Source: Malania oleifera (lineage: Eukaryota; Streptophyta; Magnoliopsida; Santalales; Ximeniaceae). From it: 64,000 bases of DNA. The notes beneath the pieces are model-generated. The model saw only the letters and a program-made list of their open reading frames with translations, was not told the DNA's origin and did no database searches. The stretch is taken from positions 120,536,719-120,600,718 of the forward strand of contig NC_080420.1 in the NCBI RefSeq assembly GCF_029873635.1. The letters run 5' to 3'. Position 1 is the first letter of the stretch; each line of letters begins with the position of its first letter. A program made the translations under genes and the position numbers. Positions 1-64,000 of this stretch are shown piece by piece.

Positions 1-1300
1 AGTGCGTGACATTTGAGTGTTATCATGACATAAAACATACACAAATCAATGCAATTTCAGTATTTACACAAAACAGTTCCAGTACAGTGCATTCACGCAC
101 ACACACATAATCAAGTAACCTAGTGTCGTCACACCCTTTGGCCCGAAGCCGGCCTGCATTACACGGCATCCCTGGCACATGGCATAGCCCTAGGCTCCCA
201 TGGCATCGTACCGGTACAACTGATGGATCCACACCCTTCGGTGATCAGCCGATAAGGCTCACGCCCTCGGATATAAAGCTAAACACTTTTGCCAAACATG
301 GCAGGTGTTATTTCACACCATCGAATATAGAGTCGAACACTCTTTCAGTACTTGGAACAATTCGGAACCTAGTTCCTATTGCATTTCAACAAAACACAAT
401 CATGCATGTTCACATAACCAAACAAACCACACCCATTTGGTAATCTAAAATCATGATTTTTCAAGCATATACAGTTTAAACAAGTAAAGGCACGGTCATC
501 CCTATAACATAATATATATCACAATATATTAACGATTTCCAAACAAAACCAGAGATGCAACCCAATGCCCCTTTTTTCCCAAAACTGTAACATGAAAAAC
601 TCATAGTTTTATCCGTTAGATTCCCCTAAATGAGTAACCAAAACACACACAGGACCGTGAACCACGTTCTACTGAGTTCGATTTCAAAAATAACCAACAT
701 AAACAAAATCTCCTTACCTTTCCCAAAATGACCAATCCCAAACTCTACGATCCCTAAATAGCGAACCAAGTTTCCAAAACCTACAAATCACAGTACAGAA
801 AGTACTCACAATTCGATTCCCTACAAAACTACCGGAACCGAAATATAAACTAAGCCTTACCTTGATTTTGAGTCAAAACCCAAAAATGCCCGGAATGAAG
901 ATCCGATCCGCAAATCTTGTAGAGAATCCTTCCCTGATCCTCGTGGTAACGTTGGATCTATGATTCCAGCAACGTACGGCGAAGAAAAACTAGAGAGAGA
1001 GTGTCTTTCGAGTTCTTAGAGAGAAAGGGAGAATATTTGATTTCTTAGTGATTAAGCAACCCAAGTGGATATTTATAGCCCTTTGACTCGGCCAACCTCA
1101 TCGACGAGATGGCGTCTTCGTTGACGAGTCACTAAAGACAGTTCGTCGACAAGACGGAGACCTCATCGACAAGCCTAAGATTCTCGGTTTCCCAAAACCT
1201 CTTAGCTTTCCCTCGTCGATGAGCTCCTGCATTTCGTCGCCGAGTAACAGAAGGCCTTCGTCGACAAATCACAGTTCGGGTTCTTATATCAACCCTCACA
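1..1300 (-). mobile_element. LTR fragment, same group as the 44,419-57,176 LTR, cut by the window edge
   Basis: Read on the minus strand, this block starts with TGTGAGGG at 1,300 and runs off the left edge of the window. A TATA box (CTATAAAT, minus) lies at 1,071-1,078. Upstream of it, at about 1,083-1,275, are repeated copies of the TCGTCGACGA palindrome. The part around 560-720 resembles the LTR at 44,419-57,176, with shared phrases such as CCCCAAACTGTAA followed by a 'TTCAAAAATAAC' block and 'CTTACCT'. No coding part is visible. Because the left end is missing, it cannot be said whether this is a solo LTR or the end of an element. Confidence 0.7.
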
Positions 1301-2492
1301 AGTAAGCATACACACTCAAGACACTTTAAATTAAGAATTCAATTAATCAACATAAACACAATAAACCATGTTATATTTCACATGTTTTAGGATTTTAAAA
1401 AGGTGTATGATGTTGTTTAGAAATAAGTCCCAAGAGTTCTTTCACAAAGGTATTAAGTTAAAATGCGGAAAGATGTTATTTCAATATTTCAAGAAAGTAC
1501 CTCAATGATTAACACAACAATATTCCCAGGGTTGATTTAAAGCTAGCAAGTATATTGCAATCTCTGAATTTAAAGGGCTTATCAAATTTGGAATTTCAGG
1601 TTCTCAAGCAATGGCTTAAAATATAAGAAGGGAATGAATGGAGTTGCTGGATAGTTTAGTGGTCTCTCACCACCTAATCTCTAGGGAGAACGATCGTAGC
1701 ATCTTGCCACTCAATCACAAGGATTGGAACAAAGCTTAGACAAGCTTCACAAAGACAGAGTCTTTTAATTCAATATCAATATATCCTCTTTGGCTTTTTC
1801 TTACAATGATACATGACATATTTATAGACTTTAGCAAGGGAAAGGGGAATACAAGCAATGACTAACTAAGTTGGCATGGGGGACAAAGAAAATAAATACT
1901 ACAATTCCTATATAAGCATGGGAGACAAATAAAAACACACAACTCTCAATGCTCCAACTTACAAGACTCACAATTTTCTAACATATTAATGACTCTAACA
2001 AGTTACTAAGCACATGCAAGCAAGGTTGGTTGCAATTTTACATATTAAATAAAATTCAAAAAAAGCTTAATCCATGTGGGGCCATATGGGACTCGAGCTT
2101 GCTTGTTTTGGTGTTCAAACTACCGTATTTTAGACTAGGTTGCACCCCCAAGGCTCTTGGTCGCACTTTTGGTTGAAGTTCTTAGGATTTTCTCAGTGTG
2201 CAGGCGACCTGGTTGCACCTCATGGTGTCCTGGTGGTGACCTGGTCGAGACTTTCAGGAAAATATGCGAACTGCTGATGGATAATTTCAGCCGCAAACAC
2301 ACTTCAGTATTTGGAGCATAACTTTTTACATAGAACTCCAAATAAAGCGATATTGGTATCAAAAGAAAGCTAACAAAATTTCCCATAACTTGCGTATTCA
2401 AATTTTTTGAATATGGAAAGGTTTTGATAGAGAAATTTGTACATCAATTCATGGATTTCTACAAAATAGTTATGAACAAAAGGGTCATTCGG
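1301..2492. other. No gene seen; decayed repeat sequence
   Basis: No coding region is supported. Around 1,690-1,815 the minus strand has a TATA-like stretch followed by a leader-like sequence, which could be the promoter end of an unrecognised LTR. The stretch 2,250-2,390 resembles, in reverse, the 190-bp unit repeated inside the SIRE-like LTR at 8,272-10,017 (shared 'TATTTGGAG...AAAAAGTTATG' wording), so it is probably an old fragment of that LTR group. Confidence 0.4.
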
Positions 2493-2632
2493 AGGTCGTC
2501 CATGCATTAACATGTCGGAGAAGGAAATGTGGACTTCCGAAGGTCGTCCATGTGTTAACATGTCAGCGAAGGAAATGTGGACTTCTAGAGGTAGACCACG
2601 TGTCATAACATCTGAAAAGGACATAGGTACAG
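2493..2632 (+). repeat. Three tandem copies of a 48-bp unit
   Basis: Units begin at 2,493, 2,541 and 2,589, each starting AGGTCGTCCA or a close variant; the third is more diverged. Since 48 is a multiple of three, the array reads as a 16-residue repeat on the plus strand (units like MSEKEMWTSEGRP), but the surrounding frame is short and has no recognisable protein. Most likely a minisatellite in decayed LTR sequence. Confidence 0.75.
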
Positions 2633-2768
2633 CATGTCGATCCCCATTAGGAGGGGAGAGACTTTATAGAGATAGGGTGGCTCACCCCCTTCAAAATTTT
2701 TGATGTGATACTCTTTGTCTCCCTTTATTTGTAAATGTGTGAATTAGCCTCTGTCCCATACTTGTTCA

Positions 2769-2870
2769 GTCATCCCACATCGGAAACTCTCTTAACATTT
2801 GAGTTGTTCAATTGTCCTATATTGAAAACTCTCTTGACATTTGAGTAGTCTCTCTTTTGACTACAAATGC
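2769..2870 (+). repeat. Imperfect two-copy repeat of about 55 bp
   Basis: A 'CCCACATCGGAAACTCTCTT' block followed by AACATTTGAGT is repeated as 'CCTATATTGAAAACTCTCTT' followed by GACATTTGAGT. The wording resembles U3 parts of plant LTRs. No gene is present. Confidence 0.5.
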
Positions 2871-4244
2871 AATATTCTCTCACACATTTTCCTATTCCAT
2901 GGTTGAGCTATACATATTCCTAGCCCCACGTAGAGGAGTCCTCCAATTAGACCTAGCAAAATGGATAAAAATTCCTTAATCTGAATCGAATCTGACCCAC
3001 TAAATTGACTCATAACTGATCCACACATTGAATGAGTCGAATATGATTTGAACTTTTTTTATCCGCCTCTAAATGAGTCGGTTGGCGAATTTAGAATTCT
3101 ATCGAATATCTGCCTATCCGCTAACAACTAATGTTTAAATTAATTAATAATATGATATGCTTATACTTATTAAACATCAAATCAATTAGCATACGCTTTA
3201 TCGGTCAAGGCCTAGTCTCACATTCCTAATTCTTGCACTACTATATCCGTCTCTAATACTCATTTTTTTGTAATCAAAATAAAAGTCTCTAAATTCATGA
3301 TCTGAAAAATATTAAAAAAATTAAAATTTTTTAATTAGTTATTAAATGCTTAATATATTAATAAATTATAATTTTAAAAACAACTTCGGTTATTGTTTTA
3401 TAAAATAAATTCTTCATTGGACAGTAAAAAAATTATATTAAGGAAGAGATTGACGGATTATCCACCATCTGTCACGGATTATCCGATCCGAACTGCCATA
3501 AATCTACAAATTAAATGAGTCGGATATGGATTGTAATATTTGTCGTGACGTTCTCGCAGAGTAAAAAGGGGCCCTGGGATGGTGCGAACTGAAAAAGGTG
3601 ATTTTAATTTTCGTGGAAAACATGGTGTGATGGAGTCGCCACTAACATTTTCAAGTTTGGTTAGAACACTTGATTACTACCCAATTAAGGGTACAATCGG
3701 TTTGTGTTACCAAAGCAGGGATCTGGAGTTTGGTTACATGAGAGGAAGGTATTAACACCTAAATGCCCGTTCTACAAACGGTACCTAATTAATTGACAAC
3801 TATCCCAAATTAAATTTAATAGCCTTTTTATTTTACTCCTCTTAAATAATTTACCAAATGCACGTGCAAATGAATAAACCACACAAATATTTACATAATA
3901 TACATATTCCCTCAAAATCGGGGTACATGAACCTTAAAAAGTTTATACCTTTTTGTTGCAATCATAGGGATATGAAAAATCGAGAAAATATTGTACAAAA
4001 ATATCTCCCATAATTGCAAAATTTTTCAAAATATCAAATAGTATTTTCCAAATTTTTTTTAGAGGTTTTTAAACTTATTCGGGATGAAAATTTTGCAAAA
4101 CAATTTTTTGGACCTCGAAAACATTTTTTGGATTTTCCTCTAATTTTTCTTTTTTTTTTTTTGGATTTTCAAACAATTAAATAATATGATACAAAAATAA
4201 ATAGAGAAAATAAGAAAACCGGTGTGAAACTGGTTCAGTGAGTT

Positions 4245-5090
4245 AACCGTGCAAGTGTTCGCGGCGGTGTGTTAAAGTGGGTGTAAGAGTTAGTGAGTGT
4301 AAGTGTGTGCATGAGTGTGTGTAAGTGTGTGTAAGAGTATGTGTATGGGTGTGTGTTAAAGTGGGTGTAAGAGTGTATTTGGGTGTGTGTTAAGTGTGTG
4401 TATATGTGCAATAGTGTGTGTATGAAAAAGTGGGTGCATGCATGTGTGTTAAAGATATGTGTAAAATGTGCGTGCATATGTGTGGGGATAAATGTGTATA
4501 AAATGTGTGGATAAATGCGTGTAAGAAGTGTGTGTAAATGTGTATGGAGAAAATATATGTAAATGTGTGTGGACAAATGTGTGTAAATGAAATGTACGTA
4601 AATGTGTGTAAGAAGTGTGTGTAAACAATGTGTGAGTAAAGTGTGTGTAAGAGTGAGAGAGTTAGTATATAAATTAGCGAGGGAGTTAGTATACAAGTTA
4701 GTGAGTTAGTATACAAGTTAGTAAATGAATCAGTAAGAGTTAGTATATGAGTCAATAAGAAAGTTAGCATACAAGTTAGTATAACAGTTAGTATATGAGT
4801 CAGTAAGAGAGTTAGTAGACAAGTTAGTATAAGAGTTAGAATATGAGTCAGTAGTAGAGTTAGTATACAAGTTAGTAAGAGTGTTAGCGAGTTAGCGTGT
4901 GAGTTAGTGTACAAGTTAGTATAAGAGTTAGTGAGTTAGCATGTGAGTTAGCATGGGTTAGCATGAGAATATGTGAGTTAGCATGGGTGCAAAGGTGTGT
5001 GATAGTGTGTGCAGGAGTCTGTCTATGTAGTGTGTGTGACAGTGGGTGCAAATGTGTGTGTTGTGTGTGTAACAGTGTGTGTTGTGTCTT
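4245..5090 (+). repeat. GTGTAAG and GTTAGT low-complexity arrays inside the Tat LTR
   Basis: Three adjoining arrays are seen: GTGTGTAAGAGT-type repeats (about 4,260-4,660), a GTTAGTATACAAGTTAGT / GAGTCAGTAAGA-type array (about 4,665-4,980), and a GTGTGTTGTG array (about 4,990-5,090). Long open frames across this stretch are products of the repeat (Thr/His/Leu-rich on the minus strand), not genes. Confidence 0.8.
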
Positions 5091-5735
5091 CACGGATTCC
5101 AACTTAATGACCACTCCAAATAACAAGAAGATCAAATTAATGATCAATCATGGCTATATCAAACCTAACTACTACCACCACCTTGGCTTCAATAAACTGG
5201 AGGCAACGTGGAAATCAAGCAAATCCTCTTCACTGTAGCGCCTACCTTCAAGCAATCTTGCTCCTGGAGAGGTTCCTCATTGAATTCCCCATCATCAAGC
5301 TCCAAGAAGCTACATCTCTTTGTGGCATTTCATCAAACGTCTTTCATGCAAATCAGATTTTACAATAAACAACAATTAGAGGAGAAAACCGCAAACCAAA
5401 ATAGCAAGAAACAATAGTGCTAAAGATCGATTCTTCCTCTCATTTAGATTCTCTTTAAAATGTTACATGACTTCAGGAGTGGATTTCCATAAGCTTGATC
5501 AGACGTCTACTTCATGACTGGATTTCGGAAAGCCCTGGCAGCAATGTATACGGTGGAATTTTGTGGTATTGAGCGCTTTGGGTGATTGTCGTGTGGCTAT
5601 GGGAGGAGACGGGAGTGGAGGTGAGGATGCTGGAGAGGGTGTCCGTGGAGATGGTGTGAGGGAAGAAGAGGATGATGAAGAGCTACGTGTGTGAGTCCTC
5701 ATAGCTACAATTATGTACAAGAGAGAGAATGATAG

Positions 5736-6110
5736 TGTTGGGGTTGTCCCACATCAATTGTGGAAGGGGCTTGGTGGTCTGTTATTAAGTGTGAGGAAAA
5801 GCCTCACCCCATGAGCTAACTTTTGGGGTTGAGAAGGCCCAAGACCACCCAACACTGGTATCAGAGCCCATGGTTTCTTCCTAGGTTGCTGGGCATATGG
5901 TGCTACCAATTCGGTGAGCCCAATTCATGTGGAGTTTGGAGCCCGATCCCAAATTGTGAGGAGTTTGTAGTCCGATGTGTGAGGGGGAGATTGTTGGGGT
6001 TGTCCCACATCAGTTGTGGAAGGGGCTTGGTGGTCAGTTATTAAGTGTGAGGGAAAGTCTCATCCCATGAGCTAACTTGTGGGGTTGAGAAGGCCCAAGA
6101 CCACCCAATA
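5736..6110 (+). mobile_element. TRIM (terminal-repeat retrotransposon in miniature)
   Basis: Two 119-bp direct repeats (5,736-5,854 and 5,992-6,110) both begin TGTTGGGGTTGTCCC. The first is followed at once by a primer site CTGGTATCAGAGCC (initiator tRNA-Met type), and the second is preceded by a purine tract GTGAGGGGGAGAT. The flanking 5-bp sequences are GATAG and GATAT (one mismatch). There is no protein between the repeats, as is normal for TRIMs. By eye the LTRs differ at about 7 of 119 positions. If a rate near 1.3e-8 per site per year applies, that is roughly 2 million years. It is nested in the Tat-type LTR. Confidence 0.88.
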
Positions 6111-6200
6111 GATATTGGTCGGCTGGAACTGTGCATGTAATGTTGTTTTTGATGCCCTAATGGTTGTGCATGTGCAAGGGAGAGGGAGAGAATGGGTATC

Positions 6201-6415
6201 ATGAAAGAGGAGGTGTGCATGGTGAAGCCCAACGACTGCAAAGATGGTGTGGTGCTCGACTATTAGTGGTGTCATGAGAGAAGAGGTGTGCGTGGTGAAA
6301 CCCAGCGGCCGTGATGATGGTGTGGTGCTCGGCCGTTGGTGGCGTCGTGAAAGAGGAGGTGTGCGTGGTGAAGCCCAGCGATTGTGAAGATGGTGTGGTG
6401 CTTAAAGTTTGCTGC
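6201..6415 (+). repeat. Three tandem copies of a 73-bp unit
   Basis: Units start at 6,201, 6,274 and 6,347, each beginning ATGAAAGAGGAGG or a close variant and containing GGTGTGGTGCTCG. The 73-bp period is not a multiple of three, so this is a minisatellite in the leader part of the Tat-type LTR and not a coding repeat. Confidence 0.8.
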
Positions 6416-6699
6416 GATGGCCGGCTATGGTGTAGGGTGGCAGCGACGGTGGTGGTTCTGCTGGGTGTAGTCTGGTGTGGTCGTGAAGTTGTGGAGATGG
6501 TGGTGATGCCGGTGTGAGGGAGAGAGACGTCGTGGGGAGTGGATGATTCAGATGATGTGAGTGAACCGTGGAGAAAATGAAGACTCCCCTCCAACTGTGC
6601 CATCTCTGTGCGTGAACGAGTAGCCTCTTATAGGCTTTTTTATCTTCTTTTTTTTTTTTTTTATCTTTTTTTGTATACATAATATACATATACATATAC

Positions 6700-6702
<3 letters not shown>

Positions 6703-6731
<29 letters not shown>
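6703..6731 (+). repeat. (GT)n microsatellite
   Basis: About 14 GT units follow a TATACATA run, with a second microsatellite, (TAA)n, at about 6,811-6,842. Both lie just inside the start of the Tat-type LTR. Confidence 0.9.
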
Positions 6732-6809
6732 ACTCATTTTTTTGTGTTTTTTTATGTATTTCTCTTTTTGTGTTTTGATGCATTTTTTTTTCTTTTTTTT
6801 CGTACTTTT

Positions 6810-6842
<33 letters not shown>

Positions 6843-6947
6843 TTTGTTATATTTGGCCCAGACAAAATGGGGTGTCTACAATATTCTCACCCTATAATTC
6901 GCTACAGATTATCCGATCCGATTCGCTTTGCCAAGTCTACCTCGAAT

Positions 6948-8271
6948 ACATAATTTAAATTATTTTAGTATTACGCAAGTGTTGCAACCCAACCTAGGTG
7001 AGCCTGAGACGAGTTTGAGTTGATATGTATGCATATTAAAATTAATTTTATATTAACAAATTTTCAATTATTTTAGTTGGGTATTTTTATAAAATCAAAA
7101 TTGAAATACTAAAATGAATTGTTAATAGTTCAGTCCGGTTAACCAATGGATGTTAGTCCAAAATTTGGTTAACTGATTTCGGTTAATCGTTTTAAATGAT
7201 TTGGTTTTGACTCGCATTTTCTAGTAACCAAAACTTTGGTTGGGTTAACGGTTCGAGAGTAGTGGTTCGGTTAATTAAACCATACCCACCCTAGTTTGTT
7301 CGGTTAATTAAACCATACCCACCCTAGTTTTAGTGATGGTCATCTCCTGCATTGGAAACATATGCCATCGTTAAAAAAAATTACTTGTTTTTTTTCTAAA
7401 CACATATTTTCTAATCATATGTTTGGAGAGGTCTTGATTTTAGATTTGTATTAGATTTGAATAAGATGTAATATAAAAATTATATTGAAATTTGTCCAAC
7501 CTAAATCCAAATTCAAGGTTCAAAATTCATGCTTCCAAACACAATATAAAACTTTATAATAACTTGTGTTTTCTAAGTACAAAAAACATTTAACACTAAA
7601 AATTAGAAAAAAAAAAAAAATTTCAAAGGGGAAGTGATTGTGATTGCTTGTAAATATTTTTTTTTTCAAGACAAATAAAAGACACTTATTTGACGATGCT
7701 ATTTTAGCTACTTGATTTTAAAATTATGTTTTCTAAGCACAAAATTACGAAGTGCATGAGAAAAAAAATTGTAAAGGAAAATTAAAGTTTTCAATATTAA
7801 AGGCTCAAGTTAAAGTCTTTTTTGAAAAAACAAAAAAGGAAATTATCTCGGGTGAAACTTATGTCGCCAATAAAAATAGAAAATATATTTTTTCTTAAAT
7901 TATAATAACTTGTATTCAGTATTCTTTAAGTACAATGTCTTACTTTAAAATGGATAATAACTTTTTTACAAAACGGAAGTGATTGTGTCTTTTCACAAAA
8001 AGGCTACAAATAAAGATTAGTGATCTTTGACAAAAATGTAAATGGGTTTATCTCTTTTAATGACAACATTTATCAACACTAAAAATCAAAATTATTACAA
8101 GAAAATAATGTTTTTTTAAAAGAAACTAGTTTGTTCTTTTTATAATAATATTATTGCTAAATGTTTCAAGCTTTTTTTTTAATAAGAAAATTATGGTCCT
8201 TACTTGCAGTAAAACGTACTTCACCACTAAATATAGGAACATTTTTATTTCTTCTAAATTACAATCGTTTG
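6948..8271. other. No gene seen; AT-rich, small repeat remnants
   Basis: No coding region is supported. At 7,265-7,330 a 33-bp unit containing TTAATTAAACC and CATACCCACCCTAG occurs twice with almost no change. GGTTAACGGTT-type wording around 7,130-7,265 looks like the subterminal part of an old hAT-type MITE. The remainder is AT-rich with A and T runs. Confidence 0.45.
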
Positions 8272-10017
8272 TGTTGACTTTTTGAATCTTATCCTATTTT
8301 GATAATGACAAATCACTGCATATCATTTGTGCGTTAAGTATTTGAACAGGTTTAAGTTTCAAAAGGCACAAATGATCGATATAAAATGGAAGTCATGAAG
8401 TACCTAAACGAGCACATATCTTGGAGCATTCCATGGATATCCGAAAAGTAAAACTTGAAGACCTTATATTTTTCAGTTGTAATGTTTTTTGATTTCAATT
8501 GTGCATGCATATCACTTAATTTGAATTGAAACTCTCATATAAATTGAATCATTTTACAAACGTGCAAAAATTATTTCAAGTGTAAAAATCATTTTTGGAA
8601 TGAAACTCCAAAACAAGTTTTTCAAAAACCCCTTCATGTTTCGTCCGTCGCATTGATGAGCATTTTTCTCAATCAATCCATTCTCATCTTAAAAATTGTT
8701 CAACACAAAAGTTGTGAGATTTCATCTTAGCTTTCTTTTGATACCAAAAACATTCTATTTGGAGTTTTCTAGAAAAAAGTAATGAGCAAAATACTGAAAT
8801 GTGTTCACAGCAGAAAATTCCCTTCATGTTTCTGCCACCTCAATGATGAGTGATTTTCTTAATCAATCACTTCTTATCATAAAAATTGTTTACCATGAAA
8901 GTTTTGGAATTTTCTCTTAACTTTATGTTGATACCAAGAACGTCCAATTTTAAGTTTTGTATAAAAAGTTATGCCCAAAATACAGTAAGGTATTTGCAAC
9001 CTCTCGGGAAAGACGTAGAAACGGCCGAAAAACGACTAGTTTTCAAAATAAATATTTTTATAATACCCAAACGATCATAAAACGGTCGCTTAGGGTATTT
9101 GCCTATAAATACGGAGCCCAAAGCATTTGAAATCATCTTTGCACATATATTTTCATACTCTTACATATTTGGGCATTTCTTACTCTCATTTTCTCAAAAT
9201 CAAAGAGCACTCACTCTCATTTACTCTCTTCATTTTGCAAAATCATTTATTGTTCTTGAGTCTTTGAAGAAGCATTTATTGTGCATTTATTTTCACAACA
9301 AAGATCATCTATATTTATTTTGCAAAAAAAATTCTGAGAGCAAAACCCTAACTTCTCCTACTCTTATGTTGAAAAATATTTTTTGAGAAATTTTTATTGG
9401 GCTTGAATCTTTGAAGCATTCATTATACATATTTCACGCAAAGATCGTTTACTCTCTTTTATTGCAAAAACCTTCTTAAGAGAAACACACAAAGTCTATT
9501 AAGCTTAAATCTTATCTTGTGAGAGTGTATTAGATTTTCATTGTACAACTTAGCTTTTGAGAAGCATTTCTTTGCATGCAAAATGTCTTATTCTCATTGT
9601 ATTTATGGTTCGGGTATAGAACCGTGTCGAGCATGGGGTATCACTTGAAGAGGTTGCTCTGCCTAGAAGGAGTGGTGTAACGGGAGGCTCCGCCCAAGTG
9701 AATGAGTGTATAGTGGAATAATGAAATCCTCAAGTGGGTTGTCTTGAGGCGAGGACGTAAGCGGAGATAGTTGAACCTCATAAAAATCGTCGTGTTTGCT
9801 TCTCTTTCCCTACACTCTTTAAATTTCCACTTGTGTATGTTTATGTTTATATTGTGTTAAGAATATTATATATGTTTTAAATTTTATTTATATTGTTGTG
9901 ATTGTTGTATATGCTTTGAATTTATTCTTTATAAAGATTGTAAATCAACTGGATAATTAGTTAAAGTTTTTAAAGTTTCCAATTCACCCACCTCTTGTGA
10001 TTACACCAAAAATCGCA
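8272..10017 (+). mobile_element. SIRE/Maximus-like copia solo LTR
   Basis: It opens TGTTGACTTTTTGAATC and soon has 'TTTTGATAATGACAAA', the usual start of SIRE-type LTRs. It closes with the family's 'CCAATTCACCCACCTCTTG' block at about 9,980 and an end near 10,017. A TATA box (TATAAATAC) lies at 9,104-9,112, followed by a leader. Flanks are GTTTG (8,267-8,271) and ATTTG (10,018-10,022), 4 of 5 matching, so the right edge is less sure than others here. No gag-pol is present. The same family recurs at 46,672-55,813. Confidence 0.65.
8631..9010 (+). repeat. Tandem duplication of a 190-bp unit inside the SIRE-like LTR
   Basis: The block beginning CCTTCATGTTTC at 8,631 is repeated at 8,821, including 'TTGATACCAA' and 'AAAGT(A/T)ATG' phrases. 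It lies upstream of the TATA box, in U3. Confidence 0.75.
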
Positions 10018-10268
10018 ATTTGTTCAAATTTTTATAGGTCACATTAGCCCAAAAAATCTAATTGATCCAACATGAATGTTTAGATGAAAAGTCAATTTTG
10101 AGTCAAATAGTTGAAGAGCACCATTTGGATCAATTTGGGTCAATTTAATACTTAAATGAGTTGTTAGGTCAAGTTGAAAACTTAATTTTTTATTAAAAAT
10201 ATTAAAAAATATATATTTATAAGTAAGATTAAAATTTAATAAATATGAGGGAGGTAGATCCTCCCAAA

Positions 10269-10270
<2 letters not shown>

Positions 10271-10331
<61 letters not shown>
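10271..10331 (+). repeat. (CT)n microsatellite
   Basis: About 30 CT units without interruption. Arg/Glu and Ser/Leu open frames crossing it are artefacts of the repeat. Confidence 0.95.
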
Positions 10332-10335
<4 letters not shown>

Positions 10336-10339
10336 CATT

Positions 10340-12871
10340 GACGAGATATGGAAAAATACCCAAATCTATACAATACAAAATTCTTTGTGTTTCAAATTTC
10401 ATATTACTTGCACAAACATCCAAACACAGAACACAATCATCGCATTCAATTAAGAACCTTTCAAAATAAGCATTCACAAGCCAAAGCCTGAAAATACCAA
10501 CCCTAGTCCTCCACAAATCTAACATCAAAGTTGAAATTGAAACCCAACAACAATGCAAAATTGAAACTTGAACTCCCCACCAATCGTTGACATTCTTAAA
10601 TCCCTCTCCTTATAATTCTTGCAATAGTGGATGACACCTAGCTTTGCCCCAATTTTTTTAGTTTTTGCAATGGAAAATGAGATTTGGCATTGTCCTTGGG
10701 TGTAAAAAGTTTCCTTTGATGAGGATCCCCCACACTCATCTCCTGACATAACTCACCCTTAATCATCATTAAGGCCCTACAAATTTTGATTAATTATCAT
10801 TAATTGACCTTATCAGAGACCATAGAAGAAATTAAGGGGAAGGAAAAGAAACAATGGAGGGCATCACCCCTACCTACTTCATTTCTTATGTAAAGGAGTA
10901 TTCCCAAAAGTTCATTTTTACTTCGAAATAGTTATTGCTAAATCCATGAATACAGGATGAGCTTTCCATGCCATTCGTCATGTTATTTTTATTTTGCTAC
11001 ATGCTAGCATGGTTGCATTTTAGTAGTTTAAAGCTTTGCAAATATATTGAATTGAGGTAAAATCAAAGTTATCAAGTGGAATTGATGCAATTTGATTTGT
11101 CTAGGTCAGTTCAGATAGCTCGACTAAAGTCCTCCTTTTTTTTTCTAATAGAAAATATCACTTTTAGTTTAATTTTTAACTAAAAAGAAAAAAAATAAAA
11201 AAATAAAAAACTGAAAATAAAATTCTAGAAATAGAAAAATCAAAACTTCCATAAAAAAAATTAAAATCATAAAATTCTCAAAATTTTAGAAAATAAAAAA
11301 AAACTAAAATTGCATAAAATTGTATAAAATTTAAAAATAAATAAATAAAAATTGTAAAAAATCATAGAAAAATGGACTTGCTTTTGGACAACTCTTTATG
11401 TATTGCATTCTACTTTCACACTATTTTGCATGCTTGGAAACCACTTTTATTGCATTTGTGTGTTTATGCATGCATGTGTGCGGGTCCTTAATAATGGTGG
11501 ACGAGGGGTGGGGTCTTGACCTCACTTCGTTAATCTGACGGACAAATTATCTAACAAAACCCCTTATATTGTCTTATAGGTCTCGTTAGACAATCTAATT
11601 TGTGCATTGCCATTTCTTTTCTATTTTATGTTTCTTAAAAAATCAACTCAACAATTAAACTCAAAGGAAAGGCAATAATGTCCTTTCAATATTTAAAGAG
11701 AAGGATAGTTGAAATGAATTAGAGAGAACACTTGCAAATTAATCCAATGACAGAGTTCGAGAGTGGGATAATTGCGCTTTTTTTATTAGATTACTTGGGT
11801 GAAACAAAATTTGTGCTTTTGAATGACAAGGTCATAAAAAAAATTCAATATTACCTATGTGGAAGCTATGTAGATAGCATTAATACATTTTCCTAACATA
11901 ACCATACTCTCAAACTAAACTCTAACTACACAAATTGAAACATATTCTTGTTAAGTTTTTTTTTTTTTTTTAACTAAAATTGTATTATTCAGGTGGCCTA
12001 ACTACAATTGGGAAAAATAAAAACTAGTGGTTTCCTTGTTAATACATTAGCCATTATCTCTTCGTATTTCCTATTTTCCTATATCACCACTTCAATCAAG
12101 GTGACAGACCCCCTAGTTCACATGTCATGACAATTTGGTGCCTCCAATGGAGGCACTAGAGATTTGAGCCATTAACTAAATTTGATTATCTCACACTGAA
12201 TCAATTTTTTTTATAGTTTGATTGTCTTGACATTTGCCTAATGGATGTTTGCTTTAGAAACTTGATGATAGGTATAATTGTATATGCTTGTTCAATACTT
12301 GCATAAGTCGTTAGTAGTTTTTGGTGATACATCAATGTTTTCAATACGTTTAGTTTTATATATTTGTATGCCCTCTTTAGTTTACATACTTGTTTCCTTT
12401 ATGTTTCATGGATGGATGCTTGCATATGCTAAATGGTTGATTGATGTACATGATGGTTTGCAAGTTGGTGGTTTTTAATATCTTGAGCATAGAATCATAC
12501 AAGCCCTATACATGAGCTCCACCCTATAGGATTAAAAAGGATTTAGTAGTGTTAGCACTATTGAAACACGAGTCTTTGTGTAAGGTACGAAAAATTCCAT
12601 TTAGCTTGCATTCATTTTGCTTGAAACCTATAATGGGTAAGGATTAGAGACTCTACCACCTAATATGGGTGATGATAGTGACATTCTAAGACCCTTTGAT
12701 CAGAAGGATACAAAGTACGCCTTCCACATACACAACTATAGTTCCCTTATCTAGAATAGAGCTTAAGGTGCAACCATATATTGAGGAACTTTTAGGTTTG
12801 GGAGACAAGAGCTTCATTCTTTATTGCAAACCCATTCCTTTTCACCTTTTTGTGTTTATTGTTTTCTAATA
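10340..12871. other. No recognisable gene; unique AT-rich sequence
   Basis: A minus-strand open frame at 10,525-10,749 (74 codons) has no motif I know, and its codon pattern gives no support. Runs of A/T-rich sequence fill 11,130-11,370. Nothing in 11,400-12,870 resembles a known family. Confidence 0.4.
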
Positions 12872-13458
12872 ATAGGGATTAGGGTTGTGCAAAAGTTGGT
12901 TCAAATCGATAACCAATCAAACTGAATTAGTTCAATCTACATGATCCTATTTCGAATCTAAAATGGTCTAGTTCGATGTTATTTTTTTTAACTAAATATC
13001 ATTTGATTTGGTGATTGATTTTGGTTTTCAAAAAATTGAACTAATTAAACTGAATTGTTTGTATAAAATTAGAAGAATGGATTATGCTATGTACATGTCT
13101 CAACCCAAGTCCATTCACTTATAATAGTTGGGTTAGGACTAACTTTTCCTCCTACTTCCTCGATTAATTAGTAATTGTCACTATCACACCCTTAAAGCCT
13201 TCATCTCCCCTTTCAACAAACACATTCTCTACTTGCTCCTAACCTATTTATCTCAATCTCAATGTCTCATTTCACCTTTATCTCACTACTCTAAGCCTTT
13301 TAAACTCCTCATTCGACTAAATCGACTTTGTTAGGTTATTCTCCTCATTCATCTCAGGTAAGAAGTTAAATAGTATGTCCACCCTTATTCCTCCCCAACC
13401 TTGGCTTCTCATTGGCTTATTCAACTTAGACAATTTGTAACGACCTCAAATTTCTCAC

Positions 13459-13491
<33 letters not shown>

Positions 13492-14503
13492 ACCATACTT
13501 ATGTAGCGGAAACATAAGTCATACAACCATATATACTAAACAATATTAAAATTCAGTACATTCAGACCATAGCCATATACAATAACTTCCTCCAGTATCA
13601 TCTACCCAAAAAAATACAAAACCTTGTCACAAACTTACCCTACAACTAGGGTAAGTAAGTCAACTCTCTATCTGCGAGCCTAATCTACTCGCCTAGCTGG
13701 CTCACCTGAAAAGTAGTAAAGTAATGGGGTGAGATGACGCTCAATAAGTGGAAATATGCTATTACTAGTGTGTGGCAACCGAGTCGTAAAACTATAATAA
13801 TAGTCTTTAAAACTGCATGATCTGGAAAATTTGTAAAACACATGTATAGTAACTTAACTTATTTGTATCATCTGAACTTTCTATCATTCATACTGCTATA
13901 TTATACTACATACGACAAAAGCTGTAAAACTGTATACATATACATATACATATACATAACTATGCTCTTTTCCTAGGACTCTGTATGTCATGATTTGACC
14001 CCTCATGATAGGGTTGTGCGGCCTGTAGGCGGGACTTGACTCTGGTCGGCCCCCCAAGTAAGTCACTATACTCTACACTACCTCAGTCCGGCCAAACTCC
14101 ATCCACTTTTAAGCTTGGGACTAGTTACTACCTCATCAAACTGGCCCTCTCAACCCAGTGATCTGGGGAGCTACATCCTCTCCGAACACAGTTTGACGAT
14201 ACCCACACACTATCTGAGATATGTGGTTGCACTCTATTCTGTATATAGCAACGGTACCGTGCTCTGTAACTGTATTTGTCTATAATCTTTCCACAGGGAT
14301 TTGATACTATATACATATATACTATACTTTTTTTACTGTTTTCATTATGTTTCCAAAATAACCATAACACAATTAATCGGAACCGTAAATACTGTAATAT
14401 CTATAGCATCTTGATGCTGTAACTATATAATCTGTCTGTACTTTCTATCTGTGTAATCTGTCTGTATACTTTGAGTGTTATGGCATTTAGGGAAACATAA
14501 TTG

Positions 14504-16949
14504 TAACGTCCCTCAATTTCTTAACATAAAATATCACATAATAAATAAAATGGTCAACCCGAACCCGTGGGTAGCAGGGACACCTGTCAAACACAACGAA
14601 AAACCTAGCAGCAGTAAACATAAAATCTCAAACATCCAATTATAAAACATAATACCAGACCATTCTATACATCCTCACATACATCAAAATATCTCTAGGG
14701 TCAAACACAAAATAACTCTGACGCTATTACAAAATCTTACCCTTCTCACAGGGTAATCTCACTAGCTTAACGGCGGCCTTAACCCATCGGTCTCTCAGGG
14801 GCTCCTGAAAAATTAATTAAGTTTGGGGGTGAGACACTTCTCAGTAAGGGAAAATAAACTAAATACAGTTGTGTGGCAACATGAATATTTAATGCATTTA
14901 TACGTATATAGTACATTTCATAATTCCATAAACATCATCATCATATCGTACTGGGTAAACATATATTTTCATATCTGTTAATAATTCATATCATACATAA
15001 AATCATCTGTTATAACTGTAGTACTGAAAACAAACCCAAGATGAATAGCTAGTTGGTGTCATGTATTACCCCCCATGACGGGTTGTGCAGCCCGAAGGCG
15101 GGATCCGACAATGGCTGGCCGACCACTGCCGAATCAAATATGTCTGTAAGTACGATGAGCCTGCCACACCCTGGTCCGGACTGCCAGGTGGACGTCCACA
15201 CTCTACTGAAAGCCACATCGACTATCCATCTCCCATCCCCTCGTGGGATGGTTAGCACTAATCTGACGTAGATATCTGATCTACACATATAGTTACGGTA
15301 CCGAGCCCCTGAACTGAACTAAACTAATATCTTAATGGTGATAACATATAATACATGATCATATATATAACATCATTACGGCCTCGTGCCGAAAATATAG
15401 TAATTACGGCCTCGTGCTGAAAACATAAATACGTGGCCTCGCGCCAATAACATAAATTTGGCCTCGTGCCGATAACATAAATACGGCCTTGTGCCGATAA
15501 CATAAATACATGGCCTCGCACCAATAACATAAATACGGCCTCGTGCCGATAACATAAATATATGGTCTCGCGCCAAAATTGTTTCAGGTATATATATTCT
15601 AAAAATACTTCATTTATCACATAATCGTCAAAACTATCACAACATAACTCATATTTTCATAATACCTGAAATCATGCTTTGTTCGTAAAATCTTTCACAT
15701 CATAATACATTTCACATAAAATAATATTCATGCCACACATATGCTGTTAAAAGTCATACTTCATATTCTAAAATCGTGAATTACTTACATCTCATACATA
15801 CATATACATTTTAATCATCATAGCAGTATTTTCCCAATCGTACATTTCATTCGTAATACACAATATAACATATGCTTTTCTGAAAATAAATTTACTCATA
15901 ATCAATAATAATTTGTATGGAAAATTACTACTTTAGTTTATTCCCTTACCTGACTACTGAGAAATTCGTTAGGACGCAAAATTTCACGCCCTTGGCGCTC
16001 AAAATTCAACTCTTGAAATTTACATTTTCCCCAGATTAATTAATTTATTTCTCCAAAATAATACTCATCTAGCCTTCCCTAGGCTCCATATACCTCAAAT
16101 TAATATTTAAACTATTATTTAACATTCCCACTTAATTTTCCAAGTTTTGTCTGTGGATCCCAAAATTACACCCGCGGCGCTTACCCGAGCCCTAAATTCC
16201 AGAAATCCTACTTCAATCCTAGATGCTTAATATTTTAGCATTTCTAAATTAATGCTAATTAATTAAAAATAAGCCCCTTAATAACCGCCGCACCCCAAAT
16301 TTGGGGTTTTGGCCCGACACCCCCACGAAAATTTCGTCCCACTAGACTTGTAAAGAATCATCCCTAGATTCTCGTGGTGGTATCCGTTCATCAATTGGGC
16401 TTATATTTTGTAAGAAATTAAAGAAAAAAGGAAAAATGGCTTACCCCAAGGAATACTCTTACGCCGCTCCTACCACCGATCCGTTTCGGTAAAAATGACG
16501 GCAGCGGCAAATGGAGTCCAGTGGTATTTTCGAATTTTCGATCGGGCGAAAATCCATCACGAAATTGAGGAGAGAGGGAAGAGAACGTGAGGAGAGAGAG
16601 AGAGAGATTTTAGAGAGTTGTAGGAAAGTAAAAATAAAAAAAAGAAAAGAAAGAAAGAAGAAGAAGAAGATAGGAAATGGGGGGGGCTGCCTGCCAAATG
16701 AATTCCTAAAGCTTCTAGCTTCAGGAATGATAATAATAATAATAATAATAATAATATATTTAATTAATATAATAATAATAAATTTTATTAATAAAAATAA
16801 AAATAAATTTTAATTAATTTTTTTTCTTTTTCTTTTAGATCCGATTAATTAATTAGTTAATTATTTATTTATTTATTTTTTTAATTTTTTAATTTTTTGG
16901 AAATCAATCCACTAATTTTTTTATATCTCTATTTTTAGGGTTTTTTACA
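14504..16949 (-). mobile_element. Gypsy-type solo LTR (inner)
   Basis: It starts (minus) TGTAAAAAACCC at 16,949 and ends GGACGTTACA at 14,504, giving 2,446 bp. Flanks are ATAAT (14,499-14,503) and ATAAC (16,950-16,954), 4 of 5 matching. It contains the conserved LTR boxes 'GGGGGTGAGACACTTCTCAG' (about 14,825) and 'CCCCATGACGGGTTGTG' (about 15,070), and a hairpin minisatellite at 15,379-15,575. It lacks the TCGTCGACGA module found in the LTR around it. Confidence 0.82.
15379..15575 (-). repeat. Minisatellite of small hairpins (CGGC..GCCG / TGGC..GCCA)
   Basis: About eight units of 24-29 bp, spaced by ATAACATAAATA. Each carries a 13-nt palindrome. Units at 15,379, 15,484 and 15,536 read CGGCCTCGTGCCG or a close variant; units at 15,434, 15,511 and 15,563 read TGGCCTCGCGCCA or a close variant. 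The closing pair of the stem changes from C-G to T-A together on both sides. A related array lies in the LTR at 49,678-51,704. Confidence 0.85.
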
Positions 16950-16997
16950 ATAACATTCTGTAAATACTATGTATATTGATCTGAATAAATATTTGTG

Positions 16998-17036
<39 letters not shown>

Positions 17037-18559
17037 CTGTGAAACTATTTGAATAAAAACTGTATATGTACTTATATGTGTCTGTATAATATCATATACT
17101 GGAAAAACTATATAAAATTTTACATTAAATAATATCTACTCAGGCCACTCATACTTTAGAATCTCATATTTTGTAAAAGCCACATAATAACTGGTATACA
17201 TGCACATATGTAAAATTCCTGTTAATATAATCAAATCTTTTAGCATGGCATATTTCCCTTACCTAGTTTTTGAAAAGCTCTCACTGAACTCTGGCCCTAC
17301 ACCTGCAGGATTCTCCACTCAACACCCTGAAAACTACATCTCCCAGAACAAAACATCAGTATTTTCCTATATACAACATTTCCTATAACTACAGGGAAAA
17401 CAGATTCCAGATAAAAACATCTTACCCTGAATTTGGGACGAATTCCAAACCAATTCCACCAACGATCAGCTCCAGCAATCTTGCAGAGAACTTCACCAGA
17501 AGCGTCGTGGTGGCCTCGGATTTTCGATCCGGTAAGAAACGGGGCCAAAATCGAAGAGAGAAGGAGGGAGAGGAAGATTTACTCCATTTTTTTGCAAATT
17601 AACTAGGGTTTTCACTATTTATTGGCCCGAATTCGTTGATGAGACACGTCATCTCGTCGATGAGTTCTTAAGTAATTTCATCGACAAACCTTACTTCCTT
17701 GTTGACAAATTTCAGACTACCCAAAACCTCTCTTAGTATCTCTCGTCGACGAGACATGGTTTCGTCGACAAGGTCTCCTTATGTGCTAGTCGACAAGACC
17801 TTGTGTAAATCTTTTTGAGTTATTACTTCCAAAGTGCGACGTCGTCGACGAAATCTGCTGTCTCCTTCTGTTTCTTTTTCCATTTCCCTCCTTCTTTATT
17901 ATTTAAATACTATTATTTTTTAGGTCATTACACAATTAGTCTTGGACAATGCCGAAATGCTCAACCTTGAATCGTATTCATAGGCACTATTTATTTTATA
18001 AACTTTTGTGTGATGCTTGACACTTATTGGCACTTGCAATTTATGTTAATGATTGTAGAATAATTTGGCACTTATAGCTGTAGGAGTTGCAATCATAGCA
18101 TCGTAGGGAAATTCAATCGGTCCAATTTTCAACACTACCAAATAGACTAGTTTGGTTGGTCCAATGATCGTTTTTTAAAGTAATTCAATTTGATTTGATT
18201 TTTTCTTATAAAAAATTGAAAGTTTTTGGTCCTTTAATTTTTTTGATTTAACCAATCGATTGCACAACCTTAATAGGGATCAAGGCATCTAAAGAGAAGA
18301 GGGACAATGAAACTATTAGTTTGAAGAACTCAAAAGTGCTTATGGAAAAGGAGGAGAAGTAAGAATATTACGATTGATGGCATTGGTCATTACTGTTTGA
18401 ATAAATTACCTAGGCCCTTAAAGAAATTTAAATTTCAAAAGGTCTTATATAATGATTAGGTGTTCCTAAGTGAATTTTAATATGTTATTCCTCTAATCAT
18501 GTGTTCATTGGGGTGCGACACTAACAGTAAGAAAATTGTTTCTATGACGCCATTAAAAA

Positions 18560-18825
18560 AAGCTCTCCTCTCTCTATGCAAAGCTAATTGGATCTTCAAA
18601 TAAATATGTTTCCAATGATTTATCTTCTATAAGGGATCTTCTAATTTTACTTTGTCCGATGACGACAAAGCTTTGCATGACATGCTTCTTGAAAAGGAAA
18701 AAAATAAAGATGTTGTTTCCCTTTTTTGATGATGAGACTCCTGGAACTAATAAATATAATGTAAAGTTGTTAAAATCTTGCTAAAGAGTTATTGAAATTG
18801 ATTTTTGTCTATAATCAATTATTCT
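18560..18825 (+). mobile_element. L1-type LINE fragment, left part
   Basis: The last 130 bp translate, with stops, to a DDETPG... and LLKSC...IEIDF pattern resembling the segment just before the reverse transcriptase core of plant L1 elements (DDKAPGPDGF..FFK..W..I..D). The Tekay element landed directly after it, at TSD ATTCT, and the L1 reading resumes at 30,903. Evidence from 18,281 to 18,560 is weaker, though the segment may also belong to it. Confidence 0.5.
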
Positions 18826-18844
18826 TGTAATAACCCGAGGAATT

Positions 18845-19059
18845 TTTCAGCTCCTCGTCGACGAACATAGGGGATTCGTCGACGAGGGTATAAGAGGAGC
18901 TCGTCAATGAGGACAAGATTCGTCGATGAGAAAATACCGAGCTAGGGTTTGGGGATTCTGAATTTTGTCGACGAAGAGAGAGGGCTCATCGATGAGTTGT
19001 CTTCATGACCTCGTCGATGAGATGACGTGGCTCGTCGACAAAAGCCACAGTATAAATAG
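18845..19059 (+). promoter_or_regulatory. Palindrome module and TATA box of the Tekay LTR
   Basis: At least five full or decayed copies of TCGTCGACGA lie between 18,855 and 19,040, with an ATACCGAGC box at about 18,933 and TATAAATAG at 19,051. Many copies differ by C-to-T or G-to-A at CpG, as expected where methylated CpG decays. The same arrangement recurs in LTRs of other families in this window. Confidence 0.7.
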
Positions 19060-19666
19060 TTCTAAATATGGATTTTTGGCAGATTTCACGCAAACAAAAC
19101 TCTCTCTCCCTCCCTCCGTTCGGTTCTCCTTCCTTTTCTTTCAATTTTTGGGTCTGTTTGCCATCGGATCGACGATACGAAGCCACCATGACGCTCCTGG
19201 GAAAGTTCTCTACAAATCTACCGGAACGGATTGTTGGTGGGGCTGAGTTAGAAACCATCCTAAATCCAGGGTAAGACTTTCTACTTAGTATTTGGTTTCT
19301 TGACAGTTTTAGGAAGTGTAATATGCGTAGAAATGCTGAACTTTAGTTCTCGGGAATGTTGTTTTTAGTATATTGAACGGGGAACCCTGCAGGTGCGGGG
19401 CTGTTTGTTTTAGGGGCTATTCAGGAATTAGGTAAGCGGATAAATTAAGCTAGTATTTTATGAAAAATATATATATTATTACATCATTTGATTTCAGGAA
19501 AATAAATATATTTATATATGTTTTATATTTGGGAATACTGCTGAAAATGATGGTATGTTAAATATACGAAAAACCTGTTACGTGTGGCATGAGTGGAAAT
19601 TATTATGAAATACTGTGTTTCTCGAAATATGATAAAGATATGGATTTTTATAATGGAAAATCGGCA

Positions 19667-19890
19667 TACGGGCCAAGATTTTAATATGTTTGCCGACGTA
19701 CGGGCCGAGCTATGTATATGATTTGCCCGCGTAGGGGCCGAGCTATGGAAATGATTTGCCAGCGTACGGGCTGTGCTATGGATATGATTTGCTGGTGTAC
19801 AGGCCGAGCTATAGATATGATTTGCCAACGTATGGGCCGAGCTATGGTAAAATGTGAAATACCAGCGCACGGGCCATTGATTTTCATGAT
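19667..19890 (+). repeat. 34-bp minisatellite of the Tekay LTR
   Basis: About seven units of the form GATTTGCCAGCGTACGGGCC followed by GAGCTATGGATAT. The 3' LTR (about 29,720-29,910) has one unit fewer, so copy number has changed since insertion. Related arrays lie at about 35,815-36,070 (minus) and 47,805-47,930. Confidence 0.85.
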
Positions 19891-21180
19891 ATACGTATAT
19901 ATGCAAAATGAAATGATTGATTTGATAATTAATGATATGAAATATCCATGATCACTGTTTCAGTATATACTATATGTTATCAGAACCTGGTTGGTTTGGT
20001 CTAGGCTAATACTTGCACGGTACTGATGCTATGTGTTCATGATTTATCATGATATTTGTGTTAACGCCGTTGTACGGAGTGGTGTGAGATTAGATGGTCG
20101 ATGTGGTTTTAAGAAGTGTGTGAGCGCCCCTGGTGTACGGATAAAGTCTGGTAGACCCATTGGACTTACAGACTGTACTTTTGACTTAGCAGTGGTCAGC
20201 CAACCATTGTCAGGTCCCGCCTTCGGGCCACACAACCCAGTCATGTGGGGGTAATACATGACAATAGTCAGCTAACATTCTAGGGATGTTTGTTTTGTAT
20301 TATTATTTATATGATATGAATTATGCTATGGAAACCATTATGTTCTGCCATGTTTTGATTATATATGTTTTTCTCATAAATGATATATATACAGTTTTAT
20401 TGGTTATGTTTATGACTATATGTATACCATAGAAATGCTCATGTTGTCACATACTAGTGTTAGTTTATTTCCTTTACTGAGAGGTGTCTCACCCCAAAAT
20501 TTTATAAACATTTCAGGAGTCCCTGATAGGAAAGCGGGTAAAGCTCCGCTGACTTAGTATTGTTGATCTACCCTCTTTGAAGGTTAAGTTTTGGTGGGGA
20601 CGGTTGGATTTTTGTGAAAAATGTCCCTAGGTCTTTCTTTTTGGGATGTATATACTTAAATACAGTGGATGTAGTAACTCTAGTATTGTGATGGATGGTT
20701 TTGTGTTTATGATATGACGATTTTATGTTTCCTACTGCTTAGGCTTCCGTATTGTGTTACTGTTATATCCCTGGTACCACGGGTCCAGGTGGATTATGAT
20801 CTGCTGAGTTTTGTGATATTGGTTTTAATATATTATGGAAAAAAAAAACTTATGGAAATTAAGCAGGTCATCACAGTTTGGTATCAGAGCCTAGGTTGTT
20901 AGGTTCTGTAGACTTTAGAATGCAGCGGAAACAATACTAGAGTATAAGAAATGATTTAAGGTTTTCTTCTACAGTCTAGAGGCAGGATTTTCGTGATAAT
21001 TTTTGTGTTTTTTCTGGGGTGACGATTTCAGGAAAACCATAGTAAGCTACTGTCGGGTTGTATTCCTAGAAGGTAGAACTGGGGATTAGAAATAAGTTGG
21101 GAATGTTAAGATAAGTGGTGAGGTTAGGTGGGTAAATTATAAGGATAGAATTTCTAAGTTGCATTTGTTGTTTTCAAGAT

Positions 21181-24100
21181 GGATCTAGGAGGAAGTAGTG
21201 CCCATGCGAGTGGTAGTGATGGAGCAAGGCCATTAGGTGCAGCTGGGACCGACTCTGATGCAGTATTATGTAGCGTGGCTCAGCAGGTTATGACTAGGTT
21301 CGCTAGGAGCTCGAGGTAGCAGGGTGGTCCGTCAGTTGGCCATGGGTGCACTATCGAGAAGTTCACGAAGATGAAACCTCAGGCCTTTTCGGGAGGAGTC
21401 GATTATGCAGCTGCTGAGAATTGGATGTAGGAGACCGAAAAAGTCTTGACTGTGTTGCAGTGTACTGAGGAACAGAGGGTCCTTTTCACCACCTATAGAT
21501 TGACAGGAGAGGTTGAGAGATGGTGGACTACTGTGAGGCTTTTGGAGCAGCAGAGGACTACGCCGATAGCCATGACTTGGGATCGGTTCAAAGAATTGTT
21601 CTTCGATAGATATGTTCCATCTACTGTCAGGGAGGCTAAAGTATAAGAGTTCTTGAGTCTGAAGCAGGGACAGCTATTCGTCCAGCAGTATGCGATGCAT
21701 TTCATCGAGCTCTCTCGTTTCGCCCCTTATATTGTTCCTGATCAAGTGAAGAAGGTGAGTCAGTTTGAGAGAGGCTTGAGGCGGAGTATATTCAAGTAGG
21801 TGGTGGTGCTGCGGATCCAGGATTTTGCTAAGCTAGTCGATAGAGCAGCCTTGGCAGAGATTGGTGAGCGTTTGGATGTAGAGGAGTAGAGTTAGAGGAC
21901 AAGATCTGCATCTATGAGCTACTAGCAGGGTCCTAGACATAACCAGTGGAGGAGAGGTAATCATGGCAGAGGGCGGAGGCAGGATACTGGAGGTCATGAG
22001 GTTCAGGTGGTGCCGAGTCCTCCTGTCAAACTTGTGATAGGAGGCATTGGGGAGAGTGTCGAGCTGGTGGTGTGGTCTGCTATCGCTGCGGCAGACCAGG
22101 ACATATGGTGCGAGATTACTTTACACTACCAGATGCAACTTCAGCTCCCAGACCATACCGTAGAGGTTATTAGGTGCCACGCGGGGGCCAGCAGAGGAAT
22201 ACGGCTCCAGCCAGAGTGTTTGCGCTGATGCCAAGTGACGCTGAGACGGCGGGTGACGTGGTCACATGTATGGTTGTTATGCTTTCTTTTAAAGTTATTG
22301 CATTGTTTGATTCAGGTGCAACACACTCGTTTGTGTCTTCGGGGTGCACTAGACTATGTGGGGCAGAAACACAATTGTTAGACATTGAACTGTTGGTATC
22401 TACACCGACTGGGTCAGTAGAGAGGTGTAGTAAGATGCTCCGAGGTTGTCCAGTTGATATCTAAGGGAAGACTTTGTCTGCTGATTTGATAGTGCTGGAC
22501 ATGCATGGGTTTAATGTTATATTTGGCATGGATTGGCTAGCAGCTAATTTTGCCAGCATAGATTGCTGAGCACGAGAAGTGATATTTAGACCTCCGGGGA
22601 AAGCGGAATTTAGGTTTGTAGGATTGCAGGTGCAATCCCCGCCTCAGCTAGTTTCAGCTATCTAGGCCAGGAGGCTACTGCTGAGTGGTTGTCAGGGGTT
22701 TGTGGCAGTTGTGAAGGAGATGTCAGAGAATGAATTGAAACTTTCTAGCACACCTGTAGTAAATGAATTTACAGATGTTTTCCCAGATGATTTACCAGGC
22801 TTGCCACCTGATCGTGAGGTAGATTTTCCTATTGATCTACTTCTAAGTACCGCACTGATTTCCAAAGTACCTTACCAAATGGCACCAGTAGAATTGGCAG
22901 AATTGAAGGATCAGTTGCAAGATCTACTTGATAAGAGCTTCATACGACCTAGTGTATCTCCGTGGGGAGCTCCAATTTTATTTGTGAAGAAGAAAGATGA
23001 GTCTATGAGGATGTGTATAGACTATAGGAAGATTAATAAAAAGACAATCAAGAACAAGTATCCTCTACCCCGTATCGACGATTTGTTTGACCAGCTCCAG
23101 GGTACACGAGTGTATTCGAAGATTAACCTCAGATCTGTTTATCATCAGGTAAAAATGAAGCAGAAAACGTCTCAAAAACGACTTTCAAGACTAGGTACGG
23201 GCATTACGAATTTCTTGTTATGTCATTTGGTTTGACGAACGCTCCTGATATTTATGAACTTGATGAACAAAGTACTCCATCAATACCTAGACCAGTTCGT
23301 TGTTGTTTTTATTGAAGATGTACTAGTCTATTCGAGGAGTTATGAAGAACATGAGATGCATTTGAGGTAGGTTCTGCAGATGCTACGGGAAAAAAAGTTA
23401 TACATCAAATTCAGTAAATGTGAATTCTAGCTTGAGAAGGTCGTGTTCTTGGGGCATGTTGTGTCTGGAGACGGTATTTCTGTGGATCCTAGTAAGGTTG
23501 AGGTCGTAGTGAATTGGGCTAGGCCGAGGAATGTCTAGGAGATCAGGAGTTTCTTGGGGCTAGCTGGGTATTACCGTTGTCTTATAGAGGGATTCTCAGC
23601 ACTATCGGGGCCTTTAACACGACTGACTAAGAAGAATGTTAGATTTGAGTGTGACGACAGCTATGAGCATAGTTTCTAAGAGTTGAAGCAAAGGCTAGTC
23701 ACAGCGTTGGTGCTGATCATCCCATCAGGGGGTAAGGGTTATACTATCTACAGTGATGCGTCCTTGAAGGGACTTGGCTGTGTATTGATGCAGCATGGTA
23801 GGGTGGTAATGTATGCTTCTAGACAGTTGAAAGAATATGAGAATAACTACCCTACGCATGATCTTGAATTGGCTGCAGTTGTACACACATTGAAGATTTG
23901 GAGGCATTACCAGTATGGCGAGTGGTGTGAGATCTTTTTCGACCATAAGAGTTTGAAGTACTTTTTCACGTTGAAGGAATTGAATATGAGGCAGAGAAGA
24001 TGGTTGGAACTTATTAAAGACTTTTACTGTACCATCAGGTATCACCTAGGGAAAGCAAATGTGGTAGCTAATGCGTTGAGCAGAAAATCCAGGGAACCAG

Positions 24101-26527
24101 TGCTGGCAGCTATGGAGATCCAGTATCCGATCATGATGGATATGTGGAGAGTCGGCATTAAGTTAGTTGAAAGTGGTTCGCAGACTTATATTACCAGCTT
24201 AGTAGTGCAGCCTACTTTATAGTAGAGGATTAAAGCTGCTCAGAAAGAAGACCCATAATTAGCAAAGGTGATGGATAGAGTGCATAGTGGTCGGGGGGAG
24301 GAATTCAGTGTTGTAGATGACAAAGCTTTGCGGTTTCGTTCCAGATTATGTGTTCCTGCCAATGTGGATATTAGGAGTAGGGGTGAGCATACGGTTGGTT
24401 CGGCCAAATTCAATTAATTAACCGAATTAACCGAAAATTTTGGTTAAAGAATATTGTTAACCGAACTGACCGAACCATTGGGCCTCACCAAACCAAACCT
24501 GATCGAATTTCTTTTTTGGGTAATTCGGTTAACCGAATTTAACCGAGAAATTAGGGAAGGGGGGAATCCAGGAAGGTGTATCCAGAACAAGGGAAGGGGG
24601 AAGTCAGGAAGGTGTATCCAGATTCTAGACTGATGTGGAGGAGAGGTGGTTAGGGAGACGATTGAGCTTGACGCCGATGAGAAGTCGGGGGTGGTTCTCG
24701 GTGAATTGGTCTGTGCACGAGAGAAGAAAAATGAGAATGAGAGGGAGCTTGTGTGCTGGTAACGATGGTTGGCGACGGCGATGGCAATGGGTGCAGGTGA
24801 TGGCATCGCGTGAAGATGGTGGTGCGGAGCAGTGAGCTCGGGTGAGCGAGAGAGAGGCAGTGACTCAGTGAGGGCCTTCCGACTTCAGAGAGTAGTGACT
24901 GTGTTGGTGATGATGGCCGATGACAGCGAAGGCGATGGCGATGGACACAGACAAAGGCATTGCGCGAAGATGGTGCCTGGTGGTGCAGAGTACCGAGCTC
25001 AGGTGAGCGAGAGAAAGGCAGTGAGGGCCTTATGAGTTCTGACTTCTAAGACTGAGAGCAGTGAGAGTGTGAGACTGAGAGTATGAGAGGGAATAAGTGA
25101 ATAATCGGATTTTAATTTACTAATTTATATTTAAAATTTAATTAATTCGTAAATCGATTAATCGGTTAACCGAATTAATATTCTCCATTCACCGAACCGA
25201 AACTTGATTAACCGAAATATTGGAAAGCATAACCGAACCGACCGAACCAAATTTTTTAACTGAACCAAACCGACAAATTTCGATCGGTTAATTCGGTTTT
25301 CCCCGAATTATGCTCACCCCTAATTAGGAAGGCCATTCTAGAGGAGGCTCATAGATCTTTGTATACAGTTCATCCTGGTAGTATGAAGATGTACAAGGAT
25401 CTGTGAGCATCGTACCGGTGGAGTGATATGAAGAGAGAGATTGCCGAGTATGTAGCGCAGTGTTTGATGTGCCAGCAGGTAAAAACTGAGCACTAGAGGC
25501 TGGCAGGTCAGTTGCAGCCATTATTTATCCTTGAATGGAAGTGGGATCATATATCCATGGACTTCGTGTCAGGTATGTTGATGGCGTTACACAGTCTGAA
25601 TGCGATTTGGGTGATAGTTGACTGTCTGACTAAGACTGCCCACTTTTTACCTATCAAGATCAACTACTCTCTTAATCGTTCGGCAAAGATTTACATTCAA
25701 GAGATAGTTCGTTCTCATGGGGTGCCAGTATCGATTGTGTCAGATCGAGACTTGTTTTACGTCACCCTTTTGGAGGAGCTTGCAAGAAGTTCTAGGGTCT
25801 CAGTTATCGTTTAGTACGACGTTCCATCCTCAGTCCGATGGGCAGACTAGGAGGACGATACAGATATTGGAGGATATGCTCCGAGCGTGCGTGGATTTTG
25901 GGGGTAGTTGGACTCAGTTCATGTCGTTGGTAGAGTTTGCGTATAACAATAGTTATCATACCAGCATTGACATGGCACCATTTGAGGCTCTATATGATAG
26001 GAGATGTCGTTCTCCTTTGTTTTGGGATGAAATGGGTGAACGGCGAGTTGTGGGGCCAAAGCTAGTACAACAAGTGTGTGATAAAGTTTGACTTATTAAA
26101 GATAGAATCAGTGCAGTTTAGAGTCGATAGAAAAGTTATGCTGATAATCGCAGCAGGAATCTGGAATTTGATGTGGGTAATCATGTATTTTTGAAAATAG
26201 TTCCGTTGAAAGGGGTTATGCGATTTGGGAAGAAGGGTAAACTTAGCCCTAGGTTTATCGGCCTATTTGAGATTCTAGATAAGTGGGGCCGGTTTCCTAA
26301 GGCTAGCTTTGCCACCTATGTTGTCCAGGATCCACGATGTATTCAATGTTGCTATGTTGAGGAAATACGTCTCAGATCCTTCTCATATCATCAGTTATGG
26401 TGAATTAGTGCTCAGTGATTCACTGGTATATAAGGAGGTACTAGTACAGATTGTGGATAGGAAGGTGTAGGAGTTACGTGACAAAAAGATTCCTTTGGTA
26501 AAAGTTTTTTGGAGGAATCATGTGGTA
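21181..26527 (+). pseudogene. Decayed gag-pol region of the Tekay element
   Basis: Recognisable segments include the gag capsid part (TYRLTGEVERWW), CCHC knuckle, aspartic protease (LFDSGATHSFV), reverse transcriptase ([34 protein letters not shown]), RNase H ([22 protein letters not shown]), integrase (H-H-C-C zinc part near 25,360-25,480 and the core with WDHISMDFV and SIVSDRD) and the start of a chromodomain. The region is no longer able to encode the polyprotein. A hAT (24,378-25,322) splits integrase, and a solo LTR (26,528-28,586) splits the chromodomain. Confidence 0.9.
24378..25322. mobile_element. Non-autonomous hAT transposon inside the Tekay integrase region
   Basis: Perfect 13-bp inverted ends TAGGGGTGAGCAT bound a 945-bp element. 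The 8-bp duplications are ATTAGGAG (24,370-24,377) and ATTAGGAA (25,323-25,330), 7 of 8. Both ends carry many AACCGAATTAACCGA-type motifs, as in other plant hAT MITEs. The centre (24,640-25,090) is more GC-rich and contains a partly duplicated block: GATGG...GAGCTCGGGTGAGCGAGAGA at about 24,787-24,862 recurs at about 24,955-25,030. There is no transposase. The centre could be captured host sequence, which I cannot identify. Confidence 0.9.
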
Positions 26528-28586
26528 TGACTCGTTCTGAGTTATGCTTCCAAGTGCAGAAGTGTCAAGTTGTATCAAGGATGAGTCCAGGATCGTATTC
26601 CACAGGGACCACTGAGTATCAAAGTATTTGTGAAAGTTTAGTGAAATCCTGTTGCTGTAAAATATGAGTTGAAAATCTTTTTGGTCTTTCATGATTTTGA
26701 AAACAGTAAACAAAGAGGAAGAAGCTTGAGTAAACTATTAAAATGAAACTGAAATTTTATCAATTCTCCAAAAATGTAAACCTACTAACGCAATCAAATT
26801 AAACAGATTAACTGAAACAATTTACCAAATACTCGGGTTACGGGTCAATGTTTGCTTGCTTCCACCATTTACTAATTTCCTAGGCCTTACTCCTCTTCTT
26901 GTTAATCCAATCAAGGCATTAATAAGATGAAATTTTGTCACTAAAGATCGAGTAAATTGGCCACATCCAAACGGAAGAAAATAAAAAAAACTCTTATTAC
27001 GCATCAACCGAATGTCGTGTAAATTAGTTGATGAAAATTCTAGATTAAATCAAGGTTTTGATGTGCCTAACGTCAACAACAAAACAAGAAGCAAGAGCTA
27101 GCGATTTATCAACGATCCCTTCAATTTTCGGTTTTAACTAAATAAAAGTTTAACAATGATATCATAGGATAACTAATAAACCATGGAACGCAAACGACAT
27201 CGACCCACACCCCAAGTTACCGAACTTAGCCACTCATGCTTGCAATAAAAAAAATGGAAATCCTACGTCTAATCAAGTAAGTATCAGAATTCACGCTAAC
27301 TAAAGACACTAACTTTGAACACGAAATTAAACCACGCACCAATAAAAACTCAATGAAACACATACGTAGACAATAAAAACCGAACCTTTAGCAAAAATTA
27401 CGAATAAAAATAATTAATTTAAAACGAATAAAATTCACTGCTAATATTACTTGAGAATTCAAATAAATAATTGAAATACAATAACATTCAAAATCAATTT
27501 TTTTTTTCAATTAACTTCACTAAATAAAAAACATTGATCATAACCACTTTAATAATAAAAGAAGACATAAAAGAAAAAAACAAAGGGAGAGAGAGATAGA
27601 GAAGGAAAAGAGAAAAAAGAAAAATAGAGGGAGGAGTCACAGCTGGCCGTTTGTAACTCTGTGGACAGCCGTGGAGTCTGCTGCCGCTGGAGATGCTGGT
27701 ATGAAGTGAACAGCCGTGCAGGAGGGACTTTGGGCTTGCAGAGGAGCTGGGCAGGGGGTGTGCTCGGCTGGCAGTGATGAAGTTGCAGAGGGGGCTGCGG
27801 GTAGGAGTTGCAGCAGAGGGAGCCTGAGGAGTTTCAGCGCTACTGTGCTCTGCTGTGTACCTGCTGCAGAGGAGGCCAAAGGGACGGGAAAGGATAAAAC
27901 AGGGGAAAGAGAAGAATGGTGCCGCAGGGGGGGGGTCGTGGCTGCTGGCTCACGGCTGGTTGGCTGGAAAAAAAAAACATGAAGAAAGGTTGGGGAGAAG
28001 AGGGGGAGAGCAAGACAAGAAAAAAAAACTAAAATAATAGAAGAAGAAGAAGAAGATGAGGAATGAAGAGAGGAGAGGAGAGGAGAACAGAGGAGCCGTC
28101 CAGCCTCCTTAGAAGCAGCGCTGGGGAAGTTTAAAAAGAAAAGAAAAAAAAACCCTACCCAAATTTTGCCAACCCGACCCGGCCACACATCAAATTCCCT
28201 TTCATATATATATATTTTTTATTTTTTTTATTTTATTTGCTATCTGTTCATCGCAAATTCTGCTCTTCTGGGGCCCGTATCTCACAAAACTCAAAACACG
28301 AAAGTTGTAGATGATCCTTTCCTCTTTCTCCAAAAATTTGAATCGTCTCAATCGGAGCTCGGACGGAAAAGTTATGCATGAAATACGAACAGGTGTCGGT
28401 TTTGTTTCCCGGGATTTTTCCTGCGACAAAAAATTATCAAAAATTCATAAATTGTGCAATGAAACTCAAGAATACTAAATTCGACACTTTATTAAAATAT
28501 TAGACTTAATTGGACATTTTAATTAAAAATATAAGTCGTAAAGCCCGGGTTAACACGCCCAATTACGCAGTTTTGACCCGTAATCA
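26528..28586. mobile_element. Solo LTR of an unidentified LTR family, nested in the Tekay element
   Basis: A 2,059-bp block starts TGACTCGTTC and ends CCCGTAATCA. It is flanked by identical 5-bp duplications TGGTA (26,523-26,527 and 28,587-28,591), and the Tekay chromodomain reading continues on the far side. With TG...CA ends, a 5-bp TSD and no inner repeat or coding region, it is best read as a solo LTR. Its orientation and superfamily are unclear. The GC-rich part at 27,640-27,980 gives a Pro/Ser/Ala-rich open frame on the minus strand that looks like low-complexity leader, not a gene. Confidence 0.8.
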
Positions 28587-28901
28587 TGGTAGAAGAGACT
28601 TCTTAAGAATCCAAGGAACAGATGAAGTAGAAGTATCCACAACTATTTCAAGAAGTTTAAGTAATTAGGTAATATTTCTTTTGCAAGTACATGTAAAAAG
28701 TTTAGTTAGTAAGTGGCCTTTTAGTTTTGGGAGAATTTTATTTTGTATGTATAATCTCCCAGGACTTGGAATGTAACCACGGTATTCCTCCGCCATAAGC
28801 GAGGGTAAGTAATAAAATAAGTAGATCGTTTTACCTTTAAGGGATGATAAGTTATATAAATAGTAAATTTCGAGGACGAAATTTTTATAAGGAGGGGAGA
28901 A

Positions 28902-30902
28902 TGTAATAACCCGAGGAATTTTTCAGCTCCTCATCGACGAACACAGGGGATTCGTCGATGAGGGTATAAAAGGAGCTTGTCGATAAGGATAGGATTCGTA
29001 GACAAGAAAATACCAAGTGGGGGTTTGGGGATTTTGAATTTCGTCGACGAAGAGAGAGGGCTTATCAACGAGTTGTTTTCATGACCTCGTTGACGAGATG
29101 ATGTGGCTCATCGACGAAGGTCGCAATAAATAGTTCTAAACATAGATTTTTGGCAGATTTCATGCAAACAAAACTCTCTCTCTCCCTCCCTTCGGTTCTC
29201 CTTCCTTTTCTTTCAATTTTTGGGTCCGTTTGCTGTAGGATCGAAGATCCGAAGCCACCACGAAGCTCCTAGGATAGTTCACTGCAAGTTTGCCGGAGTG
29301 GATCGTCGGTGGGGCTGAGTTGGAAACCATCCCAAATTCAGGGTAAGACTTTCTACTCAGTATTTGGTTTCTTGATAGTTGTAGGAAGTGTAATACGTGT
29401 AGAACTACTGAACTTTAGTTGTTTTCAGGGTGTTGAATAGAGAACCCTGCGGGTGTAGGGCTGTTTGTTTTAGGTGCTATTCAGGAATCAGGTAAGGGGA
29501 TAAATTAAACTAGTATTTTATGAAAAATTTGTATATTATTACAGCATTTGATTTTAGGAAAATAAATATATTTATGTATGTTTTATATTTGGAAAACATT
29601 GTTGAAAATGATGGTATGTTAAATATACGAAAAAACCTGTTTAGTGTGGCATGAGTGGAAATTATTTTAAAATACTGTTTTCTGGGAATATGATAAAGAT
29701 ATGGATTTTTATAATGGAAAATCGGCGTACGGGCCAAGATTTTTATATGTTTTCCAGCGTACAAACCGAGCTATGTATATGATTTGCCGGCGTACAGGCT
29801 GAGCTATGGAAATGATTTGCCAGCGTACCGGTTGTGCTATGGATATGATTTGCCGAGGTACGGGCCGAGCTATGGTAAAATGTGAAATACCGGCGTGCAG
29901 GCCGATGATTTTCATGATATACGTATACATGTAAAATGATATGATTGATTTGATAATTAATGATATGAAATATCCATGTATCACTGTTTCAGTATATGTT
30001 ATATGTTATCAGAACCTGGTTGGCTTGGTCTAGGCTAACACTTACACGGTACCGATGCTATGTGTTCATGATTTATCATGATATTTGTGTTAACGTTGCT
30101 GTACGGAGTGGTGTGAGATTGGATGGTCGATGTTGTTTTAAGAAGTGTGTGAGCGCCTCTGGTGTACGGACCAGGTCTGGCAGACCCATCGAACTTACAA
30201 ATTGTACTCTTGACTTGGCAATGGTCGACCAACCATTGTCAGGTTCTGCCTTCGAGTCACACAAACCAGTCATGTGGGGGTAATACATAACAATAGCCAG
30301 CTAACCTTCTAGTGATGTTTGTTTTGTATTATTATTTATATGAGATGAATTATACTATGGAAACCATTATGTTCTGCCATGTTTTGATTATATATGTTTT
30401 TCCCAGAAATGATATATATACAGTTTTATTGGTTACGTTTATGACTATATGTATACCACATAAATGCTTATGTTGCCACACACTAGTGTTAGTTTATTTC
30501 CCTTACCGAAAGGTGTCTCGCCCCAAAATTTTATAAACATTTTAGGAGCCCCTCATAAGAGAGCGGGTAAAGCTCCGCTGACTTAGTATTGTTGATCTGC
30601 CCTCTCTGAAGGGTAAGTTTTGGTGGGGACGGTTGGATTTTTGTGAAAAATGTCCCTATGTCTTTCTTTCTAGGATGTGTATACTTAAATACAGTGGATG
30701 TAGTAACTCTGGTATTGTGATGGATGATTTTGTGTTTATGATATGACGATTTTATGTTTCCTGCTGCTTAGGCTTCCGTATTGTGTTACTGTTATATCTC
30801 TGGTACCACGGGTCTACGTGGATTATGATCTGCTGAGTTTTGTGATATTGATTTTAATATATTATGGAAAAAAAAATTATAGAAATTAAGTAGGTCGTCA
30901 CA
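28902..30902 (+). repeat. 3' LTR of the Tekay element
   Basis: It starts TGTAATAACCCGAGG right after the purine tract and ends GTCGTCACA. It matches the 5' LTR along its length, with most differences at CpG sites in the U3 palindromes and one fewer minisatellite unit. Its TATA region reads AATAAATAG at about 29,125. Confidence 0.93.
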
Positions 30903-31095
30903 ATTCTACCTGCTAAATTCTAATTTTAAAGCAAATAGACTATGCTAGCTCTAGTTTCCAAGATCAAGAATTATGCTAATCTTCCCAATTATAGACCTAA
31001 TACTCGCTACAACATATTGTCCAAGTGCATAACAAAATATATGGCAAGTAGGCAAGATTAACATATTGTAAATATTCAAGATGATGTTGTTAACT
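30903..31095 (+). mobile_element. L1-type LINE fragment, right part
   Basis: Directly after the Tekay TSD, one frame reads, with stops, LPAK... and then KIKNYANLPNYRP..YNILSKCITKYMASR. This resembles L1 reverse transcriptase motifs (IPK..NP...YRPIS..N..YK.I.K.LA.R). It continues the fragment that ends at 18,825, so the gypsy element split an L1 relic in two. The fragment is 5'- and 3'-truncated. Confidence 0.6.
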
Positions 31096-31157
31096 CAATG
31101 CCTATTGCTTAATTGTCTTTCCAACGTTGGTTCACCTAAATAAAAAAGAAAAAAAAA

Positions 31158-31771
31158 TTGAAGAAATTTTCAGAAGGAAGAAATGGGTCTAATAAAGTGA
31201 TCCATTTTTACTAAAGCAATGTAAAGGATAGTTGTAAACTAAAGGTTTCCTATTCTAGTAAGCTTGGCATTACAAATTTGTACTTTAGATCAATTTGTCA
31301 AGGACTAGGAATGCATGGTTCACCTAAATAAATAGAAAAATTTATGCTATTACTAATATAAATATGCGTTAAGGAATATTTCATTACACCTTACTTTTTC
31401 TCTCCATAAACAACTCTCTTGAAGAAATTTTCAAAAGGAAGAAATGGGTCTAATAAAGTGATCCATTTTTACAAAAGTACCATAAAGGACAGTTGTAAAC
31501 TAAAGTTTTATACCTATTCTAATAAGTTTGGCACTACAAATTTGTACTTAAATCAATGTGTCAAGGACTAGGAGTACATGGTTCACCTAAATAAATAAAA
31601 AAAGAAAAAAGAAAAAAAATGATGCTATTACTAATATAAATATGGGTTAGGGAATATATCATTTCACCTTACTTTTTCTCTCCATAAACAACTCTCTTGA
31701 AGAAATTTTCAATAGGAAGAAATGGGTCTAATAAAGTGATCCATTTTCACTAAAGTGCTATAAAGGACAAT
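31158..31771 (+). repeat. Tandem repeat of about 261-278 bp, three copies
   Basis: Copies begin with TTGAAGAAATTTTCA at 31,158, 31,419 and 31,697. The third is interrupted by the copia element at 31,772 and resumes at 37,403 with TTGTAAACTAAGG, the phrase found in the first two copies after 'AAGGA(T/C)AGTTG'. The units are AT-rich, have no coding potential, and match nothing I recognise. Confidence 0.85.
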
Positions 31772-32425
31772 TGTTGTTTATGGTGTGACTCTTATACTTC
31801 AGGAGTTTATAAATAAAGGGAAAAACATATGAATGTGGTCTTGGTGCAGGGTAGCAACAAAGACCCGTCGATGAGTGCATCGCACTCGTTAACGAGGAGA
31901 TACCGAGAGTCAGGAAATCTCAGAGTTCAAAGACTTGTCGACAAGTGGACAAAATCGTCGACGAGTGTCCTTCTCTAGCTTGTCAACGAGTAGTCTGTTC
32001 TCGTCGACGAGTGGTAGCTGGGCTACAACAAAGAATTTAAATTTTGAATTTGAACGTTGGAATGGTTGAGTATTTAGAGGGAAACCTCCGAGGGGTTGTT
32101 ATATATGTCATTCTGGGCATATTTCAACATGTAAGAGAGTAAGAGAGTAAGAGAGGGTGAGAGAAGGAGAGAAGATCATTGTATTGTGAGACTTTGATTT
32201 TCATAGTGAATCTCTTGTCGATTGCTCCCGTGGATGTAGGCTTTACCGAACCACGTAATTCCTGGTGTCATTGCACTTATCTTTATTTTCTTTATCTTAC
32301 TATGGTTGTGGAATTTTTTCTGTTTATCACCATTTTGTTTGTTGCAAGTATGTATGTGTGATCCTTTATACAATGTTCATTCCACTACGCATTGTTGGGA
32401 GAGGCCGGCTTTATTTTTCACAACA
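31772..32425 (+). repeat. 5' LTR of the copia element
   Basis: 654 bp. The part at 31,860-32,020 holds CGTCGATGAG, CTTGTCGACAAG, TCGTCGACGAG and a GATACCGAGAG box, very like the U3 module of the gypsy LTRs nearby. A TATATA stretch at about 32,099 follows. TGTTG...CAACA ends are typical of copia. Confidence 0.9.
31860..32025 (+). promoter_or_regulatory. TCGTCGACGA palindrome module in a copia LTR
   Basis: At least six intact or decayed palindromes surround an ATACCGAGAG box in U3, upstream of the likely TATA. Gypsy LTRs in the window have the same two components in the same order. Confidence 0.65.
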
Positions 32426-34670
32426 ATTGGCATCAAAGCATGTTGTATGACCTTCGAATTTAAGGATCTCGTGTTGTAACAAGGCATGGTGAAGGTTTAT
32501 ATAGAATTTTAACCAGATAGCATGGATGCAATGACTTAGAATGAATTGGGAGCAATCATTCATCTTTGTTTGGTTAAGGACGTGTTGTATCACGTCATGA
32601 ATGAGAATTCTCCGCCATTAGTTTGGTGAAAACGGGAATGCCGATTTATGTTTAAAGGTTTCGTCAAAATCTGCAAGTGTAGTGGAGAAAGACTCATAAT
32701 GTAGTGTAGGAGATATGCTACGTGTTTCATCGGGTTCGGAGTGCCTCACGGGTGATTCTTGAATCTTAGTTACGAGATGTTTTTATCCTAGAAAATGGTT
32801 TGACACTGACATATTAGTTTATATTGGTTGTATTTTGATGGAAAATGATATTTCATGCAAAATATTTTTTATTGGGAATGTCAAAATCAAAATGTATGAT
32901 GGTGTTGTAAAAGCCATATGTGATGTAAAACATGAATCGGGTCTAAGGAAAAATGGTATTTTCATTGGAAATTTAGACCGTAATGGATATTGTTACGAGT
33001 CTGAATGTGAAGAAATGAAAATGTGTGGTAACTTGATAGTGATGAAAGGGGATAAAGTAGCGGGAAGCACTACGGGATGTTATAGTTGTAGGTGGAGTTG
33101 CCTGTTGAGTTTGAGTCGGGTTTCTTGTGGCATATGCGGTTAAAGCATATGGGTGACTACATGTATTCAAATGTTTGGGAACCAATGATGATAGCATCAG
33201 GGGATAGACATATGTTTTTTCGTGGGATTATCACAAAGGGTTTTGGTGTACTTCATGCAGTGGCTGAGGTGGAGGACCAAACCGGGAGAGAGATTCTCAA
33301 GTCAAACATTAGGGCTAAGTACGTTGGTTTTGTTCAAGAAGTTTTTGTGAGCGGGGCAGGTTATATGCAGGGCTTATAGGGTACTTCTTGGTAAAGTCAG
33401 TAAGTATGACACATTTCTCGGGTGATTGATCGCCAAAAGTATCGCTAGATAGGAAAGTTTCAGGTGAATGGTGGGCAGGTTTTGCGGTAGACTACTCAAT
33501 TGTGAGTGGATGTCCACTGGTGCGATATTCTAGTGATGGAGGATCTAGGCTTGGTGTTGTGTCCGGACAGTACATCTTTCTGGGTTATAAGAAAGGTGGG
33601 TGCAAGCTAGGTGATCCTATGACAAATAAAGGGGTGATCGAGGACATGAATTTTGGTGATAAAGTCATGGGGCAGCGTACTCAGGTAAAGGAAGAGAAAC
33701 AAATGCCAGAAAATTGCAGTAGTAGCAACCATGTTATTCAGGTGGAGTTAGGAACTCAGGGCAGAAATGCAAGGAGTTCTATCTCGGGTCAACAGTATCA
33801 CGATTTGAATGGATATGTGATGCAGGTGGAGCAACAAACTCTGGGTAGAGATGACATTGTTCATATCGCAGGGATTTTTCAGCTTGGGAGACCAACAGGA
33901 TCACGGTGGGCACATGTGTACTATCAGACCACTACTCAGGTGTGTGAGTTGGTGAGACTTCTAGTGTGGAAGAGGGTGATAGGATGCCATGGAGTGATGT
34001 ATCTATTGTGTATGAATGACATATTATTGGCTAGAAAGGCTTTCATTGAGGCTAATCAGTTGGGTACTTTGTTGGAAGGTTTTGACATGAATGTGTTAAG
34101 TACAGACAAGATGGGTCTTGATTTGCTGATTCGCTTGAACAAAATTGCAAGGAGATTGGTATTATCTCAGGGTGGTTTTGTGGACTGAACTATAGGGAGA
34201 CTTTTGTTTGCTGTCTCAGAGGAGTTATGTCAAGAATCTATATGGAATGTCTACCGCTCGATACCCAAGGACGAGTTATGATGTCTGGGATATGTTAAAA
34301 GTCCTCCATGATTGCACATTGGGGTGTTTTAGCAAGCAATATAGTGGACCGTCAATTGTTTTTGTTGAAGACTAAGTAGGGGGCTTTGGTAATATAAGGC
34401 TTGTAGCATTTTTTGTGTTTACTGTTGTAGGATGGTCTTATTGGAAGCCTACGGTGAAGTTTTCGGGTGTTGTATCTACAACTGTATCAGGGTTGATGGT
34501 AGAAGCTAAAGCTGCCATCGGCAAGTTCAAGCGGCGTTGCTTGGACTCGGTGCATGTCTCCAAGTGCTAGAAGGGAGACAGTCCCAACCAGACGTTCAAA
34601 GTTTAAGGTGGAGCAATCATATATGTTTTTTAGGTTCTCCTAAGGGGTGAATAATCGCCAAGGTCGAGAT
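32426..34670 (+). pseudogene. Decayed internal region of the copia element
   Basis: Recognisable remnants in order: a protease/pre-integrase stretch near 32,880-33,070 (KMYDGVVKAICDVKHESGLRKN-like, followed by LIVMKG), the pre-integrase LWHMRLKHMG motif near 33,120, the integrase tail near 33,580 (IFLGYKKG and QVKEEKQMPE), and a reverse transcriptase remnant near 34,000-34,180 (LLCMNDILLARK and LVLSQGGFV). An RNase H-like tail follows. The pattern fits a Tork-like copia lineage, but the lineage is an inference. Confidence 0.75.
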
Positions 34671-37397
34671 TGTTGTTTATGGTGTGGCTCTTATACTTTA
34701 GGAGTTTATAAACAAAGAGAAAAACATATGAATGTGGTCTTGGTGTAGGGCAACAGCAAAGACTCGTCGACGAGTGGCCTTCTCTAGTTCGTCGACGAGT
34801 GCCCTGTTGTCACGACCTGCTCATTTTTTTTTCCATATATTTTTTTTCTCTATATAATATCAATATCACATATCCCAGCTCAGCAGGTCACAATCCACCT
34901 GGGCTTGTGGGCACCAGGGATATATCAGAACATAAAGTAGAAGCCCTAGCAGCAAAAAATATATAAACATGTACATCTCAATACCATATACCACAATATA
35001 CCAGAGTTACTATAATCACTGTATTTTCATATATACATCCCAAAAATAAAACCTAGGGACATTTCCCACAAAAGCTAACTGTCCCTACAAAACTTACCCT
35101 TCAAAAAGGGCAGATAGATCATACTATATCAGCGGGGCTTTTCCCGCTCTCCTATCTGAGGCTCTTGAAAAGTTAATAAGATTTAGGGGTGAGACACCTC
35201 TCAGTAAGGGAAATAAACTAATACCAGTGTGTGGCAACATGAGTATTCTGTGTTTTACATATACCATACATAACATATTCAATACTGTTTATCAAATCTG
35301 GGAAAATTTACATATATATCAACACATAGCAGAATATACTGCATTTTCATAAACATATCTCATCTCATACAATAATAATAATATAAAAAAAATCCTGGTA
35401 GGTTAGCTGGCTGTTGTCATGTATTACCCCCACATGATTGGGTTGTGTGGCCATAAGGCGGGACCTGACAATGGTTTGGCCGACCACTGCCAAGTCAAAC
35501 AGTAGTCTGTAGGTCCGATGGGTCTACCTAGACTGGTCGGTACACTAGGGGCGATAACAGCACACTTCTTGAAAATAACCACATCGACCATCCAATCTCA
35601 CACCACTCTGTACAGTGGCGTTAACACAGATATTATGATCACGAGGGCCATGGACACATAGCAACGGTACCGTGCAAGTGCTAGCCTAGACCAAGCCAAC
35701 CAGGTTCTGATATCATATACATATACTAAAATCGTGATACATGGGTATCTCATATCAATAATTATCAAATCAATCATATCATTTTTCACATATACATATT
35801 TCATGAAAATCATCAGCCCGTACGCCGGAATTATACATTTTATCATAGCTTGGCTCATACGTTGGAAAATCACATAGCATAGCCCGTACGCTGGCAAATC
35901 ACATAGCTCGGCCCGTACGCTGGCAAATCACGTAGCACAGCCCGTACGCTGGCAAATCTCATCCACATAGCATGGCCCGTACGCCAGCAAACATATCCAC
36001 ATAGCACGGCCCATACGCCGACAAATCACATATATATATATATATAAATATCTCGGCCCGTGCGCCGATTTTCCATCATAGAAATCCACATCGTCCCCAT
36101 TCCCAGAAAACAGTATTTCACAACATTTTTATACTCATGCCACACTAAACAAATTTTCCACGTATTCAACATATCATCATTTAAACAGTATTTTCCAAAT
36201 ATAAATCATATATAATAATATATATATTTTTCCTAAAACTAGATGCTACATATATATACATGCATTTTTCTCAAAACAAAACTAGTTTAATTTATCCCCT
36301 TACCTGATTCCCAAAAAGCCCCTAAGAAAATCTTCCCCGTACCCACAAGGTTCTCAACTCTACACCCTGAAAATGAAAACTCGTAAAATTAAAGTTTAGT
36401 ATTTTCGTACATACAACATTTTCTATAACTACTACTAAGTCAAATTCGGCTTAAAAAAATCTTACCTCAACTTAAGGATGATTCCCAACGTTCCCAATCA
36501 ACACCCCTGGAAATGAAAATTTCCAGTATTAAAGTTCAGTATTTTTACGCGTATATCACTTTTTTCAACTGTCAAAAATCCAAATATCGAGTATAAAGCC
36601 TTACCTTGGATTTGGGATGAAATCCAACTTCGTTTCCCTGACGATCCGCTCCGGCAGACTTGTAGAGAACTTCGCCAAGAGCATCGTGGTGGCTTCGGTT
36701 TGTCGATCCGGCGTAAAACTAGACCGGAATTGAAGAGAGAGAGAGTCGTAGGAGAGAGAGAGGAGAGAGAGTGAGAGAGTGCACTGACGCACACCAAAAT
36801 CCAATTCAATTTGGATTTTGACTTTCAAAACTTCTTGAAGAAGCTTGTGTTATTATATATATATATATATTTTCCTTATCATACTATTCATTTTACTTGT
36901 TAATTTAATTAATTTATTTTATTTTATTATTATTTTTATTATTTTTTTAAATGTTATTTTTCGCGGTTACTACACCTGTTCTCGTCAACGAGTGGTCACT
37001 GGGTTGCGAGAAAGAATTTAAATTTTGTATTTGAATGTTGGAGCGGTTGGGATTTGGAGGGAAACCTATGAGGGGTTGTTATATATGTCATTCTGGGCAT
37101 ATTTCAACATGTAAGAGAATAAGAGAGGGTGAGTGATGGAGAGAAGATCATTGTATTGTGAGACTTTGATTTTCATAGTGAATCTCTTGCCTATTGCTCC
37201 CATGGATGTAAGTTTTGTTGAACCACGTAAATCTTGGTGTCATTGCACTTATCTTTATTCTCTTTATCTTACTATGGTTGTGAAATGTTTTCTGTTTATC
37301 ACCATTTTGTTTGTTGCAAGTATGTATGTGTGATCCTTTATACAATGTTCATTCCGCTGCGCATTGTTGCGAGAGGCCGTCCTTATTTTTCATAACA
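34671..37397 (+). repeat. 3' LTR of the copia element, split by a solo LTR
   Basis: The two parts are 34,671-34,807 and 36,980-37,397, separated by the gypsy solo LTR with its duplicated CCTGT. Both parts match the 5' LTR well (TCTTATACTT...GAGTTTATAAA at one end and 'GAGAGGCCG...TTATTTTTCA' at the other). Confidence 0.88.
34808..36974 (-). mobile_element. Tekay-like gypsy solo LTR nested in the copia 3' LTR
   Basis: 2,167 bp, starting (minus) TGTAGTAACCGCG at 36,974 and ending GCAGGTCGTGACA at 34,808. Identical duplications CCTGT lie at 34,803-34,807 and 36,975-36,979. It carries the 'GGGTGAGACACCTCTCAGTA' box (35,187), the 'CCACATGATTGGGTTGTGTG' block (35,430) and the CGTACG minisatellite at about 35,815-36,070, as in the Tekay LTR at 18,826. 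There is no internal region. Confidence 0.92.
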
Positions 37398-37479
37398 ACA
37401 TTTGTAAACTAAGGCTTTATACCTACTCTTATAAGCTTGACATTACAATTAACACTTTGATCAATTTGTCAATGACTAG

Positions 37480-38400
37480 GAGCACATGCTTTTGTCATTT
37501 TGGCATCTTAAAATTATCCAAATTCTTGAACCTTTAGAAAGTTCGTAGTGCTTATAAAATCTATTTGAGCAAAAAAAACACTAAAATACCTTGTGGTAAA
37601 GTTTCAAAAATCTCGTAGACCTCCCCTGAATTTTTTCAAAATTCTCCTTTGACATTTGATTTTTAAGATACTCACTCCTTTTAAAACTCTTTTTCCTTTT
37701 ATAAAATATAAAAGGATAAGTTTTTTTAACAAATCTCAAGAAAATTCTCTTAAATTCTTGAATCTTATAAAAGGTCTATAAATTTTTTAATATCTCAAAT
37801 AAAATTATTTGTTTTATCAAATTTGTCAGTGTCTTTTTTCTAACCTATTTTGAGAAGCATAACCTTGCTATCAACCCTATTTGTTCATATAGTTGATGTC
37901 AATGGCATTGAGTAAGGATTGAAGGAATGTTACTAAATTAGAGAAAGAAAGAGAAGCAAGAGCAGAGATTGAAAACTTCTCTTTAATTATAAAATATGGT
38001 ATTATGGCCACTTTGAAAGTTTTTCCCCTTATAAGCACAATTTCAATCACATTTTAAGGCACTTGGAAGTGTCATAAAAGTAGAAACAATGAGCTTGTAT
38101 TTTAAACCAATTTGAATGATGCCTTCTTATGCCCTTTCGGAAACAAGGCAATGCTTAGGAAAGTAATTTGACCATTTTGAAACTTAGAAGGCAATAGGAT
38201 AAGAAAAATAAATGGATCAATCATCTTTTTTTCGTATGTATTATCAAGAAATCTAAGCGAGAAAATACAATATAATAAATTAATGAACAAAAATTTCACT
38301 TTATCATAACTTTTTTAACACTTCCTTTTAATGCTTACGTAACCTCACCGGGTCCTCACTGGATGACAGTAAGATTTGTTAAAGGATCAAGACAAATCAG
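37480..38400. other. No gene seen; AT-rich sequence
   Basis: No coding region, RNA gene or repeat is recognisable here. The right part, approaching the snoRNA locus, is probably unique host DNA. Confidence 0.4.
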
Positions 38401-38429
38401 GCATTAACGCGTGGCAAGTAAATTTTACT

Positions 38430-38499
38430 GGACCGTCTAGCGAGATTTTTGACTACCCTTTTGTCGGAAGCAATGCAAGCAAATTTCGCTAGATGGTCC
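38430..38499. repeat. Inverted repeat, 19-nt arms
   Basis: The left arm GGACCGTCTAGCGAGATTT (38,430-38,448) pairs with AAATTTCGCTAGATGGTCC (38,481-38,499) with two mismatches that would be wobble pairs in one RNA strand. The loop is 32 nt. It could be a small hairpin RNA, a regulatory palindrome or the ends of a tiny relic element; no flanking duplication is evident. Confidence 0.6.
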
Positions 38500-38924
38500 T
38501 TCTGTTTTGCTTTTCTCGTAATGATTTAATTCAAGAGGAACCAAAAACTGTTCTTGTTCTTAGAATGCAAAGAAAAATTCTAAAACATTCTCTAGAAAAT
38601 ACTAAATTTTTTCATATTAAAATATTAAATAATGGTTTGGTGGGATTGAAAAGCTAACTGCTCCAATAAATTATGAAATAATAATAATTAAGAAATATAA
38701 TTACAATAATATTATCTTTATTTTTATTTAATTATATTTTTACTATTTTTTATTTTTTTTTAAATTATTATTTTATTTAAAAATGACCTTGGGAAGTGTG
38801 ACCTTGGGAGGAGGGATTGGCAAGAAAACCGCTCAGGAATTTTGATCTTGCTTTCGATGATGGGAAATGAACGACTAATGCAACTCTCAGCGATGGTCCA
38901 ATGACTTTCTCAGCTCCAAACTGA

Positions 38925-38957
38925 GCCAAGCCCAAGCCCAAGCCCAAGCCCAAGCCA
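38925..38957. repeat. (CCCAAG)n hexanucleotide repeat
   Basis: About five units of CCCAAG/GCCCAA. It lies downstream of the snoRNA pair in their transcription direction. On the minus strand it would read GGGCTT. Confidence 0.9.
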
Positions 38958-39130
38958 AGCTCACACTCCGCTGAGTCGCTTGGCAGCACTGACCTATTTA
39001 TAGGTTGTAATGTGGAAGCAAATTTTCCAAAAAAAAAAAACGAAAAACACCTCTCCATGGCAGAAGGTATCAGGAATTCTCAACAATGAATCCTCAAACA
39101 ATACGCAGGACAGAAAAAGGAAAACAATGA

Positions 39131-39225
39131 GGAGAATGATCAGCTAGAGCTAATACACAAGTAGATGCCATCATTTTGGCAATCAAACCAATAGGGAAAC
39201 AAATTTGATCATCATCTCATTCTCC
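39131..39225 (-). ncRNA. Box C/D snoRNA, copy B, predicted 18S rRNA 2'-O-methylation guide
   Basis: On the minus strand the order is: 5' stem GGAGAATGA, C box ATGATGA (39,209-39,215), a possible C' (ATGATGG), guide GTATTAGCTCTAG, D box CTGA (39,140-39,143), 3' stem TCATTCTCC. The nine-base terminal stem is perfect. The guide is an exact 13-nt complement of CTAGAGCTAATAC, a universally conserved stretch near the 5' end of 18S rRNA. By the D+5 rule it would direct methylation of the A after UAG in UAGAGCUAAUAC, probably the plant site usually listed as A162 (that number is recalled, not checked). It would act in the nucleolus with fibrillarin. It is paralogous to the copy at 39,476. Confidence 0.85.
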
Positions 39226-39475
39226 AAAAATTGCTTCAACGTATTAACATGTTGTATGAAACACAGAAAATCATAGCTCGCAAAATCGGTGAAGACTAAA
39301 ATTTCGATCCTGTTTCCGAGTTCTGAGAATATAAATCGGATAAATAAGCCAGAAAACACAGTGCAAATTAATTAATTTCGACGAACAGAGAGCGCATCTC
39401 TGAATGATTATAAAAGTCAAAATAAAAACAAAAAGAGAAAGAAAGAATCGACTAGGATTGAGCAAACGGGAGAAA

Positions 39476-39565
39476 GAATGATCAGATAGAGCTAATACGT
39501 TTCCAGACGCCATCATATCGGCGAATCAAACCAATAGGGAAACATTCAGAATCATCATCTCATTC
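39476..39565 (-). ncRNA. Box C/D snoRNA, copy A, predicted 18S rRNA 2'-O-methylation guide
   Basis: On the minus strand: stem GAATGA, C box ATGATGA (39,552-39,558), an internal ATGATGG as C', guide ACGTATTAGCTCTA, D box CTGA (39,482-39,485), stem TCATTC. The guide complements 14 nt of 18S rRNA (TAGAGCTAATACGT), the same target as copy B, with one mismatch next to the D box. Copy A is promoter-proximal. A block of about 18 nt, TTTCCCTATTGGTTTGATT, is identical in both copies and lies where a D' guide would be; I could not place its target. The two copies lie about 340 bp apart, consistent with one polycistronic precursor, common in plants. Confidence 0.85.
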
Positions 39566-39740
39566 TCACACCCAACAATGTAAACAAAAATAATAATAAA
39601 GGAATTACGACATGAAGGAGACGGTAGAGGATCGCACGCTCATCCAGATTTCATTACTTGAGATCTGAGAATCGCCAGATCGCGGCCTAAGGAAGGAAAA
39701 AGAAAGACAGTGCGTTGGAGAAGAAGGTCTGAGAGTGACT

Positions 39741-39772
39741 AAGAAACCCCAAACCCTAGCGTTCTTATAGAT
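39741..39772 (-). promoter_or_regulatory. Telo-box and TATA-like promoter of the snoRNA cluster
   Basis: On the minus strand CTATAAG (39,764-39,770) is followed by GCTAGGGTTTGGGGTTTC, which is a telo-box (AAACCCTAG in reverse). Telo-boxes are standard in plant snoRNA-cluster and ribosomal-protein promoters. Transcription toward lower coordinates would then cover both snoRNAs. I did not find a clear Site II (TGGGCY) element. Confidence 0.65.
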
Positions 39773-39799
39773 GGAGGAAGAAGTTCAGGGTTAAGGGAA

Positions 39800-40545
39800 G
39801 TACAAAATGACAAAAATAACCCTTATAAGGGTGCGTTTGTTTTATGTAGAAAATTTATGGGATTAAGGAATTGTTTGGTTTTTTTTTTTTAAATTATTCT
39901 TATTGTTGTAGAATAATGAATTTAATTATTATGAAAATTAAATTTTATAATTTCCAATTGCTCTTGGGACTTACTTTAAAACTAGGAATGTAGATAGGTC
40001 AGATTGAGTTCGAATAACAATAGTTCAATCTCACAAATAAAAATATAAAAAATAAAAAGTTAAACACATCCTAAAGTTGACTAAAAAAGCACACCTTGAA
40101 TTTAGTAAAACTCATAATGTATTTTGAGTTAAACTCAAGTTAGACACTTAGTTTTCAACAATGCATAAGAAATTGAATTTTTGGTTAGGGAATAGTGTAA
40201 ATTACAAATACTACAAAGCAAAATCTCAAAAAATAAACATAAGATAGCAAAATAATAATAGTTAATGCTCAAATTTAATATCTACTTTGCATAGTAAAAT
40301 GGTTTCAATAGGCATAACTGCATGTATTTGAGTTGAGTTGGACTTTAGAGAAGTTAAACTTACTACAACTCAAACTTCACTTGACTATAACTCGGGTCTA
40401 TTTTTTTCGCCCGAAGTTATGTTAAGCCAAACCAATGATTTTAAGTTGAACATGTTATTCTTTGGGTGAAGACTCCTCAAATCGGGCACAAGATCATACA
40501 ACTTGATTATTAAACTAAAAATCTAACTGTAACAATTAAAAACTT
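39800..40545. other. No gene seen; AT-rich flank of the snoRNA locus
   Basis: A 'GGGTGCGTTTGTTTTATG' phrase at about 39,828 resembles the ends of common plant MITEs. Nothing else is recognisable. Confidence 0.35.
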
Positions 40546-40548
40546 GTT

Positions 40549-40660
40549 GTAACAGTTAGGCAAATTATGAGTTAAAATTTGTAACGGTTAGGAAAATCAT
40601 GAGTTAAATCTTTGTAACAATTAGGCAAATCATGAGTTAAAGTTTTGTAAGAGTTATACT
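40549..40660 (+). repeat. 33-bp tandem repeat, three to four copies
   Basis: Units start at 40,549, 40,581, 40,614 and (partial) 40,647, each beginning GTAACAGTTAGG and containing CAAATCATGAGTTAAA or close variants. Noncoding. Confidence 0.8.
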
Positions 40661-42017
40661 TATTTTTAACTTTCATTCCTATAATAGATTTTGTATATTT
40701 GTATACATTTCCATACAAACATTTTATTAATGTGTGAAATATTCTTCACAAAAGTACTAAAAATTTTACTATAAAAATTTTCAAACTTCATCAATCCCAA
40801 CAAAATTGATTGCCCGGCTATAAAAGAATACACATGAGCTCAAATAGGTTGGTTATATGTTTTAGTTTTGAAAAAAAATATTAACTAGACATGTCTTTGT
40901 TCCCAACTTTTTATTTTTGAAGCTTAATTCCATTTCTTAAACCCATGCTTCACTTTGTGCAAAGTTGTAACAACCTGGAAAATTTTAAATAATTTAAAAT
41001 TATAAGAAGATAAAAGGGGAGGAAGAATAAGTTGGAAAAGGGTGTGGCAGCAAGCATTCGTCGACGAATGGATTGGTCTCATCGACGAATGTTCTACTTA
41101 GCTCATCGACGAGGTTACGTGTCTCGTCGACGAGGAATTACCGAGATGAGTTTTTATAGACTGAAATTCGTTGACGAGTTGGTTGTCTTGTCAACGAACT
41201 GTGTACAGGACTCGTCGATGAATTGACGTGTCTCGTTGACGAATCCTTGGATATAAAAGAGAACTTTTCTTTCATTTTAGCACAGAATTCTTGCATGTTC
41301 ACCTTCTCTCTCTAGAAATTCGACCATCCTCCCTTCTCTCTTCGATTTCGAGCCGGATTTCCGCCAGTTCGACAATCTGAAGCTACCACGCCGCTCCTAG
41401 AAGAGTTCTCTACAAATCTGCTGGAGTGGATCGTCAGTGGGACTAGTTAGGAATACATCACAGATTTAAGGTAAGGTTTTTTATGTAAAATTTGGCTTTA
41501 CCCTAGTTGTAGGAAATATTATGTACGAAGAAATACTAAAGTTTAGTTCTGAGATATGTGATTTGCAGGGCGTTGAAAGGGGAACCCTGCGGGTGCAGGA
41601 CTGGTTATTTTAGGAGGCTTTTCAAGAATTAGGTAATGGGAAATATTTTATAATAGCTTTCTAGTAATTATTAAAATGACTAATTTTGGGTAAAAATCCT
41701 AAATATACAGGTATAATTTTCCTAAACCAAACTGATATTGAAAATACTGTTTTAATTATATAAGTATTAAATTGGGGAAAATTGTGTGGTTGAGACCATT
41801 TTGCTAATTAAACGATTGTGATTTATGTGGAATGAGGAAATTGTTGGGATTATGAATGTTATTTGACTGAAATTCTTGTATGATTAAATACACTGATTGG
41901 ATTGTGAACATTGTATGGTTGAGAATACTGGATGGTTGAGTATACTGTGGTATTTGCGTGGACATGGTTGATTGGTAAGGTTTGTGATTGATATGTGGTG
42001 TGGTTCATGTAAATGGC

Positions 42018-42162
42018 GATATAACGTTGGCAGTGGTATGAGGAGGTCGTTATATCGTACATGATATAACTGTCATATAATGTTGGCAGTGGTATGAGGA
42101 GGTATATGGACGTTTATACTGGGAGGTAAACATTGGCAATGGCATGAGGAGGTTGTTTACCT
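42018..42162 (+). repeat. Three tandem hairpins with one loop sequence and different stems
   Basis: The loop TTGGCAGTGGTATGAGGAGG (or a close variant) occurs three times. Stems are GATATAACG/CGTTATATC (42,018-42,026 and 42,048-42,056), CATATA/TATATG (42,074-42,079 and 42,103-42,108) and AGGTAAACA/TGTTTACCT (42,124-42,132 and 42,154-42,162). The arms differ between units but stay complementary within each. Confidence 0.85.
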
Positions 42163-42409
42163 ATTTATCATGAACAGGGTGTTTATTTTGTAATCTGTGT
42201 GATTTGATTAGTCATGTGTGGACCAGTCCTGTGTGGACACTGTTGCTGCGAGATTTGATCCTGTGTGGATTGATTATGATATGGGCGTATGCGTGAAATT
42301 CTGTGAAGCGATTGTGTTGGCTTTGTATGAATGTTAAATAAATTAGTATTTTGGATAAAGTATATTATTCCACTTGAGAGCTTGTTGAGGAAGGCGAGTA
42401 CTCTGGTAA

Positions 42410-42590
42410 TTATTTATAGATACCAGGGTAGAGGGAAGCCACTTATATGGGCGGGTGAACTTCCCCATTCTCGGTGTCTTTACTTGAATACATAACCCGA
42501 GGGCTTACTGAGAAAGGTGAGTGCCCTAGTGTTAGCACTAGAGCAGAGGGAAGCTACTTGTATGAGCGGGTAGATTTCCCTATTCTCGGA
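42410..42590 (+). repeat. Two longer repeats, each with a GGGAAG hairpin
   Basis: Two related units of about 90-120 bp contain GGGAAG/CTTCCC (42,433-42,438 and 42,460-42,465) and GGGAAG/TTTCCC (42,548-42,553 and 42,575-42,580). Both have a 21-nt loop resembling CTACTTGTATGGGCGGGTA. Each is preceded by another small stem (CTGGTA/TACCAG in the first, CTAGTG/CACTAG in the second). The same loop occurs in the LTR at 52,951-55,427 with different stems. Confidence 0.78.
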
Positions 42591-43097
42591 AACTAACATT
42601 AAAATACTGATGGGTTATGTGTATGCAATTGGATGATAAGGACGTTGATCCTGTGCGATTATTGGCATGTTATCTGGTTTCTTGTGAACTGTGTGTACAC
42701 TTTAGATGGATATTTTAATTGTATTATAAACACTTCAGCCACACACTATTATAAACTATTTTCTTCCTTACTGAGAGGTGTCTCACCCCAACATATGTTA
42801 AATCTTTTCAGGTTATCCAGGTGGTCAAGCTTAGGTAGCTCCAGGGCGGGGTAATTTTGTGAGTAGAATTGGAACGGACCTATTTAGTTTTATGTTTCTT
42901 TATATTTTATCCATGTTTGTAACCTAAAGTACATGACCATATGTTATGAGTCTGTTAATGTTTAAATTTAGAACTCTGGTATATTTTGTTCGAGGTTATT
43001 TTATTATTATTTTTTGCTGCGTTATTGGTATCGGGGACGTGTGTCGATCCCTTAACACTCCGGGCCCCACATGGCGAGTTTGGGGCATTACAAAAGT

Positions 43098-44418
43098 TGT
43101 GTTACCGAGAAGCAAGCAAACCATATTCTAGCTCTAGGTCAAAACTTAAGATTTATACCCAACTACGACTAAATTTTCTTGACCCAAAACAAATTATTCA
43201 TTGGGGTATATGACGTGAGAGTAGTGGAATAAATGATGCACGAGTCCATATGTCCCTTTTCTCTACTCTTTTACAGTCATGTAAGCTTATTGTTACTAAC
43301 CCACTAATAGAAAGCATTTTCTCAATAGGATACCACGAGGCCACCGGTTAAAACCCATGCCCAACTTTTTAAGTTCATAAACAAATTCACTTTGTTTTCG
43401 CCAAGCCAAAATTGTAGGTTTTTTGATACATTAACTATTGATACATTTCACTTAAGTCTATATATTTTTTTTATTGCATGACAAAAGCTAAGGTATTTGT
43501 GCTTAGAGCAGACTGAAACGACATTTTAGTATAACTTACATTGTGCTGTTCTCTCACGTGTGAAGTCAAATGACAAAAAAAGTATGGAAGAAAAAAATAC
43601 TAGTAAGAAATGCCTCATTGGATCCTTAGAAGAGTTTAAGAGCCAAAAATAAGAAAGAAATACTTGTAAGAAATTATTCATTCACGTAAGATTTTGAATG
43701 CATAACTATACAATTAGTATGAAAGAAAGTGACATCGATTTGTCACTTGATATTTGTAATGCTTTTCATTTAAATTTCATTTCTACAATTGATGGGACAC
43801 AAAGAAAATGTTTCAAAGTCATAGGTTTTATTTGCTAGAAAAAATATGTTAGTAATATCTAGGTTTCGTAATTTTATTCGCTTGATTCGCAAACATATTA
43901 CGCTTGTAAGGATGTGATTGAAAATATTACTTTATTTCAAATTCAGTAATGTGAATTTGAGTTTGAAACAATATGATTTATTGGTGTGTGAGAACATAGG
44001 GCCTTGCAACATCATGTCCCTTGTAGACAACAACTCCTAAATACAAATAGGATGATTATCTTAGTCAAATTAGTTTAGTAAAGGTTTAGCTTGTAAAATA
44101 AGTATCTTATCGTTACCAACCATTGATAAGGTGTTTTTGTTACGTAGCATGACCAGACTAAGCGCTAAACCTAATATAATAAAATTAGATTCTTACCCTA
44201 TATTTGTCTTATATAAATGGAAAAAGAATAAAAGAGAGTGATATTTATTTATTTATTTAAACCCATAACCTTTGCTCGTTGGTATGAGTGTGTGGGGGGG
44301 GGGGGGGGGGGAGAGCGGGGGTTGGGAACCTATATGCGTAGAATAAGGATTTTGCCTTGGTATGTCGAATCCTTCCCTTTAATACACCAATTACTGGCGA
44401 AATGAATTTAGTAAAAAA
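43098..44418. other. No gene seen; unique AT-rich sequence
   Basis: No coding region or recognised element. A run of 18 G residues lies at 44,294-44,311. Confidence 0.45.
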
Positions 44419-45349
44419 TGTAATGCCCCAACCTAAGTTTGTCAGGGAGCACTGCGTCTCTTCTCGTCCACCTGGACCAGACAACAGTGGGGTGGGCCTT
44501 ATCGGACTAATGATTGACCCCACAAACCAACATGTATCATTTTTGGTATGTTTTGTCCTCACTCACATACTTCCTGAGAAAACTTCCTAGAATGTCACTC
44601 ATCCCAAGATTACTTTAAGCCAAGCACGTTTAACCGTGGAGTTCTTATGGGAAGACTCCTGAAAAGAAAGGTGCACCTTGTTTTCCTCATTTCCTGAAAA
44701 CAATTTGGAACTCCAGATCCCATGTTTCATACCAAATATTCCACAAGTTTAGTTTATTTCCATTTAACATCTCATGCCACAATCATTTGATTTAATACGC
44801 AATAGTATAGTAAATGGTTTGAAAAACTATAATTTAATTTAAAAACAAGGGTTCAAGCATTTCTAACCTTTAATTTAATAAAAATACATAAGTTTTAAGA
44901 AAAAATGGAGACCATACCCCAAAACCCTAATTTTTTCCCCAAACTGTAAACTTGAAAAACCGCCAATTCCACACCCGGTGAAATTTTCCAAAGAAGTATA
45001 CATGTAAAGACCTGAACCCATAAATAAGAAAAATAAATAAGAAAAGGGTAAAAGGTAATTACAACAGGGTTCATTGACGAAGGCAGTAAGTTTGTCGACG
45101 AAGTCCCTCCAGCTTTTCGTCGCCGAAATTCAGAGAGTCATCGATGAAGAGATACCGAGCGAAACCAAATAAAATATCTGGATAGGGTTTGTTGACGAAG
45201 GTAGAGCTTTGTCCACGAACTGAGTGGCTGGTTCATCGACGAAGGCACCGCTTCATCGACGAATTTGACTCAGTCAAAGGCTCTATAAATATCATTTTTG
45301 GTTGCTTAAGGGTGAAGAAAACCTAAAAGCTCTCTCTCTAAAACCAACG

Positions 45350-45393
<44 letters not shown>

Positions 45394-46229
45394 GATCCTT
45401 CATCATTCATTGTCTGTTTCTACGATCGAAGGTTTCTGCGTAGATCAGAAGGAGAATATCTTCAGTTATAGCGGATCATTCATCATTTTGAAGATTTTTG
45501 GTGTTTTCCCTAAAATCGAGGTAAGGATCTGATTCTAGTTCTGATTCGGTAGTTATGTAGTAGTAGATATTATAGTGAAGTAATGTTCTTCGATTTTTAG
45601 GTTTAGGGGATCCCGGGTCGTTGTTTTGGATCGATTCGTTCATATTTCTATTTTCGGGATTAAGGTAAGCGGATTTGTTTACATAGGTATTTTTAAAAAA
45701 CTAAACCACTAGAAAGTTGGCTTATGCCTTTATGCACATTTTGACTACTATTCTGCAAAATTTTATCGAGTATAAATGTTGTTTCTTATAATTTTATGAT
45801 TTTACGGTTTTTGGCAAAAATAGGGGTTTTGGTATATGAACTCTAAATTTTCTAAAACTACTTTAAATTATTTTAAAACTAAAGTAGGAACTGCTTGATA
45901 CTCATGTTTGCAGTCCAAATGGTATTTTTCGAGTTATACACTGTTTATAGCGGATTTTGACGAAACAGACGTGACATATGATATGAAATGGAACATATTG
46001 AACGATATATTGGTAAATGAACTGTGAAAAACTAAAATTCCATTTTGTTATCTGAAAATGTGGAAAATAGGTGTTAGTTAATCACCGAGCTTTATTATGT
46101 AAAAAGGGTTGAACCGAGAGCGTTTGTGTTGGTTAACACCACTATCTGACAGAAAGAATGATTGCATGAAAGATTGCATGATTGTGATTGTGAAAATACT
46201 GGAATTGCACAGGTTCTTATGTTTAATTG

Positions 46230-46268
<39 letters not shown>

Positions 46269-47007
46269 TGATTGGTACCACAACTTGTAACTAAAGGAGT
46301 TGAAAAAATACTTTGAAGGAGTTGAAAGATACTCCAGGTTATTTGAGGCTTTAAATAGCTTGAGGCGCGGTTCTGTTGCTTACTGAGGTACAGTGTAACC
46401 ACACATGTGAATCAGTGCGGGTATCGAGACAGCCGGCTTGCAGGAGTGTGTCGGGGCACTGGTGAAATAATAAACCAGGTGGGGCAGCCGGACTATATTT
46501 GTTATGCTTGACAGTGCCTACACAAACAGGGCTCTGTCAGAGTTATCAATGCACAACCCATGCCACGGGGTAAATAGGCATATTTCTGAAAGTTTCAAAG
46601 CTGGTCATTGTCCTAAATTTTCATATACATGATTTAAAAATTGAAATGGACAAAGTCATAGGGTTGAGTACTGTTGACCTTATAAGTCACACCCGATTTT
46701 GATAATGACAAATACTCTAGTATTTGATGGCTATCAAGTGTATGTGCAGGTTTTTATTAGAAGATTAAGAAATGACACTTGAAGCAAAGCATGAAGACCT
46801 TGAAGACTTCTTTCATGTTGTAATTCATTTTAATGAGGGTCTGTAATAGTAATTAGGAGAAAATGTCTGTAATAATTATCTGCATATCATGCATATAAGA
46901 TCTGTAAGCTAAGAAATGTCGTAGATTGACCATAGGGACCGAATGACCTTAGGGCACCTTCAGTCGACCGACACTAGATTTTTGGACATACTTGAAAAGG
47001 CTTTAGG

Positions 47008-49657
47008 TGTAGTGACCTAGAGAATTTATAATATTTAAATAATAAAAGTAAGGGAGAAAAGGAAAATTAAAAGGGGGTAAATAGGTCTTTGTCGATGAGA
47101 AAATACCGAGAGGGGGGGTTTTGGGCATCTCTGAATTTTGCCAACGAGTGAAGGGTTCTTTGACGAATTGCTTATTGACCTCGTCAATGAGGTGACGTGG
47201 CTCGTCGACGAAGGCCAGTGTATAAATAGGCCAAATCTTCATTTTTGGCCAAAAATTCATGCACAACTCTCATTTTCTCTCTCCTTTTTAGTTCTCCTTC
47301 CTTCTCTCTCAATTTTTGGGCCAAATTTTTGCTGGTTCGACGATCTGAAGCCACCACAACACTCCTGGGAGAGTTCTCTGCATATCTGCAGGAGTGGATC
47401 GTCGGTGGGGTTGAGTTGGAAACCATCACAAATTCAAGGTAAGGCTTTCTACTTAGTATTTGGCCTTACTATAGTTGTAAGAAATGCTATGTACGATGAA
47501 ATACTGGAGTTTAGTTTTGGGAAATATTATTTTCAGGGTGTTGAGCGGAGAGTCCTGTGGGTGCAAGGCGGATTATTTTAGGGGCTTTTAAGGAATCAGG
47601 TAGGGAATAAACTAAGCCAGTAATTTTATGAAAATGTATGCATGATCTTACAATATTTGGTTTCAGGAAAATGAATATATATGTAAATTTTATGTTGGGA
47701 AATACTGTGATAAATGGCGACGTATTTAAATATACCTAATACCCATTCTATGTGGCATGAGTAAGATTTATTGTGAAATACTGTTTTCTGAGAATATTTT
47801 TATATATGATATGCCAGCATACGGGCTGAGCTACTAATATGATATGCTGGCGTACGAGCCGAGCTACTGATGTGATATGCTGGCGTACGGGCCGAGCTAT
47901 TGAGGTGATTGAGCCGGCGTACAGGCCGATGATTTTTCACTTTGTATATGAAATGTGATATGATGATAGTGAATTGACAATTATTACTATAGAATAATGA
48001 TTTATCATGATTTGGAATATGATATATGGTATCAGAACCTAGTTGGCTTGGTTTAGGCTTACACTAGACACAGTACCGTAGCTATGTGGTCACGTTGATC
48101 GTGATATTTGTGTTATCGCTGTCGTACAGGGCAGCATGAGGATGGATAGTCAATGTGGTTATTGAAGTGTTGGCACCCTGGTGTACGGACTAGTCTGGCA
48201 TACCCATCGTACTTACAGACATTTATTTTGACTTGGCAGTGGTCGGCCAGCCAGTGTCAGGTCCTGCCTTCGGGACACACAACCCAGTCATGTGGGGGTA
48301 ATACATGACATTAGCCAGCTAACCTACCAAGATTGTTTCGTATTATTATCATTATAAAAAGATGGATTATGTTTATAGAAACTCGGTATGTTTGGTTATG
48401 TTATGATTATACATGTTTTCCTAGAAATAATATTGACAATTTTACTAAATATGTTTATGTATGCTCTTATGTATAACATGAAATACTCATGTTGTCACAC
48501 ACTAGTATTAGTTTATTTTCCCTCACTGATAGGTGTTTCACCCCAAATTATTTAATTATTTGAGGAGCCCTGAATAGGAGAGCGGATAAAGCTCCGCTGA
48601 GATAGATATCGCTGGTCTACCCTTTTCTGAAGGGTAAGTCTTTTTGGTAGGGTCAAATGGATGCTGTGGGAAATGACCCTAGGACTGGTCTTTGGAGATT
48701 TTGGGAAGTGTATTATGAATATAGTAAACTTTGATTTTGTATTTAATGATATTCCAGGATATATATGATTTTATGTCTTCCTGCTGCCTAGGCTTCCGCA
48801 TTGTATTTTTTATATGTCCTTGGTACCCACGGGTATAGGTGGATTATAATCTGCAAGATTTATTAATTTGGAAAAAAAAATAGTAAAATAGGCAGGTCAT
48901 TACAGTTTGGAGTCAGAGCCTAGGTTGCTACGTTCTGTAAACCTTATAGTGCAGAGGAAACAATACCAGAGTATAGAAAAAAGATTTGAGGTTTTGTTCA
49001 CGGTCTAGAGACAGGACTTCCGTGGTAGTTTCTGTGTTTTTCCTGGGATGACGATTTCAGGAAAATCATAGTAAGCTATTATCAGGTTGTGTTCCTAGAA
49101 TGTAGAACTGGATTTAGGTATAGGATGGAGTTATTAACATAAGGGACTATGTAGGGTGAGTAAAATATGGGGAATAGGTATCTAAATCATGTTTATTGTT
49201 TTTCAGGATGGACCCTGGAGGAGGTAGTGCCCACGTAAGTGGTAGTGATGGAGCAGGACCCTAAACTGCAGGCGGGACTGATTCTAACGCAGTTTTACAT
49301 AGCGTGGCTCAGCAGGTTATGGCTGAGATCGCTAGGAGCTCTAGAGAGCAGAGAGGTACGTCTGCAGGGCATGGATGCACTATCGAGAAGTTTACGAAGA
49401 TGAATCCTCCTACCTTTTTAGGAGGAGTCGATCTTGCAGCCGTTGAGAAATGGATGCAGGAGACGGAGATAGTCTTGGCTATGTTGCAGTGTATTAAGAA
49501 ACAGAGGGTCCTCTTTGCCACCTATAGACTGACAGGAGAGGCTGAGAGGTGGTGGACTGCAGTGAAGCTTCTGGAGCAGCACAGGTACAAGTGGATTATG
49601 ATATGCAAGATTTATTAATTTGGAAAAAAAAAATACTAAAATAGGCAAGTCGTTACA
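47008..49657 (+). mobile_element. Shortened Tekay-like gypsy copy
   Basis: Identical duplications TTAGG (47,003-47,007 and 49,658-49,662) show that it is a single insertion. It consists of a 5' LTR (47,008-48,904), a primer site (TTTGGAGTCAGAGCC), the start of gag from 49,207 (with TFLGGVDLAAVEKWMQ and TYRLTGEAERWW) and the tail of a 3' LTR. Most of the coding region is absent and it is broken. Its LTR resembles that at 18,826 (palindrome module 47,090-47,215, TATAAATAG at 47,221, CGTACG minisatellite 47,805-47,930). Confidence 0.9.
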
Positions 49658-49677
49658 TTAGGTCCCAACACTTATGC

Positions 49678-51704
49678 TGTAACGACCTCAAAATCTTAAT
49701 ATAAAATGAAGCATAATAAATAGAAAAGTCAACCTGAACTCGTGGGTAGCGGGAATAGCCTGACATGAACAACGGAAACCTAAGTAGCAGTAAGTATAAA
49801 ATTTCAATCATCCAACCATAAAATATAATACCAGAGTTTACTACATCATCAAAATACTGTATTTAAATACAACCTCCAAATTTCAAAATAACCCTAGGAT
49901 CATACAACAAAAATAATCTTGATCCTAGTACAAAATCTAACCCTCCCAGTGGGGTAACTTAATAAGCTCAACGGCAGCCACGACCTGCCGGTCTCTCAGG
50001 TTCTCCTGAAAAATTAATTAAATTCGGGGGTGAGACACATCTCAGTAAGGGAAAATAAACTAAATACAGCTGTGTGGCAATATGAGTATATAATGCAGTT
50101 ATACATATACAATACATTTCACATATCTGTAAACATTCGTCATAATATAATGAATCATCATATACTTTCATATTTTTCTAGTAACTCATATCATTTATAA
50201 ATCGTCTGTTATATCTGATAATACTAAAAATATACACAGGATAAATAGCTAATTGATGTCATGTATTACCCCCTATGACGGGTTGTGCAGCTCGAAGGCG
50301 GGACCCGACAATGGTTGGCCGACCACTGCCGAGTCAAAAATGTCTGTAAGTACGATGGGCCCGCCACACCCTGGTCCGGACAGCTAGGTGGACGTCTACA
50401 ACTCTACACTGAAAGCCATATCAACTATCCATCTCCCACCCTCTCGTGGGGTGGTTAGCACAAGTCTGAACATAGATATCTGATCTATATAGCTACGGTA
50501 CCGAGTTCCTGAATTGAACTAAACTAACATTCGGGTTATGATAACATATAATACATGATAATATGACATCTTTCATAATTTCATAAATACGGCCTCTCGC
50601 CGAACATTTCATAAATACGGCCTCATGCCGAGCATTTCATAAATATGGCCTCGTGCCGAACATTTATTAAATACAACATTGTGCCGAACGTTTCATAAAT
50701 ACGGCCTCGTGCTGAACATTTCATAAATACGGCCTTGTGCCGAACATTTTATAACATTCTGAAGATAAATCAATTACCATGTATTTCAAAATTATCATAT
50801 ACTGCATTATTACGTAATTCTTGAAAACATCCTTATTCGTAAAATTGCTGTAACGTAATACATTTCATGGAACATAGTACTCATGCGACACAATGCTGAA
50901 TTAAATCATACGTTCCATCTAAAATCGTAATTTTTGTATACAGCAGCATTTTCCAAAATATACATTTATTCCATAATATTCGTATATAATACATGTTTTT
51001 TCTGAAAATAATTTACTCATACATAATAATAATTTGCGTGGAAAATAACTGTTTTAGTTTATTTCCTTACCTGGCTACTAAGACAACCCCTAAAATATCC
51101 TGGTCTAACACCCGTAATATTTCCTGACCAATACCTTGAAAATGAAAACTCTAGTACTAAATTTCAGTATTTTCACTTGTATATCATTTCCTATAACTAT
51201 CGTAAGACCAAATTTGGCTTTAAAAGCCTTACCTCAACTCAGGTATGAATTTCAACGGAGTTCCACCAACGATCCGCTCCCGCAGATATGCAGAGAACTT
51301 CTCTAGGAGCGTTGTGGTGGCTTCAGATCGTCGATCCGGTGAGCGACGGAGCCATAATCGAAGAGAGAAACCGTAGGGAGAGAGAGAGAGAGTGAGTTTT
51401 TTTTTTTGAAAATTTTGACATTTAAATCTGGGTTTTTGATATTTATAGGACTGGATTCGTCGACGAGCCATGTCATCTCGTCGATGAAATTCAGACTGCT
51501 TCAAAACCTCTCTCGGTATTTCCTCGTCGATGAATCCCCTATTTTCGTTGACGAGGCCCTGATAATCCCCCCCCCCAGGTTATTCATTCCAAAGTGCAAT
51601 GTCGTGTTCGTCGACGAAGTTGACTGCCTCTTTCTATTACCATTTCCATTTCCCTTCCTCTTTATTATTTTAAATACCATTTTTATTATTCAGGTTGTCA
51701 GACA
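49678..51704 (-). mobile_element. Gypsy-type solo LTR, nested in the SIRE-like LTR
   Basis: About 2.03 kb, ending (minus) GAGGTCGTTACA at 49,678. The start near 51,704 is less certain, since no clean 5-bp duplication is visible. It carries the conserved 'GGGGGTGAGACACATCTCAG' box (50,027), the 'CCCCTATGACGGGTTGTGC' block (about 50,270), a CGGCCTCGTGCCG minisatellite (50,580-50,750), a TATA (minus, 51,441-51,448) and palindromes at about 51,455-51,620. Confidence 0.78.
50578..50755 (-). repeat. 30-bp minisatellite with CGGC..GCCG hairpins
   Basis: About six units of ATTTCATAAATACGGCCTCG followed by TGCCGAAC. Like the array at 15,379 it contains a short palindrome per unit, but here most units keep the C-G closing pair. 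Confidence 0.85.
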
Positions 51705-52950
51705 TGCACAAATAAGTCCTATTCACATTTACAATTAGGGGATCAACTTGAAATGAAATTGAATAGAATAGGCAATATTTGTGAGCAGTTTGACCAAGCT
51801 TTGGACGATCGAACCTAAAATGACCTTTTCGCCCTCGGGCAACCAAACCCTTAGAAGGTTACTTTTCTCCAACTCGGGCTGCTGAACTTCTTAGTTCAAA
51901 ATAGGCCCCGAGCGACCAAGTTCCTCTGTTCTATTAATCGAACATATTTTCGAGTACCCGAACCACGCACATAATGTTTCTAACTTTTGTTCAGCCAACC
52001 GAATTTATTCTCGAGCACCCGAACCCTTTAAAACGGTTTTTTGGGGCTGTGTCTATTCGAGCGACCGAACTAAAGTTCAACCACCCGAATCCTCTCAGGT
52101 TACTTTCTTATTTACTGAGGTTAAAAGGGTTAAACTAGGTTAAATGCTCTAATGTGTTTTAAAAATTTCCTAATAATACCCTACATGTTTTAAACGGTCA
52201 TAATTAGGACTTGGTCTATATATATGAGTTCATTTGTGAGGATTAAGTAGAGATTAGCAAAAATCATTAACCAAAATCCTCTTTATTTCCAAAAGTTCAT
52301 ATTGCCCATTTTACTTCAAAACACTCTCAAATCTTCATTCCCTTGATATATCTTAGCTTTGTGAGAGTTTTATATTGGGTTATTGACTAGTATAGATTAC
52401 TCATACTCCCATTTTATTGGCTTGATTGTTTGATATTATTTTGGGGAGTTTAACAAAATTTATCCTGCATATTTGAATATAATAAATCTTGTGTTGGGAT
52501 AAACTCATAGGCTTGAACATTTTTGCATTGTCATTGCAAGATTCCTATAGTTTGATTTGTTGTGCAAAATATTTTTTACAAGTTACAATATTTTCAAACT
52601 ACTATTGTGCTCATTTCATTGAAGGAAATCTTTTGAAATAGTTTAATTATCTGATTAGCATATTTGAAACCCTAATTTATCATTGAGATTTGATATAACT
52701 TGTTTAGAACACTCTTGAACATTATAGTGATCACATATTGTTGAGTGTTGCTTGCACAAATATTTACATCACTGAACTTACATTTACCTATATTATTAAT
52801 GTGCATGTGATTGATTACATTTGGTATACATCTGCTTGATTAAAAAACATGATCATTGTACCTGTCTTTATTGTGAAAATACTGTTGTATTCCAGGTGTG
52901 ATATGAGGGGGCAGTAATTCAGCCCGGTAAGGATTGTTTGTAAAGGTTGA

Positions 52951-55164
52951 TGTAACGCCCCGAACCCTTAATCCCGAGTCCGGTGCGTTATGCCTGATAA
53001 AATCCCTGATAATCCATAAACCAATATATACGCAGTAAAAAACATAAACATAATCTCCATATAACATAATACTAGAGTTTACTAATTCTAATTATAATCT
53101 ATAATAAATCATCCATCACCTCCATTTCCATAAATCTACATAACTCCCAAAACAATTCAGTATTTTCACAATCATTCCTTACTCAATAGCCTTAAAACAT
53201 AAAGACATAAAACATAAATATTTACATTCCCCAAAATTAACATAGAAATATACCCTTTTCTTTTTCTATTTCCCAATAATGCTATAAAAACCTTGAGCTC
53301 TCAAAGTTTGACCTCGAGGACGTCCTGAAAAAGAAATACTTTATATTCGGGTGAGACACATCTTAGTAAGGGAAGAAACAATATATTAAACTCAGTGTGT
53401 GGCCATCATGAGATTATACATATCATTTTATAATATTTGCAAATCATTAACATAACATTGAAAGTCATTTTCTGAACCTAACAATCACATGCAAAGGTTT
53501 ACCCACGAGATTACCCAAGGATAGGGGTGATTACCCGCCCATACAAGTAGCACCCCTCTGCTCTGATACTTAGGTAACCCGAAGGTCATTATTGAAGCAT
53601 ACCAGAGCGCTCACCTTACTCAGTAAGCCCTCAAGTGTTAACTTGATCTCATACTCACGCATTCAACAACAGTTTACCGGTAAAAGCCCTAAGGATAGGG
53701 AATTATACCCGCCCATACAAGTAGGTTCCCTTTACCCTAGTGCGTTATGCAGCTACTGCCACATCTGAAACTACAAGTGCACTCACCTTACTCAGCAAGC
53801 CTTCAGGCGAAGAGTATGCCTCGCGCAATCGTAACATGTTTTACATATATAGATACTTCTAATATCATAATACATCATTCTTTCCATCGTTATTCAATCA
53901 TTCACATTCTTTCATATTCATAACTTAACATTTCCTTGTGTTTCACTTTAAGTGACTCTTTCCCATTTATATCATTCACATTTCACATTTCATTTCATTG
54001 CATTGTCATTCCTTGTCATTTCATTTTATAACATTTTCATTTCATTCCTTTGTATTACAACCGCTCTTTAGCCGTCATCAGTTAGTCCACATAGAAATGT
54101 GCTAAAATCTGCTACAGTTAGTCCACATAGAAATGCGTTAAAATCTGCTATCCCGGTTTTCAGCTGTTGTACCTTTACATGGTTGCATTTAACATACACA
54201 AGTAACATTGTCCATATCATATTTTATTCTCATTACTTTACTTACTTAGCCTGTATCTTATACATTTAACATATAATTTGCACAGATTCTAATGCCACAC
54301 AATTTAACAATAAAATTCATACATTGCCTGTAAAATAAGTCAACAAACATTTAACGTTTATATACTGAAAATACCTTTCATTTCTTACATGATTATTCTG
54401 AAAATATTTTTTCACTTTCATCAGTTCATTTTTGCATATACATATCTAATAAACAACCATAAAATCGAAAAAAATATAATTTAAACAGTTGACATTTTAC
54501 CCATACCGAAACATATACACGTATATATAACACAATTTATTTTTTCATTAAATTCATAAAAATTTTAGTTTAATATATATTTTTCCCCTTACCTGATTTC
54601 TTGAACTACGCCAACAGGGACTCCGAAAAATACCTACGACGCTCACCCGGTCCCTGAATCAAAAACCCTAGTTCCATTAAATTAATCATAAATAAAATAC
54701 TATTTAACTATTTCCTAGGACCATAATTCCCAAATAAATAATAATACCTGCAAATATAACCATTTTTACAAATTTCCCAAATCTCTCTATTGCTTTGGAG
54801 TGAGACCTAGAAAACCACAATTGAAAAATTACCTACGCCAAAATGACGACGATGACGACTAGGACCCCGTGGTGGTGTCTAATCGTCGATTTAACAGCAT
54901 ATTTAAAGAGAAATTAGAAAAATAGGAAAAAAATTACCTTTCCCTAGGAGCAGTGCCTAAGCTGTTCCCACGACAAATCTGCTCTAGTAGAAATGTCGGC
55001 AGCGAAACTAGGAATCCAACGACACCTTCCGTTTCCCGATCCGCTGCAAATCTGCCGAGAAATTGAGAAAGAGAGAGAGACGGAGACGGAGCGAGCTGAG
55101 GCTCGCAGAAGAAATTTCAAGGGGGGGTAGGCCGCCTCTGACTTCTTCTTCTTCTTCTTTAGTT

Positions 55165-55223
<59 letters not shown>

Positions 55224-55427
55224 CTCTTATTTCAATTAGTTTTTTTTTTAAATCCAATGTAAAAATGTTTAATTTAATAACTAATTATTTAATTAATCTT
55301 AATTTAATTTAATTTTTTTAATTTTAATTTTTTTTTCTTTTTCCCACACCATTTCTTTTATTTATTTATTTGTTATTTTATTTATTTATTTTTAATTTCA
55401 ATCATTTTAATTTTTCGGGTCTTTACA
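52951..55427 (-). mobile_element. Gypsy-type solo LTR, nested in the SIRE-like LTR
   Basis: 2,477 bp, starting (minus) TGTAAAGACCCGAAAAATT at 55,427 and ending GGGGCGTTACA at 52,951. Duplications GTTGA at 52,946-52,950 and 55,428-55,432 are identical. The conserved 'GGGTGAGACACATCTTAGTA' box is at about 53,361. Hairpins GGGGTG/CACCCC (53,524-53,556) and GGGAA/TTCCC (53,698-53,730) share a loop. A (TA)n tract lies at about 55,169-55,221. It lacks the TCGTCGACGA module. Confidence 0.9.
53490..53830 (-). repeat. Two repeats with conserved-loop hairpins
   Basis: On the minus strand each unit reads a short stem, the loop CTACTTGTATGGGCGGGTAA, and the matching stem. Stems are GGGGTG/CACCCC at 53,524-53,529 and 53,551-53,556, and GGGAA/TTCCC at 53,698-53,702 and 53,726-53,730. 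Around them are shared phrases ('CCTTACTCAG(T/C)AAGCC'). The loop matches the one at 42,433-42,580. Confidence 0.8.
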
Positions 55428-56837
55428 GTTGAGGTCAGCCTTGTGTTAATTTGACATGGTTGTGAAGGTTGAGGCCAACTCTGTGCTAATTGATCTGATT
55501 GTTTAGGTGCCGCTCCACCCGTTAAATGAGCTTATAGTGGTAATTTTTGTGATTGTTAGTCAAGGCGGGGATGTAGGCAATTTGCCGAACCTCGATAACA
55601 TTTCTGGTATCGTCTCCTTTACTCTTTTATTGTGTATGTTTGGTTAAATTTCAATTGCAGTTTAAATTTCGCTGTACATTTACATTGATTTATTTTATAT
55701 GCACTAGATTGACCTTAGACTTGTGTAATACTGATGTTAGTGGATTGACCTAGGGGGTAAAACTTTTTAAATACCAATTCACCCCCCCTCTTGGGATTGC
55801 ACCAAAGCTAACAAGTACCGTGTGGAGGGAATCGTACATTGTATGAGCCTGTACCTTACCCTAACCTTGGGGACTCTCACTTGTAATGATGATGTATTAT
55901 GTTTATATATGTCCGATAGTACTGTACTATGTATGTAATACTGTGCAACTAATTTTAATTGGAATAAATTCATGTAGTCACGTATTGATGTAATATCTTC
56001 CACCTTACTGATAAGTGTCTCACCCCAATCTTACAACCTTTGTTTTAGGTCCTATGGGATGTCAGTCCTAGTTCTTCTAGAGGGACTTTGGTGCATATAG
56101 TCTTGTTAGTGGACGTAAGTTTTTGTATTAGTACTAGGTTGTTAGCCTGGTAGAATGTGAGAGGGTGTAATATGTTTAGGTTTTAAACATAAATCTTTTG
56201 TACTGAGGAATACAGATAGAACTCCGGTATATGTCTAATAGAACCCCGAATGAGAATGTTTATGTTTTTCGTTGTACATGCATACAAATATGTATGAGTT
56301 ACACCCGTTTGTCCCTGTTTAGGGCGGGTTGTTTATATATGCTTATCAGATACAGGTATAACATAATATGTGTAGTAGCACTTTGGGTTCGTATAAAGGA
56401 CCGGGACGTTACAATACATATCACACCTATAACCATAAACTATAGTTTAACTGGTTCAGATTTCAAAAATAACTAATGTAAACAAATCCCCTTACCTGAC
56501 TTACAAGAAAGCCCACTGAAAACCCCAAAATCCACGCCCTACAACATTTGCAGTTCAAAATCCTAAAGTCACATTTCCCATAGATAAATCAACACAAACC
56601 CCAAAATATTCCTCATTTAGCATTTCCTAAGCTTCCTATACTCTAAAGCAACTATACAACCTTAAAATATCATACTTGCCTTGATTTTGGAGTAATGCCT
56701 GAAAAGTTTAGATCAAAAATTTGTTATGCTAGACTTGTAGAGAATCTTCCTTAGATCCTTGAGGTAACTTCCGATCATCGAATCTGGCAACGAGCGGTGA
56801 TAAATCGCGGAGAGAGAGAGAGAGTGAGGGTGCGGGT

Positions 56838-56909
<72 letters not shown>

Positions 56910-57181
56910 CAGTTTATTAAGGATTAAGCAACCAAAAAATCAATTTATAACCCTTTGACTTTGACCCATTCACCTTCGTCGACAAAATGACATCTTTGTT
57001 GACGAATTACAGAAGGACGTTCGTTGACGAAAGGAGTTTCGTCGACGAACCCTAAGCTTGAACTTTCAGTCGTTCAGGATCTTTTCGTCAACGACGCCCT
57101 GAGCTTCGTCGATGAAACCTACTGAAAATACATTTTTCTTATTTATTTCTTTATTTTTCGGGTTCAAATTTCTACAAAAAC

Positions 57182-57780
57182 TAAGCTGCTTTAGCCTCTA
57201 TTGTCAATGTATAGTCGAGTTAATGTTATTCTAATTTTTGTTTAGTAAATATCGGATAAGATACTTACCTTGAACGTTATTTCGAGTAGTAAAAAGTTAT
57301 GTTGGGTAATTATTTTGCATTCATTGAAAATATCATAATTTTAAAACTTTTTCCAACTTAAAACATTCTGCTAATGATAAAAGCTAAAGTTTTTGACTAA
57401 TGTGTAGCCCGTGTAAGTTGAATTTACCACTTTTATACTATGCATTGTTTTAACAACTCGATTAATCAGTCAGTGCATTCACTTTTTTTATTTTTGAATT
57501 TAACGCTTTTACACATATGTTAAAAATATCAATAATTAAAAATCAATCAATTATTAAAATCTTGTTTCTCATACATCATAATTTTTTTTGTGACTACAGA
57601 TTTCAACTCATTGAGGAAAAATTATCTGTAAAGATTGTAAATACCTAAAAAATATAATGACAAATCATCAAAATAATTTTTTTTTTATATCTTTACAAAA
57701 ATCCCCCACTTCACAATTTTATTAACAAAATAATTGTTTTTATTAATAAATAAATAAATAAATTGCAAGTGTTCTCAACA
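57182..57780. other. No gene seen; AT-rich distal promoter region of the SYP4 gene
   Basis: No element or coding region is recognisable. The sequence changes abruptly at about 57,780 from AT-rich to GC-rich, marking the start of the transcribed 5' part. Confidence 0.4.
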
Positions 57781-58075
57781 TTTCCTTCCGAGGCAAAGAC
57801 AAAGTTTCACTCACCAGTCTCATCCCCCTAGAGAACCCACTGCCGACGCTCCGGTTATCTCTCCGACGACCCACCGGTTCACAACTCACCGGCGCCGGCG
57901 GCGCGTAACTTCCCTTCGATCGCTGACCTCGTCGCCGTCATCCTCCTCCTTCACCGCATCTGAAATGCGACAGCCTTCTTCAAGTCTCTCCTTTTTACAG
58001 ATCTGCACAGCGACGCGGGTCCGAACATCGTGTAGCTCTTGATCTCGCGAAATTCGCGTTCTTTTTCGATCGCTC
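57781..58075 (+). promoter_or_regulatory. SYP4: 5' untranslated / proximal promoter region of the SYP4 gene
   Basis: A GC-rich stretch with CCGGCGCCGGCGG (about 57,890) and pyrimidine-rich TC runs directly precedes the start codon. No clear TATA box is seen, as in many plant housekeeping genes. The exact transcription start cannot be set from sequence alone. Confidence 0.5.
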
Positions 58076-58284
58076 ATGGCTATGAGGAATCGGACGATTC
58101 TCTATAAGAAGTACAGAGATGCGTTGAAGAGCGTGCGCGCGCCGGCGGGATCGTCTCCCTTGTCCTCGTCCGCGTCTTCGCCGTCGACCTCCGGTGGTCC
58201 GGTCATCGAGTTGGTCAGCACTTCGCTCCTTCACCCGAACCGGGCTTATGCTCCGCTCAGCACGGATGATCCGGGTAGTTCGAG
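58076..58284 (+). CDS. SYP4: Exon 1 of a SYP41/42/43-type syntaxin (trans-Golgi t-SNARE)
   Basis: The first 70 codons begin MAMRNRTILYKKYRDALKSV and continue with GGPVIELVSTSLLHPNRAYA and PLSTDDPGSSR. This closely matches the conserved N-terminus of Arabidopsis SYP41/42/43 (MATRNRTLLYRKYRNALRSV..PVIEMVSTSLLNPNRSYAPVSTEDPG), Tlg2/syntaxin-16-type Qa-SNAREs of the trans-Golgi network that work with SYP61, VTI12 and VPS45. The N-terminal peptide is the part known in this family to bind the VPS45 protein. The start is the first ATG after the GC-rich leader and matches the family start. The exon ends at an AG|GTATGT donor (GT at 58,285) in phase 2. The Habc domain, SNARE motif and membrane anchor must lie beyond the right end. 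Confidence 0.93.
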
Positions 58285-59589
58285 GTATGTTTATCTTTTT
58301 TTATATATGAGAGATCGGAGAATTGGATTAGGTCGACTAGAAATGGTATTAGCGTGAAATTCTTGTAAAATTTTGGCCATGCAACATATCCTAAACTGTG
58401 ATTGGAGGATGGATTAGGTCGACGAGAAGCGCATTGAGACAAGAGTTAGAAGCTGCAAATTGCTGGTTTAGAAGTTGTGATTTGTAATGTGGTTTGTAAG
58501 TGTCATGCGTATTACCTCGTTTATGCTAAATTGGATTTCGTGTTGGTGGATTTGTACATCTAGGAAGACATTGTTTGAAAATTTGGTGCGGAAGGCAGTT
58601 GTTTAGTTGCATGTGAGATGAAATACCTGATGGGAATTAATAGAACCATGTTTGAATTTCATGACTGGGTGCAGTTGTAATATTTATTTGTAGCCTTGGC
58701 TTAGACTATAGAGGATTTGACTAGCAGGGTCCCCCAGGAAATGCATTAGACTTTCTTTATTAGCCAATGGATGGATATAAATTTACCAACAAAAGAACCC
58801 TGAATTAAAATGGGAGTCAAAATTGAACTACAGATTGTTCTTTTGAAAAGAGCAAGGTTTTAGCCATTTTCCATGTTTTGATATCTTTGATTGGGTCATG
58901 TCCTGATGGGGTTGCCATTTCATTTTTCATTGCAATATGAGTTATGCTTTGCCGAGGTGAGTTGAGGCAATTTTAATGGTTAAAGATATAGTTTTTGCTC
59001 AATCTTGTCAGCTTAAGTTTGAATCTCAATAAGAACGGGCAAAGTGAAAAAAATAAGTACAAAAGTGTTAGGGGAAGGAATTATTTTTAAGATCTGGGTC
59101 TGCAGAAGAGAAACCTGTCTTCTGAGATGGTTTAATTTGCTTTAGATCTCGAAAGTAGTCCTCTCTTGACTATTCATTTAGATGAATAAAAATTGTATTA
59201 AGAGAACAAGAAATATTAAAGGAGGAGGACAGGCCAACATCCTGAAAACGAGAGAAAGAGAGGAAAATAATAATAAAATTAAGAATTCAGAAATGAAAAT
59301 ACATCATCTCAACAAGCTCTCAAAGTCTGTAGTTATGATGAACTGGCTTTTACATTTCAATAGAGGACTTTTGATTCTACCAACTGAACTAGCTTTTGGT
59401 CATGGTCTCTTTTTATTTTTATTTTTTATTTTTTTTCTTTTGATGCTTTCCAAGATATGAGCTCTAATTGATTTCCTCCATCTTGTTAAGGTTTCACAAG
59501 TGTCATAGTACAATTGTCTTTGTTTCCTCCCCAGGTGTATTTTTAATGATTTATTACAACTTTTGTTTTATAGCACTAGTATATTCTGA

Positions 59590-60165
59590 TACCTTGGATC
59601 TATTATACCAGCTGAAGGAGAAATTAAAAAAGATGTAATATATAGAGTTAAAGCAAGATAGGTAAAATGGAAAAGTGCTTTAGGTGTGTCACATGATTGT
59701 AGAATACCCTTGAAATTAAAAGAAAAGTTATATAGGACCACCATAAGACTATCTATGCTATACCAATCAAAATATTGAATAACTAAGAAACAATATATCC
59801 AAAAAGTATAAGTTGTGAAAATGAAAGTATTGAGGTGGATGAGTGGTATAGTGTTAAGAAATAAATTAAGGATTGAAAATATTCATAGTAAGTTAGGCGT
59901 AGATAAGAGAAGGGCGGGTTAGTTGGTTTGGGCATTTGTAGCGTAGCCCAAATAGTGCACTAGTGAATAAGAGTGAGTTTGATACTGAGAGTGGCAGCAG
60001 AAAGGGTTGTTGTAGACCTAAATTTACTTGGAATGATATAATTAGTAAGGATTTAGCAGTCCTAAATTGCTGAAGAACATTGCCAACGATTGTGTACGTT
60101 GTCAGAAAAGGATTCATGTAGCTGATCCCACCTAGAAGGACTTGCAGCTTGAACTGTTGTTGTCT
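59590..60165 (+). mobile_element. RTE-clade LINE, 3' fragment
   Basis: From 59,590 one frame reads YLGSIIPAEGEIKKDV and RIPLKLKEKLYRTTIR, then after frame changes MKVLRWMSGI, and finally KRIHVADPT near 60,110. These are typical of the C-terminal part of plant RTE-type LINEs. It carries stops and frame changes, lacks the reverse transcriptase core and so is 5'-truncated. It ends near TTGTTGTCTTTG. No clear target duplication was found. Confidence 0.8.
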
Positions 60166-61121
60166 TTGTTTTGTTTATGACAACTTTTGATTCATCGCCT
60201 CTATGAATGTGTTGAGAACAAAGCCTGTACCACTCCACTAGAAATATACATTTATTTTTTATCTTTATTGAAAAGCTTTAGTTTGCCAATAGTGAACACC
60301 TATGTTGACAATAAGTTTCTTGACTTTATCATTAAAAATAAAGTTCTACCTCACATAGTTCAACCAAATGTTTGAAGGATCCCCCCCTCTCCCTTGTTGG
60401 GTGACCCAGTTGAAGCTATGGTCATTGGTGGGGTAAACCAGCCTTGCGCAAAAAAGTTTTTTCATGTCGCTAACTTGCTACTGCTTAGACTGAAGCCTTA
60501 AACCTCACAGATGATAAGGTCGTTGATTACCACTACAACAACTGCAGCTGTTTTAGCCTGTTTGTTTATTTACTGAGTTAATGATACATATGCACTGCAG
60601 CAGCAGGTAATGCACAATTGCATATCCACACATGCACACCAACTTCAGTAAATTTTTAATTGAATCAAACCTTTATTTTCCCTACCTTTCAATATTTGTG
60701 TCTCATAATAATAATAAGAGTTCCAAGAATATTTAAAAATAAAAAATTTAAAATTTATTTAAGATTGTCATTCGTGATTGTTTTTTGGCTCTAATTGGCT
60801 GATAGGTGACTAGCATCTTGGAGATTGGTGTAATATTATCTTCGTAATACATGTATAATGATGTCATATTGAGACTACCAACCAACTCTGAATGTTCCAA
60901 CCTGGCTTCACAGAGTTGGTCATTGGTCCAGGTTTTAAAATAATGCAATCTATTCAATTTGGAGCTGCAATTTTCTATGCTTTATGAGTTTTCAGGATTT
61001 CTTTCTTTGATTTCATATATATATATATTTTCTCTTCCCCAAAGTTAAAAGTACAATTTTATTAAGAAGGAGAAGAAGTACGAGAGAGAGGATAAGATAT
61101 CCTCTAGAAAAAAATAAAATG
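60166..61121. other. Intronic sequence without recognised feature
   Basis: No gene. A reverse-oriented short element ending ACCACTACAACAACTGCAG at about 60,545 could be another small LINE tail (RTE elements end in GTTGTTGTAGT-like runs). The boundaries are unclear. Confidence 0.35.
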
Positions 61122-61419
61122 TGTTAAAGCTTGATATACATCGTTGACCAACAAGGCAACAACCTAACAGCTTAAGCTTCTAGGTAAAGTGGTATTTATT
61201 AAAGTTAGTTACTAGGAGGTCTTGGGCTATAGTCTTGTTGCCCACATTTATTGTGTGGTGTTTAAAAAACTATTGTATTCCCTATCATGGGTGTTATTTA
61301 TTGTGTATTTATCTCTCCACGTGCTATTGGACTGCATGTGTGGGGGAGTGTTAAAGCTTGATTTACATTGTTGGCCACAACATAATAACTTAAGCTTCTA
61401 GGTCAAGCGTAATCTAACA
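61122..61419 (+). mobile_element. Small TRIM in the SYP4 intron
   Basis: Terminal direct repeats start TGTTAAAGCTTGAT at 61,122 and 61,349; the second ends AATCTAACA at 61,419. Both contain 'CTTAAGCTTCTAGGT'. Perfect 5-bp duplications AAATG lie at 61,117-61,121 and 61,420-61,424. The inner 150 bp carries AGGAGGTCTTGGGC..AGTCTTGTTGCCC, wording common after the primer site in plant TRIMs. No protein. Confidence 0.82.
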
Positions 61420-61424
61420 AAATG

Positions 61425-62363
61425 CAAGAGAGAAAAGCAAAAGGGATGAAGTAGAGACCTCAAATCTCATTTTAAATCAACCAAATGATACCTCCTCAAA
61501 AGCTTTAGAAGACCATTGAAAAAGAAGCAAAGAAAACAACCCCACTTCAAGATCAGTGGACAACACTTGATCCTTAAAATTTTGGCATTACAACCCAACT
61601 GAATTGACCAGACAACAGCAAAAAGAGCACTGCACAATAGAACCTTACCCTCCTTACTCCCCCCACAAAAAAAAAAAAAAAAAAAAACACCCCTGCACAT
61701 CTAATGAAAACCTTTCCAGAAAATACAGACATTGACCCTCAAATTATGGAATAAACTTTCAAATAAGCGTATAAATAGTGTTGTGTGGAATGAGAGCTAT
61801 ACTCACTACTACAGAGAAAAGAACATACACATTGGAAGATAATGTCACAAGGCCTCCTGATCTACAACGATTCATAGTGTTAATTCTACTAATAACAGCA
61901 GTCTAGACAAAAATCTAAGTCTTGGAAGTAAACTCAATTTTCCAAATAAAAGCATTCTGAAGGAAATAATCAAAGTTAGGTCACACACCAAATGTTAATT
62001 GAAGAATTGCAAGAGAAAATGCAAAAACTGTCCAAGGTCCAAGCCCTTGCAAGTTGTATCTTACTTGGAAGAGAACCAAAAAGAATTAAGCAAGACTTAC
62101 CCAGAGGCTGAATGAGAAAGAAGTAAAAATGAAAAGTAAGATGCCCAATTTTTGAGAAATTGCTAGTTAGATCTCCTATTGCTAATTTGATAATATAGGA
62201 TTAGATGTTTGATACACATGCTTATGAGTGCTTGAAAATTGGCTTATTGATTAATGTACACAATGTGCTAGCTAGAATCTTTCATGGTACTGAAACGTCC
62301 TTTAACAGTATCACAGTAAATGGGGATTGCCCATCCATTTTTCTGTCCTAGATTTTTATGCTA
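61425..62363. other. Intronic sequence without recognised feature
   Basis: AT-rich, with an A run at 61,663-61,687. No coding or RNA gene is supported. Confidence 0.4.
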
Positions 62364-62381
62364 TTGTTGTGAGTGCTGTTT

Positions 62382-63873
62382 CTTGAATACTCTTTGGAAT
62401 AGAGGATGTGATAGATACAAATACTCTTTGGAATAGATTAGCTAGCTTTATTAAAAAGATAGCAAAAGAGATTTTAGGTGAATCAAGGGGAAGATTCTCG
62501 AATAGCAAAGAGAGTTGGTGGTGGGATAAAGATGTACAAAAAATCATAAAGAAAAAAAGAATTTGGTATAAAACGTGGCAAAAATGTAGAAACAGAGATA
62601 ACTTTGAAAAATATAAGGAGGCAAGAAAAGATGCCAAAAAAGGCCGCTAGTGAAGTTAAATATAGATCATTTAATAGTATGTATGATAGATTAGGTACAA
62701 AAGAAGGGGAAAGAGATATATTTAAACTTGCTAAAGTTAGAGAAAGGAAGAGTAAGGACTTAGGAAACGTAAAATGTATAAAAAGTGAGGATGATATTGT
62801 CTTGGTTAAGGACGAAGATATTAAAGAAAGATGACGAAGTTACTTTAGTAAGTTGTTTAACGAAAACCAAAGAGAAGACTTAAACTTAGAATTGTCAAAT
62901 GAGGAAAAGACTAAAAATATAAGATTTATTCGCAAAATTATAGTTAACGAAGTTAAGTTTGCACTAAAAAAGATGAAAAATGGGAAAGTTATGGGACTAG
63001 ATAACATCCCAATTGAAGTTTGGAAATGCTTGGGTGATAACGGAATTATATGGTTAACTAATTTATTTAATACAATTGTAAAAACTAAGAAAATGCCAGA
63101 TGAGCGGAGGAAAAATACTTTAATACCTATATACAAAAATAAAGGAGATATTCAAAATTGTAATAACTATCGTGGAATTAAACTTATGAGTCATACGATG
63201 AAACTATAGGAAAGGGTAGTTAAACAAAGATTAAGGTTAGAAACGAAGATCTCAGAAAATCAATTTGGTTTTATGCCTGGGAGATTTACCACAGAAGCTA
63301 TTTATCTTTTAAGAAGATTAATGGAAAAGTTTAGGGAAAAGAAGAGGGACTTGCATATGATATTTATTGACCTTGAGAAAGCATATGAAATGATACTTAG
63401 GGAAGTTCTATGGTGGGTTTTAACCAGCTATGTTATATGGATAGGAATGTTGGGCAACGAAGAAACTTAATATCTAAAATGTAAAAGTTGCCGAGATGAA
63501 AATGCTTAGATGGATGAGTGGTATAACATTGAAAGATAAATTAAGGAATGAACATATTCGTGGTAAGTTAGATGTAGTTCTTATAGAAGATAAGATAAGG
63601 GAGGGACGACTCAGATGGTATGGATACTTGCAACGTAGGCCACATAGTGCGCCTATGAGGAAAAGTGACTTAGTTACTGTGGGGGCGGGGGGGGGGGGGG
63701 GCAGTAGAAGGGGTAGGGGTAAACTTAAAATAACTTGGGAGGAGATAGTGAGTAAGGATTTAATATCCTTGAATCTCTCAAAAGAAATGGTCCATGATCT
63801 CATAAATTGGCGGAAAAAGATTCATATAGCATACTCCACTTAGTGGGACTAAGACATGGTTTTGTTGTTGTTG
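62382..63873 (+). mobile_element. RTE-clade LINE, truncated and internally deleted
   Basis: An 18-bp direct repeat TTGTTGTGAGTGCTGTTT at 62,364-62,381 and 63,874-63,891 flanks it; the TTG part overlaps the (TTG)n tail, so at least GAGTGCTGTTT is certain. Order: linker (WWWDKDVQKIIKKKRIWYKT, about 62,517-62,576), pre-RT (LGTKEGERDIFKLAKVRERK), RT start (NGKVMGLDNIPIEVWKCLG; NNYRGIKLMSH), RT motif A region (ENQFGFMPGR; HMIFIDLEKAYE), then directly the C-terminal part (MLRWMSGITL; RLRWYGYLQRRP; WRKKIHIA). The RT motif with YxDD is missing, so the copy has an internal deletion near 63,420 besides stops and frame changes. A 16-bp phrase, AATACTCTTTGGAATA, occurs twice at its 5' end. Confidence 0.88.
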
Positions 63874-64000
63874 TTGTTGTGAGTGCTGTTTATACAGAGA
63901 ATTCCATGTGCCACTCGTATACATTTTATGATAGCTTTGACCTTGGTTCTGGCGATTATTTTTCTGTTGCAAAAGAAAAAAGATAAGGCAGAATTTTTTT

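Follow-up and report, generated by a model that had tools for sequence, protein, structure and literature searches.

Tandem four-helix RNA units with covarying stems in the predicted leader introns of Ty3/gypsy-like LTRs of Malania oleifera

Does an array of hairpins inside a plant LTR, with loops kept and stems exchanged, record an RNA structure under selection or a copying mechanism that alters the two arms together? The question arose from a first-pass annotation of the stretch analysed here, 64 kb of the M. oleifera genome (the window), which had placed a solo LTR at 40,966-43,092. We found the same limits. LTR A, 2,127 bp on the forward strand (40966..43092), is bordered by TGTAACAACC and GGGGCATTACA, has TGTAAC...TTACA ends, and carries the target-site duplication AAAGT on both sides, as a solo LTR should. 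The hairpins were also real, and were found at 42017-42162 and within 42370-42596.

The borders of LTR A were found again in other copies of its family (family A). In some copies they are followed by TTGGTATCAGAGC, a primer-binding site (PBS) which we take to be that for tRNA-Met, and in some the LTR border is preceded by AAGAGGGGGAGAA, the PPT; both signals of an LTR element are thus present. Five same-strand pairs of family-A matches are spaced about 3.8-4.0 kb apart, and the element is therefore about 5.9 kb long, with about 1.7 kb between its LTRs. Family A is probably non-autonomous, because 3.7-kb stretches of two copies contained no ORF of at least 100 aa. Further LTRs related to A are present in the window, namely B, C, D, E, F, G and part of H. 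Sister element B encodes the domains RVP_2, RVT_1, RT_RNaseH and SH3_Tf2-1, with Retrotrans_gag below its cut-off, and family A is tied to this gypsy-type element through its leader sequence. Judged by these domains and leaders, the hairpin-bearing LTRs look like Ty3/gypsy-type LTRs. LTR E (52951..55150, reverse strand, 5′ border provisional) is a diverged relative: in a BLAST comparison at E 1e-4, A and E have in common only the stretches of the type-2 units described below and a block around a predicted splice acceptor (acceptor 2). A search of 4,227 Rfam families up to E 3 found no match in LTR A, and in LTR E found two weak sub-threshold matches (E 2.4 and 0.35) near its far edge, distant from the units. 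No hammerhead or other ribozyme was matched by Rfam anywhere in the 64-kb window.

Two types of hairpin had been described in LTR A. The second (type 2) was found to be one arm of a larger unit of 104-131 nt with four helices, consisting of an outer stem, a GCTTACT/GGTGAGY hairpin, a variable hairpin and a two-part hairpin bearing the conserved loop. The unit occurs mostly twice per LTR and is present in two diverged LTR families. In LTR A the two four-helix junctions lie on the forward strand at 42370..42481 (unit 1, 116.5 bits) and 42493..42596 (unit 2, 110.3 bits, folding z -5.5), and in LTR E on the reverse strand at 53682..53810 (unit 1, 98.5 bits, weak folding with z -1.1) and 53508..53638 (unit 2, 112.3 bits), the scores being those of a model of which all four units are members. 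The stem of the last unit reads GGGGTG/CACCCC and is compensated. The first-pass annotation was right that a second loop exists and that its closing arms pair, with two corrections: the loop it quoted, CTACTTGTATGGGCGGGTA, is found in LTR E and not exactly in LTR A, where the loops read CCACTTATATGGGCGGGTG and CTACTTGTATGAGCGGGTA, and the last type-2 stem it listed contains one G.T pair. The two units in LTR E are additional to those it described. Across the host assembly (1.49 Gb), an 18-mer of the type-2 loop has 7,775 exact occurrences, and the reversed control has 0.

The model built from the four window units was searched against 77 loci (13 of 90 loci overlapped and were removed) and gave 151 matches, 150 of which were aligned, 145 used in a tree-aware test and 144 in a MAFFT test. 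In the 150 aligned units, 93.1% of cells were paired, compared with 88.9% after shuffling and 43-50% when the structure was slid, and double-change cells numbered 344 versus 130 in shuffles. Since this alignment was fitted to the structure and the units are related to each other, two additional covariation tests were performed. Firstly, a tree-aware null was generated by placing the changes of each column independently on the tree in 300 replicates. Coordinated double changes numbered 19 in the 145 units, compared with a mean of 6.8 and a maximum of 14 in the null replicates, and the summed G was 881 (null mean 398, maximum 713). Secondly, the 144 units were aligned by MAFFT from sequence only, which gave 16 double changes versus 7.5 (p 0.005) and a G of 883 versus 444 (p 0.010); of the six slid controls of this alignment, five were null for double changes and one, slid by +2, had an excess (10, p 0.016). 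Within the four window units, outer-stem pair 11-120 occurs as A-T, G.T or G-C and pair 88-112 as A-T or T-A; the double changes include A-T to T-A and G-C to C-G. These data show type 2 to be an RNA unit of four helices, arranged in tandem and present at thousands of sites, in which the stems covary and the loops are conserved.

The strand of action can be read from the non-canonical pairs and the folding. Paired positions of the type-2 units held G.T in 1,212 cells and A.C in 180, and the sense strand was the more stable fold in 142 of 142 units, for which composition is partly responsible; the mean folding z was -2.5 for sense and -1.5 for antisense in the first 60 of the 142. The G.T excess and the stability of the sense fold point to type 2 acting as sense RNA. 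The direction of new changes adds nothing to this case, the ratio of G.T to A.C being 43:29 on internal and 151:103 on terminal branches (p 1.0). Pair-keeping changes were commoner on internal (84:41) than on terminal branches (238:201; p 0.01), a bias that constraint on the replicating lineage, but not on resident copies, would produce. Selection would thus act on the replicating lineage, and copies resident in the genome would decay.

The first type of hairpin (type 1) gave a different picture. Three hairpins lie in tandem on the forward strand of LTR A: h1 (42017..42057) has a perfect 10-bp stem, CGATATAACG/CGTTATATCG, and a 21-nt loop; h2 (42074..42108) has here only the stem CATATA/TATATG; and h3 (42124..42162) has a 9-bp stem, AGGTAAACA/TGTTTACCT. 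The three stems are different and self-complementary as had been described, except that the six base pairs of h2 are peculiar to this copy and result from its 3′ side being 4 nt shorter than in sister copies, where the stem has 9 bp. The stems of h1 and h3 are entirely Watson-Crick. The 20-nt loop pattern occurs three times in LTR A versus 0.00 expected (100 shuffles), so that a chance origin of the threefold loop is excluded, and genome-wide a 14-mer of this loop has 2,883 exact matches (11 for the reversed-pattern control). A genome pattern with the exact 20-nt loop and without the AA of the known arms had 11 matches, with four flanking letters each. Majority sequences were derived from 120 hairpins with near-known arms among 139 found in loci L010-L069. 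Across 21 nt, h1, h2 and h3 share one and the same majority loop; the arms of h1 and h3 differ at six of nine pairs, every one compensated, and those of h1 and h2 by one compensated pair. In a subfamily of h3 (e.g. L043, L046, L047 and L065), an additional A in the 5′ arm is matched by an additional T in the 3′ arm.

Among orthologous copies of the type-1 segment (38 of 43; five broken or odd ones were dropped), no stem covariation was found, with 2 double-change cells versus 4.2 shuffled and 92.9% of cells paired versus 93.2% in shuffles, and RNAalifold on the 38 copies did not choose the three type-1 stems. Compensation in type 1 is confined to the tandem paralogues and the one compensated insertion of the h3 subfamily. 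Given this absence of covariation among orthologues and the decay of copies once inserted, the compensated changes are old, pre-date the spread of the family and represent few events. The type-1 region folds on either strand (z -2.05 and -2.74), and type 1 alone therefore cannot separate RNA from DNA. Covariation across many copies, judged against phylogenetic expectation, had been proposed as the sign of a structure under selection. It is borne out for type 2, where 19 double changes against 6.8 exceed the tree-aware null, and fails for type 1, where the 38 orthologues do not exceed shuffles.

Where do these modules lie in the transcript? A TATA box is located at offset 287 of LTR A (41252..41259, forward strand), with the transcription start assumed about 30 nt downstream; a TATA or TATA-like motif was found in B, C, D and F as well, and none convincing in G and E. 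Downstream of it, A, B, C, D, F and G have a common leader layout of short GC-rich exons and AT-rich introns. Predicted exon 1, counted from the assumed start, has a length of 185-190 nt and contains one ATG (A, B, D and F). Predicted intron 1 is 98 nt in A (41471..41568; AAG/GTAAGG...TTGCAG/G) and 98-99 nt in A, B, D, F and G, and predicted exon 2, 64 nt in A (41569..41632; GC 50%), is 63-64 nt without an ATG in A, B, C, D, F and G. Predicted intron 2 of A (41633..42811) is 1,179 nt with 36 ATGs and contains all LTR A hairpins; its size range is 0.97-1.27 kb with 36-76 ATGs, and in C it is 2.5 kb, apparently holding an insertion. Near its end, 22-44 nt upstream, lies a conserved CTTACTGAGAGGTGTCTCACCCC block (42767..42789), present in A-H with at most 5 substitutions and including a branch-point-like CTTAC, presumably a candidate branch point. 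Predicted exon 3 is 66-68 nt in B and F, and 39 nt in A (42812..42850) by boundaries set by eye. It is followed by GGTAAGT in B3, F and G, by GTTAAG in B5, and in A by the donor-like GTAATTTTG at 42851, which is weaker than the GTAAGT of B3, F and G. Predicted acceptor 3 in sister element F, TTTTTCAG/G (49199..49208, forward strand), adjoins the gag ATG at 49208, and its counterpart in element B reads TTTTCAAG/ATGG.

By this prediction B and F would each have a joined leader of 319 nt containing a single ATG, compared with unspliced leaders of 2,097 nt with 69 ATGs (B) and 1,956 nt with 61 ATGs (F). The predicted third intron spans the PBS, and splicing would remove it. The hairpin arrays of A-G all lie inside predicted intron 2, between donor 2 and acceptor 2, and the modules thus likely sit in the second of three predicted leader introns. 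Some sites are degenerate (acceptor 2 of F, TTTGAG, and of G, CAAG; acceptor 1 of D, CAAG; donor 3 of B5, GTTAAG), and LTR E yielded donor 2 and acceptor 2 alone, with no exon 1 or intron 1 found. In 29 family-A copies, conservation was highest at donor 2 (0.948), acceptor 2 (0.955) and the type-2 units (0.92-0.956), followed by the type-1 pieces (0.87-0.94) and exon 3 (0.92), with most other stretches at 0.82-0.90. Lower values than those of the introns were obtained for predicted exon 2 (0.838) and acceptor 1 (0.849), a result that lends the exon prediction no support.

The type-2 model found no match in sister LTRs B, C, D, F and G. These LTRs have a different conserved block, block K, in the same predicted intron. 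Its predicted fold lies at 20000..20300 (forward strand) in intron 2 of sister LTR B, with further places at 48045-48345 (+), 15030-15330 (-), 50232-50532 (-) and 35395-35705 (-). Of 65 predicted pairs, 13 show double changes; paired cells amount to 90.7% versus 86.8% shuffled and 31-43% slid, and double-change cells to 22 versus 11 (reached in 0 of 500 shuffles), with the structure derived from the same five rows as were tested. In about 110 nt of each block, four of the five LTRs have a weak folding z (-0.8 to -1.5), and in parts of this size the antisense fold is equal or better in B5, F and G. Block K contains the 11-mer of the type-1 loop, TTGGCAGTGGT, unchanged in F and G; the versions in B, C and D each show a single difference.

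We consider it about an even chance (probability roughly 0.5) that the hairpins are sense-strand RNA structure modules in the transcribed R/U5 of Ty3/gypsy-type LTRs, serving as a packaging or dimerisation mark. Transcription from the TATA box would give one long RNA. Its spliced form would provide a short leader for the gag mRNA, and the unspliced form would retain the modules and the PBS and become the template for new copies. Limited to unspliced RNA, the modules would be well placed to mark it for packaging or for pairing of two genomes, and such a mark would keep spliced RNA out of reverse transcription. We infer from this arrangement that the modules may act in unspliced genomic RNA as a packaging or dimerisation mark; a module in unspliced and not in spliced RNA, as a packaging mark demands, agrees with the predicted splice sites. 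A more specific form of the idea is tentative, and we would not rely on it: that the retained leader intron holds a replaceable RNA identity tag, with lineages swapping modules (type 1, type 2 or block K), splicing removing both tag and PBS, unspliced RNA passing to particles and non-autonomous family A surviving by the tag.

A structured leader RNA in a retroelement is a known kind of thing; what would be new here is its unusual place and its apparently replaceable modules. Retroviral psi/DIS signals are stem-loops with conserved loops downstream of the major splice donor. They resemble the present modules in being conserved-loop leader stem-loops of unspliced RNA only (here by prediction), but the present modules lie in R/U5, upstream of the PBS and inside a predicted 1.2-kb intron, and binding by Gag is conjectural. 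Retrozymes, non-autonomous plant LTR elements carrying hammerhead ribozymes, likewise have structured RNA in the LTR, but LTR A has no match to a hammerhead or other ribozyme. To our knowledge, separation of translated from replicated RNA and non-autonomous hitch-hiking are known for few plant LTR elements, and a search of the open-licence literature found no description of such a module. A conserved module in thousands of copies within a predicted intron with clear splice sites offers a direct experimental entry, and suggests that much turnover of LTR tandem repeats may take place within a functional RNA region. The barley Ty1/copia element BARE1 has distinct RNA pools, and its spliced RNA was not found as genomic DNA according to the part of the report considered (PMC3735527). 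BARE1 is also a plant LTR element that parts translated from replicated RNA, as is predicted for the present elements, but it is a copia element, its intron is at the end of gag and not in the leader, and, as far as that source describes it, two promoters do the separating.

If spliced RNA were reverse transcribed, LTRs without intron 2 would be expected. The joined-exon pattern of A type gave 2 matches, below its control (5), neither of them in an LTR of family A, the pattern with its 3 mismatches reaching 13 of 34 flank pairs. The E-type pattern gave 0 matches beside 3,100 unspliced acceptor contexts, its flanks being recognised at 17 of 30 loci for the donor and 10 of 30 for the acceptor. 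The B-type pattern, run without a positive control, also gave 0. No genuine exon-joined copy was thus found in the three families at this partial coverage. Splicing may not take place at all, spliced RNA may be excluded from reverse transcription, or the copies may be so rare or so decayed that they escape detection. Their lack is equally expected if splicing never occurs.

Splicing itself could be what the structures control. They might fold the 1.2-kb intron and bring donor 2 and acceptor 2 together, or hide and expose sites, with no role in packaging. The arrays lie between these two sites in A, B, C, D, E, F and G, and a hairpin-capable block adjoins acceptor 2 in A-H, but the loop sequence is conserved, which suggests a bound partner and not distance alone. 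We regard this explanation as somewhat unlikely on its own; it is compatible with a packaging or dimerisation mark, and the explanations considered here are not all mutually exclusive.

Alternatively, template-switch (quasi-palindrome) copying during replication may have made and corrected the stems, with selection unneeded. This mechanism has been described for RNA hairpins in rRNA genes, where, in the portion of the source used, several changes were compensated and the loop was kept (PMC8794818). The six of nine compensated differences between h1 and h3 around identical family-majority loops, and the compensated insertion of the h3 subfamily, are of this kind. If template switching were frequent, however, resident copies should carry new compensated arms. 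Of the 7,775 exact type-2 loops, 28 have a 5′ arm from which all three G's are absent, and full compensation in the 3′ arm was found in 0 of these 28 (best 6 of 7 pairs), unlike the rRNA-gene case as far as described there; the claim of a copying process that rewrites both arms, as one ongoing in resident copies, is thus not upheld. Neither did the 38 type-1 orthologues show compensation above shuffles, and conservation of the loop and of the whole unit would be left unexplained. As a full account, template switching is therefore unlikely. An old template-switch origin of the alternative stems is possible, and it could have supplied rare old stem changes that were later kept by selection.

Plant pararetroviruses use ribosome shunting on structured leaders. 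A long structured leader for shunting or internal entry on unspliced RNA would accord with the stable folding of the type-2 units and with the 69 and 61 ATGs that precede gag in the unspliced leaders of B and F. The consensus splice sites, however, would leave just one ATG, and we find this role improbable.

It is harder still to regard the arrays as palindromes at the DNA level, that is, as dyad-symmetric protein-binding sites or cruciforms. The stems of h1 and h3 are Watson-Crick only, either strand of the type-1 region can fold (z -2.05 and -2.74), and Sirevirus LTRs also contain palindromic repeats, which the cited passages describe as repeated motifs with variable intervening bases, dyad-symmetric and upstream of the TATA box (PMC2829016). 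Those motifs are DNA sites with no multi-helix RNA unit in that account; the present arrays begin about 760 nt downstream of the TATA box, and type 2 uses many G.U pairs, on the sense strand only.

Least probable of all, a neutral by-product of tandem repeats in a hypervariable LTR region, with C-to-T decay mimicking compensation, would fit the A.C mismatches expected of decay among unpaired type-1 cells (20 of 33 in h1, 24 of 48 in h2) and the tandem repeats common in some plant LTR elements (PMC7004042, in the part drawn on here), but deamination does not account for double changes from A-T to T-A or from G-C to C-G, and type 2 exceeds the tree-aware null. The repeats described in that part of the source are hypervariable tandem repeats of Ogre/Tat elements, which are plant Ty3/gypsy elements too; they lie in the 3′ UTR, downstream of gag-pol, with no RNA structure claimed for them there, and the present arrays are within the LTR.

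Searches outside the host gave seven matches to a 16-mer and two to a 20-mer in IMG/VR, which were rejected as relatives of the LTRs, the resemblance being merely short and weak; the other hairpin-sequence queries gave 0 in IMG/VR, bacterial and archaeal genomes and plasmids. Within the window, other tandem arrays were observed in the sister LTRs, with CGGC...GCCG in C and D and GCC...GGC in B, F and G. We make no claim of compensated stems for them, as C-G to T-A differences may be CpG decay; their stems are 3-4 bp long and mixed in pairing.

Block K, a structured block different from the hairpin arrays, was found in intron 2, a predicted leader intron, of five sister LTRs, where it carries GCAGTGGTCRGCCA at 20189 and 48236 on the plus strand and at 15129, 35490 and 50329 on the minus strand. 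The surroundings of this block are hypervariable, and the helices of its fold covary among the five sister LTRs.

The genomic copies of solo LTR A (family A), which include paired loci such as L011/L012, seem to represent a non-autonomous element that measures about 5.9 kb, has long LTRs and lacks a sizeable ORF. In some copies, extra sequence of variable length lies directly 3′ of the type-1 hairpin array, near the AGTCCTGTGTGGAC repeat, and the family A matches of these copies are broken at query 296-324. Within the array, inspection by eye showed that the arm sequence, GATATAAC, occurs once more in the spacer that separates hairpins h1 and h2 (42048-42074); pairing of this additional copy with the h1 3′ arm would permit an alternative fold.

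In the type-2 units, four-helix RNA units with a conserved loop, at L106, L114, L115, L119, L122 and L126, the stem is broken by the apparent end of another LTR, reading ...TTACA or ...TGACA; these units may have been hit by insertions.

Upstream of the TATA box, repeated palindrome-like TCGTCGACGA motifs were seen by eye in the U3 of LTR A (41056-41250) and likewise in that of sister LTRs B, C, D and F; they resemble dyad-symmetric promoter repeats. The antisense strand of the LTR A U3 also folds well (z -3.8).
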